From Methanoculleus oceani (GTDB lineage Archaea > Halobacteriota > Methanomicrobia > Methanomicrobiales > Methanoculleaceae), in assembly GCF_023702065.1 (NCBI RefSeq), contig NZ_QFDM01000001.1, forward strand, positions 248,001 to 312,000: DNA of 64,000 bases, written 5' to 3'. The position numbers were made by a program, and so were the translations under genes. This document shows positions 1 through 64,000 of this stretch, piece by piece (position 1 is the stretch's first letter; every line of letters begins with the position of its first letter). The notes beneath the pieces are model-generated. The model was not told the DNA's origin and did no database searches. It saw only the letters and a list, made by a program, of their open reading frames with translations.

Positions 1-1558
1 CGGACGCCAGGAGCTCCGCCAGGTTGAAGGCGTCCCGAAGGCTCCGGGCCGGTATCACCCCCGCCTGCTTGAACGCCGCGACATACACATCGTAACTCCC
101 GGCAAGCGAGCCGGTGTGGGATGATGCCGCAGCCTTGCCCTTCAGGGACGACCCGGACTTCACCGCCACCACCGGCTTTCTCCCGGCAACCTCACGCACG
201 ATCTGGGCAAACCCGCGTCCGTCCAGGATCTCCTCGACGTACAGGGTGACCGACCGGGTCTTTTCGTCCTGCTCGGCAAACCGGAGGTAATGTTCAAACC
301 CGAGGTCCGCCTGATTGCCCACCGAGACGACGGCAGAGAACCCGAACTCTTCAGGGAGGCTCCAGTCGACGACGGTGGTGATGATCGCGCCGCTCTGGGA
401 GATGAAGGCCACGCCCCCGGGCCTCGGTGAGACCGGGTCGAACGTGGCGTTGATCCACTGGTGCGGCATCATGATCCCGAGGCAGTTCGGACCGATGATC
501 CGGATAGAGTGCCTGCGCGCGATCGTCGTGACCTCCTCCTCGAGGGCCGCGCCGTCACCGCCGATCTCGCGGAACCCGGCGGTGACGATGATCGCGAGCC
601 GGACGCCCTTCTCACCGCACTCCTCCATCACCCCCGGGACGAGACGGGCCGGCACGGCGATGACCACCCAGTCGACCGGGCCCGGGATCTCCTTCACAGA
701 GGCGTAGGCCTTGCGCCCGAAGAGTTCCGCCCGTGCCGGGTTGACCGGATAGAGGTCCCCGGGAAAGGATAGGAGATTCCGGAGGACGGAGTAGCCCACC
801 TTGTTCGGGCTTGCGGATGCGCCTATCACCGCAATGGATTTCGGATAGAAAAGATCCTGGGGCGCCCGGATACTGAGGCGGGCGGCACCGCCTCCGGCGG
901 TATCCCCGACGATGATCCTCGCATCGACGACGCTGGCTCCTTCTTCATAGACGATGACCGGGTTCAGGTCGAACTCCCGGATCCGTGGGTCCTCGACGAA
1001 GATGCGTGCCATCGCCGCGATGATCCGGACGAGGGCCTCCTCGTCCTTCGGGGGCTCCCCCCGGTATCCCCGGATGAGCCGGTAACCCTCTATCTCGTGG
1101 ATCATCTCGCGGATCTCGTCTTCGGTGACGGGCAGTACCCGGATGGAGACATCTTCGAGGAGTTCCACCAGTTTCCCTCCGAGGCCGAACGTGATGACTT
1201 TCCCGAACGACGGGTCGGTCTTCCCGCCGATCAGCACCTCGAGCCCCCCGGGCATCTGTTTCTCGACGATGATGCCGGTGACCGCCGCTTCCGGGGCCCT
1301 GGCGGCACTGTTCCTCATGATGGCCCCGAACGCCTCCTCGGCATCATCCGGTCCCTCGATCCCGGTGATGACTCCGCCGACATCGCTTTTATGGATGATC
1401 TCCGGCGAGATGATCTTCATGACGACGGGGTAGCCTATCCGCCCGGCGGCCGCCCGTGCATCGCCGGCGCTGGTGGCGAGGTGATGGGGCGGCACCGGTA
1501 TCCCGCACGAGTCCAGCAGGCGGTATCCCTCAGATTCGGTTAGCATTCTCTCCGGCAT
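1..1558 (-). CDS. ADP-forming acetate/acyl-CoA synthetase, beta-alpha fusion (3' end outside window)
   Basis: This gene is read on the minus strand from ATG 1558 and runs off the left edge, so its C-terminus is missing. The first ~230 residues are an ATP-grasp (beta) domain with the HKSDVGGV motif. After a linker come a CoA-binding Rossmann domain (SIAVIGAS) and the ligase domain, which carries SSHTGSLAG near base 110; the histidine there is the phosphohistidine position of the family. These enzymes convert acyl-CoA, ADP and phosphate to acid, CoA and ATP, or run in reverse for acetate activation. The beta-before-alpha order is the fused archaeal/bacterial arrangement. It is divergent from the ABC operon, with 296 bp between them. 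Family assignment is secure; the substrate is not visible. Confidence 0.88.
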   Translation of the reverse strand, partial: MPERMLTESEGYRLLDSCGIPVPPHHLATSAGDARAAAGRIGYPVVMKIISPEIIHKSDVGGVITGIEGPDDAEEAFGAIMRNSAARAPEAAVTGIIVEKQMPGGLEVLIGGKTDPSFGKVITFGLGGKLVELLEDVSIRVLPVTEDEIREMIHEIEGYRLIRGYRGEPPKDEEALVRIIAAMARIFVEDPRIREFDLNPVIVYEEGASVVDARIIVGDTAGGGAARLSIRAPQDLFYPKSIAVIGASASPNKVGYSVLRNLLSFPGDLYPVNPARAELFGRKAYASVKEIPGPVDWVVIAVPARLVPGVMEECGEKGVRLAIIVTAGFREIGGDGAALEEEVTTIARRHSIRIIGPNCLGIMMPHQWINATFDPVSPRPGGVAFISQSGAIITTVVDWSLPEEFGFSAVVSVGNQADLGFEHYLRFAEQDEKTRSVTLYVEEILDGRGFAQIVREVAGRKPVVAVKSGSSLKGKAAASSHTGSLAGSYDVYVAAFKQAGVIPARSLRDAFNLAELLAS

Positions 1559-1854
1559 GCATATCCCTCATTGTAGGCCGGTCGTGCATGACCGGTGTCC
1601 CGTTCCAGGGATTAGTCCGGTCGGCCATAATAGTTATCCATCTCGTGGGAACGGGCCCGGTTTCCGTCGGAGAGCGCGATAAAGGCGGCATACGGCGTTC
1701 GGACCCCGTGAGCCCGGAAGGGTCCGCCGGACTTCGGGGTCGTGGACCAGTACGACCGACTGTCGGTGAAGTAACACGAATCAAAACTGCGTCATACCAG
1801 GTAGGTCTTATTCCGTTAACTATAATAAACAGTGTTACTATTATTGGTATTAGT

Positions 1855-3006
1855 ATGCCTCTATGCCGATACGCCGGGCTGCTTGCGGCCCTCGTTGTAC
1901 TTATGCTCGCCGCCGGGTGTACCGGCACCGGGACCGATTCGACCGTCGCCCAGGGCAACACCAGCCAGACCGTCACGATCACCGACGGGTTTGAGCGGAC
2001 GGTCACCGTCCCGTCGCCCCCGGAGAGTGTGGTCTGCTCGGGCTCCGGAGGTCTCCGTTACCTCGTCTACCTGCAGAGCCAGGACCTCGCCGTCGGCGTC
2101 GACGACCAGGAGAAGAAAGAGCAGGTGATGGAAGGCCGGCCTTATGCCCTCGCTTGCGGGTCGCAGTTCAAGGACCTCCCCCTGATCGGTGAACTCAGGG
2201 GCAAGGACGACCCCGAGAAGATCCTCGGCATAGGCCCCCAGGTCATCTTCAAGACCGGGTCCACCGGCACATCATACGGGACCAGTGCCGCCGAGGCCGA
2301 CAAACTCCAGGGGAAGACCGGCATCCCGGTCGTGGCCTTCCCCTACGGCTCCCTTCGGAACGACGCCGAGAAAACCGAGATGTACGCCGGCCTCCGCGCA
2401 ATGGGCAAGGTTCTCGGGAAAGAGGACCGGGCCGAAGAGGTGATCGCCTACATCGAGGCGACGATAGCCGATCTCGAGGCCCGGACCGGCGACATTCCCG
2501 AGGCTGAACAGAAAGCGGTCTACATCGGCGGTGTCTCCTCGGCGGGCGCCCACGGCATCATCTCCACCGAACCGGCCTATCCGCCGTTCCTCTGGGTGCA
2601 TGCGAAGAACGTCGCGGCAGGTCTCGGCACGGCTCACGCCGATGTCGCGAAAGAGGCGCTCGTCGACTGGGATCCCGAATACATCTTCATCGACGCCGGC
2701 ACGATCCAGATGGAGAACGACGGGGCAATCGGCGAGCTGAAGACCGACCCCGCACTCCAGGGCCTCTCTGCCTCGAAGGAAGGCAGAGTTTACGGTGTTC
2801 TCTCCTATAACTTCTACAACGTGAACTACGAGACCGTGCTTGCCGATGCCTACTTCATCGGGAAGACCCTGTATCCCGACCGGTTCGCCGATGTCGATCC
2901 GGAAGAGAAAGCGGACGAGATCTATACGTTCTTTGTCGGCAAACCGCTCTTTGAGGAACACAACAGTGAGTACAGGAGTCTCGGGTTCACCGCGATCCCG
3001 CTGTAA
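1855..3006 (+). CDS. ABC transporter substrate-binding lipoprotein, iron-chelate/cobalamin (PBP2-like) type
   Basis: The 383-residue lipoprotein has a hydrophobic N-terminus ending in the lipobox LAAGC, so it is probably anchored outside the membrane. A periplasmic-binding domain of the FecB/BtuF class follows. The frame stays open upstream, but ATG 1855 gives a proper signal peptide and is used here. The AT-rich stretch just upstream (1812-1850, several TATA-like runs) probably holds the promoter. The permease and ATPase genes follow directly. The ligand could be a ferric chelate, haem, molybdate-like oxyanion or corrinoid; the sequence does not decide. The long spacer shared with the divergent acyl-CoA synthetase gene leaves room for a metal- or cobamide-responsive operator, but no clear palindrome was seen. 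Confidence 0.85.
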   Translation: MPLCRYAGLLAALVVLMLAAGCTGTGTDSTVAQGNTSQTVTITDGFERTVTVPSPPESVVCSGSGGLRYLVYLQSQDLAVGVDDQEKKEQVMEGRPYALACGSQFKDLPLIGELRGKDDPEKILGIGPQVIFKTGSTGTSYGTSAAEADKLQGKTGIPVVAFPYGSLRNDAEKTEMYAGLRAMGKVLGKEDRAEEVIAYIEATIADLEARTGDIPEAEQKAVYIGGVSSAGAHGIISTEPAYPPFLWVHAKNVAAGLGTAHADVAKEALVDWDPEYIFIDAGTIQMENDGAIGELKTDPALQGLSASKEGRVYGVLSYNFYNVNYETVLADAYFIGKTLYPDRFADVDPEEKADEIYTFFVGKPLFEEHNSEYRSLGFTAIPL

Positions 3007-3036
3007 TGCGGGGCTTGAGCAGGAGGGTATGAAGAG

Positions 3037-4149
3037 ATGCACTTTGCAGACGGGGCCATCCCTGCGGAATACCTGGGATATGTGCGGAAGAAGAATCTCT
3101 GGATACTTGGCGGGGCAGTCCTCCTCTTTCTCCTCCTGATCGTATCAATTTCGGTTGGTGCGGTCAGCATTCCCCCGTACGACGTCTTTCTCTCCCTCGT
3201 GAACGGCACCATCGACCGGATCAACGTGCTCCTCCACCCTGGCACCGCTCTCACCGTATCCAGCACAGACCTGATCGTCTGGAACATCCGCCTCCCACAG
3301 GCACTTGCCGCGATCGTCGCCGGGGTCGGGCTCTCGGTGGCGGGAGTCGCCATGCAGTCGATCCTCCGAAACCCGCTCGGGTCGCCGTTTACGCTCGGCA
3401 TCTCGAACGCCGGCGCATTCGGGGCGGCCGTCTCGGTCATCCTCCTCGGCGCGGGAGAGATGCACTCTTCGGTCGCTAACGCCGTCACCCTGAACAACCC
3501 CTACCTGACGACGATGGTGGCGTTCATCTTCTGTCTCCTCGCGACAGCCGTGATCCTGCTCATCTCCCGGATACGCGGGGCGTCTCCCGAGGTGATGGTG
3601 CTCGCCGGCGTCGCCCTCTCCTCCCTCTTCACGGCGGGGACGATGTTTCTGCAGTACTTCGCCGACGATACCCAGCTCGCCGCAGTCGTCTTCTGGACGT
3701 TCGGCGACGTCGGCCGGGCCAGCTGGCAGGAACTCGGGATCATGGCCCTCGTCACGGTAGCGGCCTGCCTCTACTTCATCGCGAACCGCTGGAACTACAA
3801 CGCGATCGACGCCGGCGACGAGACCGCAAAAGGGCTCGGGGTCAGCGTCGAAGCGGTGCGTGATATCGGAATGGTCGTCGCGGCCCTCGTATCCGCCGTG
3901 ATCGTCTCGTTCCTCGGGGTCATCGGGTTCGTGGGCCTGGTCTGTCCGCACATGGTGAGGAGACTCATCGGCGACGACCAGCGCTACCTGATCCCGGGGT
4001 CCTGCGTGATGGGCGGGATCCTCCTCCTCGCCTCGGATACCGTCGCCCGGGTCATCGTGGCGCCGTACATCCTCCCCGTCGCCGTGCTCACGGCATTCCT
4101 GGGCGCACCGGTCTTCATCTACCTGCTTCTCAGGGGGTACCGGCGATGA
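3037..4149 (+). CDS. FecCD/BtuC-family ABC transporter permease
   Basis: The 370-residue polytopic membrane protein has the length and hydrophobic pattern of FecCD/BtuC permeases (about ten helices). It carries the family segments LPQALAAIVAG and GFVGLVCPHMVRR; the latter forms part of the contact with the ATPase. It starts 30 bases after the binding-protein stop, and its TGA overlaps the ATG of the ATPase gene (ATGA), so the three genes form one transcription unit. The soluble N-terminal extension (MHFADGAIPAEYLGYVRK) is longer than in bacterial homologues. It forms the pathway for import of the ligand captured by the upstream lipoprotein. Confidence 0.9.
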   Translation: MHFADGAIPAEYLGYVRKKNLWILGGAVLLFLLLIVSISVGAVSIPPYDVFLSLVNGTIDRINVLLHPGTALTVSSTDLIVWNIRLPQALAAIVAGVGLSVAGVAMQSILRNPLGSPFTLGISNAGAFGAAVSVILLGAGEMHSSVANAVTLNNPYLTTMVAFIFCLLATAVILLISRIRGASPEVMVLAGVALSSLFTAGTMFLQYFADDTQLAAVVFWTFGDVGRASWQELGIMALVTVAACLYFIANRWNYNAIDAGDETAKGLGVSVEAVRDIGMVVAALVSAVIVSFLGVIGFVGLVCPHMVRRLIGDDQRYLIPGSCVMGGILLLASDTVARVIVAPYILPVAVLTAFLGAPVFIYLLLRGYRR

Positions 4150-4913
4150 TCCTCGACGTCGCCGGCGTGGCGTTCAATTACCGGAGCGTTCCGGTCATCC
4201 GGGATATCACGTTCGACCTCTCGCCGCACCAGATCCTCGCGATCCTGGGGCCGAACGGCGTCGGAAAGACGACGCTCTTAAAATGCATGAACGCCATCCT
4301 GCGGCCGAAGACCGGGTCGGTCCTCATCGAGGGGGCGGACCTCCTCACCGCAGACCGGATGGAGATCGCCCGCAAGGTCGGCTACGTTCCGCAACGGTGT
4401 GAGGCCGGCCGGATGACCGTCTTCGACGCCGTCCTCCTCGGGCGCCGGCCGCATATCGGGTGGGACGTGACGGAGGCGGATATCCGGATCGTCGAGGTGG
4501 CGATCCGGATGCTCAACCTCGAGGACCTGACGCTGCGCTACATCGACGAGATGAGCGGCGGGGAACTCCAGAAGGTGAGCATCGCCCGGGCGCTCGTTCA
4601 GGAGCCCCGGGTGCTGCTCCTCGACGAACCGACGAGCAGCCTCGACCTCAAAAACCAGCTCGAGATCCTCGGGATCGTCCGGCGAGTGACAACGGACCAC
4701 AACGTTGCCGCGGTGATGACGATGCACGACCTGAACATGGCGCTCCGCTACGCCGACCGGTTCATCCTCCTAAAAGACGGTGTCATCCACGCCGCGGGGG
4801 GCCCCGACGTGGTGACGCCGGAGACCATCGAGGCGGTCTACGGCGTTCCCGTGACTGTCGAGCGATACAACGGGTTCCGCTTCGTCGTCCCCCTGGAACC
4901 GGAGAGCGCCTGA
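4146..4913 (+). CDS. ABC transporter ATP-binding protein, FepC/BtuD type
   Basis: This 255-residue ATPase powers the importer encoded just upstream. Walker A is GPNGVGKTT (near residue 36), the signature motif is MSGGE, Walker B is VLLLDEP and the switch histidine lies in MTMHDLNMALR. All catalytic elements are intact. Its ATG overlaps the permease stop codon. Two hairpins follow the stop, suggesting that transcription or processing ends there. Similarity is to ATPases for iron-siderophore, haem and vitamin B12 uptake. A corrinoid substrate would be consistent with cbiZ elsewhere in the window, but that is inference. Confidence 0.9.
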   Translation: MILDVAGVAFNYRSVPVIRDITFDLSPHQILAILGPNGVGKTTLLKCMNAILRPKTGSVLIEGADLLTADRMEIARKVGYVPQRCEAGRMTVFDAVLLGRRPHIGWDVTEADIRIVEVAIRMLNLEDLTLRYIDEMSGGELQKVSIARALVQEPRVLLLDEPTSSLDLKNQLEILGIVRRVTTDHNVAAVMTMHDLNMALRYADRFILLKDGVIHAAGGPDVVTPETIEAVYGVPVTVERYNGFRFVVPLEPESA

Positions 4914-4915
4914 GA

Positions 4916-4950
4916 GCCCGGGCAGCGCCCGGGCCCGCGAAAAACCGCGG
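4916..4950 (+). terminator. Double hairpin after the ABC operon
   Basis: Two perfect hairpins lie back to back after the ATPase stop. The first is GCCCGGGC / AGC / GCCCGGGC (4916-4934). The second is CCGCG / AAAAAC / CGCGG (4935-4950). There is no T-run, so this is not a textbook archaeal terminator. It could protect the mRNA 3' end, pause polymerase or mark a processing site. Confidence 0.4.
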
Positions 4951-4980
4951 TCGGGGTAACGTATAAGTCCACCCTCGCCG

Positions 4981-4999
4981 ATATGCCCGCCGGGCATAT
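4981..4999. promoter_or_regulatory. Perfect 19-bp palindrome at the start of the DUF1622 gene
   Basis: ATATGCCCG-C-CGGGCATAT has 9-bp arms around a single base. A TATA-like box TATAAGT lies at 4962-4968, which puts the expected transcription start near 4990, inside the palindrome. A bound repressor would therefore block initiation. The right arm runs into the ATG at 4998. Confidence 0.45.
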
Positions 5000-5330
5000 G
5001 GTGCTCGAAACGTTCATCGGGATCGCCGAGATAGTCCTCGGAACATTCGGGGCGCTCTTCATCGTCTACGGAGCGGTGATCGCGATCGTCGAGCTCCTGG
5101 CACGGGAGACACGCGTCAGAGCGCTGAGTTACCACGACATCCGGTGGGTCTTCACCACGCGTATCCTGATCGGCCTCGAGTTCTTCGTTGCCGCCGATGT
5201 CTTGAAGACGATCCTCGAACCGACGCTCGAGGATCTGACCATCCTCGGGGCGCTCGTCGCCATCAGGACCGTCGTGAGTTACTTCCTCGGGAAGGAGGTG
5301 AGCGAACTCCCGGAGGACAGAAAAATGTAA
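4998..5330 (+). CDS. DUF1622 membrane protein
   Basis: The product is a small membrane protein of about 110 residues with three probable helices. It shows the DUF1622 pattern: an N-terminal helix (ETFIGIAEIVLGTFG), a charged loop, then TTRILIGLEFFVAADVLKTIL and a last helix ending FLGKEV. An in-frame ATG at 4983 exists. The TATA-like box at 4962-4968 predicts initiation near 4990, so 4998 is preferred. The function of DUF1622 is unknown. The gene stands alone behind the ABC operon and is convergent with the Nudix gene. The palindrome over its start suggests dedicated control. Confidence 0.75.
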   Translation: MVLETFIGIAEIVLGTFGALFIVYGAVIAIVELLARETRVRALSYHDIRWVFTTRILIGLEFFVAADVLKTILEPTLEDLTILGALVAIRTVVSYFLGKEVSELPEDRKM

Positions 5331-5346
5331 GGAGGGTGTTTCGGGG

Positions 5347-5778
5347 TCACTCACCCTTCCGGTCCCGCAGCGCCGTCAGGTGCTTGTGTGCCCCGGCGAC
5401 GACCCTTCGGGAGTTCGCGAAGGTGATCGCGCGCAACGCCTCGTCGTGCGGGAGCCACTGATAGGCGATATGTTCGTCCGAGAGTGTCACCTCCGCTTCC
5501 GGGGTCTCGATCAGGTAGTAGACGACCTCCTTGTAGACCGTGTGCGCCCGGCGCTGGAAGAAGTAGTGGACCTCCTCCCGAAACCCGGGGACGAACGTGG
5601 CTCGCGTGATCCCGGTCTCCTCCTCCAGTTCGCGGAGCACCGTCTCCTCCTCGCTCTCGCCGCGCATGCCGTGCCCCTTCACCAGGTCCCAGTGCCCGGC
5701 CCCGTACTGCAGGATGAGGTACTGGAGATCCGTATCCCGCCGGACGACGACCGCACCGTATGACCGCTCTTTTGCCAT
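5347..5778 (-). CDS. Nudix hydrolase, diadenosine tetraphosphate (asymmetrical) hydrolase type
   Basis: This is a 143-residue Nudix protein. The Nudix box runs from G47 of GHGMRGESEEE to the REL-EEETG-I end and keeps the metal-binding glutamates. The N-terminal SYGAVVVRR strand and the GHWDLVKGHG segment are typical of bis(5'-nucleosyl)-tetraphosphatases, which cleave Ap4A to ATP and AMP. The C-terminal LPHDEALRAITFANSRRV is also family-like. It lies 6 bases downstream of the uracil-DNA glycosylase gene on the same strand, so the two are probably cotranscribed as a nucleotide-cleaning and repair pair. Confidence 0.85.
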   Translation of the reverse strand: MAKERSYGAVVVRRDTDLQYLILQYGAGHWDLVKGHGMRGESEEETVLRELEEETGITRATFVPGFREEVHYFFQRRAHTVYKEVVYYLIETPEAEVTLSDEHIAYQWLPHDEALRAITFANSRRVVAGAHKHLTALRDRKGE

Positions 5779-5784
5779 GGCCCT

Positions 5785-6402
5785 TCAGTCCTGTATCGCA
5801 GATCCCCCGATACCCGTAAGTTCGCGCCCGACGACCCGGAAATCCTCTTCCAGGGCCCCCCGGTATGCCGGGTTGTAGAGCGCGGCGGCGGGGTGGAGGG
5901 TGGGGATGAGGCGGACCGGGTGGCCGAAGAGGAGGCCCGGGTAGACGGTCCCCCGGATCTCCGTGATCCGGTCGAACTCGACCGGCAGGAGGGAGAGGAT
6001 GTGCCTGCTCGAGTGCCGGCCCAGCATCACGATCACCTTCGGCGCGACGAGCCGGATCTGCTCCTCAAGATACGGGGTGCACGCCCGGATCTCCTCGTCC
6101 CGGGGGTCGCGGTTCCCGGGGGGCCGATGCTTGACGATGTTCGCGATGAAGACGTCGTCCCGCGAGAGACCGAGCCCTGCGAGGAGGCCCTCGAGGAGTT
6201 TCCCCGCCCGGCCGACGAACGGTCTCCCGGTGAGGTCTTCCTGCTTCCCCGGCGCTTCGCCGATCAGCATGAGGTCGGCTCCGGGGTTCCCGTCCCCCGG
6301 AACCGCATGATGGGTGTTCTCCCAGAGGGGGCATTTCCGGCACTCGCCGATGACGGCGGCAAGCTGTTCTATCGCTATCTCTCTCCCCGTCTCCTGCACC
6401 AT
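5785..6402 (-). CDS. Family 4 uracil-DNA glycosylase with an altered Fe-S ligand position
   Basis: From ATG 6402 the product has 205 residues and matches thermophile/archaeal family 4 UDG. It shows CRKCPL (C21, C24), motif A GEAPG (48-52), the PPGNRDP loop, C108 in RACTPYL and the catalytic-loop HP (H170 in LIPTLHPAA). These enzymes remove uracil from DNA and hold a [4Fe-4S] cluster on four cysteines. Here the third ligand position, normally KCRPP, reads KHRPP (H92), so the cluster would have a histidine ligand or be altered. An upstream ATG at 6444 is in frame, but the extra 14 residues do not look like family sequence. Confidence 0.86.
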   Translation of the reverse strand: MVQETGREIAIEQLAAVIGECRKCPLWENTHHAVPGDGNPGADLMLIGEAPGKQEDLTGRPFVGRAGKLLEGLLAGLGLSRDDVFIANIVKHRPPGNRDPRDEEIRACTPYLEEQIRLVAPKVIVMLGRHSSRHILSLLPVEFDRITEIRGTVYPGLLFGHPVRLIPTLHPAAALYNPAYRGALEEDFRVVGRELTGIGGSAIQD

Positions 6403-6550
6403 GCCCACACTATTGACGATAACTCGTATAACCTTCTTATGCATTGCGTTTTACCGCCGGCGCCGGCGGACTCCGGGGAGCGTTCATTCCACTGTCCATC
6501 GTGGCATCACCCGTGGCGACCGGGGGCGGGTCTGCGGCCCGTTCGCCGGG

Positions 6551-6690
6551 CTCACCTGCGGTGCTCCCGCTCCGGCCCTGCGGCCCGTCGCACTCTGTTC
6601 CCGCCCGTCCGCAACTCGCACCTGCCGGTGCTCGAGCTCCGCTCCTCGGCCAGTCCGCAACTCGCACCTAGCGGTGCTCGAACTCCGGCC
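6551..6690 (-). repeat. Three degenerate copies of the 46-bp hairpin repeat, inverted relative to the main array
   Basis: Within the 450-bp gap before lysS the motif GCACC-loop-GGTGC followed by CTCGA(A/G)CTCCG occurs at 6617-6641 and 6663-6687, exactly 46 bases apart. A weaker copy (CTCACCTGCGGTGCTCCCG) lies at 6551-6569. The motif is the reverse complement of the unit repeated at 14692-15068. Loops differ (TGCC, TAGC) while the GCACC/GGTGC stem is kept. The rest of the gap is GC-rich with no credible gene. Confidence 0.7.
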
Positions 6691-6744
6691 GCTCGCTACG
6701 CTCCCGCCCGTCGCCACTCAAAATTAATACCCCCAAAGATGAAC

Positions 6745-6753
6745 ATTATATAG
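6745..6753 (+). promoter_or_regulatory. TATA box of lysS
   Basis: ATTATATAG stands in an AT-rich island inside otherwise GC-rich DNA. It predicts initiation near 6775-6780 and so a leader of about 75-80 bases before lysS, unusually long for this window. Confidence 0.55.
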
Positions 6754-6836
6754 AATTTCCCGGCGAGCGTGCGGCCCGGCCTCACCGGAACGGCGGCGAA
6801 CCCGGGTTTTCGGCCAGGTCTCGGGCTGCAGGACGA

Positions 6837-6857
6837 ATGGAGCGATTTGTACAATGA
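6837..6857 (+). other. Possible six-codon leader ORF coupled to lysS
   Basis: ATG 6837 opens a short frame reading M-E-R-F-V-Q-stop. Its TGA (6855-6857) overlaps the lysS ATG (6854-6856) as ATGA, and an AGGA element sits just before it. lysS itself has no convincing ribosome binding site, so reinitiation from this leader is plausible. A frame this short can also occur by chance. Confidence 0.3.
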
Positions 6858-8380
6858 GCGATATAGATCATACCTGTTTTGACACGGCAAAGATCGATAA
6901 GATACAGGATCTGCGCGAGCGCGGGGTGACGATCTACCCCTATACCTTCGACCGCAGGGATACCGTCGATGAGATCAAGGAACGGTTCTCCACGATCGAG
7001 CACGATAAGAGCGAGGAGGAGGTCAGCACCGCGGGCCGCATCTACATCGTCCGCCAGCACGGCAAGACGATCTTCGCGGACATCGGGGACTCGACCGGCA
7101 GGATACAACTCTACCTCCGCAAAAACGACCTCGGCGAGGAGCAGTTCGACCTCTTCAAACAGTACGTCGACGCCGGCGACATCGTCGGCGTCGTCGGCCA
7201 CGTCTTCCGGACGAAGATGGGCGAGATCACCATCTGGGTCGACCGGTTCGAACTCCTCACAAAGTCGGTATGTCCCCTCCCCGAGAAGTTCCACGGGCTC
7301 AAGAACGTCGAGACCCGCTACCGGCAGCGCTACCTCGACCTGATTATGAACGAGGAGAGCCGCGAGACCTTCCGGACCCGGAGCAGGATCATATCGCTCC
7401 TGCGGCAGTTCCTCTTCGAGCGAGACTTCCTGGAGTTCGAGACGCCGACCCTGCAGCCGATCTACGGCGGCGCGAACGCCCGGCCATTCACCACCCACCA
7501 CAACGCTCTCGACCAGAAACTCTACCTCCGGATCGCGCCGGAGCTCTACCTCAAGCGTCTGGTCGTCGGCGGTTTCGACAAGGTCTTTGAGATCGCGAAG
7601 AACTTCAGGAACGAGGATATCGACACCAACCACAACCCCGAGTTCTCGATGGTCGAGATTTACGAGGCCTACCGGGACTACAACGACATGATGGACCTCA
7701 CCGAGGAGATCCTCGCTCACCTCGCGGAGAGGGTTCTCGGGACGACCACCTGCTCGTTTGCCGGGCACGACCTGGACTTCTCCCGCCCCTGGCGCCGCCT
7801 CTCGATGGAGGAGGCAGTGCGGGAGTACGCCGGCATCGACATCCAGGCCATGAGCCTCGAAGAACTCCGTGCGTTCGGCCTTGAGCACTGCGTCGAGGGC
7901 TGCGAGAGCGCGGAGACCCGGGGAGAGTATCTGGTGCTCTTCTTCGAGCACTTCGGTGAGAAGCACCTCATCCAGCCGACGTTCGTCTACGACTTCCCGA
8001 TCGAGAACTCGCCGCTTGCAAAGAAGCACCGGGAGAAGGAGGGGCTGACGGAGCGGTTCGAACTCTTCATCGCCGGGATGGAGATGGCGAACGGCTTCTC
8101 GGAGTTGAACGACCCCCTCGACCAGAAGGCCCGGCTCGAACAGCAGGACGCGAAGCGCCGGAAGGGCGATCTCGAGGCGCAGATGATCGACTACGACTTC
8201 ATCAACGCGCTCGGCTACGGGATGCCCCCGACGGGCGGTGTCGGCATCGGCATCGACCGCCTGGTGATGCTCCTCACCGGCAAGGACTCGATCAAAGAGG
8301 TGCTCCTCTTCCCGCAGATGAAGACCGCCGTCCCGGGACCGAACGGGGCAGAGCCGGAACAGAACGACGGGGAAGAGTGA
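6854..8380 (+). CDS. lysS: Lysyl-tRNA synthetase, class II
   Basis: The 508-residue protein charges tRNA-Lys. An N-terminal OB-fold anticodon-binding domain (about 60-150; TAGRIYIVRQHGKTIFADIGD) is followed by the class II catalytic core. Motif 1 runs through FLEFETPTLQ, motif 2 is FRNEDIDTNHNPEF and motif 3 is GVGIGIDRLVM. Many methanogens use class I LysRS, so the class II form here is a lineage feature rather than an oddity. The gene is monocistronic with its own TATA box about 105 bases upstream and may be coupled to a six-codon leader frame. Confidence 0.95.
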   Translation: MSDIDHTCFDTAKIDKIQDLRERGVTIYPYTFDRRDTVDEIKERFSTIEHDKSEEEVSTAGRIYIVRQHGKTIFADIGDSTGRIQLYLRKNDLGEEQFDLFKQYVDAGDIVGVVGHVFRTKMGEITIWVDRFELLTKSVCPLPEKFHGLKNVETRYRQRYLDLIMNEESRETFRTRSRIISLLRQFLFERDFLEFETPTLQPIYGGANARPFTTHHNALDQKLYLRIAPELYLKRLVVGGFDKVFEIAKNFRNEDIDTNHNPEFSMVEIYEAYRDYNDMMDLTEEILAHLAERVLGTTTCSFAGHDLDFSRPWRRLSMEEAVREYAGIDIQAMSLEELRAFGLEHCVEGCESAETRGEYLVLFFEHFGEKHLIQPTFVYDFPIENSPLAKKHREKEGLTERFELFIAGMEMANGFSELNDPLDQKARLEQQDAKRRKGDLEAQMIDYDFINALGYGMPPTGGVGIGIDRLVMLLTGKDSIKEVLLFPQMKTAVPGPNGAEPEQNDGEE

Positions 8381-8399
8381 CCTCCCACTCATTCTGGTC

Positions 8400-8594
8400 A
8401 TGAACGGACAGAACCGGGCCGCCATCCGTCCCGGCATGACGGTGGATATCGTGCTCAAACGCGACCAGCGGATCGGGAAGCTCACCCGCGGCGTTGTTGC
8501 CGAGATCCTGACCAACTCGTCCTTCCACCCTCACGGGATCAAGGTCCGGCTCCGGGACGGACAGGTCGGGCGGGTGCAGGAGATCGTCGGATAA
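8400..8594 (+). CDS. YwbE family protein (DUF2196)
   Basis: This 64-residue basic protein matches the YwbE family along its whole length: RPGMTVDIVLKRDQRIGKLT, the core VAEILTNSSFHPHGIKVRL and the ending GRVQEIVG. It is predicted to be a small soluble beta-barrel of unknown biological role. It starts 19 bases after the lysS stop and could be read from the same transcript. It is convergent with the first histidine kinase gene, two bases away. Confidence 0.85.
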   Translation: MNGQNRAAIRPGMTVDIVLKRDQRIGKLTRGVVAEILTNSSFHPHGIKVRLRDGQVGRVQEIVG

Positions 8595-8596
8595 GG

Positions 8597-10474
8597 TCAC
8601 CCGGCCTTCCTGAGGGTGAACCGGATGGCCACCCCTTCCTCCGGCCGCCCCTCCACCCGGTCGTCCGCCCGGATCTTCCCGTCATACCGTTCGACGAGCA
8701 TCCGGCAGATGTAGAGGCCAAGGCCTCCATTGCTTTTTCTACCGTTTTCACCGTAGAAGCGGGTGAACAGGCGTTGCTTCACCTCGTCGGCGATGCCAGG
8801 ACCGCTGTCTTCGACCGAGACCAGGACTTCATCACCGCGCTCCTCGACCCGGATGGCGATCTCGACCGCCGGCCCGCCGAACTTCACCGCGTTGCCGATG
8901 AGGTTCGTGAAGATCTCGGAGAGGAGGTCGTCGGCGAGCACCGGGACGGCGGTCCCCGCGTAGGTGATCCGCACATCGGGGAAGTGCTCGATCTCCGCCC
9001 GAATAACGGGATCGAGAGCGACCGGGCCGAGGACGGCAGCCTCTTCACGGATCTGCCTGATGGTATTGACGTTTCGGATGATCTCGATGCTTTTCTTGAG
9101 GCTCTTCTGCACTTTCGCGGTGTAATTCCGCTCTTCCCCCTCGAGTTCTTCCATGAGGAGGTCCGTGTAGAGGCTGGCGGTGTTGATGGTGTTTCTGATA
9201 TCGTGCGTCATGATATCCAGGTAGAGGTTTGCCTTTCCGGTCGACTCCTGCAGTTCTGCCGTGCGCGCCTCGACCTGTTCCTCCAGGTTCTCGCTGTACT
9301 CGCGGATCGTCTCCTCAGAGTCCTGGAGGCGGCTTATGGCAGCTTTGAGGTTCGCGACCATCGTGTTGATGCTCCGCTCGAGTTTCACGACTTCGCGTGT
9401 TGCCGAGAGCCGGACGGTGTGGTCGAGGTTTCCCTGCGCGATAACGTCGACGTCGTCGATGATCTCCTCGAGGGGGCGTGTGAGGCGGCGCGCTACAAGG
9501 AAGATGACCGCGCTCGAGAGAACGATTGCGAGGATTGCAACGACGGCGCGAGAGTAGAGCATCTGGTCGAGCTGGCTCTGTATGAGTCCCGTATCATAGG
9601 TCAGTTCGACGACGACGCTCGGGTCAGACGGATAGTCCGGGTCTTTCAGGTCGATGAAGAGGTACCGGATCCGCCTTCCGTGCTCATCCTGCACCGCGTA
9701 ATCCGTTCTGCCGGGGATGATCGTCCCGGTGATGAGAGCCTGTGTTCGGGCATCGGCGGGATCGCCGCCCGCCTCGACGGGGTTGCCCCAGATATCGTAA
9801 ACGCAGATCGAATCGAGGTACGGATTCAGGGCGACGAACTCCTGCGTGCTCTCCCGTGAGCGCAAACGGTTCCGTTCCTCCACGAATGCATCCGGCACGA
9901 GCCCGAGTTCGAGAAGGTAGCGGTGGTCCGGAGTGGGCATGTAGGCATACTTCCGGACCTGCCCGGTTGCGGGCTCGTACACCACACGGTCGGGGGAGAA
10001 TTCGTGCCCAAGGCGCATCCGGGTGATCTCGGCATAGAAGTCCGGGTTCTCCTTGAAGTCGATGCCCCGGTCAGGAGGATAGGTGGTGTACTCGATTACT
10101 CCCGACGAGTTGATGACGTAAAGATCCATATCTCCTCCAAGCTCCTCTTTGATCGCCGGGAGGTCCATCTGCGACGGATCCCTTCCCGCCCGCCCATACT
10201 CCTCAAGAAAGAGCGAGAATCCTCTCTGCAGTCGCAGGTTGAGGGAATCGTCAAAGAGCTTGAGGCCGGTATCCGTGTCCACGATCGATTCCCTGATGCT
10301 CTTTTCGGTGACGCTCTGGAGGGTGGCGAGGTCGGAGGTCATCCTCTCTTCGGCCTGCATATAGTCGTAGACCGAGATGAGACCGATGGCGGGGATGACG
10401 ATGAGAAGGATGGCTACGACAAGAGTAGGCGTAAACGGCCAGCCTTCCGGAACAGGTGTGCGGTCGCTCTTCAT
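8597..10474 (-). CDS. Membrane sensor histidine kinase, paralogue 1 of 3
   Basis: This 625-residue sensor kinase has a first membrane helix at about 16-37, an extracellular Cache-like sensor at about 38-308 and a second helix at about 309-328. A HAMP domain (~329-383), a short coiled coil and the transmitter follow. The phosphoacceptor is H424 in IMTHDIRN. The N-box (NLIGNAVKFGG, ~524), G1 (EDSGPG, 555) and G2 (GGLGLYIC, 583) boxes are complete, so the kinase should be active. It is one of three tandem paralogues on this strand with no response regulator nearby. It is separated from paralogue 2 by 210 bp, so it probably has its own promoter. The ligand is unknown. Confidence 0.9.
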   Translation of the reverse strand: MKSDRTPVPEGWPFTPTLVVAILLIVIPAIGLISVYDYMQAEERMTSDLATLQSVTEKSIRESIVDTDTGLKLFDDSLNLRLQRGFSLFLEEYGRAGRDPSQMDLPAIKEELGGDMDLYVINSSGVIEYTTYPPDRGIDFKENPDFYAEITRMRLGHEFSPDRVVYEPATGQVRKYAYMPTPDHRYLLELGLVPDAFVEERNRLRSRESTQEFVALNPYLDSICVYDIWGNPVEAGGDPADARTQALITGTIIPGRTDYAVQDEHGRRIRYLFIDLKDPDYPSDPSVVVELTYDTGLIQSQLDQMLYSRAVVAILAIVLSSAVIFLVARRLTRPLEEIIDDVDVIAQGNLDHTVRLSATREVVKLERSINTMVANLKAAISRLQDSEETIREYSENLEEQVEARTAELQESTGKANLYLDIMTHDIRNTINTASLYTDLLMEELEGEERNYTAKVQKSLKKSIEIIRNVNTIRQIREEAAVLGPVALDPVIRAEIEHFPDVRITYAGTAVPVLADDLLSEIFTNLIGNAVKFGGPAVEIAIRVEERGDEVLVSVEDSGPGIADEVKQRLFTRFYGENGRKSNGGLGLYICRMLVERYDGKIRADDRVEGRPEEGVAIRFTLRKAG

Positions 10475-10513
10475 AGGTCACGGTCCTGCAGGGGACGGAG
10501 CGCGCGTTCGACT

Positions 10514-10535
10514 GGCCGGCGGATGCACGCCGGCC
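10514..10535. repeat. 8-bp perfect hairpin between kinase genes
   Basis: GGCCGGCG / GATGCA / CGCCGGCC lies in the 210-bp spacer upstream of kinase 1. It could end transcription from paralogue 2 (minus strand) or serve as an operator for paralogue 1. Nothing else in the spacer looks like a gene. Confidence 0.4.
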
Positions 10536-10684
10536 GTACCATCTGTACCGGATCGTGCTCGCTCCGCAGAACAGGGTTTTCCCATCTTAACGGGCACTAG
10601 TGGGCGTCTCTCCATCTAAAAATCTTCGCGATCAGGATAGGGTCCCGGGAGGGAGAGGGGGGCAGGCAGGGTGCGAGTGACCGT

Positions 10685-12577
10685 TTACTCCCCCGGCGCC
10701 TTCCGGAGCGTAAACCGGATGGCTGTGCCGCACTCCGGCCGCCCCTCCACCCGGTCGTCCGCCCATATCTTCCCGCCGTAGCGCGTAATGAGCATCCGGC
10801 AGATATAGAGGCCGAGACCAGCCCCCGCAAGCGCTCCTTCCCCCCTCCGGAAGCGGCGGAAGAGCGAGGCCTTCATCGCGCCGGGGATTCCCGGGCCGGT
10901 ATCCTCGATCGAGACAAGTACTTCATCCCCGTGCTCTTCCACCCGGATGGTGACCTCGACCGCCGGCCCACCGAACTTCACCGCGTTGCCGACGAGGTTC
11001 GCAAGGACCTCAGAAAGAAGGTTATCGGCGAGGACTGTGACCTCTCGCCCCTCGTACCGGATCCGGGTCGCGGGGTGGTTCGCCACCTGTGCGCGGATCA
11101 CCCGGTCGAGGTCCACCTGCGCCAACGCTGCTCCGTCCCCCCGGGCCTCGCGGAGGGTGGCGACGCAACCGATGATCTCCGAACTCTGCTCGAGCTGGGA
11201 GAGCATCTTTCTGGCCATCTCCTGCTGCTCCTCTTCGAGCGCATCGACAATGAATCGGGTGTATCCGATAGCGACGGTGTTTGCGTTGTTGATGTCGTGG
11301 ACCATGATGTCCAGGAAGAGTGTTGCCGTCCTGTTGGACTCCTCGAGGTCGGCCGTCCGCTCCCGGACCAGATCCTGAAGCCGGGCGCTGTACTCCCGTG
11401 TTGCCTCCTCCGACTCCCGGAGGCGCCGGATGTTCCCTTTGAGGGAATCAATCATGGTACCGATGCTCTCCTCGAGACGGGTAAACTCCGTTCCTGTAGA
11501 TACCCGGATCCGGTGGTCGAGATCCCCCCGGGCGATCCGATTGACGTCATCGACGATCGCCCGTATCGGGCGGGTAATCTGCCACGAAACCGGGACCGCG
11601 ATGCAGCAGGCGATCATGCCCGCAAAGACCGCGAGGAGAATGTGGCTAAGCCGCATCTCCTCGAGCCGGGCGTCGAGGAGAGCGGTACTGTAGGTCAGTT
11701 CGACGACCCTGCTTGTATCCGACGGGTAGTCGGTAGCGGAGAGGTCGACAAGGATATACCGGGTGAACCTTCCTGCGGCCGGATCCGCTATCGTCCGATC
11801 CTGCTTCTCTTCAAAGACTCCCCGGGCAACGGAATTGATGATAGCAGGATCGGTCGGGCTCTCCGAATCGGTCGCGTTGATGAGCCTCCCGTAACAGTCA
11901 AAGATCCGGATGCTCTCGAGCGAAGGGTTCAATCGCATCAGGTCCTCTTTAAGGGTCTGGTACTTCGGATCGAACCGGCCGGTCTCGACCGTAGTGCAGA
12001 TAAGCCCGAGCTCGAAGAGGTAGCGGTGATCGGGAGACGGCATGTAAGCGTACTTCCGCAACCGTCCGCTCGCCGGCTCAGCCAGGACCCGGTCCGCCGC
12101 GAACGCATCGCCGGACAGGATCTCCGTGATCCGGTCGTAGAAATAGGGGATCTCCCTGAAATCAAGGCCGAGATCCGGGGGATAAGTAGTGTACTCGATG
12201 ATACCGCTCTCGTTGATGATGTAGATGTCCATCTCTCCCCCGAGCTCCCCTTTGACGCGGGAGAGGTCCATCATCCCCGGGTTTCTTCCCGCCCGCTTGT
12301 ACTCGGCAAAGACCGGGTCGAATCCCTCCCGCATCTGGCGGTCCAGCGTGCTGTCGAAGAGTTTCAGGCCCGCATCCACGAGCTGTATCGATTGAATGAC
12401 GCTCTTCTCCGTCTGCTCCCGGAGCAGGCCTTCCTCGGCGATCAGAGCCTCCTCGACCTGCCGGTAGTCCATGGCCGAGATCAGCCCGATCACCGGGAGC
12501 GTTATCAGGAGCATGACGAGCACCAGATGTGTGCTGAAACGACGAGGCTTCCTGCCGGTACCGTCCGTCGCCGTCAT
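10685..12577 (-). CDS. Membrane sensor histidine kinase, paralogue 2 of 3
   Basis: The domain order matches its neighbours: helix (LVLVMLLITLPVIGLISAMD), a ~270-residue extracellular sensor with the shared INESGIIEYTTYPPD segment, a second helix (ILLAVFAGMIACCIAVPVS), HAMP and transmitter. The H-box reads IMVHDINN, the N-box NLVGNAVKFGG, G1 EDTGPGI and G2 AGLGLYIC. An in-frame ATG at 12631 exists, but ATG 12577 overlaps the stop of paralogue 3 as ATGA and has a GGGAGG element upstream. That start is preferred (630 residues) and implies coupled expression with paralogue 3. Input and output partners are not encoded nearby. Confidence 0.9.
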   Translation of the reverse strand: MTATDGTGRKPRRFSTHLVLVMLLITLPVIGLISAMDYRQVEEALIAEEGLLREQTEKSVIQSIQLVDAGLKLFDSTLDRQMREGFDPVFAEYKRAGRNPGMMDLSRVKGELGGEMDIYIINESGIIEYTTYPPDLGLDFREIPYFYDRITEILSGDAFAADRVLAEPASGRLRKYAYMPSPDHRYLFELGLICTTVETGRFDPKYQTLKEDLMRLNPSLESIRIFDCYGRLINATDSESPTDPAIINSVARGVFEEKQDRTIADPAAGRFTRYILVDLSATDYPSDTSRVVELTYSTALLDARLEEMRLSHILLAVFAGMIACCIAVPVSWQITRPIRAIVDDVNRIARGDLDHRIRVSTGTEFTRLEESIGTMIDSLKGNIRRLRESEEATREYSARLQDLVRERTADLEESNRTATLFLDIMVHDINNANTVAIGYTRFIVDALEEEQQEMARKMLSQLEQSSEIIGCVATLREARGDGAALAQVDLDRVIRAQVANHPATRIRYEGREVTVLADNLLSEVLANLVGNAVKFGGPAVEVTIRVEEHGDEVLVSIEDTGPGIPGAMKASLFRRFRRGEGALAGAGLGLYICRMLITRYGGKIWADDRVEGRPECGTAIRFTLRKAPGE

Positions 12578-14490
12578 GGGCTGCTTCCCTCCCCGGCCTT
12601 TGGGAGCGTAAACCGGATGGCCGTGCCGCACTCCGGGCGCCTCTCCACCCGGTCGACCGCCCGGATCTTCCCGCCGTAGCGTTCGATGAGCATCCGGCAG
12701 ATGTAGAGCCCGAGCCCGGTCCCGGCGCCCCTGCCGGTCCCGCGAGCAAGTCGCTCGAAGAGACGAGGTTTGAGAACATCCGGGATCCCCGGCCCGGTAT
12801 CTTCGACCGATACCAGGACCTCGTCGCCGTGCTCTTCCACCCGGATGGTGACCTCGACTGCCGATCCGCCGAATTTCGCCGCGTTCCCGAGCAAATTTGC
12901 AAAGACCTCGGAGAGGAGATCGTCGGCGAGCACGCTGACCGTGGTGCCGGCGTAGGTTATCCCGGTGATGGAAGAGCGCTCTATCTCACGCCTTACGAGG
13001 GGATCAAGATCGACCGGTTCAGGATGCCGTACCCCCCCCTGGATATGCTGGATGGTGTTGACGTTCCGGACGATCTCCATGCTCTTTGCGAGCCCCATCT
13101 TCGCCTTCCGGATCAGTTCGGCCTCGGGCTCTCCCTCGAGGTCGGCGAGGAGGAGGTCCGCGTAGAGGCTTGCGACGTTGTTGGCGTTGTTGATGTCGTG
13201 CCCCATGATGTCCAGGTAGAGTGTTGCCATCCGGTTGGACGCCTCAAGGTCGGCTGTCCGCTCCCGGACCTGGTCTTCGAGAGTATGGCTGTACCGGACG
13301 AGTTCCTCCTCCGACTCCCCGAGCCTCCGCATGGTCTCCTTTAAGGATGCGACCACTCGCCGCACACTCTCCCCGAGATGCACGAACTCCTCGTCCCCCC
13401 CCACCCGTATGGGGTGAGAGAGGTCCCCGCGGGCGACGGCGTCGACGTCCTCGACGAGGGTGCGTATCGGTCGTGTCAGGTGATGCGCGGCGAGGGCCGA
13501 GAGGCAGCCGATGCAGAGGAACGCGATGAGCAGGACACTCGTATGGTGGTCGAGTATCCCGGCGAGTTTTGTCTCTGCGGCCTTCGTATTGCAGGTCAGT
13601 TCAACAACCATGCTCATATCCGATGCGTAATTGCCGTCCGTCATATCGATGAAGAGGTACCGGGTCAGTTCGCCTGCGGTGGTGTTCTCCACTTCAAGCG
13701 TGGTCCTCTCCCGGTAAGCCTCTCTGACCATGGCCAGCCGGCGATCGTCGTCGGGATGCTCCTTGCCGGTGATCCGGGTGCCCAGACAGTCGAAGATCCG
13801 GATCTCCGTGATGTCCGGGTTCAGGCTCACCAGTTCCCCGACCATATCCCGGTACTTCAGCTCCGCGCGGTACCGCTGAAACTCAGACTCCACCAGGCCG
13901 AGCTCGAAGAGGTAGCGGTGGTCGGGAGAGGGCAGGTACGCATACTTCCGGAGTTCGCCGGTGGAGATCTCTGCGACGACCCTGTCGGCCGAGAAGACGT
14001 TCCCGAGCCGGATCGCCGTGATCCGGTCGTAAAATGAAGGGATCTCCTTAAAGTCGTACCCCAGATCGGGGGGATAGGTGGTATACTCGATGATACCGCT
14101 CTCGTTGATGATGTACAGGTCCATCCTGCCCCCGAGCTCCCCCTTGACCCGAAGGAGGTCCATCTTCGATGGGTCCCTGCCCACGCGCTCGTATTCTGCG
14201 ATAAACGGATCGAAACTTTCCCGCATCTCGTGGTTTAAGGTGTTGTCGAAGAGTTTCAACCCGGTGTCCACCAGGTTCATCGAGAGGGCTATTCCGGACT
14301 CGGTCTGGCTCCGGGATTCTACAGCATTCTCTTCCAGTTCCTGCCTGACCGCCGCAGAATCGATGAACGAGAGCAGGCAGACGACAGGGGCCATCGCGAG
14401 CAGGATGGCGGCCAGGAGATAGAGCATGAGCGGCAACGACGGCCTTACAACTCTCTTTACCGTCATTTGGGTATCCTCTCCGCTCTTCAT
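12574..14490 (-). CDS. Membrane sensor histidine kinase, paralogue 3 of 3
   Basis: This 638-residue kinase is the promoter-proximal gene of the pair. It has an N-terminal helix (LMLYLLAAILLAMAPVVCLL), an extracellular Cache-like sensor sharing YTTYPPDLG and RKYAYLPSPDHRYLFELGL with its paralogues, a second helix (VLLIAFLCIGCLSAL), HAMP, and a transmitter with IMGHDINN, NLLGNAAKFGG, EDTGPGI and TGLGLYICRML. TATA-like boxes on the minus strand lie at 14530-14551 (ATATATC, CTATATAG). The three kinases probably arose by tandem duplication and diverged mainly in the sensor and H-box flank. No receiver protein is encoded beside them. Confidence 0.9.
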   Translation of the reverse strand: MKSGEDTQMTVKRVVRPSLPLMLYLLAAILLAMAPVVCLLSFIDSAAVRQELEENAVESRSQTESGIALSMNLVDTGLKLFDNTLNHEMRESFDPFIAEYERVGRDPSKMDLLRVKGELGGRMDLYIINESGIIEYTTYPPDLGYDFKEIPSFYDRITAIRLGNVFSADRVVAEISTGELRKYAYLPSPDHRYLFELGLVESEFQRYRAELKYRDMVGELVSLNPDITEIRIFDCLGTRITGKEHPDDDRRLAMVREAYRERTTLEVENTTAGELTRYLFIDMTDGNYASDMSMVVELTCNTKAAETKLAGILDHHTSVLLIAFLCIGCLSALAAHHLTRPIRTLVEDVDAVARGDLSHPIRVGGDEEFVHLGESVRRVVASLKETMRRLGESEEELVRYSHTLEDQVRERTADLEASNRMATLYLDIMGHDINNANNVASLYADLLLADLEGEPEAELIRKAKMGLAKSMEIVRNVNTIQHIQGGVRHPEPVDLDPLVRREIERSSITGITYAGTTVSVLADDLLSEVFANLLGNAAKFGGSAVEVTIRVEEHGDEVLVSVEDTGPGIPDVLKPRLFERLARGTGRGAGTGLGLYICRMLIERYGGKIRAVDRVERRPECGTAIRFTLPKAGEGSSP

Positions 14491-14529
14491 GCGTTACCTT
14501 CCCGGGGATGGAACGGTTCCTCAATGAGG

Positions 14530-14551
14530 GATATATCTGTAGCTATATAGT
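14530..14551 (-). promoter_or_regulatory. Candidate TATA region for the kinase pair
   Basis: On the minus strand ACTATATAGC and AGATATATCC stand 40-60 bases before the start of kinase paralogue 3. Either would place initiation 15-30 bases before the ATG. The remaining upstream DNA to 14691 shows no gene. Confidence 0.4.
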
Positions 14552-14691
14552 ATGAACGATTTTAACGCGAACTTATGAATTTGAACAATTCATTTCGTCT
14601 GAAGATACCGTAGAAGGCAGCAGAACACTCTTTCTGCAAACCCGTGCTGAGAAAAAGGATCTCCGCGACTGGCGGGAACGAAGAGAGCGGC

Positions 14692-15068
14692 AGGAGCGGA
14701 GTTCGAGCACCGGAGGTGCGAGTCGCGACGTTCCGATAGTCGCGACGTTCCGATAGGAGCGGAGTTCGAGCACCGGAGGTGCGAGTCGCGACGTTCCGAT
14801 AGGAGCGGAGTTCGAGCACCGGAGGTGCGAGTCGCGACGTTCCGATAGGAGCGGAGTTCGAGCACCGGAGGTGCGAGTCGCGACGTTCCGATAGGAGCGG
14901 AGTTCGAGCACCGGAGGTGCGAGTCGCGACGTTCCGATAGGAGCGGAGTTCGAGCACCGGAGGTGCGAGTCGCGACGTTCCGATAGGAGCGGAGTTCGAG
15001 CACCGGAGGTGCGAGTCGCGACGTTCCGATAGGAGCGGAGTTCGAGCACCGGAGGTGCGAGTCGCGAC
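14692..15068. repeat. 46-bp tandem repeat array, eight copies
   Basis: The unit (core GGAGTTCGAGCACCGGAGG, then TGCGAGTCGCGACGTTCCGA and TAGGAGC) begins at 14701, 14764, 14810, 14856, 14902, 14948, 14994 and 15040. From the second copy on the period is exactly 46 bases and the copies look identical. Between copies 1 and 2 a 17-base piece (TCGCGACGTTCCGATAG) is duplicated, giving a 63-base step. Each unit contains the small hairpin GCACC-GGA-GGTGC. There are no unique spacers, so it is not a CRISPR array. The array lies between the 5' end of the kinase operon and the 3' end of the thermosome gene. Repetitive frames on the minus strand are artefacts of the repeat. Confidence 0.95.
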
Positions 15069-15143
15069 TGTGGACACAGGACAAAAAAGAGAATGCCGGG
15101 ACCGGATCGCGGCCCCGGACGTATCGTGGACGGTACGGTGATC

Positions 15144-16808
15144 TTACATCGGGGGCATGCCCATGCCGCCCATGCCGCCACCCATGCCTCCGCCCATGGC
15201 AGCCATCTCCTCAGGAGAGGGGCCGGCGGACTTGGACGAGGCGATGACGTCGTCGATCCGGAGGATCATGACGGCGGCCTCGGCGGCGCTGGAGACTGCC
15301 TGGGTCTTCACCCGCAGGGGCTCGATGACACCGGCCTTGAGCATATCGCCCGATACGGCGTTGAAGACGTCAAGTCCCATGTACTTTGCGTTCTTGCCAC
15401 CCTTCTCGTGGGCTGCGCGGAGGGCGACGAGCATGTCGATCGGGTCGAGGCCCGCGTTCTCGGCAAGCGTCCTCGGGATGATCTCGAGCGCGCTTGCAAA
15501 CGCCTCGATGGCGAGCTGGGCACGTCCGCCGACACTTGCGGCGTATTCGCGGAGCCGGAGGGAGAGTTCGATCTCGGGCGCACCGCCGCCGGCAACGAAC
15601 TTCTTGTCCTCGATGGCAACGCTGACGACCCGCAGGGCGTCCTCCATGGCACGGTCGAGTTCGTCGACGACGTGCTCGGTACCACCGCGGATGATGATCG
15701 AGACGGCCTTCGGGTTCTCACACTCGGTGACGAAGATCATCTCTTCGCCGGAGACCTTCTTCTCCTCGACGCTGCCCGCCTTGCCGAGTTCCTCGGGGGC
15801 GATGGCGTCGATGGAGCTGACGACCGAGCCGCCGGTGGCGCGGGCGAGTTTCTCCATGTCGCTCTTCTTGACACGCCGCACGGAGAAGATGCCGGCCTTG
15901 GCGAGGTAGTGCTGGGCGATGTCGTCGATACCCTTCTGGCAGAAGAGGACGTTTGCACCGCTTGCGATGACCTTGTCGACGATGCCCTTGATCATCCGCT
16001 CCTCTTCATCGAGGAACATCTGGAGCTGGTCGGGGCTCGTTATGCTGATCTCGGCGTCGACCTCGGTCTTCTTGAACTCGACGGCGGCGTTCAGCAGCAG
16101 GATCTTCGCGTTCTTGACGACGCGGGGCATGGCGGGGTGCACACGCTCCTTGTCGATGATCATGCCCTCGACGATCTCGGACTCCTCGATGGACCCGCCG
16201 ACCTTCTTCTCGACCTTCACGAACTCGGTGTCGACGGTACCGTCGGCGTCTGCGACCATCGTGATCGCCTTGACGACAAGTTCGGTGAGTTTCTCCTTTG
16301 CGGCCTCGGCGCCCTTGCCGGTCATGGCGGTGTCGGCAATCTTCTGGAGCATCGCCATGTCGTCGGGCTTGATAGCGACGGCGATGTCGTCGAGGATCTC
16401 CTGTGCCTTATCGGCGGCCATGCGGTAGCCGTGGGCGATGACCGTAGGGTGCACGTCCTGGTCGAGGAGGTCCTCGGCACGCTTCAGGAGTTCGCCTGCG
16501 ATCACCACCGCAGTCGTGGTGCCGTCGCCGACCTCGTCGTCCTGGGTCTTTGCGATCTCGACCATCATCTTTGCAGCCGGGTGCTCGATATCCATCTCTT
16601 TCAAGATGGTCACACCGTCGTTCGTGATGACGACGTCGCCGATGGTGTCGACGAGCATCTTGTCCATACCCTTGGGGCCGAGCGTCGTCCTTACAGCGCT
16701 TGCGACGGCCTTTGCGGCTGCGATGTTGCCCGACTGTGCGTCACGACCGCGGGTACGCTGGCTACCCTCTTTCAGAATAAAGATTGGTTGTCCTCCAAGA
16801 CTTGACAT
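15144..16808 (-). CDS. thsA: Thermosome subunit (group II chaperonin)
   Basis: The 554-residue subunit belongs to the archaeal chaperonin that encloses and refolds proteins in an ATP-driven double ring. It shows [12 protein letters not shown], the nucleotide-binding [15 protein letters not shown], and the equatorial C-terminal segment [17 protein letters not shown]. It ends in a Gly-Met-rich tail ([17 protein letters not shown]) that projects into the cavity. ATG 16808 ([10 protein letters not shown]) is preferred over an ATG nine bases upstream. A clear TATA box lies about 45 bases upstream. Heat-responsive expression is usual for this family. The symbol is generic, since subunit identity cannot be fixed here. 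Confidence 0.96.
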
Positions 16809-16852
16809 AGGTATCACCGTTGTTAAGCGATAGAAAGGTAGGTTTGTAGTTC

Positions 16853-16860
16853 TATATAAA
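16853..16860 (-). promoter_or_regulatory. TATA box of the thermosome gene
   Basis: On the minus strand TTTATATA lies about 45 bases before ATG 16808, predicting initiation near 16830. The promoter sits in the 57-base gap behind the HTH regulator gene, so the chaperonin has its own promoter. Confidence 0.7.
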
Positions 16861-16865
16861 CCTAT

Positions 16866-17780
16866 TCACTCATTTATCATATCTATGAGTTCCGAGCCGT
16901 CTTCGAGGGTGTGGAGATGCTCTTCCCCGATAAGGAGGGTTTTGCCGATTTTTTTCTGCTTTTTGTAATCCGTGACGACGCACACTGCAAACGTCTTCGT
17001 GATCTGGGAGATGTTGCCGATGAGAGAAGCGCGCTTTACAATCTTCTGGGAGGTCCCGTAGGCCGTCAGGATTGTATGCCTATCAAAGAGCGCCAGCGCC
17101 TGGAACGGAGCCTGCCGCATCGCGTGGATCTCCATTCCCATGCGTTCGAGATCGACCAGGACGTCGCCGGTAGTGGACTCCGGAGGCTTCTCCGGCTCGG
17201 GTGAGCGGTAGCCGACGAGCTCGATCGTCTCGACGAGCGGGGCATTGAAGAGCTCCTCGAGCTTGATGGCGACATCGAGCGTGGTCCCCATCCCGCTCTC
17301 GTACTTGCTGATAGTCCGGCGGGAGACCCCGAGGTGCGACGCGAGGTCCCCGAGCGACATCCGGGATCGCTCCCGCACCTCCCGCAGGAGGTCGCCTTTG
17401 ATCTTCACGTAAAGACCGCCCGGGGATGCGTAGACCATCGGCGAGAGGCCTTCCACGAAGTAGTCGTAGAGCGTCTCGGGGCTGAGGGCGAAGAGCCCGT
17501 AGCGGATGTAGACGACGCCGCGCTCGAGGGCCGCATCGCGCGCCCGCTCTCCGACGATGAGAGGGGTGGCCTGAAGGTACCGGGCGATCAGGTTGAGGTC
17601 CCAGGCGATGTCGGCACTCACGCTGTCGATGTGAGAGGCGACTTTGATGATGACGAGGTTGTCGCCTTTCTTCGCGATAAGGTCGAAACTCCGCGGACGG
17701 ATGTTGCACCGCTCCGAGACGTCGAAGTCCGCGAGAAGCATGATGCTGATGACCATCTGAGGAAGGCGATCCTGCGACAT
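16866..17780 (-). CDS. Archaeal HTH-type transcriptional regulator (central XRE-like HTH)
   Basis: The open frame continues far upstream, but that part is antisense to tiaS. The real protein starts at ATG 17780 (MSQDRLPQMV) and has 304 residues. An N-terminal domain contains SFDLIAKKGDNLVIIKVASH, reminiscent of a restriction-like fold. A helix-turn-helix lies at about 130-162 (SLGDLASHLGVSRRTISKYE). The C-terminal domain keeps LIGNISQITKTFAVCVVTD. This is the conserved family annotated in euryarchaea as a putative HTH-type regulatory protein, with targets unknown. It is divergent from tiaS with only 48 bp shared, and lies directly upstream of the thermosome gene. Confidence 0.85.
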   Translation of the reverse strand: MSQDRLPQMVISIMLLADFDVSERCNIRPRSFDLIAKKGDNLVIIKVASHIDSVSADIAWDLNLIARYLQATPLIVGERARDAALERGVVYIRYGLFALSPETLYDYFVEGLSPMVYASPGGLYVKIKGDLLREVRERSRMSLGDLASHLGVSRRTISKYESGMGTTLDVAIKLEELFNAPLVETIELVGYRSPEPEKPPESTTGDVLVDLERMGMEIHAMRQAPFQALALFDRHTILTAYGTSQKIVKRASLIGNISQITKTFAVCVVTDYKKQKKIGKTLLIGEEHLHTLEDGSELIDMINE

Positions 17781-17828
17781 AACCCGTAAGAATCGATATA
17801 GCCGGAGAACGATATAAACTAGAGGGTT

Positions 17829-19109
17829 ATGTGGATCGGGATCGACGACACGGATTCTCCTGCGGGGATGTGCACCACGTATATCGGGGCGGTTCTGGTG
17901 CGGCAGCTCGAGCGAGCAGGGATCCGTGTCGTCGAAGCCCGCCTGGTCAGGCTGAACCCGAACGTCATCCACAAGACCCGGGGGAACGCGGCGATCTGCA
18001 TCGAGGCCGAGGGGGATGCGGACGCGGCGTTCGCCCTCGCCTCTACGTGTGTCGAAGCGCTCGCGGAGTTCGACGCCGCCGGGACCAACCCGGGGGTGGT
18101 GGTCTCCCGTATCCGGCCGCCGCCGGACTTCTACTACGCGGCGCTCCGGGAGTTCTGCACCGTGGACGAGGCCGTCGAGGTGCTCGAGGCGGCCGGGGCC
18201 CGCTACCGGGGCTACAAGAACCGGCGCGGCCTCATCGGCGCAACGGCGGCGGTTGCGAGCGATCTGCCCGACCGGACCTACGAACTGCTCGTCTACCGGA
18301 AGCGGGAGAACCGGGGCACCCCCCGGCAGGTGGACCGCGGGAGCCTCTTCTCTGCCGAGGAGACGACCTACCCCCACACCTGGGACACGGTGGACAGGGA
18401 GAACGACGTGGTGGTCTGCGTGCCCCATACCCCCGACCCGGTCCTCTTCGGGATCCGGGGGGAGAGCCCGGCATGGGTAGAGGAAGCACGTGCCCATGTC
18501 CGCTCCGAGGAGCCGGCCTGCGAACAGGTCTACGTCACCAACCAGGGGACGGACGCCCACCTGGTTCCGGGGACGGTCGGGATGCTCCGGGAGGGGCGGT
18601 CCTACCTGGTGCGGGGCACGGTCGCGAGTTCCCCGGCCACCGGGCCGGGCGGCCACGTCTCGTTCCTTCTTTCGGACGAGGGCGATGAGATCCGGTGCAT
18701 GGCCTACGAGCCGACCAAGGGGTTCCGGGACGTCGTGAGGAAACTCGTTCCAGGGGACGTGGTGGCCGCGGCCGGGAGTTACAAGGGAGGGAGCCTCAAC
18801 CTCGAGAAGATCGGGGTCTCTCATCTTGCCGATGCGATCCGCATCCGCCCGCCGGTCTGCCCGGCCTGCGCAAAAAGGATGACGAGCGCGGGAACAGGAA
18901 AAGGATACAAGTGCAGGGTCTGCGGCGAGCGCAGCCGGGAGCCGGAGATCGAGCGGATCGAGCGGCAGCTCAAGCCCGGGTGGTACGAGGTCCCTCCCAC
19001 CGCCCGCCGGCACCTCGCACGGCCGCTGGTGCGCGGCGTCCCCGTGTGGGAGCAGGCCCTGCTCCAATCGGGCCGGGAATGCGACCGTCGTCCCCGCAAG
19101 CAACCGTGA
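17829..19109 (+). CDS. tiaS: tRNA(Ile2) 2-agmatinylcytidine synthetase
   Basis: The 426-residue enzyme joins agmatine to C34 of the CAU-anticodon isoleucine tRNA so that it reads AUA. The start MWIGIDDTDS is the invariant family N-terminus. YRGYKNRRGLIGA and the THLD-like TYPHTWDT region lie mid-protein. An OB-fold (VRGTVASSPATGPGGHVSF) and a zinc ribbon (CPAC...CRVC, about 337-363) follow. The essential tRNA modification is archaeal. It is transcribed divergently from the HTH regulator. The 48-bp gap has TATA-like boxes for both directions (GATATAG, GATATAAAC). Confidence 0.95.
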   Translation: MWIGIDDTDSPAGMCTTYIGAVLVRQLERAGIRVVEARLVRLNPNVIHKTRGNAAICIEAEGDADAAFALASTCVEALAEFDAAGTNPGVVVSRIRPPPDFYYAALREFCTVDEAVEVLEAAGARYRGYKNRRGLIGATAAVASDLPDRTYELLVYRKRENRGTPRQVDRGSLFSAEETTYPHTWDTVDRENDVVVCVPHTPDPVLFGIRGESPAWVEEARAHVRSEEPACEQVYVTNQGTDAHLVPGTVGMLREGRSYLVRGTVASSPATGPGGHVSFLLSDEGDEIRCMAYEPTKGFRDVVRKLVPGDVVAAAGSYKGGSLNLEKIGVSHLADAIRIRPPVCPACAKRMTSAGTGKGYKCRVCGERSREPEIERIERQLKPGWYEVPPTARRHLARPLVRGVPVWEQALLQSGRECDRRPRKQP

Positions 19110-19682
19110 CCCCGTGGGGTGCAGAACCAGGGGCCCTTCCCCACCACGTCAATCAAATAAAGTTTACAAAAAAAGATTTATAATGTTTGTGCGTTAACTT
19201 ATCCCAGGTGATCCCGTGCCGACTATCAGCGGCGAGAGCGCACGTCCTCTGGCCTGTCCGCCCGCAACGGTGCCAACCCCGGGAGGACAGAGTTCACCCG
19301 GAGGCTGTACGGACTCGCGGTCGAGTATGCACGGAACGGAGAGGAAGGTAGCCCTCTGGATGCTCTTCTGTTTCCGGCCCGAAAGTCCGCTCTTCCAGAG
19401 ATGGTCCGGTATATCCGGACCCCCCGACACGGCGGGACGAGTGGGATCATCCCGTGTCGAATAACCAGTCATCCCCTGTCTGGCAGCGGGAGCCCGACCC
19501 TCGGGTTCCCGCAACGTTTCAATTTTTCATGCGGCGGCTCTCTCGGCGGGGTTTCTGAGTTGCGATCTGCGGGACGTCGGGGATTCGGTTGCCGTGGACG
19601 CACACCGTGACGCACTCACGAAAAGACGATCCATTATCGTGCATGAATACCAACACCTCTCAAGAGCTGGTGTAACACTATC
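19110..19682. other. 573-bp stretch with a promoter but no recognised gene
   Basis: A good TATA-like element (GATTTATAATG, near 19169-19179) and an AGGTGAT ribosome-binding motif (19203-19209) precede GTG 19216. That GTG opens an 82-codon frame ending at 19464. Its peptide is rich in Pro, Gly and Ser and resembles nothing I recognise. A different frame across 19270-19440 reads more like a protein (RRLYGLAVEYARNGEEGSPL) and faintly recalls diadenylate cyclase domains, but it lacks a start. The region may be a decayed gene or a structured RNA. No repeat or tRNA was seen. Confidence 0.3.
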
Positions 19683-20618
19683 ATGACCTTCAAGTATGGG
19701 GATGCGGTACAACAGGCACGGGTGCGGCCGGGGATGACGGTCGGCGAACTCGTCGATGAACTCGGGAAAGCCGGGGCTTACAACGGGGGATCCCTCTGGC
19801 AGGCGGTCAACATCTACGAGCGGATGCTCCGTGACGAGAAGGCGCTGAAGTTCTTCGGCCTCTCGGGCGCCATGGTGCCCGGCGGCATGGGCGGCATCGT
19901 TTCCGACCTCATCGGGCGCCGACATATCGACGTGCTCGTCTCGACCGGGGCGAACCTCACCCACGACGTCATCGAGGCGATCGGCTGTCACCACTACCAC
20001 GGGACCTGTGAGGTCTCCGATACCGAACTCTGCGAGGAGGGGATCAACCGGATCTACGACATCTTCCTCCCGAACGATGCCTTCATCCTGTTCGAAGAGT
20101 TCATGCAGGACGTCTACTCGTCCCTCCCGGAAGGCTCGACGGTCTCGATCTCCGATCTCCTCAACCGGATCGGCAGCCGGCTTGACTCGGGGATCCTCGC
20201 GGAAGCGGCAAAGGCCGGGGTGCCGGTCTACTGCCCGGCCATCCAGGACTCGATGATCGGACTGCAGTACTGGCTTTTTTCGCAGACGCACAGGGTCACG
20301 GTCAGCGCGTTCGACGACATGCCCGGGCTGCTTGATCGGTGCTTTGAGGCCGAACGGGCCGGCACCATCCTTGTCGGCGGCGGCGTCCCGAAGAACTACA
20401 TCCTGCAGAGCAAACTGATGACCGAGAGCGGGTTTGACTACGCGGTGCAGCTCACCGGCGACCGGCCGGACCTCGGCGGCCTCTCGGGCGCGACGCTCGA
20501 CGAGGCCCGCTCGTGGGGCAAGCTCACCGGGGAGGCCACCGCCGCGACGGTCTACGGCGACGCGACCATCAACCTGCCGCTCCTCGTGGCCGCAACTCTG
20601 GAGAGGCTGGAAGAATGA
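19683..20618 (+). CDS. dys: Deoxyhypusine synthase
   Basis: The 311-residue enzyme transfers the aminobutyl group of spermidine to a lysine of aIF5A, the first step to (deoxy)hypusine. The family features are LSGAMVPGGMGGIVSDLI, VLVSTGANLTHDVIEAIGCHH (NAD site) and GGGVPKNYILQ, which holds the active-site lysine. The length is normal for archaea. The start ATG 19683 is preceded by a run ending AACACTATC with no strong ribosome site. Its TGA overlaps the pyrF ATG, so the two genes are cotranscribed, although their pathways are unrelated. Confidence 0.94.
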   Translation: MTFKYGDAVQQARVRPGMTVGELVDELGKAGAYNGGSLWQAVNIYERMLRDEKALKFFGLSGAMVPGGMGGIVSDLIGRRHIDVLVSTGANLTHDVIEAIGCHHYHGTCEVSDTELCEEGINRIYDIFLPNDAFILFEEFMQDVYSSLPEGSTVSISDLLNRIGSRLDSGILAEAAKAGVPVYCPAIQDSMIGLQYWLFSQTHRVTVSAFDDMPGLLDRCFEAERAGTILVGGGVPKNYILQSKLMTESGFDYAVQLTGDRPDLGGLSGATLDEARSWGKLTGEATAATVYGDATINLPLLVAATLERLEE

Positions 20619-21250
20619 CCGAGCTTATCCTCTCTCTGGACGTGCTCGACCGGAAACGGGCGGTGCAGATCGCAGAGTCCTGTGCACCCTTCATCGACGA
20701 AATCAAGGTCGGCTACCCTCTTGTCCTCTCGGCCGGCCTATCTATCGTCGAGGACCTTGCCGGGCTCGGCCTGCCGCTCATCGCCGACTTCAAGGTCGCG
20801 GATATCCCCAACACCAACCGCCTCATCTGCGAAGCGGTCTTTGCCGCCGGGTTCGATGCCGTGATTGCCCATGGGTTCGTGGGAGCCGATGCCGCGAGGG
20901 CCTGCGTCGAGGTGGCGCACAACCACAGCGGGGCGGCGTACATCGTCGCCGAGATGAGCCATCCCGGGGCGACCGAGTTCTTCCATGGTGGTGTGGCCGA
21001 AAGCCTCGCGGAACTCGCCGTCGCCTGCCGGGCCGACGGCATCATCGCCCCCGCCACCCGCCCGGAACGGATCGCACGGCTCCGGGAGATCGTCGGCGAA
21101 AAGGCGATCTACTCCCCCGGCGTGGGGGCACAGGGCGGCGACCCCGACACGGTGGCACGGCTGGTCGACGGGGTCATCGTGGGCAGGAGCATCTACGAGG
21201 CAGAGGACCCGGCGGCCGAAGCCGAACGCTTCTCCCGCATCCGCCGGTGA
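20615..21250 (+). CDS. pyrF: Orotidine 5'-phosphate decarboxylase
   Basis: From ATG 20615 (overlapping the dys stop as ATGA) the protein has 211 residues. It carries the OMP decarboxylase signature LIADFKVADIPNTN with the catalytic Asp-Lys-Asp set, the phosphate-binding YSPGVGAQGGDP loop and the terminal GVIVGRSIYEA. It makes UMP from OMP, the last step of pyrimidine synthesis. The frame is open upstream of 20615, but that part is out-of-frame dys sequence. Length and motifs are typical of archaeal PyrF. Confidence 0.95.
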   Translation: MTELILSLDVLDRKRAVQIAESCAPFIDEIKVGYPLVLSAGLSIVEDLAGLGLPLIADFKVADIPNTNRLICEAVFAAGFDAVIAHGFVGADAARACVEVAHNHSGAAYIVAEMSHPGATEFFHGGVAESLAELAVACRADGIIAPATRPERIARLREIVGEKAIYSPGVGAQGGDPDTVARLVDGVIVGRSIYEAEDPAAEAERFSRIRR

Positions 21251-21332
21251 TGAGTTCTCCGTTCCGATCCTTTGGGAGATGACGAACCCTATGAGTGGTC
21301 TGAGGCGGATGCGGCTCACCCCGCATCTGAAG

Positions 21333-21341
21333 AGTTATATA
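21333..21341 (+). promoter_or_regulatory. TATA box of the glycyl-radical-like/cbiZ pair
   Basis: GTTATATAT lies 27 bases before ATG 21364, so the transcript is probably leaderless. The 113-bp gap after pyrF shows nothing else notable. Confidence 0.6.
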
Positions 21342-21363
21342 TTCTCTCGCAGATACTGGTATC

Positions 21364-21726
21364 ATGAACTGGAGCCACGAACAGCAGAAACTGGCAGAAA
21401 GATACCGGAGCCTCGACGAAATCCCCGTAGACGAGCGGCGGTACAAGTGCCACACCTGCCACTTCGTCGTGGACGAAACCCCCTGCCCCCACTGCGGCGA
21501 GACCTCGCTTGAGGTCATGTGCCCGCTCGACCACTGCGACTGCCACCACTCCATAGTCGAGAGTATCGAGTACTGTCCGCTCTGCGGCCATGCCGTCTGC
21601 CCGGAGTGCGGGAGCCACGACGTCGTGCAGATCAGCCGGGTCACCGGGTACCTCCAGGACGTTGCAGGCTGGAACGCGGGCAAGCAGCAGGAATTGAAAG
21701 ACCGGGTCCGCTACTCCGTCGTATGA
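21364..21726 (+). CDS. Stand-alone zinc/glycyl-radical domain protein like the NrdD C-terminus
   Basis: The 120-residue protein resembles only the C-terminal end of anaerobic ribonucleoside-triphosphate reductase. Cysteine pairs CHTC...CPHC (about 29-44), CPLDHCDC and CPLC...CPEC precede SRVTGYLQDVAGWNAGKQQE. There the RVxGY glycine corresponds to the glycyl radical site. The catalytic barrel of the reductase is absent. Such pieces are sometimes annotated as NrdD in methanogens. It could be a detached subunit, a radical spare part like YfiD/GrcA, or simply a zinc protein. Its TGA overlaps the cbiZ ATG (ATGA), so the two are made together. Confidence 0.75.
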   Translation: MNWSHEQQKLAERYRSLDEIPVDERRYKCHTCHFVVDETPCPHCGETSLEVMCPLDHCDCHHSIVESIEYCPLCGHAVCPECGSHDVVQISRVTGYLQDVAGWNAGKQQELKDRVRYSVV

Positions 21727-22604
21727 GATATTTTGTCAGGGACGAGACTCTTTTTCTTCGCGGCCGGTTCCGGGCGGCGAGCACCGGCATCAACGGTGGT
21801 ATCGCCGACGTCACGACGGTCTTGAACCACACGGTGCCGCACGACTTCGAGGATGACCCGTCGCGTCACCTCGACCTCCTCGCCGCCCGGCATGGCCTTT
21901 TCAAGGATTGTTTCGGGCTCATGACGGCGGTCAATATGCGCCACCTCTGCGTGCTCCAGTACGACTTCATCACGGTCTTCATCACCGCCGGGGTGACCAA
22001 CCCGACGCCGCCCCCCGCTCCGCACACCATCAACATCATTGCCTACAGCAGGGAAGGGATGGTCGACGCGGCGCTCCTCGAGACGATCGTCACCGCGACG
22101 GGGGCAAAGGCCCAGGCGCTCCACAACCTCGGATACGATTTTCCCGGGACCACCACGGATGCGGTCGCCGTCGCCTGCGAGCGCGACGCCGCCATTGCAC
22201 ACACCTATGCCGGAACCCTGACCGAGGTCGGCCGGCGGGTCCATGCGGCCGTCCTCTACGGGGTCCCGGAGGCTCTCGCACGATACGAAGGCAAGGTCCG
22301 GCGGAACGAGCCGTCGTTCTTCATTTACAGCCGCTACGGCGGCGATCACTGGGTGGAGTGGCAGAAGGAGGGCTGCCCCTACTACCCCTGCCACTTCCCG
22401 GGACAGCGGTGCGACTACTGCTACTGCCCCTGTTACCCCTGCGCAGACGAGGAACTCGGGGAATGGGTCGAAAGTTCGAACGGCGGCAGGGTCTGGGGGT
22501 GCGCAAGGTGTACGCTCCTGCACGTCCCGGAGATCGCAGACTACATGAAAAGAAATCCGGAGGCCGCTCTCGCCGAGCTCAAGCGCCTCAGGGACCGATT
22601 ATAA
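21723..22604 (+). CDS. cbiZ: Adenosylcobinamide amidohydrolase with C-terminal Cys-rich domain
   Basis: From ATG 21723 the protein has 293 residues. Residues ~1-190 are the CbiZ domain: GINGGIADVTTVLNHTVPHDF, TAGVTNPTPPPAPHTINI and GYDFPGTTTDAVAVACE. CbiZ cleaves adenosyl(pseudo)cobinamide to cobyric acid, letting archaea salvage and rebuild foreign corrinoids. After ~200 comes a Cys-rich domain (CPYYPCHF, RCDYCYCPCYPC, WGCARCTLLH) of the zf-like small-domain class found with CbiZ. It is translationally coupled to the glycyl-radical-like gene. Methanogens need cobamide for methyl transfer, so salvage fits. A link to the 1.8-4.9 kb importer is possible but not shown. Confidence 0.9.
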   Translation: MRYFVRDETLFLRGRFRAASTGINGGIADVTTVLNHTVPHDFEDDPSRHLDLLAARHGLFKDCFGLMTAVNMRHLCVLQYDFITVFITAGVTNPTPPPAPHTINIIAYSREGMVDAALLETIVTATGAKAQALHNLGYDFPGTTTDAVAVACERDAAIAHTYAGTLTEVGRRVHAAVLYGVPEALARYEGKVRRNEPSFFIYSRYGGDHWVEWQKEGCPYYPCHFPGQRCDYCYCPCYPCADEELGEWVESSNGGRVWGCARCTLLHVPEIADYMKRNPEAALAELKRLRDRL

Positions 22605-22611
22605 TCGAGTT

Positions 22612-22806
22612 TTATGCCTCGGCGACGCCGAGGGCGGAGAGCATCTCTTCGAGAGGAATGCCGTGAGCCTGGGCGGCTTCCCGGATTGTTTCGTTATTTG
22701 CGATGGCGCAGCCGAGGCAACCCATTCCGAACCGGAAGAGTACCTGTGCCGATTCGGGCTTCTCCCGAAGGAGGTCCGCGATTGTACTGTCCGCAGTTAA
22801 TACCAT
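22612..22806 (-). CDS. DUF1858 / hybrid-cluster-protein-associated disulfide domain protein
   Basis: The 64-residue protein starts at ATG 22806 (MVLTADSTIADLL). It contains FGMGCLGCAIANNETIREAA, the CxxC-bearing core of DUF1858, found as small proteins or fused to redox enzymes such as hybrid cluster protein. The two cysteines suggest a thiol-disulfide or metal-binding role. The frame stays open upstream but without family similarity. A TATA box at 22831-22837 puts initiation at the ATG. It is convergent with cbiZ. No hybrid cluster protein gene is in the window. Confidence 0.85.
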   Translation of the reverse strand: MVLTADSTIADLLREKPESAQVLFRFGMGCLGCAIANNETIREAAQAHGIPLEEMLSALGVAEA

Positions 22807-23139
22807 GCAGCTGATGTTGTCCCTGCCCCTATATATACGTTCAAGGATCGGGTGCAGGGAAGCCCTGATTCGACCGCGGACTCCAGAACGATGCATCCGC
22901 CTGCCCCCGCTTGTTCGGGCAAGCCCGCCGGATTCATATACCCATCCTCCCCGGCAGGGAGGCGCCTTCGGGCAGTGGAGAGATACACCCGGCGTGAAGG
23001 CGGGGACAGGGCGCTGCTGCCGCACTTTCCGCAGCCCGGCCGCACCGGGAGGCTTCCGGAGGGAATCCGGGATCACTTTCACATCGCGGGCCGAGTCTTA
23101 ATACCCTGATGAGGAGAAGTACAGACTGGAGATGTAAGT
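22807..23139. other. 333-bp divergent spacer between DUF1858 and rpa genes
   Basis: It holds the minus-strand TATA box TATATAT (22831-22837) for the DUF1858 gene and, near 23097-23103, TTAATAC as a likely box for rpa. A small stem GCTTG-TTCGGG-CAAGC lies near 22910-22925. GC-rich frames here have no recognisable product. Confidence 0.5.
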
Positions 23140-24366
23140 ATGAACCTATCTGAGGTAACAGAGAGAATCTCCCGGAAACTTGAAGCGAAAGGCGCACAGC
23201 CCGATCGGCAGAAGATCGAATCACGCCTCCGCCGTCTCGCGGAGGAGTTCGGTGTCAACATCGACGAGGCCGAGCGGACGGTGACGGCCGATCTCGCCCG
23301 CGAGCTCAACATCACCGGTGTCGGGAACACCTCCACCGAACTCCGCCCGATAAGCGGGATCGTCCCCGGAGAGTGGGTGACGATCGAGGGAAAGATCGTT
23401 GCCCTGACCCCGCCGGTGTCACCCTCGATCGCGCAGAGCGGGATCATCGCCGACTCGAGCGGCGCCATGCGTTTTGTCGCCTGGGCCCGGGCGAACGCCC
23501 CTGCGATGGAGTACGGCCACTGGTACCACATCGAGTCCGCGGTCGTCGACGAGTACAAAGGCACACCCAACCTGAAGATACACTCGGGCACCACTATCTC
23601 CCGTATGGAGAAGGATGCTCCGCTCCTCCCCTCGATCACGCCGGTTGCCGAGCTGAAGCCCGGCGTGGGGAGCGTGCGGGCCAAGGTCATCCAGGACTGG
23701 GAAGTCTCCCACGATCGGATGCTCCAGACGGGGCTCCTCGGCGACGAGACCGGCACCATCAAGTTCGTCATCTGGAAAGAGGATACGAAGGAGAAGCTGG
23801 AACTCGATGCCGTCTACAACATCTTCTACGCCACCGTCGACGAGTACAACGGCAGGCTCTCCCTCGCCCTGAACACCGCGATGTACATCACGGATGAGGG
23901 CGATATCGAGGTCGGGCGAAACGAGACCGAGGTCCAGGGGGCTCTCGTCCACGTCGCTCCCGGCTCGGGCCTGATCAAGCGCTGCCCCGTCGAGGGATGC
24001 AACCGGACGCTCTCCCGGCAGAACTACTGCCCGGTGCACGAGATCCAGCCCGAGTTCCGCTACGACCTCCGCTTAAAAGCGGTTCTCGACGACGGCATAC
24101 GTGCCAGGAATGTCCTGATGCAGCGCGATATCGTCGAAGCCCTCGCAGGGATCACCCTCGATGAGGCCGTTTCTATCGCGGAGACGAACCCGCTCGGCAT
24201 GGACGAGATCTTCTACCGCATCCGGAACGCGGTGCTCGGGCGCTACTACACCTGCGCGGGGAACGAGTTCGGCGGCAGGCTGCTCGTCAACTCCTGCGCC
24301 CCGATCACGTTCAAGCCCGAGGAACTGGCTGCATTGCTGAACCGGGCCGGGGGTGAGGCGGCATGA
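23140..24366 (+). CDS. rpa: Replication protein A, OB-fold single-stranded DNA-binding protein
   Basis: The 408-residue protein coats single-stranded DNA in replication and repair. After an N-terminal helical segment come at least two OB folds (about 65-165: GEWVTIEGKIVALTPPVSP; about 170-275: VRAKVIQDWEVSHDRMLQTG). A zinc finger (CPVEGCNRTLSRQNYCPVH, ~287-305) and a C-terminal OB-like part follow. This is the euryarchaeal RPA layout with a zinc finger. A GGAGATG ribosome site precedes the ATG. Its stop overlaps the partner gene ATG, as is typical of RPA/RPA-associated pairs. Confidence 0.92.
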   Translation: MNLSEVTERISRKLEAKGAQPDRQKIESRLRRLAEEFGVNIDEAERTVTADLARELNITGVGNTSTELRPISGIVPGEWVTIEGKIVALTPPVSPSIAQSGIIADSSGAMRFVAWARANAPAMEYGHWYHIESAVVDEYKGTPNLKIHSGTTISRMEKDAPLLPSITPVAELKPGVGSVRAKVIQDWEVSHDRMLQTGLLGDETGTIKFVIWKEDTKEKLELDAVYNIFYATVDEYNGRLSLALNTAMYITDEGDIEVGRNETEVQGALVHVAPGSGLIKRCPVEGCNRTLSRQNYCPVHEIQPEFRYDLRLKAVLDDGIRARNVLMQRDIVEALAGITLDEAVSIAETNPLGMDEIFYRIRNAVLGRYYTCAGNEFGGRLLVNSCAPITFKPEELAALLNRAGGEAA

Positions 24367-24929
24367 AACCCCAGAGCGCATTCGAACGCGAACCGGCACG
24401 CAGGGTCTTTGCATCCGAGCTCCGGGAGACCCGCTACCAGTTCAAGGACGGCGAGGACGAGAAGAGTCCGACCTACGTCATCCTCCCGAGCGGCATCCGG
24501 AGCAACCGTATCTTCATCGTCGGGACCCTCACGGAGAAGCAGCGGCAGGGCGACCAGAACGTCTTCTACCGCGGAAGGGTGGTCGACCCGACGGGCACCT
24601 TCTTCATCATGGCCGGGTCCTACCAGCCCGAGGCGATGCAGCAGCTTGCCCGGATCGAGCCGCCGGCGTTTGTCGCCGTTGTCGGGAAGCCGAACCTCTA
24701 CACGACCCAGGACGGGAACTGTCTGGTCTCGGTCCGCGTGGAATCGATCTCGGTCGTGGACCGCGATACCCGCGACCTCTGGGTGCTGGATACCGCCCGC
24801 GAGACCCTGGACCGGCTCGACGCGTTCGGGACCACCGAAGACTCGAAGAAGGCCCAGGAGGAGTACGGGACGCAGCCGGACGTCTACAAGAAGATCGTCT
24901 ACGACGCTCTCTCCCAGGTGCAGCTGTAG
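24363..24929 (+). CDS. RPA-associated OB-fold protein (RPA3 family)
   Basis: The 188-residue protein corresponds to the archaeal RPA-associated family encoded directly after rpa. An N-terminal segment EPARRVFASELRETRYQF leads into an OB fold (GIRSNRIFIVGTLTEK, VFYRGRVVDPTGTFF) and a helical tail. It is thought to bind RPA and modulate its DNA complex. Overlap with rpa is the four bases ATGA. A T-run (24953-24961) after the stop could be its terminator. Confidence 0.88.
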   Translation: MKPQSAFEREPARRVFASELRETRYQFKDGEDEKSPTYVILPSGIRSNRIFIVGTLTEKQRQGDQNVFYRGRVVDPTGTFFIMAGSYQPEAMQQLARIEPPAFVAVVGKPNLYTTQDGNCLVSVRVESISVVDRDTRDLWVLDTARETLDRLDAFGTTEDSKKAQEEYGTQPDVYKKIVYDALSQVQL

Positions 24930-25230
24930 AGCCGGGCTCTACCTCCGAAAAATCCTTTTTTTTGACGGAACCGCCATTCTTCTCTCCCCGGACAGACACG
25001 GACGCTGCTGTCCATCATTCTCGCAGCCAGCAGGTCCGGACCACAGGCGGGATTCGGACACGGTAAAACAGTGCATCTCTTCACCGGAGGTGCGGTGCCG
25101 GGCATGACGATGGGGGGCGGTCATACCCGGGATCGACCCGCGTATGCCGGAGCAACACCAGAAGCCGGCTTCGAGGAGATCAATCGACAAAAAAGATGGT
25201 TCCCGAAGGGGCAAAACGGCCGGGAAACAT
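24930..25230. other. 301-bp convergent spacer after the RPA pair
   Basis: A run of T residues at about 24953-24961 fits a terminator for the RPA operon. Near 25083 the 13-mer CACCGGAGGTGCG matches the core of the 46-bp repeat unit. No gene is credible here. Confidence 0.45.
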
Positions 25231-25893
25231 CTACTCCTTCGGCTCCCCCTCCATCTCCCCGGCGGGCTCCTGCCGGGCGCCCTTCCATTCCCCCTTCAAT
25301 TCCGGGTAGTCCGCGAGGATCTTGCTGACCGTGCTCCTGCTGACGTCGAACATCCTGCAGATCTGGCTGATGCTCGTCCCGGCCTGCCGGATCGTGAGGA
25401 GGGCCTCGACCTGACCCTCGTTGAGCGCTTTCGGCCTCCCGATGGGGCGTCCGTCCTCTTTCTTGGTCTTCTTGGACACCGGCGGGGCGGTCTTCCGGGC
25501 GCTCTCCCGGTACTGGTCCATAAACGCGGCGAAGTTGCCGATGGCCTCTTTCCGGAGCTCCGGGTCGTCCCGGAACCCGAAAAAGTCGTTATTCACGCAG
25601 TAAACCGTGTATTGGTCGTTTAAAGTTTTGAGTGTCGCAAGCCCGGCGTCCATATCCCTGGCAAGACCCGCAAGGTCGTAGATGACGATCTCGGGACAGT
25701 TATTGGCGGCACAGTAATCCAGCATCTCAACAAAGCCCTTTCGCTTCTCCGGGGGCGTTGCATTTGCCCGGTGGTCATGGAAGATTTCAACAATCTGAAA
25801 CCGATATTTGCAATAATTCTCGACTTCATTCTTTTGTGCTGCGAAATCTCCCTTCTTTCTCGTATTCAAGTATGCCACAGCAGCTCTTTTCAT
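25231..25893 (-). CDS. Serine-recombinase/resolvase-like DNA-binding protein, probably catalytically inactive
   Basis: From ATG 25893 the product has 220 residues. The N-terminal ~130 residues look like a resolvase domain (AAVAYLNTRKKGDFAAQKNE ... VIYDLAGLARDMDAGL). The C-terminus has a Hin-type helix-turn-helix (GRPKALNEGQVEALLTIRQA, then SISQICRMFDVSRSTVSKIL). Active enzymes show YxRVS with the catalytic Ser and a DRL(A/G)R arginine pair. Here those positions read YLNTR and AGLAR, so the Ser and one Arg are missing. It is more likely a DNA-binding regulator than a recombinase. A TATA box 25 bases upstream and an adjoining perfect palindrome suggest autoregulation. Confidence 0.75.
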   Translation of the reverse strand: MKRAAVAYLNTRKKGDFAAQKNEVENYCKYRFQIVEIFHDHRANATPPEKRKGFVEMLDYCAANNCPEIVIYDLAGLARDMDAGLATLKTLNDQYTVYCVNNDFFGFRDDPELRKEAIGNFAAFMDQYRESARKTAPPVSKKTKKEDGRPIGRPKALNEGQVEALLTIRQAGTSISQICRMFDVSRSTVSKILADYPELKGEWKGARQEPAGEMEGEPKE

Positions 25894-25915
25894 CCGTTTA
25901 TGATGCCGTATAATC

Positions 25916-25939
25916 ATATATATTGCTTTTGAAAAAGCA
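25916..25939 (-). promoter_or_regulatory. TATA box and adjoining 16-bp palindrome of the recombinase-like gene
   Basis: AATATATAT (minus strand, 25916-25924) lies about 27 bases before ATG 25893. Abutting it is TGCTTTT-GA-AAAAGCA (25924-25939), a perfect 7-bp inverted repeat over the BRE position. A protein bound there would compete with TBP/TFB. Confidence 0.5.
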
Positions 25940-26069
25940 TGCCCGACGCCTTTTTGCGGCACGATGGAAGATCCCATGCATATTCCCGCTCCCTGCGGAC
26001 AATGTGCAAAAAGGTTCTCCGGACATATTCTCCGGAGGCAGAACCTGCGGGGCGAAAAAGAGGGAACTG

Positions 26070-26747
26070 TTATTCTTCCGGTCTCCCGGACTCCCACCGG
26101 TCCAGCACGTCTTTCCCCTCGATGAAGACGAGCCCGTGCTTTCTCGCATACTCCATCGCACCCTCCTTGGAGAGTGCAAATCCCGTCTCGTCGTCCAGCA
26201 TCTCGCAGATCGTGACCGCCGGGGTGACCCCGGCCATGGCGGCAAGCGCGATCGAGAGTTCGGTCTGCCCGCGCCGCTCATCGAGCAGCCGGTCGGCGGC
26301 CCGGAGGAGCGCCATATGGCCCGGTGTCCGGAAGTGTGCTGCAAAGTCGTGCCCGCCGCCGTTGAGCGACCGCTTCACCTCTTCCGCTACGGCCGTGACC
26401 GTCAGAGCACGGTCACGGTCCGTGACCCCGGTATAGGTCTCCCGGTGGTTCACCCAGAGGGAGAACGACGAATGGTTCTTCGGATCGTAAGGCACTTCGC
26501 CGTCCTTCTCGACAAGGCTGCAGGCACGCAGAACGTCGTGCGCAAACGGCAGACCGAGCCTCTTTGCCGCCTCCGGGTGAACCGCCGTGCAGATCAGTCC
26601 GCCCCCGTCTTTACGCATCTGCCGGATGTGGGCAGGCGTGACCGCATCTGAACGGATCGCGAAATCCGTCTCGCGCTCCCGGTTGTCAAAGTCGTACAGC
26701 AGGACGAATTCGCCCCTCGCGAGGGCCTGTATGGCTGCATCAATCAT
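26070..26747 (-). CDS. ribB: 3,4-dihydroxy-2-butanone-4-phosphate synthase
   Basis: The 225-residue enzyme converts ribulose 5-phosphate to the four-carbon unit of riboflavin plus formate. Family motifs are the acidic loop DFDNRERETDF, KDGGGLICTA, the TGVTDRDRALTV segment and FRTPGHMALLRA. Its ATG overlaps the stop of the riboflavin kinase/regulator gene by eight bases, so the two form one riboflavin operon. A partly overlapping upstream frame of the recombinase-like gene is not used. Confidence 0.94.
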   Translation of the reverse strand: MIDAAIQALARGEFVLLYDFDNRERETDFAIRSDAVTPAHIRQMRKDGGGLICTAVHPEAAKRLGLPFAHDVLRACSLVEKDGEVPYDPKNHSSFSLWVNHRETYTGVTDRDRALTVTAVAEEVKRSLNGGGHDFAAHFRTPGHMALLRAADRLLDERRGQTELSIALAAMAGVTPAVTICEMLDDETGFALSKEGAMEYARKHGLVFIEGKDVLDRWESGRPEE

Positions 26748-27411
26748 GGGTAATCTCCACCTCGATCGTATCGTTATCGTTTAAGTTCAGGGCTTTGCGG
26801 AGTTCGCACCCGGCGATGACCTCGACGATGTCCTCCGGGTAGTGGGTGCGGGAAGGCACGACTATCGCGCATTTATGGCCCCTGATCCGGCAGGGAAGGA
26901 CCCTGGCCCCACCGAACGTCCGCTCATCGGCAGTAAACCCGGGAATATCGATCCAACCGGCATGGTCGAGCTGCTTGCGGACCTCAATGCTCGCCGCATC
27001 GAGCCTGATGTTCAGGGTTCCGGGGAAGGGTTCGAACCCGAGGCACCCACCGAACTGCTCCTTGTAGTGGGGGATGCTCATGTAGTAGCGCCCTTCCCCG
27101 AGCCCGCTGATCACGGTTCCGGCAAGGGTATACTGCCTGCGTTCCGGGTTGAAGATCCTGACGTAATCCGCATACTCCCGCTTCAGCGCCTGCTCGCCCT
27201 CCCGGGTGACGGCGACGTACTGGCCGTCGGGCTTCATCGACCGGACGACGAACTGCTGCCGCTCAAGGGCGATCAGCCGCCGCGAGGCGGTCTGGGGGCT
27301 GATCCCGAGCTCGTTCCCGAGCGACTGCGACGAGAGCCAGATCGGGCCCCGGCACCCGCCGAGCAGGGCGATCGTCTTCAAGGACTGCAGGTCTTCCGCT
27401 TCAACCATCAT
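26740..27411 (-). CDS. rbkR: Riboflavin kinase fused to an HTH domain (RbkR type)
   Basis: From ATG 27411 the protein has 223 residues. The first ~90 form a winged helix (SSQSLGNELGISPQTASRRL). The rest is the archaeal CTP-dependent riboflavin kinase domain (GTVISGLGEGRYYMSIPHY, FEPFPGTLNIRLD, GGARVLPCRIRGHKCAIVVP). HTH-fused kinases of this kind are known in archaea as RbkR, which both make FMN and regulate riboflavin genes. It sits in front of ribB. A TATA box at 27431-27438 places initiation at the ATG, so the longer frame from 27531 is unlikely. Its operator should lie in 27412-27529, but I could not define it. Confidence 0.9.
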   Translation of the reverse strand: MMVEAEDLQSLKTIALLGGCRGPIWLSSQSLGNELGISPQTASRRLIALERQQFVVRSMKPDGQYVAVTREGEQALKREYADYVRIFNPERRQYTLAGTVISGLGEGRYYMSIPHYKEQFGGCLGFEPFPGTLNIRLDAASIEVRKQLDHAGWIDIPGFTADERTFGGARVLPCRIRGHKCAIVVPSRTHYPEDIVEVIAGCELRKALNLNDNDTIEVEITHD

Positions 27412-27430
27412 ACCATAATTGAGATGCATA

Positions 27431-27438
27431 CTATATAC
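27431..27438 (-). promoter_or_regulatory. TATA box of the rbkR-ribB operon
   Basis: On the minus strand GTATATAG lies about 25 bases before the double ATG at 27411/27408, implying a leaderless transcript. It shares the 118-bp divergent spacer with the mevalonate operon. Confidence 0.6.
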
Positions 27439-27529
27439 GGGTTGCGCAAAAATCCCGATGGATGGATCTTCGTGAAATGTCGATGTGGTATACGCTAATT
27501 TTTTAAGTCGAAGTGTTAACAGTACCTGC

Positions 27530-28240
27530 ATGAAATCCGGAGTGCGGCATCAGCTTGCCGAGAAAATGGCAGGAGAGATCACACTTTCGGACTCACCGGG
27601 ACAGGCCCTCAAGAAGTGGCGGCAGAGTTTCAGCATCCCCCAGGGGCTGCTCGCCGAGCGTCTCGAGGTCTCTCCCTCCGTTATCAGCGATTACGAAAGC
27701 GGACGGCGAAAAAGTCCGGGAACCGCCATCGTCGGCAAGATCGTCGATACGATCCTCTCGATCGACGAGGACAACGGTAGCCGGTTCATCAACAAATTTG
27801 CAAAAATTCTGTACAGTGAGTTCGACGAAGACGTCATCTACGACATCCACGAGTATGCATCCCCCGTGGCTCTCTCCGACTTCGCCGGAGTCATCGAAGC
27901 CACGACGCTCTGCGGCCCGATGGACCAGACCGTCTACGGCTATACGGTGATCAACAGCCTCAATGCGATCCTCCAGCTCTCTTCGAGCGAGTTCAACCGC
28001 ATCTACGGCTGGAGCACGGAGCGTGCCCTCATCTTCACCGAGGTCTCGACCGGGAAGTCCCCCATGGTGGCGATCCGGGTCACGCCCTTCAAGCCCCGCT
28101 GCGTGGTGCTGCAGGGTATCAGCCCGGGAGAGGTGCACCCGATCATCCCGGGCCTTGCGGAGCGCGACCGGATCACCGTACTCTGCACGCAGATGGATGT
28201 CGAGACGATCATCAGTTCACTACGAGGAAAGGCATGGTAG
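27530..28240 (+). CDS. XRE-type HTH regulator leading the mevalonate operon
   Basis: From ATG 27530 ([13 protein letters not shown]) the protein has 236 residues. A helix-turn-helix lies at about 24-58 ([20 protein letters not shown], then [15 protein letters not shown]). A ~150-residue C-terminal domain ([37 protein letters not shown]) may be ligand-binding. Its stop overlaps the start of HMG-CoA synthase by seven bases, so both are read from one message. The upstream TTTTTTAAG (about 27498-27506) stands in for a TATA box. The context suggests control of isoprenoid synthesis, but no DNA target is proven. Confidence 0.85.
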
Positions 28241-29286
28241 GCATTTATTCATACGGCGTATACATCCCGCGATACCGGATAAAAGTCCCGGAGATCGCCC
28301 GGGTATGGGGTGCCAACGCAGACGACATCACCCGGGGTCTCGGTGTCTTTGAGAAGTCCGTCCCCGATCTCGACGAGGATACCGCAACGATCGCCGTCGA
28401 GGCGGCCCGTGCCGCCCTCCGGCGGAGGGAGATCGATCCCGAGGCGATCGGGGCCATCTACGTGGGAAGCGAATCACACCCCTACGCGGTCAAGCCCACG
28501 GCCTGCACGGTCGGCGAGGCAATCGGGGCGACCCCCAACATGACCGCCGCAGACTACGAGTTTGCGTGCAAAGCAGGAACAGCGGGCATCCAGACCTGCA
28601 TGGGCATGGTCAAGAGCGGGATGATCCCGTTCGGGATCGCCATCGGTGCGGATGTGGCACAGGGCGCTCCCGGCGACGCGCTCGAGTACACGGCGGCAGC
28701 CGGCGGGGCGGCGTTCGTCATCGGCGACGGGGAGACCATCGCCGATATCAACCGGACCTGCTCCTACACCACCGACACGCCCGACTTCTGGCGGCGCGAA
28801 GGACAGAACTACCCCCGCCACGGCGGGCGGTTCACCGGCGACCCGGGCTATTTCAAGCACGTCCAGGGCGCCGCCCGGCTGATGCTCGAGCAGGCGGGCA
28901 CGATCCCGAAGGACTACGACTACGCCGTCTTCCACCAGCCCAACGCGAAGTTCCCCCAGCGGGTGGCAAAGATGCTCGGGTTTACCGACGAGCAGATCCG
29001 ACCCGGCCTCGTCGTCCCGAGGCTCGGCAACACCTACTCGGGGGCATCGATGATCGGGCTTGCGGCTACGCTCGACGTGGCGAAACCAGGCGATCGGATC
29101 TTCGTCACCTCGTTCGGTTCCGGGGCCGGGAGCGACGCCTTCGACATCACGGTCACCGATGCCATCGAGTCCGGGGAGTTCGACCGGGCGGCGGCGCCGA
29201 GCGTGGAGAAACTGCTCGCAAACCCGACTTACCTCGACTATGCACTGTATGCCAAACACAAGGGAAAGATCGTGATGCAGAAATGA
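28234..29286 (+). CDS. Hydroxymethylglutaryl-CoA synthase
   Basis: The 350-residue archaeal HMG-CoA synthase condenses acetyl-CoA with acetoacetyl-CoA. It has the start [18 protein letters not shown]-like [11 protein letters not shown], the nucleophile region [11 protein letters not shown] (Cys ~112), the histidine in [12 protein letters not shown] and [13 protein letters not shown]. It overlaps the upstream regulator by seven bases and the downstream thiolase by ATGA. In archaea this enzyme forms a complex with the thiolase and a DUF35 protein, passing acetoacetyl-CoA directly. All three genes are consecutive here. Confidence 0.94.
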
Positions 29287-30443
29287 GAGACGTAGCAGTA
29301 ATCGGAGTCGGGTGCACGGAGTTCGGGGAGCACTGGGGCACATCGTTCCGCGACCTCTTCGTCAAGGCGGGGGCGCTGGCGCTCGATGATGCCGGGGTCA
29401 CCGGCGAGAACATCGACGCCCTCTACGTGGGGAACATGAGTGCCGGGCGATTCGTCGAGCAGGAGCACATCGGTGCCCTGATTGCGGACTATGCCGGGCT
29501 CGCGACCAACCACGTCGCCTCGACCCGGGTGGAAGCGGCCTGCGCCTCCGGCGGGCTTGCCTTCCGGCAGGCGGTTATCGCGGTCGCAAGCGGCATGGAG
29601 GATATCGTCGTCGCCGCGGGCGTCGAGAAGATGACCGATGTCGGAACCGGGGCGAGCGTGGACATGCTCGCGAGCGCCGCGGACCGCGAGTGGGAAGGGT
29701 TTGCCGGGGCGACCTTCCCCGGGCTCTACGCGATGATCGCGACCGACTACATGCACCGCTACCCCCTCACCCGGGAGCAGCTCGCACAGGTCGCGGTGAA
29801 GAACCACGAGAACGGCGCAAAGAACCCGATCGCCCAGTTCCAAAATCGTATCACGGTCGATACGGTGCTGAACTCATCGCTGGTCGCCGACCCCCTGCGG
29901 CTCTTCGACTGCTCGCCGATCACCGACGGGGCGGCGGCGGTCGTCGTGGTCCCGCTCGAACGCGCCCGCGAGTTCACCGATTCGCCGGTGCGGGTGCTCG
30001 CAAGCGCCCAGGCGAGCGATACCATCGCGCTCCACGACCGGCGGGACATATCCACCCTGGACGCCTCGGTCGCCGCAGGCAAGCGGGCGTTTTCGCAGGC
30101 AGGCCTCACCCACAGGGATATCGACATGCTGGAGGTCCACGACTGCTTCACGATCGCCGAGATCTGCGCGATCGAGGACCTCGGGTTCTGTAAGAAAGGC
30201 GAGGCGGGGAGACTCACCGCGGAAGGGGCGACGGCCCTCGGCGGGGAGATCCCGGTGAACACGAGCGGCGGCCTGAAGGCCTGCGGCCACCCGGTCGGTG
30301 CGACCGGGATCAAGCAGGTCTACGAGATCGTCAACCAGCTCCGCGGCGAGGCCGGGGCCCGGCAGGTGGACGCGGAGATCGGTATGGCCCACAACGTGGG
30401 CGGCACCGGCGCGACGGTCGTCGTGCACATCCTGGGGGCCTGA
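29283..30443 (+). CDS. Archaeal thiolase (acetyl-CoA acetyltransferase)
   Basis: From ATG 29283 the protein has 386 residues of the archaeal thiolase/SCP2-thiolase-like class. The nucleophilic cysteine is in [12 protein letters not shown] (~85). [12 protein letters not shown] and [12 protein letters not shown] supply the other active-site residues. It makes acetoacetyl-CoA from two acetyl-CoA for the adjacent HMG-CoA synthase. Coupling is by ATGA overlap upstream, and the DUF35 gene follows after two bases. The long upstream extension of the frame is out-of-frame HMGS sequence. Confidence 0.93.
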
Positions 30444-30445
30444 AG

Positions 30446-30838
30446 ATGTCGGTATCACGGTTCTGGAGAAAGATTCCGCAGCGCTACAACCTCATCGGGA
30501 CGCAGTGCACGACCTGCGGGCGGCACTTCTTCCCGCCCCGGTCGCTCTGCCCCGATTGCCGGAGGAGCGGCGAGATCGTCGACCACAAGTTCATTGGCAA
30601 GGGAACGGTCGTCACCTACACGGTGATCCGGTCGGCAAGCGATCAGTTCGAGCACACTACCCCGTATGTCCTTGCGATCGTAGCACTCGACGAGGGGCCG
30701 AGGCTCACCACCCAGGTTGCCTGCCTCCCCGAGGAGGCGAAGATCGGGATGCGGGTCAAAAGCGTCTTCCGCCGGGTGGCGGCGGACGGCGAGAGCGGCA
30801 CCATCCACTACGGCACGAAGTTCGTGCCGGCGGAGTAG
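30446..30838 (+). CDS. DUF35 zinc-ribbon/OB-fold scaffold protein
   Basis: This 130-residue protein has a rubredoxin-like zinc ribbon (CTTCGRHFFPPRSLCPDC, about 22-39) and an OB-fold DUF35 domain (GTVVTYTVIRSA, PYVLAIVALDEGPRL). In archaea the DUF35 protein bridges thiolase and HMG-CoA synthase and helps bind CoA in a shared channel. It is the last gene of the operon. Family and context agree well. Confidence 0.92.
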   Translation: MSVSRFWRKIPQRYNLIGTQCTTCGRHFFPPRSLCPDCRRSGEIVDHKFIGKGTVVTYTVIRSASDQFEHTTPYVLAIVALDEGPRLTTQVACLPEEAKIGMRVKSVFRRVAADGESGTIHYGTKFVPAE

Positions 30839-31365
30839 CCCTTTACTCTTTTTGGGGTCTCACGCAAGAGGGACTCCATCACTATCCCTCCATTGGCGAT
30901 TCATGCGGAGTTCGGGAGAGGGTTGTTGGCAGTTCCCTTCGCACCTGACGGTGCTCAAGCTCCGTTCCTGCGGACAGTCGTTCTCCGGAGCGTCGTCCCT
31001 CGGTATTATGCTCCTGCTCTTCGAACCTGTTGATTCCCTGTGGCTACATCTGGCACGGATTCCGTGGGGGAATCGCCATGAGGGGAGGGGCTGACGGGGA
31101 GGGGGGCTTGCCCCCTCGAAACCCTCCGGGTTTCTCATGCTCACTCCGTTCGCACTCCCCATTGTCCCCACCCCCGCGATGCGATATCCAATGGAAATCG
31201 GTTGATGGGATAGCGAGATTGCGACTAGTTACAGAGCAGGAACACAAGAAATCGTTAAACTTCGAGAGGGGCTTTCACGTCCGCTATGTTCGTATTTTCT
31301 CCCACCAGGGATCAAGACGCGAGTTCCAGATAGGGAAGCCCTGGCAAACCCTGATCTGGAAACCC
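30839..31365. other. 527-bp spacer with one repeat copy and hairpins
   Basis: A single relative of the 46-bp repeat (GCACCTGACGGTGCTCAAGC, then TCCG) lies at 30941-30964. A hairpin GATTCC-GTGGG-GGAATC is at 31058-31074, and GGGGGC-TT-GCCCCC near 31106-31119. Frames across it are GC-driven and show no family. It separates the convergent mevalonate operon and trm5. Confidence 0.5.
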
Positions 31366-32292
31366 TCACTTCTTCTCCACCACAATATCATACACCGCGT
31401 GCCACTTCCCCGGCGAATAGGTCCTGACCTGCCGCTCGGCGATCTCGCCGCCGGTCACCGCCCGAATCAGGGGGAGATACTCCCCCTCCCGCTCCTCGAG
31501 CGCGTAGAGGTGGATCGTCCCGCCGTCCCGGCAGAGCGCGGCGGCCGCCGGGAGGAACTCCGGCGCGGCGAGGGGGAGGTTCATGACGACCCGGTCGAAG
31601 GGAACAAACCCGATCCGGGGAAGGTGGGCGGCGTCGGCGAGCATCGGGATGACGTTTGTCGCCCGGTTGAGCGCGATGTTGTGGACCAGGAGGTGGACCG
31701 CGGCGGGGTTGAGGTCCGCGGCGACGACGAGAGCGGCCCTGTGGGCAAGGGTGATCGCGAACGGCCCGACCCCGGCGAACATATCGAGGACCCGCTCCCC
31801 CTCCCCCATCGCCTCGAGGACCCGCTGCCGCTCGGTCGAGAGCCGGGCCGAGAAGTAGGCGAGGGCAAGGTCCACGTCGAAGGAGAGCCCGTACTCGGTC
31901 ACCCGGGTGCGGGTGGAGGGAACACCCGCAAGGACGGAGAACCGGCGGGTGCGGTACTCCCCCTCGACCGCGGTCTGGGGGAACAGCACCGTCTCGAGCG
32001 ACGGCCGGGAGGCGAGCAGCCGCTCTGCGCCTTCCGGATCGTTCTCCTGCATGATGGCGATCCCGCCCACGAGCTCGTGGCGTGGGAGAACGGCCTGCTC
32101 CGGCACCGCCTCGAACTCGCACCGGACGGCGCCCGGGACCTCCTCCGTCACCGGGAAGAGGACCGCATCGCCCTCGGGGCGCGGCCTGAAGTTCCGGTCG
32201 AGGAGCCCTTCTTCAAGCAGCCGGCGCCGAGTCTGCTCGGCCTCTCGCTTCGGTACCGCAAGGCACCACTGTTCTTCTCCCACATCGACCAC
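31366..32292 (-). CDS. trm5: tRNA (guanine37-N1)-methyltransferase
   Basis: This 308-residue protein is of the archaeal Trm5 type. A substrate-recognition N-terminal domain is followed by FDVDLALAYFSARLSTER and a Rossmann methyltransferase fold with motif I VLDMFAGVGPFAI (SAM binding). AADLNPAAVHLLVHNI and the NLPLAAPEFL (N-L-P) motif contact the methyl group and guanine. It makes m1G37, which prevents frameshifting and is a step to wyosine. It is divergent from the HMG-CoA reductase gene with 34 bases between starts, so the promoters overlap. Confidence 0.9.
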   Translation of the reverse strand: MVDVGEEQWCLAVPKREAEQTRRRLLEEGLLDRNFRPRPEGDAVLFPVTEEVPGAVRCEFEAVPEQAVLPRHELVGGIAIMQENDPEGAERLLASRPSLETVLFPQTAVEGEYRTRRFSVLAGVPSTRTRVTEYGLSFDVDLALAYFSARLSTERQRVLEAMGEGERVLDMFAGVGPFAITLAHRAALVVAADLNPAAVHLLVHNIALNRATNVIPMLADAAHLPRIGFVPFDRVVMNLPLAAPEFLPAAAALCRDGGTIHLYALEEREGEYLPLIRAVTGGEIAERQVRTYSPGKWHAVYDIVVEKK

Positions 32293-32326
32293 CAGCCATC
32301 TTTAGGTATGAGTTCTCATACTATTC

Positions 32327-33535
32327 ATGGATGAGTATATCGGGAGGCTGAAAGACGGCTCCCTCAAACTCTACGCGCTCGAGAAAGAACTCCCGCCCGA
32401 GGAGGCCGTCCGGGTGCGGCGGGCGTTCGTCGAGGGCGAGACCGGCACCGCCCTCCACGCGGTGGGGTCGTTTACGATCGGGATCGAGCGGGTGGTGAAG
32501 CGCAACATCGAGAACATGATCGGCGCCGTACAGGTGCCGCTCGGCGTTGCGGGGCCGCTTCCCGTGAGGGGCGAGTACGCCGCCGGGTCGTATTACCTCC
32601 CCCTGGCCACGACCGAAGGGGCGCTCGTCGCCTCGGTGAACCGCGGATGCTCGCTGATCGGCCGGGCGGGGGGCGCGGACGTGCGGATCATGCGGGATGG
32701 GATGACCCGGGCGCCGGTCTTTGCCGCCCGCGACGTCGTCCATGCCCGGGACGTTGCTGCCTGGGTGGAGGGGCACGTCGCCGAGATCCGAAAGGTAGCG
32801 GAGAGCACCACGAAACACGGGGAGTTCCTCGACGCCGTCACCTACGTTGCCGGGACGAGCGTCTTCGTCCGGCTCGAGTTCGACACGAAGGACGCCATGG
32901 GCATGAACATGGTGACGATAGCAAGCCAGAAGGTGGGCGAACTCATCGAGCGTGAGACCGGGGCCCGCCTCGTCGCCACCTCCGGGAACATGTGCACCGA
33001 CAAGAAGCCGGCGGCGATCAACCTGGTCCGGGGCCGGGGGAAGACCGTGGTCGCGGGGGTGCGGCTGACCGACGCGATGGTCGCCGACCTCTTGAAGACC
33101 GATGCGGAGACGCTCATCGAGGTCAACTACAGGAAGAACCTTGTGGGCTCGGCCCGGGCGGCCTCGTTCGGGTTCAACGCCCATGCCGCAAACGTCGTCG
33201 CCGCGATGTTCATCGCCTGCGGGCAGGACCCCGCCCATGTCGTCGAGGGGAGCACCGCGATCACCACCGTCGACCGGGTGGACGGCGGCGTCTACGTCTC
33301 GGTCACCCTCCCCTCACTCCCGGTGGGGACGGTCGGCGGCGGCACGGGGGTCGATACCCAGCGGGAGTGCCTGGAACTCCTCGGCGTCGCGGGTGGTGGC
33401 GACCCGCCGGGAGCTCATGCAAAGGCATTAGCGGAGATCGTGGGGGCGGGGGTGCTCGCCGGCGAGCTCTCCCTCCTCGGCGCCCTCGCGGCCCAGCACC
33501 TGGCCCGGGCCCACCAGGAGCACGGTCGGGGATAA
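32327..33535 (+). CDS. hmgA: HMG-CoA reductase, class I
   Basis: The 402-residue enzyme reduces HMG-CoA to mevalonate with NADPH, the committing step to archaeal lipids. Catalytic motifs are complete: the glutamate in ATTEGALVASVNRGC, the lysine in CTDKKPAAIN, the aspartate in GQDPAHVVEGS and the histidine in LARAHQEH near the C-terminus. It is not in the operon with HMG-CoA synthase but lies 1.5 kb downstream, beyond the divergent trm5. Confidence 0.96.
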   Translation: MDEYIGRLKDGSLKLYALEKELPPEEAVRVRRAFVEGETGTALHAVGSFTIGIERVVKRNIENMIGAVQVPLGVAGPLPVRGEYAAGSYYLPLATTEGALVASVNRGCSLIGRAGGADVRIMRDGMTRAPVFAARDVVHARDVAAWVEGHVAEIRKVAESTTKHGEFLDAVTYVAGTSVFVRLEFDTKDAMGMNMVTIASQKVGELIERETGARLVATSGNMCTDKKPAAINLVRGRGKTVVAGVRLTDAMVADLLKTDAETLIEVNYRKNLVGSARAASFGFNAHAANVVAAMFIACGQDPAHVVEGSTAITTVDRVDGGVYVSVTLPSLPVGTVGGGTGVDTQRECLELLGVAGGGDPPGAHAKALAEIVGAGVLAGELSLLGALAAQHLARAHQEHGRG

Positions 33536-33546
33536 CACAATCCCCC

Positions 33547-34011
33547 TTAGAAACGGAACCACTTCATCATGACCAGGGCGTCTTCATCGTTTGCGTAATA
33601 GGAAGCGATATGTAAGACCACCCGGTAGCCGAGACGGCGATAGAACTCCTGCGCCCCGGCGTTGGTGATCCGGACCTCCAGCTGGACTGCGCTCGCGCCT
33701 AAAACGGCATACTCCTGCTCCAGGCGGCGGATGAGGTGCTGCCCGATCCCCCGGCGCCGGTACCCGGGGGCGACCGCGAGGTTCATGATGTGCCCGTACA
33801 CCTCTTCCCCGGTGTCCTCAACGCCCCCCGCGACGAAGCCGGCCAGGTCCCCGTTGTCTTTAGCCACAAAAAACGTCTCCGGGTAGTAGGCAAGCGACTC
33901 CTGGAGCGTCCTCTCGTCCCAGGGGTCGTCGAAGGCCGACCTCTCGATGGCAACTATCTGCGGAATGTCTGCAGGCTGTGCCCGGCGAATGGTGAGTTGA
34001 AGCGGCATCAT
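33547..34011 (-). CDS. rimI: Ribosomal-protein-alanine/N-terminal acetyltransferase RimI type
   Basis: The 154-residue GNAT enzyme has IRRAQPADIPQIVAIERSAF at the start, the acetyl-CoA loop VAPGYRRRGIGQHLI and the end NAGAQEFYRRLGY. The archaeal RimI/Ard1 group acetylates protein N-termini. It lies convergent with hmgA (11 bases) and divergent from the DUF1015 gene. A minus-strand CTATATTAG at about 34046-34054 fits its TATA box. The second ATG at 34008 is an equally possible start. Confidence 0.88.
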   Translation of the reverse strand: MMPLQLTIRRAQPADIPQIVAIERSAFDDPWDERTLQESLAYYPETFFVAKDNGDLAGFVAGGVEDTGEEVYGHIMNLAVAPGYRRRGIGQHLIRRLEQEYAVLGASAVQLEVRITNAGAQEFYRRLGYRVVLHIASYYANDEDALVMMKWFRF

Positions 34012-34096
34012 AGTTACCGGTCTCCCCCTTGTGGAGTGCCTTATCTAATATAGTGTCAGGGGACAAAATAGTAGGCACATACGAGTGGCGGTTTCT

Positions 34097-35362
34097 ATGG
34101 TTCAGATCTATCGTTTCGCGGCGGTCCGTCCGGGTCGGGGGTACTCCGAAAAGATTCCTTCCGTGCCCTACGACGTGGTGACGGCAGAGGAGGCCCGGGA
34201 GTGTATCGAGGAGAACCCCCTGAGTTTTCTGCGAGTCAGCCGGCCGGACGCCGAACTCCCCGGTCTCGCTCCGCACGACGACCGGGTCTACCAGCGGTCG
34301 CGGGAGGTCTTCGACGGCATGCTTGCGGACGGCCTGATGCAGCGGGACCCCCAGCCCGGAATGTACGTCTACCGGGCCGTCCAGGACGGCGAAGAGTTCA
34401 TCGGGCTGGTCTGCTGCGTGGCGACGGAAGACTACGAGAGCCGGCGGATCCGGCGGCATGAACTCACCAGGTACGACAAGGAGGAGGACCGGACCCGGCA
34501 CATCGACGCGGTCGGGGCCAACACCGGCCTGGTCTTCCTGCTCTACCGCGATTCCGGCGAGATCTTCCCTTACGTCCGCTCACTCATCGACGAAACGGGG
34601 CCCGACGGGAGCACCACGAGCGGCTCGGGAGTACTCCACCAGGTCTACCGGGTCGTCGATGAAGCGGTCCTCTCCCGCCTCGAGGGTCTTTTCTCGTCGG
34701 TTCCGGAAACCTACATCGCAGACGGGCATCACCGGGCCAAATCGGCGGTGAACGTGGCGGAGAGGCGGCGAAGCGACGGCAGATTCACCGAAGAGGCAGG
34801 GAAGTTCATGGTGGTCCTCTTCGCCCACGACCGGGTCCGCATTCACGGCTACAGCAGGCTTGTTTCGGATCTCGGCGGCTACGCCACCCCCCGTGAGTTC
34901 ATCGAGGCGCTCCCGAAGTCGGGCTGGAACGTTCGGGCCTACGGGAAGGTCGACGCTGCCGGCTACCAGATCCCGCCGCTCGCGGCCCGGGATGCGCCGG
35001 TACATGTGATGCACTTCTACCTGGATGGGACCTGGTACGAGGTCTCCCGGCCGATCGCGGACCCCGCAGACCTGATCGGGTCGCTCGACGTCTCGGTCCT
35101 CCAGAAGGACGTCCTCGAGGGGATGCTCGGCATCTCCGACCCCCGCGGCGACCCGAGACTCCACTACATGGGTGGGGCAAAACCCCTCTCCGCTCTCGAG
35201 CGGCTCGTGGACTCCGGCAGGTACGCTCTCGCGGTAGCGATGCAGCCGGTGCGGGTCGAGACGGTGCTCGCGATCGCCGATATGGACGGCGTCATGCCCC
35301 CGAAGTCCACCTGGTTCGAGCCGAAACTCCTCTCGGGGCTCGTCGTCCATACCATCGACTGA
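34097..35362 (+). CDS. DUF1015 family protein
   Basis: From ATG 34097 the protein has 421 residues; an in-frame GTG at 34085 would add four. DUF1015 features are visible: RPGRGYSEKIPSVPYDVVTA, RVYQRSREVFDGML, RRHELTRYDKEEDRTRHI and YIADGHHRAKSAVNVAERRR, the last with a conserved HH pair resembling an active site. The end NPRG-like RGDPRLHYMGG is also typical. The family is widespread in anaerobes and sometimes proposed to act in serine or phospho-metabolite chemistry. The function is not visible here. The gene is monocistronic between rimI and hisG. Confidence 0.85.
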   Translation: MVQIYRFAAVRPGRGYSEKIPSVPYDVVTAEEARECIEENPLSFLRVSRPDAELPGLAPHDDRVYQRSREVFDGMLADGLMQRDPQPGMYVYRAVQDGEEFIGLVCCVATEDYESRRIRRHELTRYDKEEDRTRHIDAVGANTGLVFLLYRDSGEIFPYVRSLIDETGPDGSTTSGSGVLHQVYRVVDEAVLSRLEGLFSSVPETYIADGHHRAKSAVNVAERRRSDGRFTEEAGKFMVVLFAHDRVRIHGYSRLVSDLGGYATPREFIEALPKSGWNVRAYGKVDAAGYQIPPLAARDAPVHVMHFYLDGTWYEVSRPIADPADLIGSLDVSVLQKDVLEGMLGISDPRGDPRLHYMGGAKPLSALERLVDSGRYALAVAMQPVRVETVLAIADMDGVMPPKSTWFEPKLLSGLVVHTID

Positions 35363-35410
35363 AAAATCCATATCATCATCTTTAACTCTTTTTCTGCCCG
35401 ATCACCTTTT

Positions 35411-36283
35411 ATGATCACGATTGCTCTCCCCAAGGGGAGCCTTGAAGCGCAGACGCTCCAGCTCTTCAAGGAGGCGGACCTCGAGGTCAGGCGAACCGAC
35501 CGCGACTACAACCCCCGTATCAACGATCCCCGGATCGGGAAGGTGAAGATCCTCCGGCCGCAGGAGATCCCGCTCTACGTCCAGATGGGCTACTTCGATC
35601 TCGGGATATCGGGGCTCGACTGGGTGCAGGAGAGCGGCGCCGACGTTGTCGAGGTCGCGAACCTCTCCTACAGCAAGACCGGCGACGGTAACGTGAAGAT
35701 CGTGGTCGCGGTCCACCGCGACGAGCCGGTCGAGAGCGTCGCCGCCATCCGCCCGGGCAGCCGGGTGACGACCGAGTATCCCCGGATCACGGAGCAGTTC
35801 TTTGCGGACCTCGGGATCCCGGTCAGGCTCTTTCCCTCCTACGGGGCCTCGGAGGCGAAGGTTCCCGACCTCATGGACGTCGTCGTCGACCTCACCGAGA
35901 CCGGGAGCACGCTCAAGAAGAACGGGTTGAAGATCGTCGGCCAGATCATGGAGTCGCACACCGCGCTCCTTGCAAACCGCGAGTCCCTCCTGGACCCGGA
36001 GAAGCGCCGGGAGATCGAGGAGATCGTAACCCTCCTCCTCGGGGTGATCGAGGCGCGTCACCAGGTGCTCCTGACGATGAACGTGCCCTCGAGCGCGCTC
36101 GACCGCGTCATCGAGGTTCTCCCCGCGATGAAGAAACCCACCGTCGGCAGGCTGCACGGCATCGACTACTTCAGTATCCAGACGGTGGTGCAGAAGGGGC
36201 TCGTCAACGGCCTCATCCCGCCGCTCAAGGCCGCGGGCGCCGAAGATATCCTCGAGATCCCGATAGCGAAAATTGTGCGGTGA
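35411..36283 (+). CDS. hisG: ATP phosphoribosyltransferase, long form
   Basis: This 290-residue enzyme joins ATP and PRPP, the first and feedback-regulated step of histidine synthesis. Residues ~1-210 form the catalytic domains (IALPKGSLEAQTLQLF, GISGLDWVQESGADV and the PRPP loop DVVVDLTETGSTLKKNG). The C-terminal ~75 residues are the ACT-like HisG_C regulatory domain that binds histidine. It is a long-form enzyme, so no HisZ partner is needed. No other his gene is beside it. Confidence 0.95.
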   Translation: MITIALPKGSLEAQTLQLFKEADLEVRRTDRDYNPRINDPRIGKVKILRPQEIPLYVQMGYFDLGISGLDWVQESGADVVEVANLSYSKTGDGNVKIVVAVHRDEPVESVAAIRPGSRVTTEYPRITEQFFADLGIPVRLFPSYGASEAKVPDLMDVVVDLTETGSTLKKNGLKIVGQIMESHTALLANRESLLDPEKRREIEEIVTLLLGVIEARHQVLLTMNVPSSALDRVIEVLPAMKKPTVGRLHGIDYFSIQTVVQKGLVNGLIPPLKAAGAEDILEIPIAKIVR

Positions 36284-36294
36284 GGGGGCCGCCC

Positions 36295-36951
36295 TCACCG
36301 GCGCCGGGAGTATTCCTCCGAGCAGGCGTAGCAGACGAACTTCCCGTCCTCGACCCGGATCCGGGACTCGGCGGCCAGTTCGCCGCATTTCGAGCACGGG
36401 ACCGACGAAAAGATTCGCGCCCGCTCCGGGATCTCGACATCGACCTCCCGGATGGAGAAGAGTTCTTCGGCGGGCATCTCCATGATGGTGTCGACGATCC
36501 GGTGGATCCGCTCGTGGAACTCGGCCTGCTCCCCGCCGGAGGCCCGGCCCTGCATCACCCGCGCCCGGAGCGGCGCAAGGTCGGGGTCGAGCGAGTCGAT
36601 GTTAAACGACGGGTTTGCCGCCACGCGGATCGCGGCCCCGGTTTTGCGGTTGATGAACGTGAAGGCATGCTTGCCGTGGTCCTTGAAGAGGAGGTTTCCC
36701 TTTCCTGCGGTGCAGCCCGTCAGGACCTGGATGGCATCGACGCCGCAGGCGTCGGTCTCGGCGATGGTGACGAGTTCCTCGTCCTTCGACCTGCCGGAAC
36801 AAAGCCGCGAGAGAGCGATCTCTGCGGCCCGGTAGCCCGTCGCGAGACCGGGACAGACGTGGCCGTGAAAGGCGACCGCTTCGGCGAACCGGTCGTGTGC
36901 TTCTCCCGGCGTACCGGGGGGTGAGGTGTTACACATATGCTTACCTTGCAT
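36295..36951 (-). CDS. FmdE family zinc protein (formylmethanofuran dehydrogenase subunit E-like)
   Basis: The 218-residue protein has the FmdE core: FHGHVCPGLATGYRAA, ETDACGVDAIQVLTGCTAGKG and FTFINRKTGAAIRV. It ends in a CSKC...CYAC zinc ribbon. FmdE binds a metal through the early His/Cys and may assist formylmethanofuran dehydrogenase or other molybdo-enzymes, though it is often encoded away from the fmd/fwd operon, as here. A minus-strand TATATAT box (36975-36982) puts initiation at the first ATG 36951. ATG 36936 is an alternative. It is convergent with hisG. Confidence 0.88.
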   Translation of the reverse strand: MQGKHMCNTSPPGTPGEAHDRFAEAVAFHGHVCPGLATGYRAAEIALSRLCSGRSKDEELVTIAETDACGVDAIQVLTGCTAGKGNLLFKDHGKHAFTFINRKTGAAIRVAANPSFNIDSLDPDLAPLRARVMQGRASGGEQAEFHERIHRIVDTIMEMPAEELFSIREVDVEIPERARIFSSVPCSKCGELAAESRIRVEDGKFVCYACSEEYSRRR

Positions 36952-37151
36952 CAGATGTTGTTACGAACTGAGGGATATATATTACGATAACGGGCCGGAA
37001 CCCGCGGGCCCGATCCCCCGGCATATAAGCGCCGAACCACTCCGGCCGGCGAGCCCGGACGTCAGGCGAAATATTTTTGCCGCATGTGGCCTGCACGTTT
37101 CCAATATCCCATTCTAGCGGCAGATCTTTGAAAATACAAGAGAGGTGGTTA

Positions 37152-37159
37152 TTTATATG
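37152..37159 (+). promoter_or_regulatory. TATA box of the lipoprotein/pilin-like operon
   Basis: TTTATATG lies about 28 bases before ATG 37185, so the mRNA is nearly leaderless. It is the only good promoter before 40871, which supports one six-gene transcript. The rest of the 233-bp spacer back to the FmdE gene shows no gene. Confidence 0.6.
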
Positions 37160-37184
37160 GCCTCGTGTATAATGACTGCTTTAC

Positions 37185-37763
37185 ATGAGAGTTCCCGGGG
37201 GCGTTCTGACCCTGCTTGCCGTAATCTGTATCCTCTGCACCGCGTGCGGTTGTCTCGGTGCGTCTTCGCCGCCATCGGACGGCGGCACCACGGGGGGCGG
37301 GATAACCCCCATCGACCTGCCGGAACCGTCGGATGCCTGCACCCTCACCGAGGCTCTCGCGGAACTGGATCTCCTCGGGGCCGAGGGCGGCCTGAACGTC
37401 ACCGGCACATCGGTGCACCAGGTGCTCGGGGCCGGCATGGGCTCTGACGGCCGGGCCGCCTCCTGGGCCCTCGGTCTTGCGGACGGCGAGGAGGTGCGCT
37501 GGCTCACGTTCGGCGCTATGGGCTGGAGAGAGATCTCGCTCCGTGCCCCCCTGCCCGACGCGGAGGTGAATGTGACCGAGACCCTCGCCCCCGAGGAACT
37601 CCTCGCGATGCAGGAAGGGGTGCTCCGGCCGGTGATGGTAAGCCTCGATGCGGATACGGTTGATATCGCGCTCGCCGAGGGGATCTACACCGTCACCGTC
37701 CGTTCGAATGCCGGGATGAAGACCCTCGCGTTCCGGGCCGATACCGGGGAGGTGATCGTATAA
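37185..37763 (+). CDS. Secreted lipoprotein, first gene of the pilin-like operon
   Basis: The 192-residue protein begins with a signal peptide ending in a Cys-containing lipobox-like segment (ICILCTACGC) and a Ser/Gly/Pro linker, so it is probably anchored on the outer membrane face. The remainder (LTEALAELDLLGAEGGLNVT through IYTVTVRSNAGMKTLAF) has no family I recognise. It lies five bases before the next gene, with which it must be cotranscribed. A role in assembly or as a surface component is inferred from context only. Confidence 0.75.
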   Translation: MRVPGGVLTLLAVICILCTACGCLGASSPPSDGGTTGGGITPIDLPEPSDACTLTEALAELDLLGAEGGLNVTGTSVHQVLGAGMGSDGRAASWALGLADGEEVRWLTFGAMGWREISLRAPLPDAEVNVTETLAPEELLAMQEGVLRPVMVSLDADTVDIALAEGIYTVTVRSNAGMKTLAFRADTGEVIV

Positions 37764-37768
37764 GACCA

Positions 37769-38815
37769 ATGGCCGACGACGGGGCGATGTCGCTTGACTT
37801 CCTCGCGGGGTTCACGATCTTCATGCTCGCCCTGATCATGGTGGTGAGCATGGTGCCGGGGCTCCTTGCAGGCCTCGAGAGCAGCGGCATCGACTACGAC
37901 GCGGTCGCCTACCGGACGGGGGTGATCCTGGTCGAGGACCCCGGCTGGCCGGTCTACCCGCCCTGGGAGATGAACGACGGGGCCCATAAGGACGAGATCG
38001 AGCGGATCGGCCTTGCGATCTCGAAAGACACCCCGAACATCCTCCTCTCGACAAAGGTCGATGCGTTCTTCAACGACTCGTTCTTCACCCCGGATGACTA
38101 CCGCAACCTGGCAATCTTCGGCGACATCCCTTACTCCTACAACATCTCGCTCCGGAGCCTGGACGGGTCGTATAATCACAGGACCGGCGATCCCCTCCCT
38201 CCCGGCTACGGCTACATCCGCCGGGTGGTGAAGATCAAGGAGCCGGGAGTGGCGGAGATCGTGGGAAATATTGCGTCACCGTACTGGACAGCCACCCCGC
38301 CGAGCCCGACCCAGACGCTCACTGTCCGGCTCGACTTCGCCCGCCTGCTGGACCCGTCCGTCGGCCCGGCTTACCGGCTCGACCCCCGGGTTGAGCCGGT
38401 GAACGTGACGATCACGAACTTCGGCGCGTACCTGAATATGACCGAGCCGTCTACCACGAACGCAACGCTCAAGAGTGTGACGTTCTGGAAGAAGGACCCG
38501 ACGAGGGCGAACCCACGGTTCACCCGTATTCCGTTCTCGTACAATACGGAAGACCCGAGTCTCTACACCCTCTCCGTCGACGGGAATCCGAATGACCTCA
38601 CGCCGGGCGGACCGGTCACCGACAACATCTCCCTTGTGCTGAAGCCGGCCGCCACCTCGCTCTTCACCCTGGACCAGAACAGCATCCTGGATATCCGGTT
38701 TGCCTTCGAGGACGACCCCCCGCGGACCATGCTCAACGGCACCTATCCGTATGACTACGGAACCGTCACCCTCCCCGCCCTGAAGACCGGCGTTCTGGAG
38801 GTGGCGATATGGTGA
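37769..38815 (+). CDS. Pilin-like membrane-anchored surface protein (MADDG- N-terminus)
   Basis: The 348-residue protein has a short charged N-terminus MADDGAMSLDFLAG, a single hydrophobic helix (FTIFMLALIMVVSMVPGLLA) and a large extracytoplasmic domain. That architecture matches archaeal pseudopilins. The exported part is rich in Asn-X-Ser/Thr sites (NIS, NMT, NAT, NGT), so it may be glycosylated. It ends overlapping the next gene by seven bases. I recognise the architecture but not a characterised family member. Confidence 0.75.
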   Translation: MADDGAMSLDFLAGFTIFMLALIMVVSMVPGLLAGLESSGIDYDAVAYRTGVILVEDPGWPVYPPWEMNDGAHKDEIERIGLAISKDTPNILLSTKVDAFFNDSFFTPDDYRNLAIFGDIPYSYNISLRSLDGSYNHRTGDPLPPGYGYIRRVVKIKEPGVAEIVGNIASPYWTATPPSPTQTLTVRLDFARLLDPSVGPAYRLDPRVEPVNVTITNFGAYLNMTEPSTTNATLKSVTFWKKDPTRANPRFTRIPFSYNTEDPSLYTLSVDGNPNDLTPGGPVTDNISLVLKPAATSLFTLDQNSILDIRFAFEDDPPRTMLNGTYPYDYGTVTLPALKTGVLEVAIW

Positions 38816-39327
38816 ACGACGGAGGACAGCTCTACACGATGGAGGGCGTCGCGGCCGGGATCATCATGCTCCTGACCGCGTACATCGTCATCAGCACGAC
38901 GAGCATCTACACCGCGGGAGATACGCATATCCCGGATATGCAACTTGAGCAGCTCGGAAGCGACGTACTCGCGATGATGGATACGCCGGATACCAACGGA
39001 AGCGATAGCCGGCTGGTTGTGCTCGTCAAGGGTGGAGTCCCAAGTGGCAATACGCTCCGGACCGAGTTCCTCGATAACTGTAAGATGCGAGCAGGAGACG
39101 ATGACGACGACCTCAGGGCCCAGGTCTACCTCACCCACAGGACATTCAGCGGTGACGTAAACACGATCCAGCTCTCACCGTCGGACCCCGGGTTCACCGG
39201 ACGTGAGAACGCAGTGCGGGTGACACGGTGGGTACATCTGCCGGAAGGAGGTTACCTCTCCGCATTCGGTATTGATACTTCCCGGCCGCACGCCGCCCTC
39301 GTGGAGGTGCTGCTATGGCGTGCATGA
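38809..39327 (+). CDS. Pilin-like membrane protein (MVNDGGQ- N-terminus)
   Basis: The 172-residue protein starts MVNDGGQLYTMEGVAAGIIM, again a short acidic lead followed by one hydrophobic helix (to ~35) and an exported domain. It resembles the haloarchaeal/methanogen DUF7288-type proteins in layout. The start overlaps the preceding gene by seven bases and the stop overlaps the next ATG by four. The function is inferred from the operon only. Confidence 0.75.
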   Translation: MVNDGGQLYTMEGVAAGIIMLLTAYIVISTTSIYTAGDTHIPDMQLEQLGSDVLAMMDTPDTNGSDSRLVVLVKGGVPSGNTLRTEFLDNCKMRAGDDDDDLRAQVYLTHRTFSGDVNTIQLSPSDPGFTGRENAVRVTRWVHLPEGGYLSAFGIDTSRPHAALVEVLLWRA

Positions 39328-39701
39328 ACGAAGACGGCCAGTGGATCGTGCTGATGGGTCTTCTGACCGCCCTTGCACTGTTCTTCCTCGCGCTGATCAT
39401 CAACCAGTCGGCGCTCGTCGGGCAGACGACGGCCGAAGGGGTGCTCGAGTTCCCGAAGAACGACATCCGGGACCTGCGATTGGAGATATTCGACTATTAT
39501 GACAGTTATGAGGGGGGACTCACCCCTCTGGAACAGCAGCATTACGTGGAGGACATCGTCAGGATATCGCTCGAACGAAAGAACGCCGTGGTGTACTTCT
39601 GGGACGGTCCGCAACAGGACGTCTCCGGCCGTATGCTTCGCCCGATAACCATCCACTACAACAACGGGGTGACGGAGTACGATGAGACCGTGTATTACTG
39701 A
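39324..39701 (+). CDS. Pilin-like membrane protein (MNEDGQW- N-terminus)
   Basis: From ATG 39324, which overlaps the previous stop as ATGA, the protein has 125 residues; an ATG at 39315 is in frame but less well placed. It reads MNEDGQWIVLMGLLTALALF with one membrane helix, then a polar exported domain (FPKNDIRDLRLEIFDYYDSY, VVYFWDGPQQDVSG). The N-terminal N-E-D-G pattern parallels its neighbours, which points to a shared processing or insertion signal. Confidence 0.72.
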   Translation: MNEDGQWIVLMGLLTALALFFLALIINQSALVGQTTAEGVLEFPKNDIRDLRLEIFDYYDSYEGGLTPLEQQHYVEDIVRISLERKNAVVYFWDGPQQDVSGRMLRPITIHYNNGVTEYDETVYY

Positions 39702-39705
39702 ACCG

Positions 39706-40128
39706 ATGAACGAAGAGGGCGTCACGAGGCTCATGGAGTACGTCATCATCAGCGGCATGCTGCTCCTGCTGATGGTCGTCATGATGTTCACCGTCAACGC
39801 CGTCTTCATGGAGGGGCCGGCGGACACGCTCCGCTACCACGCCTTCGTGGATATCGGGAACGGGGTGAGCACCCGGATCGTGGATCTCTACGTGATCGCG
39901 CCCGGCAACGGGACGATCGCCACGAAGTTCGATATCCCCGACGACGTGGCCGGGAAGGGCTACTTCGTGAACGTGGGGATGACGGGAGCGAGCCAGGCGA
40001 TCCTGGTGCAGGGCGGCGATATCCAGAGCCGGGTCGCCATCGCCGGTATCGGGGCGACGAAGGGTGTTTCCGGCAACACCACCGGCGCGGGATGGAACAT
40101 GATCCAGTACGACTCAAAAGGGTTTTAG
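39706..40128 (+). CDS. Pilin-like membrane protein (MNEEGVT- N-terminus)
   Basis: From ATG 39706 the protein has 140 residues: MNEEGVTRLMEYVIISG, a hydrophobic helix (MLLLLMVVMMFTVNAVF) and a ~100-residue exported beta-rich domain (YVIAPGNGTIATKFDIPDD). The upstream in-frame ATG 39682 lies inside the preceding gene and is not used. It sits four bases after that gene. The pattern fits archaeal class III signal-like proteins, but the cleavage site is unclear. Confidence 0.72.
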   Translation: MNEEGVTRLMEYVIISGMLLLLMVVMMFTVNAVFMEGPADTLRYHAFVDIGNGVSTRIVDLYVIAPGNGTIATKFDIPDDVAGKGYFVNVGMTGASQAILVQGGDIQSRVAIAGIGATKGVSGNTTGAGWNMIQYDSKGF

Positions 40129-40148
40129 GGAGGGAGAGATCCGTGAAG

Positions 40149-40871
40149 ATGAATGAACGGGCGGTCTCCGAGGCGATCGGGTTTGTCCTGATCCTCGGGA
40201 TCGTCATCAGCGGCATCGGTCTGGTCACGCTCTACGGCTACCCGGTGCTCATAAAGGAGCAGAGCAACACCGACGTAAAGAACATGGAGCGGGCGATGAT
40301 CGTCATCCAGAACGACATGAAGAGCCTCTGCTACAAGAACGTGCCTTACAAGGAGACGTCGCTGCAGGTGAGCGGCGGGACGCTCGAGGTGGTCAACTCC
40401 ACCAGTTACGGGGGGTTAATCAACGTCTCAACCGGCACCGAGTCCTTGAACTACTCAGTGGGCGCCCTGATCTACCGCTCCGATCGCGGCACCGAGGTGA
40501 TCACCCTCGAGAACGGTGCGGTGATGACGCGCCAGGAGGGGTCGACGGGTTCGGCGATGCTCGCCGAGCCCCGGTGGTTCTATGACGCGCCCACGGGGAC
40601 GTTTGTCATTTATATCATGAACATCACCACCGACGACCTGATGGCGAAATCGGGGATGGGGGCGGTGAGGATGAGCCTGGAGAACGTGGACACACAGGTT
40701 CGCACCTCTCCCGCCGCTGTCACGGTGACGTATACCACAGATGGCGATAATAACCTCTCTGTGGCGTGGGATAACTACCTGACCGGCATCAGCCCGAGCG
40801 GAACCTTCCCCCTGACAGGGGTAAGCAAACTCGTCATAAAAGAGTACAGGATCAAAATCTACGATATCTAA
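40149..40871 (+). CDS. Archaeal pilin-like protein (DUF7289-type), MNERAVSEAIG start
   Basis: From ATG 40149 the protein has 240 residues; GTG 40143 would add two. MNERAVSEAIGFVLILGIVI is the classic archaeal type IV pilin-like N-terminus, in which a short basic leader precedes A-V-S-E-x-I-G and the helix. A large exported domain follows (ALIYRSDRGTEVITLENGAV, WFYDAPTGTFVIYIMN). A GGGAGGGAGAG ribosome site lies upstream. It is the last gene of the operon. No prepilin peptidase, ATPase or TadC-type membrane protein is encoded nearby, so it would depend on machinery elsewhere. Confidence 0.8.
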   Translation: MNERAVSEAIGFVLILGIVISGIGLVTLYGYPVLIKEQSNTDVKNMERAMIVIQNDMKSLCYKNVPYKETSLQVSGGTLEVVNSTSYGGLINVSTGTESLNYSVGALIYRSDRGTEVITLENGAVMTRQEGSTGSAMLAEPRWFYDAPTGTFVIYIMNITTDDLMAKSGMGAVRMSLENVDTQVRTSPAAVTVTYTTDGDNNLSVAWDNYLTGISPSGTFPLTGVSKLVIKEYRIKIYDI

Positions 40872-40965
40872 CTTTTTTCGAACCTGGAATTCACGAAGGA
40901 GAGAGAGTCCGTCTCTCTCACCGCCGTGCCTCTACCGTATAAGGAGATCTATTGCAAAAAGCGTA

Positions 40966-41259
40966 TCAGAGATACCGGTTCTTCCGGAGCCACTCCACCT
41001 GGGGTCTCGTGTAGCGGTAGATGATATCGCACTTCTCGTCCTGGAAACTCCAGGGGACGACAATCAGGACATCTCCTTCCCGTATCCAGACCTTCTTCTT
41101 GATCTTACCCTTGATCCGCCCGGTGCGCGTCACCCCGTCGAAGCAGCGGATCTTGATATGGTTTGCCCCGAGCATCAGTTCGGCGCTTGCGAACATCTCC
41201 CGGTTCCTCTTGTTCGGCAGGCGCACGCGGATAATCTCTTCTCCCGCCTCCCCTCCCAT
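40966..41259 (-). CDS. eif1A: Translation initiation factor aIF1A
   Basis: The 97-residue protein is an S1/OB-fold initiation factor of the 30S A site: EEIIRVRLPNKRNREMFASA, GANHIKIRCFDGVTRTGRI, KVWIREGDVLIVVPWSFQD, ending RPQVEWLRKNRYL. Its frame is open upstream of ATG 41259 (…DPAKRKPES) but no start codon lies there, so 41259 is used. A minus-strand TATA box GTATAAATT at 41338-41346 implies a leader of about 55 bases, long for this genome. Confidence 0.95.
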   Translation of the reverse strand: MGGEAGEEIIRVRLPNKRNREMFASAELMLGANHIKIRCFDGVTRTGRIKGKIKKKVWIREGDVLIVVPWSFQDEKCDIIYRYTRPQVEWLRKNRYL

Positions 41260-41337
41260 GGATTCGGGTTTGCGCTTCGCAGGATCAGTCAGTTCATCAA
41301 CCCCATCGCTCCAGAGTATTTGGTCTTTTGTGTGTCC

Positions 41338-41346
41338 AATTTATAC
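41338..41346 (-). promoter_or_regulatory. TATA box of the aIF1A gene
   Basis: On the minus strand GTATAAATT lies about 80 bases before ATG 41259, predicting initiation near 41315. The leader contains an open in-frame stretch without a start codon. Confidence 0.55.
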
Positions 41347-41523
41347 AACTGCTAGCTTATCAAATATTCTCCCGGAGGCTTGATAGCGACCGCAACGGCT
41401 GGCGCTCACACCCCGGCTGGCCGCGAGATCGTCCGGACGGAACCCCCGGCCGATCACCCGGTTCCCCGGAGACCGCCACCGGGACGGTTATGTATGTTGC
41501 CGGGACTACCTACTCAACGTACC

Positions 41524-42189
41524 ATGGCATGCCCGGACCCGTCGCGCGGGATCTACCTCACCTACTTCATCCAGGTGCTCATCCTCCTCGCCGCAGTCTA
41601 CAGCATCACGGCAGGCGAGTACTTCCTCGGACTCTCGGCAGGTGTCGCCTTCCTCCTGACGGTGGCGCCGTCCCTCATGACGAGGAATCTGCGCCTCTGC
41701 CTGCCCTGGGAGGTCAACCTCCTGGTCGCCGTCTCCCTGTACCTCCACGTCATGGGCCACGTCGGGGAGTACTACGTCCTCTTCTCGCCCTACTACGACA
41801 AACTGACCCATCTCGTCTCCTCGGTCACCGTCGCGCTCATCGCTTTCTTTCTCGCGGTCCTGGCCGAGCACCAGGGTGGCGTCCGGCTGACGCGATCGGC
41901 GATCATCGTCTTCATCCTGGTCTCGACGCTCGCTGCAGGGGCGATATGGGAGATCTACGAGTTCGTGGCCGACCAGGTCTTCGGCACGGACCTCCAGCAC
42001 GGGAACATCGATACCATGTCGGACCTCGTCGTGGATCTCATCGGGGCAGTGATCGGCGCTGCTCTCGCAGGTGTCGCCCTCGCAAGGGAGGAGAGGCACC
42101 GGTTTATCCGATTCTTCGCCGACCCGTCCTCCGGCAAGGACCCGGCCGATATCGTGGTCGACCCGGTCGATCCAACCCGCAGCCGCTGA
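41524..42189 (+). CDS. Polytopic membrane protein, DUF2238/YjdF-like
   Basis: From ATG 41524 (MACPDPSRGIYLTYF) the protein has 221 residues and about five to six membrane helices. The stretch AGAIWEIYEFVADQVFGTDL followed by DTMSDLVVDLIGAVIGA recalls the GxxWExxE...DTxxDLxxdxxGA pattern of DUF2238/YjdF membrane proteins. A conserved His-rich helix (LYLHVMGHVGEYY) precedes it. A longer frame from 41380 is Pro/Arg-rich and unlikely. The function is unknown. It stands alone between divergent aIF1A and the phosphoesterase gene. Confidence 0.72.
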   Translation: MACPDPSRGIYLTYFIQVLILLAAVYSITAGEYFLGLSAGVAFLLTVAPSLMTRNLRLCLPWEVNLLVAVSLYLHVMGHVGEYYVLFSPYYDKLTHLVSSVTVALIAFFLAVLAEHQGGVRLTRSAIIVFILVSTLAAGAIWEIYEFVADQVFGTDLQHGNIDTMSDLVVDLIGAVIGAALAGVALAREERHRFIRFFADPSSGKDPADIVVDPVDPTRSR

Positions 42190-42247
42190 TCCGCCCGGCC
42201 CGAATCCGGCGGATCATATTTATATTCTAAAGGTAGAATAAAATGCA

Positions 42248-43195
42248 GTGATCCTGAAGGCTCCAAGCACACGGTACCTGGCGTTATTCATGCTCATCCT
42301 GCTTCCATCCATGACCGGCTACATGGCCTGGGAAGGACGGGCCGTCGACGTGACCGTCCTTACGATCGACGGGGCACCCGAAGGCGTCGTCTATATCACC
42401 GACCCTCACGTCAAGGAGTCCAACATCGGCCACGTCAGGGAGGTGATCTCCGAGGTCAACCGCTTAAACCCCTCCCTCGTCCTGATCGGCGGCGACTTCG
42501 TCACCGGCGAGGAAGAAGACTTCTCCTCCCAGGAGGTCTGGCGGTCGCTCGACGCACCGGCCTACGCCGTGCTCGGGAACCACGACTATCGGGTGGGGAC
42601 CGACGGCCGGACGGGCATCGAGAGGCTGCTTGCCACCCGGGCTTCCGCCATGATCACCGCCGACGCATACGATGTCTCCGCCTTGAACGACGGTTCCGCC
42701 GATACCGCGTTCGCCGACGATCTCACCGTAGCGCTGGAGGAGAACGGCGTCCATGTCCTCAGGAACGACCACGCCCGGGTTCCGGTCGGGGATGAAGAGA
42801 TCGTCATCGTCGGCGTCGATGACGGATGGGCCGGAATGGCCGACCCGCCCGAGGTTCCGGCGACGGATACGTTCACCGTCTACCTCATCCACGAGCCCTC
42901 CTGCAGGGCAGACTGGGACGCCGACCTCATCCTCGCCGGTCACACCCACGGCGGCCAGTTCCTCTTCCCGGTTATTGCACAGTTAAACGACCTCGGGGTC
43001 GTCGAACTTGCAGGTATGTTCGAGACGAACGGGACGCCGACCTACATCTCCCGCGGGGTCTGCAGCGCGAGTTTTGCGGGAGTGGATCTCCGGTTCAACT
43101 GCCGGCCCGAGATTGTCCTGATCAACCCGACCGAAGAACAGCTCCGGACGATCGGCGGGTCTGCAACCCCGCTCCCGGAGACCGGCACGGCATGA
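42248..43195 (+). CDS. Membrane-anchored metallophosphoesterase
   Basis: The 315-residue protein begins with a signal anchor (YLALFMLILLPSMTGYMAW). It carries the calcineurin-like metal site outside the membrane: DPH in YITDPHVKES, GGDF, GNHD and GHTHGGQ. This resembles YkuE/YaeI-type phosphodiesterases. GTG 42248 is used as start. A TATA-like TTTATATTC (about 42220-42228) and AAAGGT lie upstream; ATG 42243 is in another frame. The substrate could be a lipid-linked or nucleotide phosphodiester, but it is not resolvable. Confidence 0.87.
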   Translation: MILKAPSTRYLALFMLILLPSMTGYMAWEGRAVDVTVLTIDGAPEGVVYITDPHVKESNIGHVREVISEVNRLNPSLVLIGGDFVTGEEEDFSSQEVWRSLDAPAYAVLGNHDYRVGTDGRTGIERLLATRASAMITADAYDVSALNDGSADTAFADDLTVALEENGVHVLRNDHARVPVGDEEIVIVGVDDGWAGMADPPEVPATDTFTVYLIHEPSCRADWDADLILAGHTHGGQFLFPVIAQLNDLGVVELAGMFETNGTPTYISRGVCSASFAGVDLRFNCRPEIVLINPTEEQLRTIGGSATPLPETGTA

Positions 43196-43262
43196 GCGGG
43201 AAGCCCGCCGGCCGCCCCCGCACCCCTGCAGGTTAAATACCCCATCCACGTATTGTCCGGGA

Positions 43263-44645
43263 ATGGTATCTCCTGCCGAACGGCGGTATACGCTTCTTGC
43301 AGTCGCGCTCGGGTCCTCGCTTGCACCGTTCATGGTCGCCGGTCTCTTCGTGGCGATCCCGGCCGTCGGGGAGGAGTTCACGGCAGACCCGGTGGTCCTG
43401 AGCTGGATCCCGACCGTCTTCTTCCTTGCCGCAGCCATGTTCCTCATCCCCTTCGGGAGGATTGCCGACATTTACGGGGGAAAACGGGTCTTTTCCATCG
43501 GCCTCGCCATATACTTCATCTCCGCCCTCATCTCCGCCCTCGCCCCGACGGCACCCGTCCTCATCGGTGCCAGGTTCCTCACCGGCGTCGGGGCCGCGAT
43601 GATCTTTGCGACATCGTTTGCCCTGCTGGGACTCATCCTGCCGGATAGCGAGCGGGGGACCGCTCTCGGGGTCAACATCGCCGCCAGCTTCGGCGGGTTC
43701 GCGCTGGGGTTCCTTGCGGGCGGCCTCCTTGCCTATTACGGCACCTGGAGGGTGCTGTTCCTGGTGCCGCTGCCCGTCGCCCTGCTCGCCGTCGGGATCA
43801 TCCGGCGATACCTGCGGGGGGAGTGCGCTTTATCACGCGGGACGCGCCCGGATCTCCCCGGTATCGCTCTTTCCACGACGACGATCCTCCTGCTCATGGT
43901 CGGGCTCTCCCTCCTGCCGGCGGTGCAGGGTGCCGCCGCCCTCGTCGCCGGCCTCGCAGCGCTCGGCGCCTTCATCGTCCACGAAGCCCGGACAGAAGAT
44001 CCGGTCCTCGATATCCACCTTCTCCTCCGTAACCGGCCGCTTGCTCTCGCGAACGCCGCGGTCCTGGCCTACAGCGCGGCAGCATCCGCATACGTCTATC
44101 TCTTCAGCCTGTACTTTCAGTATGTCCAGGGGTTCGATGCCCGGCTGGCCGGGAGTCTCTTCCTCGTCGCAAGCCTGGTCACGGCATCCCTGGTCGGGTA
44201 CGCCGGCCGGCTCTCGGACCGGGGGAGTCCGCACCTGGTCGCGACGGCCGGCGTTGCGATGACGATCGCAGGCCTCGCCACCCTCTCCTTCATCGACCCG
44301 GCAATGCCCGTAGCCGTCCCGGTTTTTGCACTGGCGCTCATTGTAGTGGGAATCGCGTTCTTCCAGCCGCCGGTCTACAACATCGTCATCGGGGCGGCCG
44401 AACGGGCGATGTACGGGGTGGCATCGGGACTTGTCGAGACGATGCGCCTCCTCGGTATGACCGCCAGCATGGCCGTCACCATCGTCGCCTTCGCCCTCTT
44501 CTTTAAGGGCATGGCGATCACCGGCGAAACCGTTCCCCTGCTTCTCGGGAGCATGCAGACGCTCTTCCGCATTTATCTCGCTCTTGCCGTGGTAAGCCTC
44601 GTGATGACCTGGCTTACCGGGCGTGCGGGGAGGAGTGCACCGTAA
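43263..44645 (+). CDS. MFS transporter, 14-helix DHA2-like drug/solute exporter
   Basis: The 460-residue polytopic protein of the major facilitator superfamily has about 14 helices. Motif A-like GRIADIYGGKRVF lies in the first loop and the TGVGAAMIFATSFALL helix resembles motif C/B. DHA2 relatives export drugs or small solutes with protons. The start ATG 43263 is followed at once by a basic segment and helix 1. Its stop abuts the convergent ATP-cone nuclease gene with no spacing. The substrate is unknown. Confidence 0.9.
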   Translation: MVSPAERRYTLLAVALGSSLAPFMVAGLFVAIPAVGEEFTADPVVLSWIPTVFFLAAAMFLIPFGRIADIYGGKRVFSIGLAIYFISALISALAPTAPVLIGARFLTGVGAAMIFATSFALLGLILPDSERGTALGVNIAASFGGFALGFLAGGLLAYYGTWRVLFLVPLPVALLAVGIIRRYLRGECALSRGTRPDLPGIALSTTTILLLMVGLSLLPAVQGAAALVAGLAALGAFIVHEARTEDPVLDIHLLLRNRPLALANAAVLAYSAAASAYVYLFSLYFQYVQGFDARLAGSLFLVASLVTASLVGYAGRLSDRGSPHLVATAGVAMTIAGLATLSFIDPAMPVAVPVFALALIVVGIAFFQPPVYNIVIGAAERAMYGVASGLVETMRLLGMTASMAVTIVAFALFFKGMAITGETVPLLLGSMQTLFRIYLALAVVSLVMTWLTGRAGRSAP

Positions 44646-45476
44646 CTATGGTTCCAGGATTTCACGCGCCCGGCCGGCGATCAGCAGCACCTCCTTGAGG
44701 GGGATGCCCGCGTCGTGGGCGATGGCCGCGGCATCGCCGTAGGCGACCTGCTTCGCCGTGACGAACCCGGCTGCGGCCAGCCGGGCCGAGACCGACGCGC
44801 CCACCCCGGCAACGATGGTGACGGGATAGGACTGCGTCTTCTCGATCATCGTCCGGAGGTTCCGGTCCACCGGGTAGTCCCACCCGATATGCCCGATCCC
44901 CCGGCACGTCGCGTAGCGTTTCGCGTGCTCGGAGAGCTTGGTGTTGCAGACGATCAGGGCGCCGTCGATCGAGACGGTACACCTCCCGGACCGGAACCCC
45001 TCCTGGAGGTCCTCGACGATCGCCCGGGCGATCCGCCCTTCGTCAAGGCCGGTCATCCGGTGGTGGCTCGCGTGGTGCTTCACCTCGACAAAGACGGTGG
45101 CCCCGTCTTTCTGCGCGATAGCGTCCACTTCGTGCTCCCCGCACAGTCCGGCGAGGATGCATCCCGCCTCCACCCGGTAGCCGTGCTCCCGGAGGAGAAC
45201 CCGCACGAACTCCTCGAACTCCGGTTTCGGGCGAAGGAGAGCGAGTGCTCTCCGGAGGTTGGTCCGGTGCGCGACGGCGGGGCGGACGGCCCGGGCCCGG
45301 GTGCGGATCATCCGGAGGACCGCAGCGGTTCTCACGTCGTCCGGGACTGATTCCTCGATCTCGCCGGCGATCCGGCCGGCATCCTCCGCACCGAGACCCA
45401 TGTTCCGGAGCGTCCGCTGCACCTTCCCCGGGTCGAACGGCTGCCGGGTGCCGTCGGCCTTCGTGACATGCTTCAT
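44646..45476 (-). CDS. ATP-cone / Mrr-like nuclease / HhH fusion protein
   Basis: From ATG 45476 the protein has 276 residues. Residues ~1-80 form an ATP-cone (VTKADGTRQPFDPGKVQRTL), the nucleotide-sensing domain of ribonucleotide reductases and NrdR. Residues ~84-200 are an Mrr-type restriction-endonuclease fold with the PD-(D/E)xK core: EFEEFVRVLLREHGYRV, D118 in HEVDAIAQ, and E131/K133 in FVEVKHH. A C-terminal helix-hairpin-helix-like tail (SARLAAAGFVTAKQVAY) may bind DNA. Such fusions occur in archaea with no settled function. A nucleotide-gated nuclease in repair or defence is plausible. Confidence 0.83.
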   Translation of the reverse strand: MKHVTKADGTRQPFDPGKVQRTLRNMGLGAEDAGRIAGEIEESVPDDVRTAAVLRMIRTRARAVRPAVAHRTNLRRALALLRPKPEFEEFVRVLLREHGYRVEAGCILAGLCGEHEVDAIAQKDGATVFVEVKHHASHHRMTGLDEGRIARAIVEDLQEGFRSGRCTVSIDGALIVCNTKLSEHAKRYATCRGIGHIGWDYPVDRNLRTMIEKTQSYPVTIVAGVGASVSARLAAAGFVTAKQVAYGDAAAIAHDAGIPLKEVLLIAGRAREILEP

Positions 45477-45663
45477 CAGGTACGGTTCTCGGCACCCGGG
45501 ACGAAAAGCGTTCGCCAACGGGCTCCCCGACGGTGGCGATCACCCGGTCATCGAGACGACCCGGAACCGGCCGATCGATGACGGGGGCGGACCCCGGGTC
45601 TGCGGCACGAGTCATGATGCCGCATCATTATCTTCTCCCGCGCCCAACCGGGACTACGAACAG

Positions 45664-46608
45664 ATGGAATCGCTACAACGTCCGGTCGTCCCGATCCTCG
45701 GCGCGGGGGCGGTCGGCCTCTCGCTCGCCGGGAAACTGGAGAGCGTCGCGACGGTCTATGCGGCCTGCCGCCCGGCGCATGCCGGCGCGATCCGGGAGCG
45801 GGGCCTCGTGATGGAGGGGATCTGGGGGAACGGCACCGTCGATGGGATTACCTGCGTCTCCGGGTCGCAGGAGGTCCCACCCGGGGTCGACTTCATCATC
45901 GTCACCGCGAAGGGCACCGATACCCGGGCGATCTGCGAGGAGTACGCCGCGGTGATCCGGGGCCGGCCGGTAGCAAGCCTCCAGAACGGCATCGGGAACG
46001 AAGAGATCATTGCTGGGTACACCGACACCGTCATCGGCGGGACCGTGACGACGAACTTCTCGGTCCTCGGGCCCGGGCATGTCCGGGTCCTGAGCGAGAG
46101 CGCCCCGATGCGCCTCGGGGTCTGGTCCGGCGACGGTGGCGCCGCCCTCGACCTTCTGATCGGCGTCATCCGGTCGGCCGGCATCCCGGTCGAGGCCGAC
46201 AACGATATCCGCTCAGGGAAGTGGGCGAAAGCCCTCCTCAACATCGCGGTGAACCCGATCTGCGCCCTCCTCCGGGCCCCGGTCGAGGTCGCCGCCGACG
46301 GGGAGGTCCGGGAGACCGTAGCCGCCCTCATCCGCGAAACCTTCGCCGTCGCCGGCGCAGAAGGGGTGCGGCTCCCCTGGGCGACCGCCGACGACTACCT
46401 CGCCCACCTCTTTTCGGTGCAGGTGCCCGACTTCGCCGCGGTCTACCCCTCCATGTACTACGACCTCCGGCGCGGCCGCCGGACGGAGATCGACCTCCTC
46501 AACGGGTATATCGCGTGCCTCGGGGAGCGCCACGGCATCGAGACGCCGCACAACCGGTGCATCGCCGGCCTCGTCCGCTACGCGGAGGCGCACCCGGACG
46601 CACCGTGA
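45664..46608 (+). CDS. panE: Ketopantoate reductase family protein (2-dehydropantoate 2-reductase)
   Basis: From ATG 45664 the protein has 314 residues. It has an NADPH-binding Rossmann start (PILGAGAVGLSLAGKL), VTAKGTDTRAICEEYA, LQNGIGNEEIIAGY, KWAKALLNIAVNPICAL and the C-terminal RRGRRTEIDLLNGYI. The last two carry the Lys-Asn and Glu typical of ApbA/PanE. It would reduce 2-dehydropantoate to pantoate for CoA synthesis. Related ketoacid reductases look similar. The preceding 187 bp hold no gene. The frame is open far upstream but unrelated. Confidence 0.87.
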   Translation: MESLQRPVVPILGAGAVGLSLAGKLESVATVYAACRPAHAGAIRERGLVMEGIWGNGTVDGITCVSGSQEVPPGVDFIIVTAKGTDTRAICEEYAAVIRGRPVASLQNGIGNEEIIAGYTDTVIGGTVTTNFSVLGPGHVRVLSESAPMRLGVWSGDGGAALDLLIGVIRSAGIPVEADNDIRSGKWAKALLNIAVNPICALLRAPVEVAADGEVRETVAALIRETFAVAGAEGVRLPWATADDYLAHLFSVQVPDFAAVYPSMYYDLRRGRRTEIDLLNGYIACLGERHGIETPHNRCIAGLVRYAEAHPDAP

Positions 46609-46611
46609 GGC

Positions 46612-46791
46612 TCACTCCCCGCTCATCTTCGCGGCGAGCCGTCGGGCCGCCTCCTTCGCCTTCGCTTCCGTCCTCCAGAGCCCGGTCTTCCCGACGGGGG
46701 CCCCTTCACGGTCGTAGAGCTGTACGTAGTAGCCGCCGTCCTGGCGGGCGAACCGGACCTCGCCGACGATGTCGGGGCCGTACTCCTGCAT
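46612..46791 (-). CDS. Small conserved-looking protein of 59 residues
   Basis: A short frame from ATG 46791 reads MQEYGPDIVGEVRFARQDGG, continues YYVQLYDREGAPVGKTGLWR and ends TEAKAKEAARRLAAKMSGE. The pattern, a beta strand carrying YYVQLYD followed by TEAxAKxAA, recalls DUF1508-like beta-alpha repeats. Codon use is like that of its neighbours. Its stop lies four bases from the panE stop, on the opposite strand. Protein status is likely. The function is unknown. Confidence 0.65.
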   Translation of the reverse strand: MQEYGPDIVGEVRFARQDGGYYVQLYDREGAPVGKTGLWRTEAKAKEAARRLAAKMSGE

Positions 46792-46873
46792 GCCCTGAGA
46801 ATGTGGGCGCGAAGGATATGATGGTTCCTGTGGTCTCTATATGGAAGGAGGGTAGTACCACTCATCCGGTGTG

Positions 46874-47365
46874 ATGGTGATGATCCTCATCGTGTACTAC
46901 TCCTGGCAGGGGCATACGGAGAAGGTGGCGGCGGCGCTTGCGGAGCGGGTCGGTGGCAGACTTGAGAGGATCGAACCGGTCTCCGAGGTGGGGATGTTCA
47001 GGAAAGCCATGATGGCGATGCTCGGGATGCGGGCGGCGATACGCCCGGTGCAGACGAACCTCGCCGACGTCGACTTCCTGGTCGTCGCAACCCCGGTCTG
47101 GTCGCAGAAGATCCCGCCCTACGTCGTCGAGTACCTCTCGGGGGTCACGAACGCCGCGGGAAAACCCTTCTCGGTGCTCGTAGAGATGGGCGGTTCCGGG
47201 GCGGAGAAGGCGGCTGCGATCGTGAGGAAGAGCCTCGAAGCAAAAGGGATGCGGTTCGTCTCGTCGGCATCCACGCTCGAGAGCGAGGTCGATGCCGGGC
47301 GGCTCGGCCCGGCGATCGAGGAGTTTGCCCGGACGATTGCGCAGGCTGCCGCTCCGGCCGCGTAG
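46874..47365 (+). CDS. Flavodoxin-like protein
   Basis: The protein has ~163 residues. The FMN phosphate loop is YYSWQGHTEKVAAALAE, followed by DFLVVATPVWSQKIPPYV, in which the W side chain may stack on the flavin, and FSVLVEMGGSGAEKAA. It is an electron carrier or flavodoxin-family reductase. GTG 46871, ATG 46874 and ATG 46880 are alternative starts; the middle one is given. It is convergent with the BofA-like gene. Confidence 0.85.
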   Translation: MVMILIVYYSWQGHTEKVAAALAERVGGRLERIEPVSEVGMFRKAMMAMLGMRAAIRPVQTNLADVDFLVVATPVWSQKIPPYVVEYLSGVTNAAGKPFSVLVEMGGSGAEKAAAIVRKSLEAKGMRFVSSASTLESEVDAGRLGPAIEEFARTIAQAAAPAA

Positions 47366-47368
47366 TGC

Positions 47369-47644
47369 TCAGAGTGTCAGCGGTATCCCGAGGAGGTGGA
47401 GCACCACCGTGATCAGGACGCCGAAGATCCCGCCAATCGCACAGATCAGGACGGTGATCACGTTGATCGGGATGTCGGGCCGGCCGACGAGTTGCATCAG
47501 GTCGAGGAGGTTAATAAGCCAGAGCAGGATCACGCCCACGATGGCGTTGATGATGAGGCCCGTTACACTCTTGACGGCCTTGTAGAGGACGAACGCGATG
47601 ACGACCACCAGGATCAGCGCGAGAAGTCCCGTGAGTAAGCTCAT
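47369..47644 (-). CDS. BofA-like membrane protein
   Basis: From ATG 47644 the protein has 91 residues and two or three membrane helices. Its core AIVGVILLWLINLLDLM, then PINVITVLICAIGGIFGVLI and LLGIPL, matches the BofA family. In Bacillus that family holds the SpoIVFB site-2 protease inactive, but archaeal members have no known role. It follows the transglutaminase-like gene on the same strand after 34 bases. A link to intramembrane proteolysis is inference. Confidence 0.82.
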   Translation of the reverse strand: MSLLTGLLALILVVVIAFVLYKAVKSVTGLIINAIVGVILLWLINLLDLMQLVGRPDIPINVITVLICAIGGIFGVLITVVLHLLGIPLTL

Positions 47645-47678
47645 ACCGCTCGTTTGACGCGTTCGGTATTGAACATTC

Positions 47679-48257
47679 CTACACGGGGGCTGGGCCCCGT
47701 TCGAGGTACCCCAGGGCCTCGAAGACCGGCTGGAAGCAGACCCCGTTCCCGGTCTTGACGCACCGGATCCCGGGAACCCCTTCGTAGGCGCCCATCGTCC
47801 GACCGTCGCCGAGTTCGACCCAGTCGTGGACGGCAACGCCCTTCCCGAAGACCTCCACGTGGAGGGCGTCGGTGCGGAACGTCTCTGCATTCCAGACCAT
47901 GAGGCCGTGGACCGGGCGGGCGGGGATCCCGTTCCGGCGAAGGACCTCCGCACGAAGGAGCGCGAGGTCGGTGCAGTCGCCTACCCCGTAGGCAAGGGTC
48001 GCGTTGAGGCCCACCGGGAAGAGGCGGGGGGAGCCGTCGACGCAGGCAAACGTTCTCCGGCCCACCCGGTCGATGAGCGCGTCGGGGGAAGAGTCCCGGA
48101 GGGCTTCGGGAGATGCGGAAAGGAGGGCGATCTCGTCTACCGAAGTCACCCCGGCGGCGCTGATCCCGGGGTTGGCTCCTCCGCCGTCGTAGACCAGGTG
48201 CCCCTGCGGGATAAGGATTGAGAGGAGAAGAATCGCGTTAATAATGCTCCAAACCAC
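47679..48257 (-). CDS. Secreted transglutaminase-like cysteine protein
   Basis: The 192-residue protein begins with a signal peptide (MVWSIINAILLLSILIPQG). It has the transglutaminase-like triad context: Cys in YGVGDCTDLALLRAEVLRRN, then GIPARPVHGLMVWN, His in DALHVEVFGKG and a following Asp in VHDWVEL. Such proteins act as cysteine peptidases or peptide ligases outside the cell. The likely partner by position is the downstream BofA-like protein. Substrate and activity are unknown. Confidence 0.8.
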   Translation of the reverse strand: MVWSIINAILLLSILIPQGHLVYDGGGANPGISAAGVTSVDEIALLSASPEALRDSSPDALIDRVGRRTFACVDGSPRLFPVGLNATLAYGVGDCTDLALLRAEVLRRNGIPARPVHGLMVWNAETFRTDALHVEVFGKGVAVHDWVELGDGRTMGAYEGVPGIRCVKTGNGVCFQPVFEALGYLERGPAPV

Positions 48258-48452
48258 GTTATTGTCTCAATATATTTTAATGCACATGTTGGTATATTAG
48301 GGCTTCTATTTTGATGGCGGGCACGTATGCAGAGGATATAAGATTTTCAGGGGTACCGGGAACGGGCACTCCGGGAGATGGATCTCCCGGCGACGAGAGG
48401 GACGGTCGGGGCCTTGAGCCGGCGAAAAGAAGGGTTCCGGAGATCGGCGGGG

Positions 48453-49679
48453 TCACCGGGGTTCGTGAAGGCCGGCGATGTGCCGTGCCGCGAGGGCTGC
48501 GGTGGAGAACGCGGCCTGGAGGTTGTAGCCCCCGGTGTCGCCGTCGATATCGAGCACCTCGCCGATGCAGTAGAGGTTTTCGACGGTCTTTGACGCCATC
48601 GTTTTTTTGTCGATTCCTTCGAGGGCTACTCCGCCCCTCGTCACCATCGCTTCGTTGAATCCGCCGAGCCTCTCCACCCTGAACGGGAACTCCGCGAGAG
48701 ATGCGGCGAGGGCGTTCCGGGCCTTCTTCGTGAGCCGGGCGCAGGTCTCTCCCGCCGGAACCCCGGCGAGGTCGAGCAGCCGCCGGGCGAACCGTTCCGG
48801 GAGGTCGAGGTCGCCGAGGACGGTCTTCACCTGCCGGGCCCCGCCCGCCGCGACCGCGTCGGTGAGGCGCTTTCGCACCGCCTCCGCCTCCGGAAGGAAC
48901 GCGACCCGGAGGACGTCGCCCGGGCGGATGGAGCGGGAAGCGTCGAGTATCCCCGGGCCCGAGAGCCCGGTGTGCGTCAGCAGGAGATCGCCGGTGTGGC
49001 GGCCGACCAGCTTCCCGTCCCGGTAGACGGTGAAGGTGAGGTTCTGAAACGATATCCCGGCAAGGTCGGCGAACGGGTAGTCCTCGACGTAGACCGGGGC
49101 AAGCGCCGGGGCGACCTCTGTCGTCGGCTGCCCGAGGGACCGGGCGAACGCGTAGCCGTCCCCGGTCGAGCCGGTCGCGGGGTAGGAGGCCCCGCCGGTG
49201 GCGAGGACGAGGACCCCGGCCCGGACGGTCGCCTTCGCCGTCCGGACGATGAAGACGTCGTTATCGCGCTCGACGTCACGGACGGGGTCATCGCACCGGA
49301 TCTCCACCCCGCGGGCGGCGCACTCCGCGAGGAGGACGGCGAGGACGGCGGCGGACTTCCGGGTCTCCGGGAAGACCTTACCCTCCGGTTCGGCTTTCAT
49401 ACGAAGACCGCGATCGGCAAAGAAGGCGACGAGATCCCGGTTCGTGAAGTTCATCAGCGCGGGCCGGAGGAACGCCCCGTGGTCGCCGTAGTGCGAGGAA
49501 AAATCGGCGATCTCTCCGTCGTGGGTGATGTTGCACTGTCCCGACCCGGCAACCAGGAGTTTTCGTCCCGGCGCGGGTTTCTTCTCGAAGACGATGACGT
49601 CCCGCCCATCCCCCGCCGCCTGCAGGCCGCAGAAGAGCCCGGCGGGGCCTCCCCCGATGATCACGATAACGTCGTTCAC
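48453..49679 (-). CDS. NAD(P)/FAD-dependent oxidoreductase, HI0933/BaiN family
   Basis: The 408-residue flavoprotein starts with the dinucleotide-binding IVIIGGGPAGLFCGLQAAGD. It shows the family segments GRKLLVAGSGQCNITHDG, GGASYPATGSTGDGY, LLTHTGLSGPGILDASRSI and the final GGYNLQAAFSTAALAARHIAG. The family is widespread and mostly uncharacterised; some members reduce bile-acid derivatives. The flanking 195-bp spacer toward the transglutaminase-like gene has no gene. The start is ATG 49679. Confidence 0.88.
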   Translation of the reverse strand: MNDVIVIIGGGPAGLFCGLQAAGDGRDVIVFEKKPAPGRKLLVAGSGQCNITHDGEIADFSSHYGDHGAFLRPALMNFTNRDLVAFFADRGLRMKAEPEGKVFPETRKSAAVLAVLLAECAARGVEIRCDDPVRDVERDNDVFIVRTAKATVRAGVLVLATGGASYPATGSTGDGYAFARSLGQPTTEVAPALAPVYVEDYPFADLAGISFQNLTFTVYRDGKLVGRHTGDLLLTHTGLSGPGILDASRSIRPGDVLRVAFLPEAEAVRKRLTDAVAAGGARQVKTVLGDLDLPERFARRLLDLAGVPAGETCARLTKKARNALAASLAEFPFRVERLGGFNEAMVTRGGVALEGIDKKTMASKTVENLYCIGEVLDIDGDTGGYNLQAAFSTAALAARHIAGLHEPR

Positions 49680-49777
49680 GGCATTAACCGGTGTACCGTG
49701 CTTCCCCGGGGAACATCAGCGTTGGGGTGCGGGGGCCGCTACATGCATATAGGGGCGGGATATATGGAAGCGGTATT

Positions 49778-50983
49778 ATGAATCACGGCTGGGTCGTCCT
49801 CGTCGGAGGGGTCATCGCGTTGCTCCTCATCGCGCCTGCCGGTGCCGTCCCGGCGATTACTGCAAACGTCACGTACGCCGGGGTCCCCGCCGCCGTCAAC
49901 TTCACGGATACATCCGGGATCGTCGACGTGGTCTCCCGGACCTGGTCCTTCGGCGACGGGACGGCACAGAACATCCCCGGCGCTCAAGAGCGATCGGTGG
50001 TGCATGCCTATCCGGACCCGGGCTCCTACAACGTGACGCTCTCGATAGCGACCTTCTCATCCGTCGTAACCACCACGGCGACCGTCGAGACCTTCGCCCA
50101 CCGGCAGGCGGTCCCGGTCGAGAACCCCTCCGGCGTCGACGGCCTTGCGGTCCTCTTCAACGCCACCCATCTCCCGGGGATGCAGCCGGACTTCGCCGAC
50201 ATCCGCTTTACGGACGGGGCCGCCATCCCCTACTGGATCGAAAACGTCACAGAGGGGTCCCACGCCCGCGTCTGGCTCGCCCTCCCGGCGAACGCGACGG
50301 CGGTCACGATGGTCTACGGCAACCCGGAGGCCCGGGACGCCGGCGACCCCGACGCCGTCTTCCTCTTCTTCGAGGACTACGAGAGGGGAGATCTCTCGCG
50401 GTGGTCGTTCTGCGGTTCGAACGCCGGGATTCAGTCCGACGTCGTCCGCGACGGTGCATACGCCGGGGATATCAACGTCTCCGAGCCGGACCTGCGCCAC
50501 CTCGCCAACAACCGGATGTGCCTCGCGAACATCTCACACGGATCGATCGTCATCGAGGGCGACTTCCGGGTCAGCGAGTTCGGGAAGTGGTGCGGTTCGG
50601 GCTACATCCAGGCCTGGAACGGGACCGACCACCTGTATGCCCTCCACCTCAGGAACGGCTCCGTGCAGCACTACGACGGCGACCACCACAACTTCTCCGC
50701 CGACGCCCGGGCAGAACCCGATACCTGGTACCACGTCAGGGTCGTCCTGGACACGCACAACGCCACCGAGCACGCCTGGCTGGACGGCGAGTACCTGGGG
50801 AGTGCACCCATGCGGTTTGCCGACGGATCGCCGGTCCCGGAGGACGTGATCTTTGACGACTTCGCGCTGATCGGGTCTTCCGCGTGGTACTCCGGCGATC
50901 CGCACCACTTCTACGCCGACAACGTCGTCGTCAGGCGGTACGAGCCCGCCCCGCCGGTGCTCTCGTATGGGGACGGTTCATAG
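49778..50983 (+). CDS. Secreted PKD/DUF2341 surface protein
   Basis: From ATG 49778 the protein has 401 residues. A signal peptide (WVVLVGGVIALLLIAPAGA) is followed by a PKD domain (about 35-115; RTWSFGDGTAQ, HAYPDPGSYNVTLSI). A DUF2341 domain (FADIRFTDGAAIPYWIENVT, VTMVYGNPEA) and a concanavalin-like C-terminal part come next. Many N-x-S/T sites suggest glycosylation. TATA-like GCATATAG (49745-49752) predicts initiation at the ATG. It is probably cell-surface adhesion or a sheath component. The LEA14-like gene follows after 14 bases. Confidence 0.83.
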   Translation: MNHGWVVLVGGVIALLLIAPAGAVPAITANVTYAGVPAAVNFTDTSGIVDVVSRTWSFGDGTAQNIPGAQERSVVHAYPDPGSYNVTLSIATFSSVVTTTATVETFAHRQAVPVENPSGVDGLAVLFNATHLPGMQPDFADIRFTDGAAIPYWIENVTEGSHARVWLALPANATAVTMVYGNPEARDAGDPDAVFLFFEDYERGDLSRWSFCGSNAGIQSDVVRDGAYAGDINVSEPDLRHLANNRMCLANISHGSIVIEGDFRVSEFGKWCGSGYIQAWNGTDHLYALHLRNGSVQHYDGDHHNFSADARAEPDTWYHVRVVLDTHNATEHAWLDGEYLGSAPMRFADGSPVPEDVIFDDFALIGSSAWYSGDPHHFYADNVVVRRYEPAPPVLSYGDGS

Positions 50984-50997
50984 GGGGAGAGATCGGA

Positions 50998-51495
50998 ATG
51001 TCGTGGCAGACCTCTATCCCGGCAGGGGGGATGCGGCGCACCGCCGTCACCCTCCTTATCGCCGTCCTGCTCTGCAGCGCCGGCTGTGTGGTTCCCGCGC
51101 TCCGGGAACCGACCATCACCCTCAGCGGGGTCGCGGTCGAGAACATCACCCCGGGGAGCATCGACCTCTCGCTCCGGCTGGTCGTCGATAACCCCAACCC
51201 CGTCGGCGCCACCCTGGCCCGGGTCTCGTTCGACGTCTACTTCTTCGACGACAGAGAATGGGTCTTCCTCGCACACGGGGAGCAGGAGGGGATTGCAATC
51301 CGGCCCAATGGCGAGACCGCCGTCACCATCCCGGTGACCGTCGATAACCTGCGGCTCGTGCAGGCGTTCCTCCGGGGCCTCGCGGACGGGGCGGTCACGC
51401 TCCGGGTGAGCGGCTCGGGGGTCCTCGACTTCGGCATTACGACCTTCGAGGTCCCTTTCGAACGGACGGTGGAGGTGGGGTTGGGTCAGGCCTGA
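50998..51495 (+). CDS. LEA14-like lipoprotein
   Basis: From ATG 50998 the protein has 165 residues. A signal sequence ends in the lipobox SAGC (LLIAVLLCSAGC). A LEA14 domain follows (VENITPGSIDLSLRLVVDNP, NPVGATLARVSFDVYF, TIPVTVDNLRLVQAFL), an immunoglobulin-like fold linked to stress tolerance in plants and common in archaea. A GGGGGAGAG ribosome site precedes the start. It is probably cotranscribed with the PKD gene. Its end overlaps the convergent prenyltransferase gene by ten bases. Confidence 0.85.
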   Translation: MSWQTSIPAGGMRRTAVTLLIAVLLCSAGCVVPALREPTITLSGVAVENITPGSIDLSLRLVVDNPNPVGATLARVSFDVYFFDDREWVFLAHGEQEGIAIRPNGETAVTIPVTVDNLRLVQAFLRGLADGAVTLRVSGSGVLDFGITTFEVPFERTVEVGLGQA

Positions 51496-52409
51496 GTGGC
51501 CACGAGGGCGAAATAGATCACGACAAGCCCCTGAAAGGCGAAGTAGCCCACGATGTTCGCGACGGCATAGGGAAGAGCGCCCGCCCGCCCGGCGCACCGG
51601 TGCGAAAACCCCCACAGAGCGATCACGAGCGGGATGAGGGATACGAGCGCCACCGGCCGGAAGTCCACGGGAGCGAAGACTCCGGTGAGGGCATAGAGGG
51701 TGAGCACCGCGGTCGCGAGGGTCGCAGCGAGGGCGATGAGCGAAAACCCGAAGATGCGGCCTTTCCGGGCGACGAGGGTCCGCTTCCCCCCGGCGATGTC
51801 GCCCTCCATATCCGGGATCTCGACGCTCGTGATGAAGACGAGCCCGTAGAGGCAGAGCGGGAGGGCGAAGGCGAAGAAGGCGGCATCGAGCGTTCCTGCC
51901 GCGACGAAGTAGCCCGCGCCCGGCATCAGGAGACCGAAGGTGACCATGTTCGCGACCTCGCCGAGTTTATGGTAGGCGAGCGCGAGCGGCGGCGCCGTGT
52001 AGAACCAGCCGAGCAGGTTGCCCGCGATGCCGAAGACGAGGAAGACGACCGGGTAGGCGTAGACGGTCACGAAGAGATACCCGATCAGGACCGAGACCGC
52101 CATCAGGACGACGGCCGCCCGGAAAGCGGCGGGTTTCAGGTCCGGGTTGGCGGCGAGGACGCCGCTCCCCCCGGATATCGGCGTCGTCTCGACGAACCGG
52201 TCGGCGTCGGCATCGAAGTAGTCGTTGCTGTAGTGGACGGAGAGGTGCGCCGCCGCCATGGCCGCGTAGCCGACGAGGAACTGCACCGGGGTGAACCGTG
52301 CCCCGAGGAGGGACGCGAGGAGCGCCCCGGCGGTGAACGGGATGAACCCCGAGAGGAGGAAGTGGAACCGGCCAAGTCTGATGAACTCAGCGATGGCACG
52401 GGTGTCCAT
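51486..52409 (-). CDS. UbiA-family prenyltransferase (MenA-like), copy 1
   Basis: From ATG 52409 the protein has 307 residues and about eight to nine helices. The two Asp-rich motifs are NDYFDADADRF (~63) and DMEGD (~190), which bind magnesium and the prenyl diphosphate. A second ATG at 52433 lies too close to the minus-strand TATA box (TATATA, 52446-52452) to be transcribed, and GGAG precedes 52409. Acceptors in methanogens could be quinone-like, haem or lipid precursors. The acceptor is not identifiable. Confidence 0.86.
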   Translation of the reverse strand: MDTRAIAEFIRLGRFHFLLSGFIPFTAGALLASLLGARFTPVQFLVGYAAMAAAHLSVHYSNDYFDADADRFVETTPISGGSGVLAANPDLKPAAFRAAVVLMAVSVLIGYLFVTVYAYPVVFLVFGIAGNLLGWFYTAPPLALAYHKLGEVANMVTFGLLMPGAGYFVAAGTLDAAFFAFALPLCLYGLVFITSVEIPDMEGDIAGGKRTLVARKGRIFGFSLIALAATLATAVLTLYALTGVFAPVDFRPVALVSLIPLVIALWGFSHRCAGRAGALPYAVANIVGYFAFQGLVVIYFALVATQA

Positions 52410-52466
52410 GGGAAGAATCTCCAGCCGCGGCATAGGGGGGGCGGGTATATAGCCTTTTTCCGATCC

Positions 52467-53126
52467 CTACCCATCCCGGCCGGACGCAAGGAGCGGCACC
52501 ACGGCCCGCAACGCATCGACGCCTCCCTCGACGTAGATGAGGCCGAGAACCGCCCGGGCAAGGGTCTCCTTCTCCTGCTCGAGTCTCTCGCCGTCCGGAG
52601 AGCGGCGGAACCCGGAACCGATCCGGCTCTCGTGGAGACCCCATCGGTCGCAGAGAGCGGTGAGACCTGCTGCCCCGACGTCTTCGCCGGGGAGGACCTT
52701 CAGCCGCAGGGTGACGTCGCCGATGAGAGCAAGGGCGTGGGAGTCGTCGGCGAAGCTCCCGAGCATTGCCAGGTCGCCTGCATGGATCGGGAGCGCGTCT
52801 TCAGGAAACCCGGCGAATATCTCCGAAAAAAGCCGTTTTGTAGAGGGGGCCATCAGAACCCGGGCAAGCCCGTCCGGACCCCGGAAGGCATGCCCGGTCT
52901 CCTGCTCGATGCGGGGAAGGGTGCGCTCTGCCACAAGAGCGGCCTGCTCCGCCAGGCGGCCGGTCGCCCTGCACCACCCACGTATCCGCCGGAGCCGCCG
53001 CGATCGCCGGGCCGATCGCCGGTGAGCGGGGAGGTACTCCAGATGGTACTCGCGCATGAGCCCTTCCTGCAGCACCGCGAGGGTCTCCTCGAGCGGGTGG
53101 GAGAGCGGCCCGTACTCGTACGCCAT
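52467..53126 (-). CDS. RNase III-like domain protein lacking usual catalytic acids
   Basis: The 219-residue soluble protein has a C-terminal half resembling an RNase III fold: DSHALALIGDVTLRL (~128-142) aligns with the NERLEFLGDxVL signature, and LARAVLGLIYVEGGVDALRA (~189-208) aligns with EALIGAIYLDGG. The GD is kept, but the glutamate of NERLE and the EAxxGA glutamate are replaced, so ordinary RNA cleavage looks unlikely. The N-terminal ~90 residues are Arg-rich (RRSARRSRRLRRIRGWC) and could bind nucleic acid. No double-stranded-RNA-binding domain is present. The family call is by pattern only. Confidence 0.6.
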   Translation of the reverse strand: MAYEYGPLSHPLEETLAVLQEGLMREYHLEYLPAHRRSARRSRRLRRIRGWCRATGRLAEQAALVAERTLPRIEQETGHAFRGPDGLARVLMAPSTKRLFSEIFAGFPEDALPIHAGDLAMLGSFADDSHALALIGDVTLRLKVLPGEDVGAAGLTALCDRWGLHESRIGSGFRRSPDGERLEQEKETLARAVLGLIYVEGGVDALRAVVPLLASGRDG

Positions 53127-53194
53127 ACGATAGGTAGGATAACGGATTGATTATAACTTTGTCCTCATGTAAACCCTCATCTATTGATGAGGGA

Positions 53195-53476
53195 TCACAC
53201 GAGACCCAGAACGAACGCGGCAGCGACTACGAGGTGCAGGCAGAGAAAGACAGGAACGAGCTTGAACGCTGTCTTCTGGGTCTTGTGCCGGAAGGCACGC
53301 ATCGCGGCAAACGCCCCGAACGGCCCGAAAAGGGCGAGTACGAGGAGCGTCTTCTCCGGTGTTCTGCGTGCATTCTTCTTTGCGGACTTTTTGTCGCGGT
53401 AATAGGTGATGAACGAGACGGCGTTCACCAGAGCATAGATTGCCAGAGCAACCCCCGGCAGTAAGGTATCCACCAT
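53195..53476 (-). CDS. DUF1294 small membrane protein
   Basis: The 93-residue protein matches DUF1294: an N-terminal helix (GVALAIYALVNAVSFITYY), the conserved DKKSAKKNARRTPEKTLL loop, then LFGPFGAFAAMRAFRHKTQK and a last helix (LVPVFLCLHLVVAAAFVLG). The function of the family is unknown; some members are fused to cold-shock domains. It stands alone, upstream of the RNase III-like gene on the same strand. Confidence 0.88.
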   Translation of the reverse strand: MVDTLLPGVALAIYALVNAVSFITYYRDKKSAKKNARRTPEKTLLVLALFGPFGAFAAMRAFRHKTQKTAFKLVPVFLCLHLVVAAAFVLGLV

Positions 53477-53596
53477 TAAGAACTCCCGCTGCCCGCCCCG
53501 ATTCCCGAGCGCCGGGGCTGCAACAGGGTACTTTACGCTCTCGGTCTTTTTATGCGGTTCTTTCCGGTTGTGCTTCTGCCCCGGGCCCTGGAGGGG

Positions 53597-53776
53597 TCAG
53601 AGCCCGGGTCTCGCGAGAGGAGACACGAACGGGGTGAACCTGCTCTTCTCCGCGAGGCAGACCGGGCAGCGCCAGTCGTCGGAGGGGTCCTCAAACGCAG
53701 TTCCCGGCGGAACATCCGCATCTCCGGTCTTTTCGTCGCGGACATGTCCGCAGATCGAGCAACGGGGGGTCTGCAT
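53597..53776 (-). CDS. Rubredoxin
   Basis: From ATG 53776 the protein has 59 residues. Two Cys-x2-Cys knuckles (CSICG and CPVCL) with DVPPGTAFEDPSDDWRCP between them define a rubredoxin that holds one iron for electron transfer, usually in oxygen or peroxide defence or with flavoproteins. A longer upstream frame overlaps the divergent prenyltransferase promoter and is not used. It is divergent from the second UbiA gene, with 88 bases between starts. Confidence 0.9.
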   Translation of the reverse strand: MQTPRCSICGHVRDEKTGDADVPPGTAFEDPSDDWRCPVCLAEKSRFTPFVSPLARPGL

Positions 53777-53864
53777 GGTCGTCACCGGCAGGAAGCGGTC
53801 CGGCTGCAGACGTAACCCTGCTGCAACCTTTTTTGAGTCGGAGCACATAACCCGGAGTACGACC

Positions 53865-54806
53865 ATGAGAGAGACCCTTGTCGCGCTCGCAGACCTCACC
53901 CGCGCCCATTTCTTCTTCGTCTGGCCCCTGCTCTTCTGCTCGGGACTCGCGCTCGCGTTTGAGAACTACGGCGGATTCTCGTGGGAACTTGTCGGCCGGG
54001 CGGCGCTCATCGGGCTCTTCGGGTTCGAAGCCGGATTCGTCTTGAACGACTACGTCGACCGGGAGTACGACCGGCGGGACGTCAATGGCTCGCTCACCCG
54101 CTACTGGCGGCCGTTCGGCAAGCGGCCGATACCGGCGGGAAAACTCTCCCCCCGGGCGGCCTTCGCCGTCTTCCTCCTCCTCGCCGGGCTTGCGGCCGCG
54201 CTCGCCGCAACCCTGCCTTCGCCCCACAACCTCTACGTCCTCGGCATCATGGGCTACTCGTACCTGGTCGAGTACTTCTACCAGACAAAGAAGCGGGACC
54301 AGACCCTGCCGGTCGCCCAGGTGATCGGGCGTACGGACTTCGCCCTCTTCCCCGTCGCCGGCTACCTTGTGTACGGGAGCCCGGACGCAACCGCCCTCCT
54401 CTTCTTCCTCTTCTTCTACCCCTGGACGCTCGCCCACCTCGGGGCGAACGACATCGCCGACGTCGTGAACGACCGTGCCCGGGGGATGGTGACGGTCCCG
54501 CGTCTGACCTTCGGTCTGACCGGGTCGGCTCCGGAGGACCCGACTCCGCTCCTCTACGGCATGAAGGGCGCGGCCGTCTGGGTCCTCGGCTTCTCGGTCG
54601 TCCACGCCGTCATGGCGCTCGTCTTCGGCCTCACGCTCGGGCCTGTCACGCTCGCGGGCTTTGCCGCGGGACTCGCCCTCCTCGGTATGGCAAACTACCT
54701 CATCCTCCGGGGGAAGAGCCCGGAAGCGGCGATGCGGGCGCTCCCGCTCATGCATGCAACGGTGATCGTCTACGCCGCGGCGATCATCGCAGGCGCCTTC
54801 CTCTGA
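53865..54806 (+). CDS. UbiA-family prenyltransferase, copy 2
   Basis: From ATG 53865 the protein has 313 residues and about eight helices. The first Asp-rich motif is NDYVDREYDRRD (~66); the second is weaker, ANDIADVVNDRARG (~198). The motif pair fits an intramembrane prenyl transfer enzyme, in archaea possibly for digeranylgeranylglyceryl phosphate or a quinone-like acceptor. It differs from the 51.5 kb paralogue in its loops. It is divergent from rubredoxin and convergent with the GNAT gene. Confidence 0.85.
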   Translation: MRETLVALADLTRAHFFFVWPLLFCSGLALAFENYGGFSWELVGRAALIGLFGFEAGFVLNDYVDREYDRRDVNGSLTRYWRPFGKRPIPAGKLSPRAAFAVFLLLAGLAAALAATLPSPHNLYVLGIMGYSYLVEYFYQTKKRDQTLPVAQVIGRTDFALFPVAGYLVYGSPDATALLFFLFFYPWTLAHLGANDIADVVNDRARGMVTVPRLTFGLTGSAPEDPTPLLYGMKGAAVWVLGFSVVHAVMALVFGLTLGPVTLAGFAAGLALLGMANYLILRGKSPEAAMRALPLMHATVIVYAAAIIAGAFL

Positions 54807-54814
54807 GGTCGGCC

Positions 54815-55309
54815 TCAAATCTCCTTCTGCATCCAGACGGTGTCGAAAAGGACCCCGCGTTTGGACCCGACGTTCCCAAAGCGCCCGCACTCGATAAATC
54901 CGTGCCGCCGGTGGAACCGGATGCTCCCCTCGTTCAGCGACGAGATGCTCGCAAGGATGCAGGCGATCCCGCGCTTCCTTCCCTCGGCCTCCAGGTAGCC
55001 GAGCACCTCCGACCCGATCCCGCGCCCGGTCAGTTCGGGCCGCAGGAAGCAGGTTACCTCGGCGGTCCGGGCGAACGCCGGCATCGGGTTGTGCGGGCGG
55101 AGCATCCCGAACCCGGCGACCCCGCCGTCTCCGTCCCGTACCGCGACGACCGGGTAATCCCGGGCGATCCCGAGGATCACGTCGAAGAAGGCATAGGGCA
55201 CCTTCTCCTCCGGGTAGGCGGCAAAGGTGTTCTCGACGTAGTAGTTGAAGATATCGACGACGGTCCTCCGGTCGGCGAGTCCGACCGGAGTCAGGGTGTG
55301 TTCCGGCAT
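54815..55309 (-). CDS. GNAT N-acetyltransferase, phosphinothricin-acetyltransferase-like
   Basis: The 164-residue acetyltransferase has the Pat/YncA-type N-terminus DRRTVVDIFNYYVENTFAAY. It also has the acetyl-CoA loop LRPELTGRGIGSEVL and the end NEGSIRFHRRHGFIECGRF. Such enzymes acetylate amino-group toxins or amino acids such as methionine sulfoximine. It is convergent with the prenyltransferase, eight bases apart. Its upstream region to 55474 holds no gene. Confidence 0.88.
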   Translation of the reverse strand: MPEHTLTPVGLADRRTVVDIFNYYVENTFAAYPEEKVPYAFFDVILGIARDYPVVAVRDGDGGVAGFGMLRPHNPMPAFARTAEVTCFLRPELTGRGIGSEVLGYLEAEGRKRGIACILASISSLNEGSIRFHRRHGFIECGRFGNVGSKRGVLFDTVWMQKEI

Positions 55310-55474
55310 GACTGACCTCCGACTGCGGCGCTCTTCCCGATACCGGGAGAGCGCCCGTATGGAATAGTGTTCGATCGTTACTCTATATCAGGCCACCCAG
55401 AGCTGCCGGTCTCATTATAGGGGATGTGTCCAGGCCGGGCCGACGGTCAGGGAATCGCCCGGCCGTCCCCTTCT

Positions 55475-55915
55475 CTACTCCACGATGAAGTCGCCGTTCA
55501 TCGAGGGATGGACGTCGCACCGGAAGAAGTAGGTCCCCGGGGTCTCGGGTGCCGTGAAGGTGTAGGTCGCCTGGTCCGGGCCGGTGACGATCTCGCCGAC
55601 GAAGATCGCCGTGGCCGCCGAGGAGTCCGTGTAGACCGCGACGTTGTGCGGGGTGCCGTCATCCCGGTTGTCGAAGTTCACCGTCACCCCCGCACCCGCC
55701 GGGACCGTGATCGTCTTCATGCTGAAGGCGAAGTTCTCGGCCGCGATCGCGACCGTCACCCTCTCCGCGGCGCGGGCCACCTCCGGGGTCACGTCCGCAC
55801 CCCCGTAACGGGCGCCATGACTACGGTTATTCGTGCCATGAACCCCACCGGGTAGGCCGGGGGCATAAAGGTTGCCCTGCCCGGTACCGGAGCCGCGGGC
55901 GACCCGACGCATCAT
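55475..55915 (-). CDS. Cupredoxin-domain protein whose signal peptide appears frameshifted
   Basis: The cupredoxin domain occupies about residues 45-146 with copper ligands His (GTPHNVAVY) and Cys-His-Met (FFRCDVHPSMNG), so blue-copper binding is intact. The N-terminal ~40 residues in this frame (RGSGTGQGNLYAPGLPGGVH) are not a signal peptide. In the +1-shifted frame, ATG 55839 gives MARITVVMAPVTGVRT and then a stop. That stretch and its TATA-like box (55864-55869) align without gaps to the promoter and signal start of the sugar dehydrogenase next door. The likely event is a small deletion in the signal region. Translation might start at GTG 55792 and yield a cytosolic form. Confidence 0.68.
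   Translation of the reverse strand: MMRRVARGSGTGQGNLYAPGLPGGVHGTNNRSHGARYGGADVTPEVARAAERVTVAIAAENFAFSMKTITVPAGAGVTVNFDNRDDGTPHNVAVYTDSSAATAIFVGEIVTGPDQATYTFTAPETPGTYFFRCDVHPSMNGDFIVE
55864..55869 (-). promoter_or_regulatory. TATA-like box of the cupredoxin gene, paralogous to the one at 57461
   Basis: CTTTATG on the minus strand lies 27 bases before ATG 55839. About 70 bases here align ungapped with 57417-57480 upstream of the sugar dehydrogenase, including box, start codon and first codons. Confidence 0.5.
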
Positions 55916-55933
55916 GACGGTGAACCTCGGAAC

Positions 55934-57436
55934 CTACGTCCGCAGCGGGGCGGTCACGTTCGCCGGGACGATCTTCCAGGCCCTGCCGGTCGCGGTGGAC
56001 GCATCCGGTCCGGCGACACCGGTCGTGAGCGCGTAGAGTTCCGAACGTTCATCCTCGCCGAACCCGAGGAGAAAGTCATTCCCGGACCCTGCGGACATTG
56101 CGGTGACGTTGAGTCCCTGCAGCCGCCACATCGCGATGTCACCGGGCATGAGGTTCTCGGCGGAGGCGGGGAAGCCCGACGCGTTCCATCCCGGCGGGGG
56201 TGTCGCGGCGACGAAGTTGCCGTTCCAGTAGCCGAAGACGTAGCGCCCCGAGAGCTCCGGGAGCTCCGTGCCGCCGTAAACCCGGCCGCCGATGATAACC
56301 GGACCCAGGTCACGGCCGCCCTCGATGATGGGGCCGATCAGGGGCTCCCCGAGGGGACCGACGGCCTCGCAGGTCCCGGGGGGGTCCCGGAAATGCAGGA
56401 GGTCGAAACAGTGGGTCCCCTCCCTGAGGCGCCAGCCGTAGTTGCCTCCTTTCACAACAAGCGAGACCTCTTCAAAGAGGTCCTGGCCCGCGTCGGCAGC
56501 ATAAAGGTTGCCTTCGGCGTCGAACGAGATGAAGGCCGGGTTCCGGAACCCGTAGGCGTAGATCTCGGGCGGGATGCTCGCGTTCGCGAGGAAAGGATTG
56601 TCCTCCGGGACCCCGTAGAGGGAACCCGCCCCTGTCGACCAGGTGGCGTTCTCCGGCGGCTCCGGGACGTTCCCGGCAGAGATGTCGTCCACGTCGATCC
56701 GGAGCACCTTTCCGTAGATCGTCGTCAGGTCCTGGGCGTTCCCGGTCTCCGGGGTGTGGCCGGTCCCGCTGTCGCCTGCTGCGCCCCCGTCGCCGAGAGA
56801 GACGTAGAGGTAGCCGTCACGGGGACCGAACGCGATGCTCCCGCCGTTATGGGTAGACTGCGGTTTGTCGATCTCCAGGAGGACCTTCTCGGAGGTCATG
56901 TCCACCCGGTCCGGGTCCGCGGGGTCGACCCGGAACTCGGAGAGGCGGTTCGTGCAATCCCAGCCTTCCGGCGCCCCCTCGCGCAGGGGTGCGCTGTAGA
57001 ACGCAAAGACCCGTCCGTTCTCCGGAAAGCCGGGGTGGGAGGCTATCGAGAGGAGCCCGCGTTCGTCGAACGGCGGGTTGAGATCGACCATGCGATCCCG
57101 GACGTCCAGAAACGGCTCCTCAAGGAGGGTGCCGTTCCCGTCGATGACCGAGACCGTCCCGATCTGGTCGACGACAAAGAGCCTGCCCGTGCCGTCGCCG
57201 GCGTCCGTGAGCATCAGCGGTGCGACGAAACCTTCTGCCACGGGCTCGAGGCTCACGTCGAGCGTCTCGTTCTCTCCGGCAAGCCTCGTCACGGAGGTGC
57301 TGTTCCGGTAGTCCGCCGCGTACGCCGACCCGGCGTTCGTCAGGTTTCCGGCGTCCGGCGACTCCTGCGCCCCGGCAAAGCCCGCCAGGGCGAAGATCAC
57401 AAGGACGGATGCCATGACTGCGGCTGCTCGTAGCAT
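55934..57436 (-). CDS. Secreted PQQ-dependent sugar (aldose) dehydrogenase-like protein
   Basis: From ATG 57436 the protein has 500 residues. A signal peptide (VMASVLVIFALAGFAG) leads into a beta-propeller of the soluble glucose/aldose dehydrogenase (GSDH) family: GRLFVVDQIGTVSVI, HPGFPENGRVFAFYS, STHNGGSIAFGPRDGYLYVS, RNPAFISFDAEGNLYAADAG and GGNYGWRLREG. The family binds PQQ and calcium, but methanogens do not make PQQ, so the true cofactor or role is uncertain. The TATA-like TTTATG 27 bases upstream implies a leaderless start. A cupredoxin gene follows and could be an electron acceptor. Confidence 0.88.
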   Translation of the reverse strand: MLRAAAVMASVLVIFALAGFAGAQESPDAGNLTNAGSAYAADYRNSTSVTRLAGENETLDVSLEPVAEGFVAPLMLTDAGDGTGRLFVVDQIGTVSVIDGNGTLLEEPFLDVRDRMVDLNPPFDERGLLSIASHPGFPENGRVFAFYSAPLREGAPEGWDCTNRLSEFRVDPADPDRVDMTSEKVLLEIDKPQSTHNGGSIAFGPRDGYLYVSLGDGGAAGDSGTGHTPETGNAQDLTTIYGKVLRIDVDDISAGNVPEPPENATWSTGAGSLYGVPEDNPFLANASIPPEIYAYGFRNPAFISFDAEGNLYAADAGQDLFEEVSLVVKGGNYGWRLREGTHCFDLLHFRDPPGTCEAVGPLGEPLIGPIIEGGRDLGPVIIGGRVYGGTELPELSGRYVFGYWNGNFVAATPPPGWNASGFPASAENLMPGDIAMWRLQGLNVTAMSAGSGNDFLLGFGEDERSELYALTTGVAGPDASTATGRAWKIVPANVTAPLRT

Positions 57437-57468
57437 GAGCCACACCCCGTGAGCGAGAGCCATAAAGG

Positions 57469-59478
57469 TTACCCGATCCGTTCGTAGATCCGGACCCCGC
57501 CTTCATCGTAGACGAGACGAAGCCCGCTTTCCGGCAGCCGGACGTCGTAACGCTCGTGTTCTGGCTCCCCGACGTAGAGGAGGGTCGCGTTGTACTTCTC
57601 CATGAGTACGAGGGTCTCCTCCGGGTTCTCGTAGATCGCCCGGATCTCCGCCGGGCGATCGGTATACCACGCCCCGTTCCCCCGCCAGGTCAGTTCGTGG
57701 CCGATCTGCCCGAGGACCGTCGGGATGCCGGAAAACGACGAAACCCGTGAGTAGTAGCCGTAGTCCCCGTTCTCCGCCTCCACGATACAGTGACCGCCCG
57801 GAAGCGTCCGGAGGTAGTCGACCGCCGCAGCCTCTCCTGGCCGCGTGGCGTCGAGGTAGGCGAACCCGTCCAGGGTGCGGTAGCCAGCCGGGGGATAATC
57901 GATCCCGAGAAGGCCCCGGCCGATATCGACGTCGAGGGCGAACGGAGCGGCGATGAGGGCGATGGCGGCGACAACCGCAAGCCACCGGTCCGCCGGGAGG
58001 ACCGGTCGCCGCCCTGCAAGCCACGCCCCGGCGAGGAGGAGGGAGCCCGTGCCGAGAAGGATCCAGGCGTCGAAGTAGAACTTGAAGATGGTGTTGAACC
58101 GGCTGTAGTCCCCCCCGAGCATCTCCTGGAAGTAGAAGACCTCGCAGAAGACGAGCACCGAAAGACCGGCGATGCAGAGGAGGGCCGGAAACGCGTGACG
58201 CCTCCTGAGGAGAAGGCAGGCGAGCGGCACCAGCGCGATCCCGAGGACGACGTAGCCGACGGCGAGGAACGGGAGGGCAAGAGCAAGCAGGACCGGGAAC
58301 CGCCGGATATCCCGGGCGACGGCGGCGTAGATGATTCCAAGGAAGCCGCCCCAGACCACGAGGAAGGCGAACGGGTCGGTGGGGGAGAACCCCCAGCCGA
58401 TCCCCCCCACGCCCGCGGGCTCGAGGTGCAGGTAGTAAGGGAGGTAGATGAGGAGGGCTGCCGCCGGGACCGCGACGGCGGCGGCGAGGGTGGGGAGATC
58501 CCGTTCCCGGAGAGAGAGCACGAGGAGGAAGACGGCGACGACGGGACCGTAGACGAGGGCGTCCCAGGAGCATAAGAGCGGCATCGAACCGATGCTCAAG
58601 GCCAGGAGGAGGGAAAGGGTTCCCCGTCCCCGGAGATCGAGCCCGCCCCAGCGGCACCATGCAAACCCGAGGAGGAGGAGGAGGAAGGCCTGGTTGAACA
58701 CGGCCATCTCGAAGGCGTGAACGTTCCCGAGGAGGAGGGAGAAGGCCGGGAACTCGAACCGTGCGCCGGCGACGATCCAGTTGGTATCCTGGAGCGCACC
58801 GTAAAGGTCCCGGCCCGTGGCGAGGAACCAGGGAACCGACGGGGGGACGAGGAGGAGGACCGCGAGGGGGAGCCACCGCCACCGCGAAAGAAGGAGATGC
58901 CCGAGGGCATAGAGCGCCGCGAACGCCGTCCCGTAGACAGTTCCCGGAATCAGGTTGAAGGCCACTTCCGACGGAATGCCGGTGACGATCGCGAGGCAGC
59001 CCATCAGCCAGTGGCCGAGGTAGTAGTAGACGGTGAGGTGGCCGCCTGCAAACCAGGGGTCGAGCGGCGGCACCACGGGCTCCCGGATCACGCTCGCGAG
59101 GAAGGCGTGGTTCATGTACTGCTCGCTGAAGTAGCCGATGGGCGGGTTTACGAACCGGACCGCAAGCGCGAAGAGGAAGCCGACGGCGAAGACCGCGTCC
59201 CAGGCGAGGAGGTCCCGGATCTCCCGTGGCCGGTACTCGCCCCGCGAGAGACCGTAGGCGCCGAGGCCGACGAAGACGAGGAGGGCAAGGGCGACCGGGA
59301 CGCCGAGGAGGCCGCAGTACCAGGTCGCGAGGGCGAAGAGGAGGAGGGAGGCCGGGTAGGCCGCCGGGTAGGCGTAGTCGCCGAGCGCCGGGCGGAGACG
59401 GGGCCAGAGAGCGAGCTGGATGCCTTTGATGAGGGCAACCCAGAGGAGCACATCGTACGCCTGCAGGATGAGGTCCAC
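57469..59478 (-). CDS. DUF2298 (YYY) large membrane protein
   Basis: The 669-residue protein has more than ten helices and belongs to the archaeal/chloroflexal DUF2298 family, whose signature is visible in GGHLTVYYYLGHWLMG (about 145-160). FNLIPGTVYGTAFAALYALG follows, and LLGGDYSRFNTIFKFYFDAW lies near the middle. An extracytoplasmic C-terminal domain (RTLPGGHCIVEAENGDYGYY, IPTVLGQIGHELTWRG) resembles membrane glycosyltransferases with an exported head. A role in surface polysaccharide or N-glycan assembly is likely but unproven. It lies upstream of the sugar dehydrogenase on the same strand. Confidence 0.86.
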   Translation of the reverse strand: MDLILQAYDVLLWVALIKGIQLALWPRLRPALGDYAYPAAYPASLLLFALATWYCGLLGVPVALALLVFVGLGAYGLSRGEYRPREIRDLLAWDAVFAVGFLFALAVRFVNPPIGYFSEQYMNHAFLASVIREPVVPPLDPWFAGGHLTVYYYLGHWLMGCLAIVTGIPSEVAFNLIPGTVYGTAFAALYALGHLLLSRWRWLPLAVLLLVPPSVPWFLATGRDLYGALQDTNWIVAGARFEFPAFSLLLGNVHAFEMAVFNQAFLLLLLGFAWCRWGGLDLRGRGTLSLLLALSIGSMPLLCSWDALVYGPVVAVFLLVLSLRERDLPTLAAAVAVPAAALLIYLPYYLHLEPAGVGGIGWGFSPTDPFAFLVVWGGFLGIIYAAVARDIRRFPVLLALALPFLAVGYVVLGIALVPLACLLLRRRHAFPALLCIAGLSVLVFCEVFYFQEMLGGDYSRFNTIFKFYFDAWILLGTGSLLLAGAWLAGRRPVLPADRWLAVVAAIALIAAPFALDVDIGRGLLGIDYPPAGYRTLDGFAYLDATRPGEAAAVDYLRTLPGGHCIVEAENGDYGYYSRVSSFSGIPTVLGQIGHELTWRGNGAWYTDRPAEIRAIYENPEETLVLMEKYNATLLYVGEPEHERYDVRLPESGLRLVYDEGGVRIYERIG

Positions 59479-59675
59479 GCCCTGCTATCGGGGTTTGAGT
59501 ATATGCGTCTTGTGTCCACATCCGTGGACGGCGGGCGAGTCTTCGGAAGGCTGCCCGGCCGCTTTGCGGAGAGGTCACGGCCGGGCGGGAGGTTCGGCGA
59601 GATAACGGACCGGGTGGGGGCGGAGAAGGTCGTTGCGGCCGCCGCGATGAGGGCCGGAGACCGCTCCTGCAGGGC

Positions 59676-59930
59676 TCAGCGCGGTTGTGCCTCCGCCTTC
59701 ATCGCTTCGGGAGGTCCTCTCTCGCGGTCGCCCCAATCCCCGCACTCGGTGATGACCTTCCACGTCTCCCGGATCCCCTCCTCCAGCCGTGCGATCCGGG
59801 CGGTCCCGCCGAGGCTCTCCTCGACCTCGAAGAACTCCCGTGCCTTTTGCTCGTTGAACGGGCCGTAGCGCTTGATGCCGTCCTGGTCGCTGAGAACTTC
59901 GACCCTGTACTTCAACCGGGAGATGTTCAT
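59676..59930 (-). CDS. Hypothetical protein of 84 residues
   Basis: Three ATG codons follow each other at 59936, 59933 and 59930. The GGTGA ribosome site spaces best with the third. The protein reads MNISRLKYRVEVLSDQDGIK, then RYGPFNEQKAREFFEVEESL and GGTARIARLEEGIRETWKVI. It is small, charged and probably alpha/beta, and I recognise no family. Some resemblance in plan (YGPF...AREFF) to small DUF1508-like proteins is too weak to name. The 197-bp spacer to the DUF2298 gene is empty. Confidence 0.6.
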   Translation of the reverse strand: MNISRLKYRVEVLSDQDGIKRYGPFNEQKAREFFEVEESLGGTARIARLEEGIRETWKVITECGDWGDRERGPPEAMKAEAQPR

Positions 59931-59936
59931 CATCAT

Positions 59937-60311
59937 TCACCAGTCCAGAATCGCCTGCAGATCCATAAACCTTGGGGGTCCTATGACACGAGCTGGACAT
60001 GGGCTTTCCGTGTCGCTTCCCGGCCAACGAAATACCGGTTCCGGAAGACCGGTTCCGGAAAACCGGTTCCGGAAGACCGGGGCAACGCCCCGAAGACCAC
60101 ACGCGCGTGTGTGCCGACCGTCGCGTTTTAGCCCCGGTCCACCGGGCAGGGGCGAAAGCCGCCCGGGAGAGTGCCTTCGAGACGGGCATAAGGCACCCGG
60201 TAATCCTGCTTTCCCGCCCTCTGTACGAGGATGCTGCACCACCGATGAGAAGGCCGGTGAAGTACATTATATACTATCCAATCACAACTCTACAGGCAGT
60301 GTTCTATCTGC
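59937..60311. other. 375-bp spacer with a 14-bp tandem repeat and a promoter
   Basis: Besides the ACCGGTTCCGGAAG repeat (60034-60080) and the TATA box ATTATATAC (60266-60274) serving the small zinc protein, the stretch is GC-rich with overlapping frames that show no family resemblance. Confidence 0.5.
60034..60080. repeat. Three and a third copies of a 14-bp repeat
   Basis: ACCGGTTCCGGAAG occurs at 60034-60047, 60048-60061 (last base A) and 60062-60075, then ACCGG. Each unit holds two palindromes, ACCGGT and TTCCGGAA, so the array presents phased self-complementary sites about 1.3 helical turns apart. Confidence 0.85.
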
Positions 60312-60506
60312 ATGAGCAATCCAATGGATTATAACAGAGGAAACAGAAATTTCGGTGGACCGAGGAACTTCGGCGGGCCCCGTGAAATGACGAAGACCGT
60401 TTGTTCAGACTGTGGGAAAGAGTGCGAAGTCCCCTTCAAGCCGACCGAAGGCAGACCCGTCTATTGCCAGGACTGCCTCCCGAAGCACAGAAAACCCCGG
60501 TTCTAA
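60312..60506 (+). CDS. Small CxxC-x17-CxxC zinc-ribbon protein
   Basis: The 64-residue protein has a Gly/Asn/Arg-rich lead (NRGNRNFGGPRNFGGPRE) followed by CSDCGKECEVPFKPTEGR and CQDCLPKHRKPRF. Exactly 17 residues separate the two CxxC pairs, which defines the CxxC-x17-CxxC domain of methanogens and some bacteria. The RG-rich start suggests RNA binding. The TATA box at 60266-60274 puts initiation near 60297. It stands alone. The function is unknown. Confidence 0.85.
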   Translation: MSNPMDYNRGNRNFGGPRNFGGPREMTKTVCSDCGKECEVPFKPTEGRPVYCQDCLPKHRKPRF

Positions 60507-60657
60507 ACCAATACATTCTTCTTTTTCCAAGAATCGTTAGAGTGAATCTTCGGTTGAGACCGGAGAGTCACGAGACACTCTTGCCGGATCTCCGGCAACA
60601 CCCGATTCCTCCGGAGCGGAGCGTCCCGGGGTACCGTGACACCCCGGGAGAGCGGGC

Positions 60658-61524
60658 TCACCGGAGCCCGAGTTCGGAGAAGAGGCTGTCCCGGAGCGCC
60701 CGGAGAGCATCCGTCGCCGGGGACTCGCTCCGGGTCACGGGGCGGCCGCCTCGCACCGCTTCGATCACCTGTGGGTCGAACGGGATCTTTCCTGCCACCG
60801 GGATCTCCTCCTTCCTGCAGTAGTCCTCGATCCTTGCGCAGATATCCTCCGCGAGGTCGAACCGGTTGATCGCGACGAAGATCCGGACGCCGAATCGCCG
60901 GCAGACCGTCACCAGCCTTGCGAGATCGTGGAGCGCGGAGACTCCCGGCTCCGTGACGATGAGGACCGCGTCCATACCGCCGATCGTCGCGATCAGCGGG
61001 CACCCGATCCCCGGCGGGCCGTCCGCGAGCAGCAGGTCGGCGCCGCCCGCAAGGTTCATGGCCCGCTTCTTCACCTCGGTGACGAGCAATCCTGAGTTCC
61101 CGGAGCCCGGGAAGAGCCGGGCATGGGCAAGGTTCCCCCGGTCCGTCGCCGAGGTGTAGATCTCGCCGCAGACGCGGAGTTCCATCCGTATTGCCCCCAT
61201 AGGACAGACGTAGGTGCAGACACCGCAGCCCTCGCAGTGCAGGGCCTCCGCCTCCCAGGCGTCGTTACGCACGATCGCCCCGAAGCGGCAGTGATCCGCG
61301 CATATCCCGCAGTTGCGGCATCGTTCAGGGTCGATCCGGGCCGCCTCGAGCCCCCTGAACTCTTCCGTGGTGAGCCGCCGGGGCTCGAAGAGGAGTTCCA
61401 GGTTCGCGGCGTCCACGTCGCAGTCGGCGAGGACCTGCGGCACTCCGCTGATATCCGCAAGCGCCGCCGCCACCATCGTCTTTCCCGTGCCGCCCTTGCC
61501 GCTGACGACCGCGAGCCGGATCAC
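60658..61524 (-). CDS. MinD/Mrp-type P-loop ATPase with inserted ferredoxin domain, copy 1
   Basis: The 288-residue ATPase has the deviant Walker A KGGTGKT at its start (VSGKGGTGKTMVAAALAD). An inserted 2[4Fe-4S] ferredoxin domain follows at about 60-120 (CRNCGICADHC and CEGCGVCTYVC). Then come LLLADGPPGIGCPLIATIGG (Walker B) and VLIVTEPGVSALHDL. It starts at GTG 61524, overlapping the stop of copy 2 as GTGA. This COG1149-type pair is found with NifX-like proteins in anaerobes and is thought to act in metal-cluster assembly or electron supply. The exact role is unknown. Confidence 0.9.
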   Translation of the reverse strand: MIRLAVVSGKGGTGKTMVAAALADISGVPQVLADCDVDAANLELLFEPRRLTTEEFRGLEAARIDPERCRNCGICADHCRFGAIVRNDAWEAEALHCEGCGVCTYVCPMGAIRMELRVCGEIYTSATDRGNLAHARLFPGSGNSGLLVTEVKKRAMNLAGGADLLLADGPPGIGCPLIATIGGMDAVLIVTEPGVSALHDLARLVTVCRRFGVRIFVAINRFDLAEDICARIEDYCRKEEIPVAGKIPFDPQVIEAVRGGRPVTRSESPATDALRALRDSLFSELGLR

Positions 61525-62372
61525 CGGCTCACCCCCGCGATCTTCACGATCCCGTCAAAGAGGGCGGCGAACCGATCCTCCCACCCGGGAAGATCGCGGC
61601 AGATGAGCCCGCCCCGGTTCTGGACGGCGGCGATCTCCCGCGAGAACGGGATGGTCATGAGGACGGGGAGCCCGCGCTCCCGGCAGAAGTCGAGGGTCGC
61701 CTCGTCCTGCCCGTCGCTCCGGTTGATCACGACGCCGGCGGGAATGCCGACCCTCTCCGCCACCTCGGCCGCGAGGCGGAGGTCGTGAAGCCCGAACGGC
61801 GTCGACTCCGTGACCAGAACGCAGGCATCGCTCCCCTCGAGGGTCTCGATCACCGGGCAGGCGATCCCGGGGGAGGCGTCGTAGAGGGTGAGCGGGTGCC
61901 CTTGTGCGAGCAGTTTTGCCGCCCGGATGACCGCCGGGGCCTGCACCTCCCCTTCGTTTAAGACGCCGCTGATCAGCGTGAGGGCGGGGAGCGGGCAGGA
62001 GCATGCCACCCGGCCGACGGTACGCGGGACCTCCCCGACAGCCCCCTGCGGGCAGACGAGGCTGCAGCCCCCGCAGGAATGGCAGAGTTCCGGGAAGAGG
62101 ATAACCCGGTCTTTGATGACCGAGAGGGCCCCGAAGCGGCAGAACTTCCCGCACTCACCGCAAAAGGTGCAGCGGGCGAGATCGACCTCCGGGACCGGCG
62201 TCGTCACCGGTATGTCCACGGCAGAACCCGGGAAGAAGAGATGGAGGTTCGGCTCCTCGACATCGCAGTCGACGAGTGCCACCTCGCGGGAGCGGGCGAG
62301 CGTGAAGGCGAGGTTCGCCGCCACCGTGCTCTTCCCGGTGCCGCCTTTGCCGCTTGCAATCGCGATCTTCAT
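61521..62372 (-). CDS. MinD/Mrp-type P-loop ATPase with inserted ferredoxin domain, copy 2
   Basis: From ATG 62372 the protein has 283 residues with the same plan as copy 1: ASGKGGTGKSTVAANLAF, a Cys-rich insert (CTFCGECGKFC and CHSCGGCSLVC, about 68-110), ASPGIACPVIETLEGSD, and VLVTESTPFGLHDLRLA. The longer frame to 62705 is antisense-like and lacks similarity. It is coupled to copy 1 by the GTGA overlap and starts 13 bases after the NifX-type gene. The two copies probably act as a heterodimer, by analogy with paired ATPases of this family. Confidence 0.9.
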   Translation of the reverse strand: MKIAIASGKGGTGKSTVAANLAFTLARSREVALVDCDVEEPNLHLFFPGSAVDIPVTTPVPEVDLARCTFCGECGKFCRFGALSVIKDRVILFPELCHSCGGCSLVCPQGAVGEVPRTVGRVACSCPLPALTLISGVLNEGEVQAPAVIRAAKLLAQGHPLTLYDASPGIACPVIETLEGSDACVLVTESTPFGLHDLRLAAEVAERVGIPAGVVINRSDGQDEATLDFCRERGLPVLMTIPFSREIAAVQNRGGLICRDLPGWEDRFAALFDGIVKIAGVSR

Positions 62373-62385
62373 GCTGTATACCGCT

Positions 62386-62727
62386 TCAGGCGAGAGGGAG
62401 CGGCTGCAGGTTCCCGGCGGTATGCTCCGCGAGGGCATCGGCCACGCTGCCGCTTCCGCGGTAGGCATAAGCCTTGATCCCGCCCGCTTCGAGCGCTTTC
62501 GCGGCGTTCCCGCCGACCTGGCCGGTGATGACCACCGTCGCGCCGTGCTCCGCGAGCATCTGGACCGCCCGGGGCCCGACCCCGCCCGCAGCGTCAACGA
62601 GGGGATTCTTAATCGATTCGGATTTTCCCGTCTCCGTATCGACGAAGACGAAGTAAGGCGCCCGGCCGAACCGCTGCTCGACCGGGGCGGACGTGCCTTC
62701 TGCACGTGCTGTGATACCGATTATCAT
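62386..62727 (-). CDS. NifX/NafY-type cofactor-binding protein, copy B
   Basis: The 113-residue protein is of the dinitrogenase iron-molybdenum cofactor family: PVEQRFGRAPYFVFVDTETG, GVGPRAVQMLAEHGATVVIT, and GGNAAKALEAGGIKAYAY. In nitrogen fixers such proteins carry Fe-Mo clusters or precursors. Free-standing archaeal ones probably handle other metal clusters. It precedes ATPase copy 2 by 13 bases. A GAGGAG ribosome site and TATA-like GTATAA lie in the 61-bp spacer upstream. Confidence 0.9.
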   Translation of the reverse strand: MIIGITARAEGTSAPVEQRFGRAPYFVFVDTETGKSESIKNPLVDAAGGVGPRAVQMLAEHGATVVITGQVGGNAAKALEAGGIKAYAYRGSGSVADALAEHTAGNLQPLPLA

Positions 62728-62788
62728 GTTAATACACTCCTCTGAGGGTTATACATACGAGCATAATACTGTGGATGGTGCTATCGTG

Positions 62789-62962
62789 TCATTCAAGCGA
62801 GATGGCGCCCGCCGGACACTCGTCCACACAGGTTCCGCAGTCCACGCAGAGTCCGGGGTCGACCTTCGCCCTGCCGTCGTCCATGGTGACCGCGGCCGCA
62901 GGACAGGCCGACACGCACGTCTCGCACCCGGTGCATACCTCCGGGTCAACCACCGCCGCCAT
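62789..62962 (-). CDS. 2[4Fe-4S] ferredoxin
   Basis: From ATG 62962 the protein has 57 residues with two complete CxxCxxCxxxCP clusters (CTGCETCVSACP and CVDCGTCVDECP), a bacterial-type low-potential ferredoxin. It begins just two bases after the NifX-type copy A gene stops and is certainly in that operon. It could supply electrons or clusters to the ATPase/NifX proteins downstream. Confidence 0.93.
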   Translation of the reverse strand: MAAVVDPEVCTGCETCVSACPAAAVTMDDGRAKVDPGLCVDCGTCVDECPAGAISLE

Positions 62963-62964
62963 GC

Positions 62965-63324
62965 TCAGTGTGCCCCGTCGCACTCGCCGCCGTCTTCGTG
63001 GTGGCAGGAACTCTTCCCCGGCGAGAGACGGCCGGCAATATAGTCCTGCGCGACGTAATCAACGTTTCCACCGATGCCGAGAAGAACCTCGATATCGTTT
63101 CCGTGGAAGAGCTCGATGGCCCGCGGTCCCATTCCGCCGGCGATGATCAGGTTTACTCCGTGCTCCGCGAGGAAGACCGGAAGCCGCCCGGGTTCGTGAC
63201 CGGGGCTCGGAAGGTCGTCCCTCCGGTAGATGATCGACTCCTCCACGTCAAATATCGCATACCCTTCACAATGCCCGAAGTGTTCGGATACCCGGTTGCC
63301 GTCCTGTGCAATCGCAATTCTCAT
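62965..63324 (-). CDS. NifX/NafY-type cofactor-binding protein, copy A
   Basis: From ATG 63324 the protein has 119 residues: RIAIAQDGNRVSEHFGHCEG, VFLAEHGVNLIIAGGMGPRA and GNDIEVLLGIGGNVDYVA. It ends in a metal-binding-looking Cys/His tail (GKSSCHHEDGGECDGAH). The tail is absent from copy B. The HFGHCEGY motif is typical of the family. GGGTGA precedes the start. Upstream in-frame sequence has no similarity. It is the first gene of the ferredoxin/NifX/ATPase group. Confidence 0.9.
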   Translation of the reverse strand: MRIAIAQDGNRVSEHFGHCEGYAIFDVEESIIYRRDDLPSPGHEPGRLPVFLAEHGVNLIIAGGMGPRAIELFHGNDIEVLLGIGGNVDYVAQDYIAGRLSPGKSSCHHEDGGECDGAH

Positions 63325-63502
63325 GATTTCACCCGGTCCTGCGGCCCCGTGCAGGAGATGAGCCGCATACGAACATACTACACATAAGCGCGAAAGTAAG
63401 TAAAACCACCTATCGTACCATCCGGGAGGAGTGCCGGACCGGGGAATCTTTTTTAAGGCGAGCGACACCCTGCGGTGTAGTTGCAGAAACTTGGTGAGAC
63501 TG

Positions 63503-64000
63503 ATGGTTCAGCCTTTGGATATCGAAGAATACCGGAACGTCTACGAGCCGGAAAAGGTAGAATGTGCCAGCACCGGGGAGATGAGGCCGATGGAGGAGAT
63601 CATCGGCCAGGAACGGGCGCTCAGGGCGCTGAAGTTCGGCCTCGAGATCCGGGAGAAGGGGTTCAACGTCTACACCGCGGGCGCCCAGGGCACCGGGCGG
63701 ATGACCGCTGTCCGGAGTTTCCTCGACGAACTCGCCAGGGCCAAGCCCCGGGCAAGCGACTGGGTCTACGTCCACAACTTCCAGGACCAGTACGAGCCCA
63801 ACGCCATCGCCCTCCCGGGGGGGAGGGGGCCCCGGTTCAGGGAGGATATGAAGCGGTTCATCGAGGAGGCCCGGCAGGCGCTTCCCCGGGCGTTCGAGAG
63901 CGAAGAGTACGCCAAACGGCGGGATGAAACCCTCCAGTCGCTCCAGGGGAACAGGACCGACCTCATCGCCCGGATCAATCAGCGCGCCCAGGAGGCGGGG
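63503..64000 (+). CDS. Lon-related AAA protease (5' part; continues beyond window)
   Basis: Only the first 166 residues are present. After an N-terminal region with CASTGEMRPMEEIIGQERAL comes the family P-loop AGAQGTGRMTAV, in which the usual lysine is arginine, as in other members of the AAA_32/Lon-related group. YVHNFQDQYEPNAIALPGGRG and a coiled-coil (RFREDMKRFIEEARQAL) follow. The protease domain should lie outside. A GGTGAGACTG ribosome site precedes ATG 63503, and a TTTTTTAAGG box lies near 63450-63457. It is a cytosolic or membrane ATP-dependent protease, not the usual archaeal LonB. Confidence 0.85.
   Translation, partial: MVQPLDIEEYRNVYEPEKVECASTGEMRPMEEIIGQERALRALKFGLEIREKGFNVYTAGAQGTGRMTAVRSFLDELARAKPRASDWVYVHNFQDQYEPNAIALPGGRGPRFREDMKRFIEEARQALPRAFESEEYAKRRDETLQSLQGNRTDLIARINQRAQEAG

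Follow-up and report, generated by a model that had tools for sequence, protein, structure and literature searches.

A lipoprotein and five pilin-like proteins encoded in one operon of Methanoculleus oceani, and their co-occurrence with a long PilB ATPase

Results

The window, a stretch of 64,000 nucleotides from Methanoculleus oceani, carries six co-directional genes at positions 37185-40871, as confirmed by an ORF check. They encode a lipoprotein (lip) followed by DUF7287, DUF7288, DUF7261-like, DUF7266-like and DUF7289 proteins, and from the first gene to the sixth the intergenic gaps or overlaps are +5, -7, -4, +4 and +20 nt. The features are listed below, with a slash at each predicted cleavage site.

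37148..37158, plus strand: predicted TATA-like core promoter GGTTATTTATA, a function suggested by conservation of GTTATTTATA
37185..37763, plus strand: lip, predicted extracytoplasmic lipoprotein, 192 aa, assigned from its model and homologues, without a Pfam family
37769..38815, plus strand: DUF7287 pilin-like protein, 348 aa, MADDG/AMSLDFLAGFTIF; Pfam PF23958, 38.9 bits against a cut-off of 27
38809..39327, plus strand: DUF7288 pilin-like protein, 172 aa, MVNDG/GQLYTMEG; Pfam PF23959, 34.2 bits against a cut-off of 27
39324..39701, plus strand: DUF7261-like pilin-like protein, 125 aa, MNEDG/QWIVLMG; Pfam PF23922, 12.8 bits, below the cut-off of 27, assigned by position and iterated profile
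39706..40128, plus strand: DUF7266-like pilin-like protein, 140 aa, MNEEG/VTRLMEY; Pfam PF23928, 20.4 bits, below the cut-off of 27.6, assigned by position and iterated profile
40149..40871, plus strand: DUF7289 pilin-like protein, 240 aa, MNERA/VSEAIGF; Pfam PF23960, 96.4 bits, over the cut-off

Two of the proteins are labeled "-like" because their Pfam scores fall below the cut-off. For the DUF7261-like gene, the longest ORF begins at 39315, three codons upstream of the conserved start at 39324. The DUF7289 protein also matched Pilin_N weakly (14.4 bits), and its best named relatives, from Methanoculleus sp., share 87% identity with it. All six products have exactly one TM-like segment, which is N-terminal in each, and none of the six matched an NCBIfam family. 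The operon is flanked upstream by hisG and an FmdE-domain gene and downstream by the gene for translation initiation factor 1A.

Upstream of the first gene, GTTATTTATA is invariant in 10 Methanoculleus-like loci and lies about 30 nt before the first ATG, a spacing that would make the transcript nearly leaderless. The same 10 loci share additional conserved blocks 60-120 nt upstream. An earlier note on this DNA had proposed a single promoter; the invariant element makes this plausible, and internal promoters may exist. A scan for bacterial-type promoters, which does not cover archaeal ones, returned no promoter-like site, terminator-like sites in the bacterial-type scan were no commoner than chance, and no RNA family was matched in Rfam.

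The operon structure put forward in the earlier note holds: all six ORFs are present, they touch or overlap, and the order lip-7287-7288-7261-7266-7289 recurs across the Methanomicrobiales loci examined far beyond chance, with translation factor 1A downstream in most. Among 79 named loci, several of them broken by contig ends, DUF7289 and DUF7266 were each found in 79, DUF7261 in 76, DUF7288 in 74, DUF7287 in 70 and the lipoprotein in 64; one genome (locus L079) carries a tandem double cassette. The five pilin-like families also stay together across other Halobacteriota. Among these, Haloferax volcanii was found to encode DUF7287 and DUF7289. A concatenated tree resolved two ancient cassette types, with group labels inferred by kinship. 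Type B (100% SH-aLRT) comprises the haloarchaea, a second Methanosarcina-like copy and two more lineages, and has a DUF7287 of about 140-180 aa, often with a long 7261 and an extra DUF7289 of 440-610 aa. Type A, to which the cassette of the window belongs, comprises the Methanomicrobiales, the first Methanosarcina-like copy and others; its DUF7287 measures about 320-420 aa and its 7261 is short, and it may not be one clade.

The pilin-like N-termini reported earlier were confirmed in five products. Each has a short n-region ending in Gly or Ala at -1 followed by one hydrophobic helix, which as a sequence pattern corresponds to a class III signal peptide, and cleavage after this site is predicted from the pattern. 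Counting only the Methanomicrobiales homologues that allowed placement of the site pattern, Gly or Ala was found at the predicted -1 position in 66/66 DUF7287, 94/94 DUF7288, 92/96 DUF7261, 95/95 DUF7266 and 99/100 DUF7289 proteins. An additional 28 DUF7287 rows were left unscored, at least some of them because the fetched ORF started too late. At -2, Asp, Glu and Ser predominate in the Methanomicrobiales proteins (Arg and Lys are also frequent in DUF7289), whereas every scored haloarchaeal DUF7287, DUF7288, DUF7266 and DUF7289 protein has Arg.

The short, acidic n-regions, which differ from the haloarchaeal Arg-Gly, could suggest that the five are uncut single-pass membrane proteins of a stationary envelope complex, such as a sensor or adhesin, that forms no filament. 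However, the n-regions of the PilA-type pilin (ENEEA/VSPVIGVILM) and archaellin (KNENA/FTGLEAAIVLIAF; NENA/FTGLEAA) of the same host are likewise acidic or polar. Acidic n-regions thus look like a habit of the lineage and are no argument against processing. Together with the near-invariant Gly/Ala at -1 across five families and the haloarchaeal operon linkage to PilB-PilC described below, this makes a stationary complex improbable.

The exported domains had been described as often N-glycosylatable. This applies to the DUF7287 protein, which has 7 sequons against 2.5 expected (p=0.007), and is marginal for the lipoprotein; in the other four proteins sequons are not clearly above the level set by composition. 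The AlphaFold model of the DUF7287 protein is confident (pLDDT 90, pTM 0.82) and consists of a helix at 9-37, which starts just after the predicted cut, another helix and then a large beta domain. A fold search with this model returned no solved pilin or convincing relative (best E 0.012, prob 0.08), and a sequence search of the PDB with the DUF7289 protein found no solved relative.

The lipoprotein model (pLDDT over 90 after residue 50) has an N-terminal helix, a linker and two units each of a helix plus beta strands. Its best PDB match by fold was 4exr, a Clostridium difficile lipoprotein (E 3.3e-3, prob 1.00, TM 0.46/0.56), and the YpeB C-terminal domain scored much lower (E 0.33); we take both to be PepSY-type proteins. 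By sequence, the lipoprotein gave chance-level matches to the PDB. The fold is possibly PepSY-like, which we treat as a lead only because none of 42 lipoprotein homologues matched Pfam PepSY. In some Methanoregula-type loci the lipoprotein Cys site is apparently swapped for a plain membrane helix, which suggests that outward-facing tethering is the feature that matters in this protein.

Genes for an ATPase, TadC and a prepilin peptidase are, as previously stated, absent from the operon. In haloarchaea the linkage is direct: 15/17 loci with the cassette have PilB-PilC-7287-7288-(7261)-7266-7289 contiguous in one apparent operon (three of the 15 without a recognized 7261), and the adjacent PilB is about 850-1330 aa long. 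The cassette is detached from PilB/PilC in Methanomicrobiales, Methanosarcina-like and other methanogen genomes. Three ORFs with a T2SSE domain occur in the M. oceani genome. One is the archaellum ATPase, in a single archaellum locus on contig C3, the second is a PIN/KH-domain ATPase from a different family, and the third is the only non-archaellum PilB, which is 845 aa long with an N-terminal extension of about 330 residues and is followed by two T2SSF (PilC) genes (C2:861170-865684). The sole A24 peptidase match (PF01478, C2:866709-867050) falls in a divergent gene (C2:866460-867461) close to PilB. Contigs C2 and C3 carry PilA-type pilin genes (Pilin_N) at their ends, the cassette and PilB/PilC are on different contigs, and DUF7289 has a single match in the genome. 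The assembly of these proteins, earlier described as unknown, can thus be replaced by a candidate PilB, two PilC proteins and a prepilin peptidase encoded elsewhere in the host.

Quick ATPase trees placed the host PilB apart from archaellum and 4C-like ATPases, nearest to PilB3-like and other euryarchaeal PilBs; its label of clade 2 comes from comparison with PMC4858521, the trees having been built without clade-labeled reference sequences. The ATPase tree gave no specific pairing between the host PilB and the PilB that adjoins haloarchaeal cassettes; the haloarchaeal ATPases form a separate branch. We also abandoned the idea that two PilB lineages strictly mirror the two cassette types, since in two genomes (G131 and G086) a type-A-like cassette is combined with a PilB outside the clade of host-type PilB (PilB-I).

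Phylogenetic profiling had been suggested as a check on a filament role, with a failure to co-occur with filament machinery as one half of the refuting outcome. The cassette, scored by a profile of its DUF7289, and PilB-I were compared in the same 106 Methanomicrobia genomes, each at least 95% complete. The result was near-bimodal, with cassette DUF7289 present in 81/106 and absent from 25, and co-occurrence was found. Where PilB-I is long (at least about 680 aa, with an extended N-terminus), 80/87 genomes have the cassette, compared with 1/19 of all others (Fisher p = 9e-14, kinship ignored). The cassette occurs in 0/11 genomes lacking PilB-I and in 1/8 of those with only a short PilB-I (576-655 aa), which forms a clade in the PilB tree; it is also absent where a second, PilB3-like PilB type (43-48% identical) occurs without PilB-I. 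Genomes of at most 10 contigs split perfectly, 35/35 with long PilB-I against 0/7 without. All seven long-PilB-I genomes lacking the cassette are drafts of 30-400 contigs, and in one (G024) a DUF7287 match lies close to a contig end. The absences correspond to about three independent losses, in genus g13, in genera g17/g115 and in the short-PilB lineage.

These distributions also bear on whether the cassette serves the archaellum motor, contributing minor archaellins or base components. The host does have an archaellum locus, and its single A24 peptidase is the one found for both systems. Since haloarchaeal cassettes sit in PilB operons and the cassette tracks long PilB-I in Methanomicrobia, we regard a role in the archaellum as very improbable.

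Discussion

We conclude that the operon probably encodes a set of five pilins belonging to a euryarchaeal clade-2 type IV pilus, or to a short pseudopilus. This set, detached from its assembly genes, most likely forms a priming/tip or other minor-subunit complex of a PilA filament. The earlier proposal of a pilin set that uses machinery elsewhere, with a companion lipoprotein, is thus supported by the haloarchaeal PilB-PilC operons, the host machinery and co-occurrence. Of our new results, the two most secure are which assembly machinery the set is assigned to, and its co-occurrence with long PilB-I. Several observations count against the assignment: the fold search with the DUF7287 model matched no solved pilin, a PDB sequence search gave no relative for DUF7289, the host PilB does not pair specifically with the PilB beside haloarchaeal cassettes, the co-occurrence amounts to about three independent losses, and the -2 residue is mostly acidic or Ser in place of the haloarchaeal Arg.

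From gene order, conservation, the cleavage-site pattern, the presence and co-occurrence of machinery and the haloarchaeal same-operon linkage, all of them read from sequence, we infer the following course of assembly. The five proteins would be inserted into the membrane as prepilins and cut by the single A24 prepilin peptidase (C2:866460-867461), the last residue before the cut being Gly5 in four of them and Ala5 in the DUF7289 protein. Polymerization of the mature N-terminal helices would then fall to the ATPase PilB and the platform proteins PilC1 and PilC2, encoded at C2:861170-865684. The lipoprotein may lie at the outer side of the membrane, where it would aid assembly, anchoring or control. 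A priming/tip or minor-subunit position is the most likely one because the five are single-copy, mutually different and fixed in order, with PilA-type pilins encoded elsewhere. In bacteria, the minor-pilin sets FimU-PilV-PilW-PilX and GspH-I-J-K are generally credited with priming assembly and with a place at the tip. They too are fixed-order operons of single-copy pilins with the main pilin encoded elsewhere; the likeness is one of analogy, and we know of no reason to expect a sequence relation to the proteins of the window.

A possible though doubtful alternative is that the five assemble into a separate filament instead of serving a PilA filament. Its main subunit would then be one of the five, the DUF7266- or DUF7289-type protein being the likeliest candidate. 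The PilB4-type set has been argued to have its own main pilin, distantly related to PilA (PMC4858521), the DUF7266 and DUF7289 N-termini resemble PilA, and the haloarchaeal operons are self-contained PilB-PilC-pilin units. In contrast, each gene is present in one copy, with only the one DUF7289 match in the host genome, and the host has separate PilA-type pilins.

The kind of system proposed here has already been described, such pilin sets and such an operon having been reported (PMC4858521, PMC6491452). Euryarchaeal clade-2 type IV pili include two forms, one based on PilA and one, the PilB4 type, that has a separate pilin set, and their ATPase/TadC and pilin loci can be separate (PMC4858521). 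The clade-2 PilB4-type set of Makarova, Koonin and Albers (2016, PMC4858521) similarly has several distinct pilins linked to a clade-2 PilB/TadC, and many euryarchaeal loci have two tadC genes, as in our host. The window differs in that its set is detached from PilB/PilC, is of type A with a long DUF7287, has a lipoprotein as first gene and has acidic residues before the cleavage site. The DUF7289 protein fits, when matched by description alone, arCOG02911, a duplication-prone pilin family of about 250-550 aa common to both clade-2 forms (PMC4858521). In the PilB1-C1 operon of Haloferax volcanii, which is needed for full surface adhesion, pilin genes likewise come after PilB-PilC and some of them are of clade-2 type, although its PilB1 belongs to clade 4C (PMC6491452); the host ATPase lies apart from 4C-like ATPases in our tree.

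None of the papers searched mentions the DUF names (DUF7287, 7288, 7289 and the others). What is new is the loss of the cassette together with long PilB, the two ancient cassette types, the acidic residues that precede the cleavage site where haloarchaea have Arg, and a lipoprotein found throughout Methanomicrobiales whose fold is possibly PepSY-like. We offer as a speculation, and one we consider rather unlikely, that the long N-terminal extension of PilB-I recognizes this pilin cassette, so that extension and set would be a matched pair, retained or lost jointly, and the lipoprotein would be an assembly factor for it that is specific to Methanomicrobiales.

The methanogens examined keep the cassette apart from the motor genes, and it is thus easily left unassigned. 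DUF7287, DUF7288, DUF7261, DUF7266 and DUF7289, Pfam families without a function that occur across Halobacteriota, can now be treated as one functional unit that probably supplies the pilins of one particular archaeal pilus. That the cassette is lost together with one PilB lineage shows experimenters which ATPase to delete. Furthermore, the difference between acidic residues in Methanomicrobiales and Arg in haloarchaea before the cleavage site makes the specificity of archaeal prepilin peptidases testable. Although the system is largely ordinary, five nameless families gain a testable role.

Variation in the cassette and its PilB ATPase

In the tree of PilB-I, the PilB ATPase lineage to which the host protein belongs, one clade (L266 and L268-L273) has a much shorter N-terminus. 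The five-gene pilin-like cassette is absent from seven of the eight genomes whose sole PilB-I is the short form.

Genome G043, which encodes a short PilB-I together with a second, diverged PilB, carries a strongly diverged cassette (L090) whose DUF7287 protein is about 290 aa long and in which the DUF7266-like gene was not recognisable. Gene order is rotated at two loci, reading 7289-7266-7287-7288-7261 (DUF numbers) at L103 and 7261-7266-7289-7287-7288 at L106. At L079 the cassette is duplicated in tandem, with 3.2 kb between two markedly divergent copies:

L079:4781-8002, cassette copy with all five genes
L079:11181-14277, cassette copy with all five genes

Host pilin genes and conserved neighbours

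Two strong PilA-type pilin genes were identified in the host:

Contig C2:1216-1428 (L183), PilA-type pilin gene
Contig C3:319-501 (L184), PilA-type pilin gene

Each is no more than 1.5 kb from an end of its contig, so further pilin copies may be absent from the assembly.

Upstream of the putative operon promoter, three blocks are strongly conserved among Methanoculleus-like loci and are candidate regulator sites, or a candidate promoter of the divergent FmdE-domain gene:

Window 37068-37134, conserved blocks GAAATATTTTTGC, TGCACGTTTCCAATATC and GGCAAATCTTTGAA

A further gene lies directly upstream of PilB at L005:

L005:9651-10295, minus strand, gene for a 214-aa protein

This protein has no Pfam match and is also found adjoining PilB-I in several other Methanomicrobiales; it is possibly a further component of the proposed pilus system.
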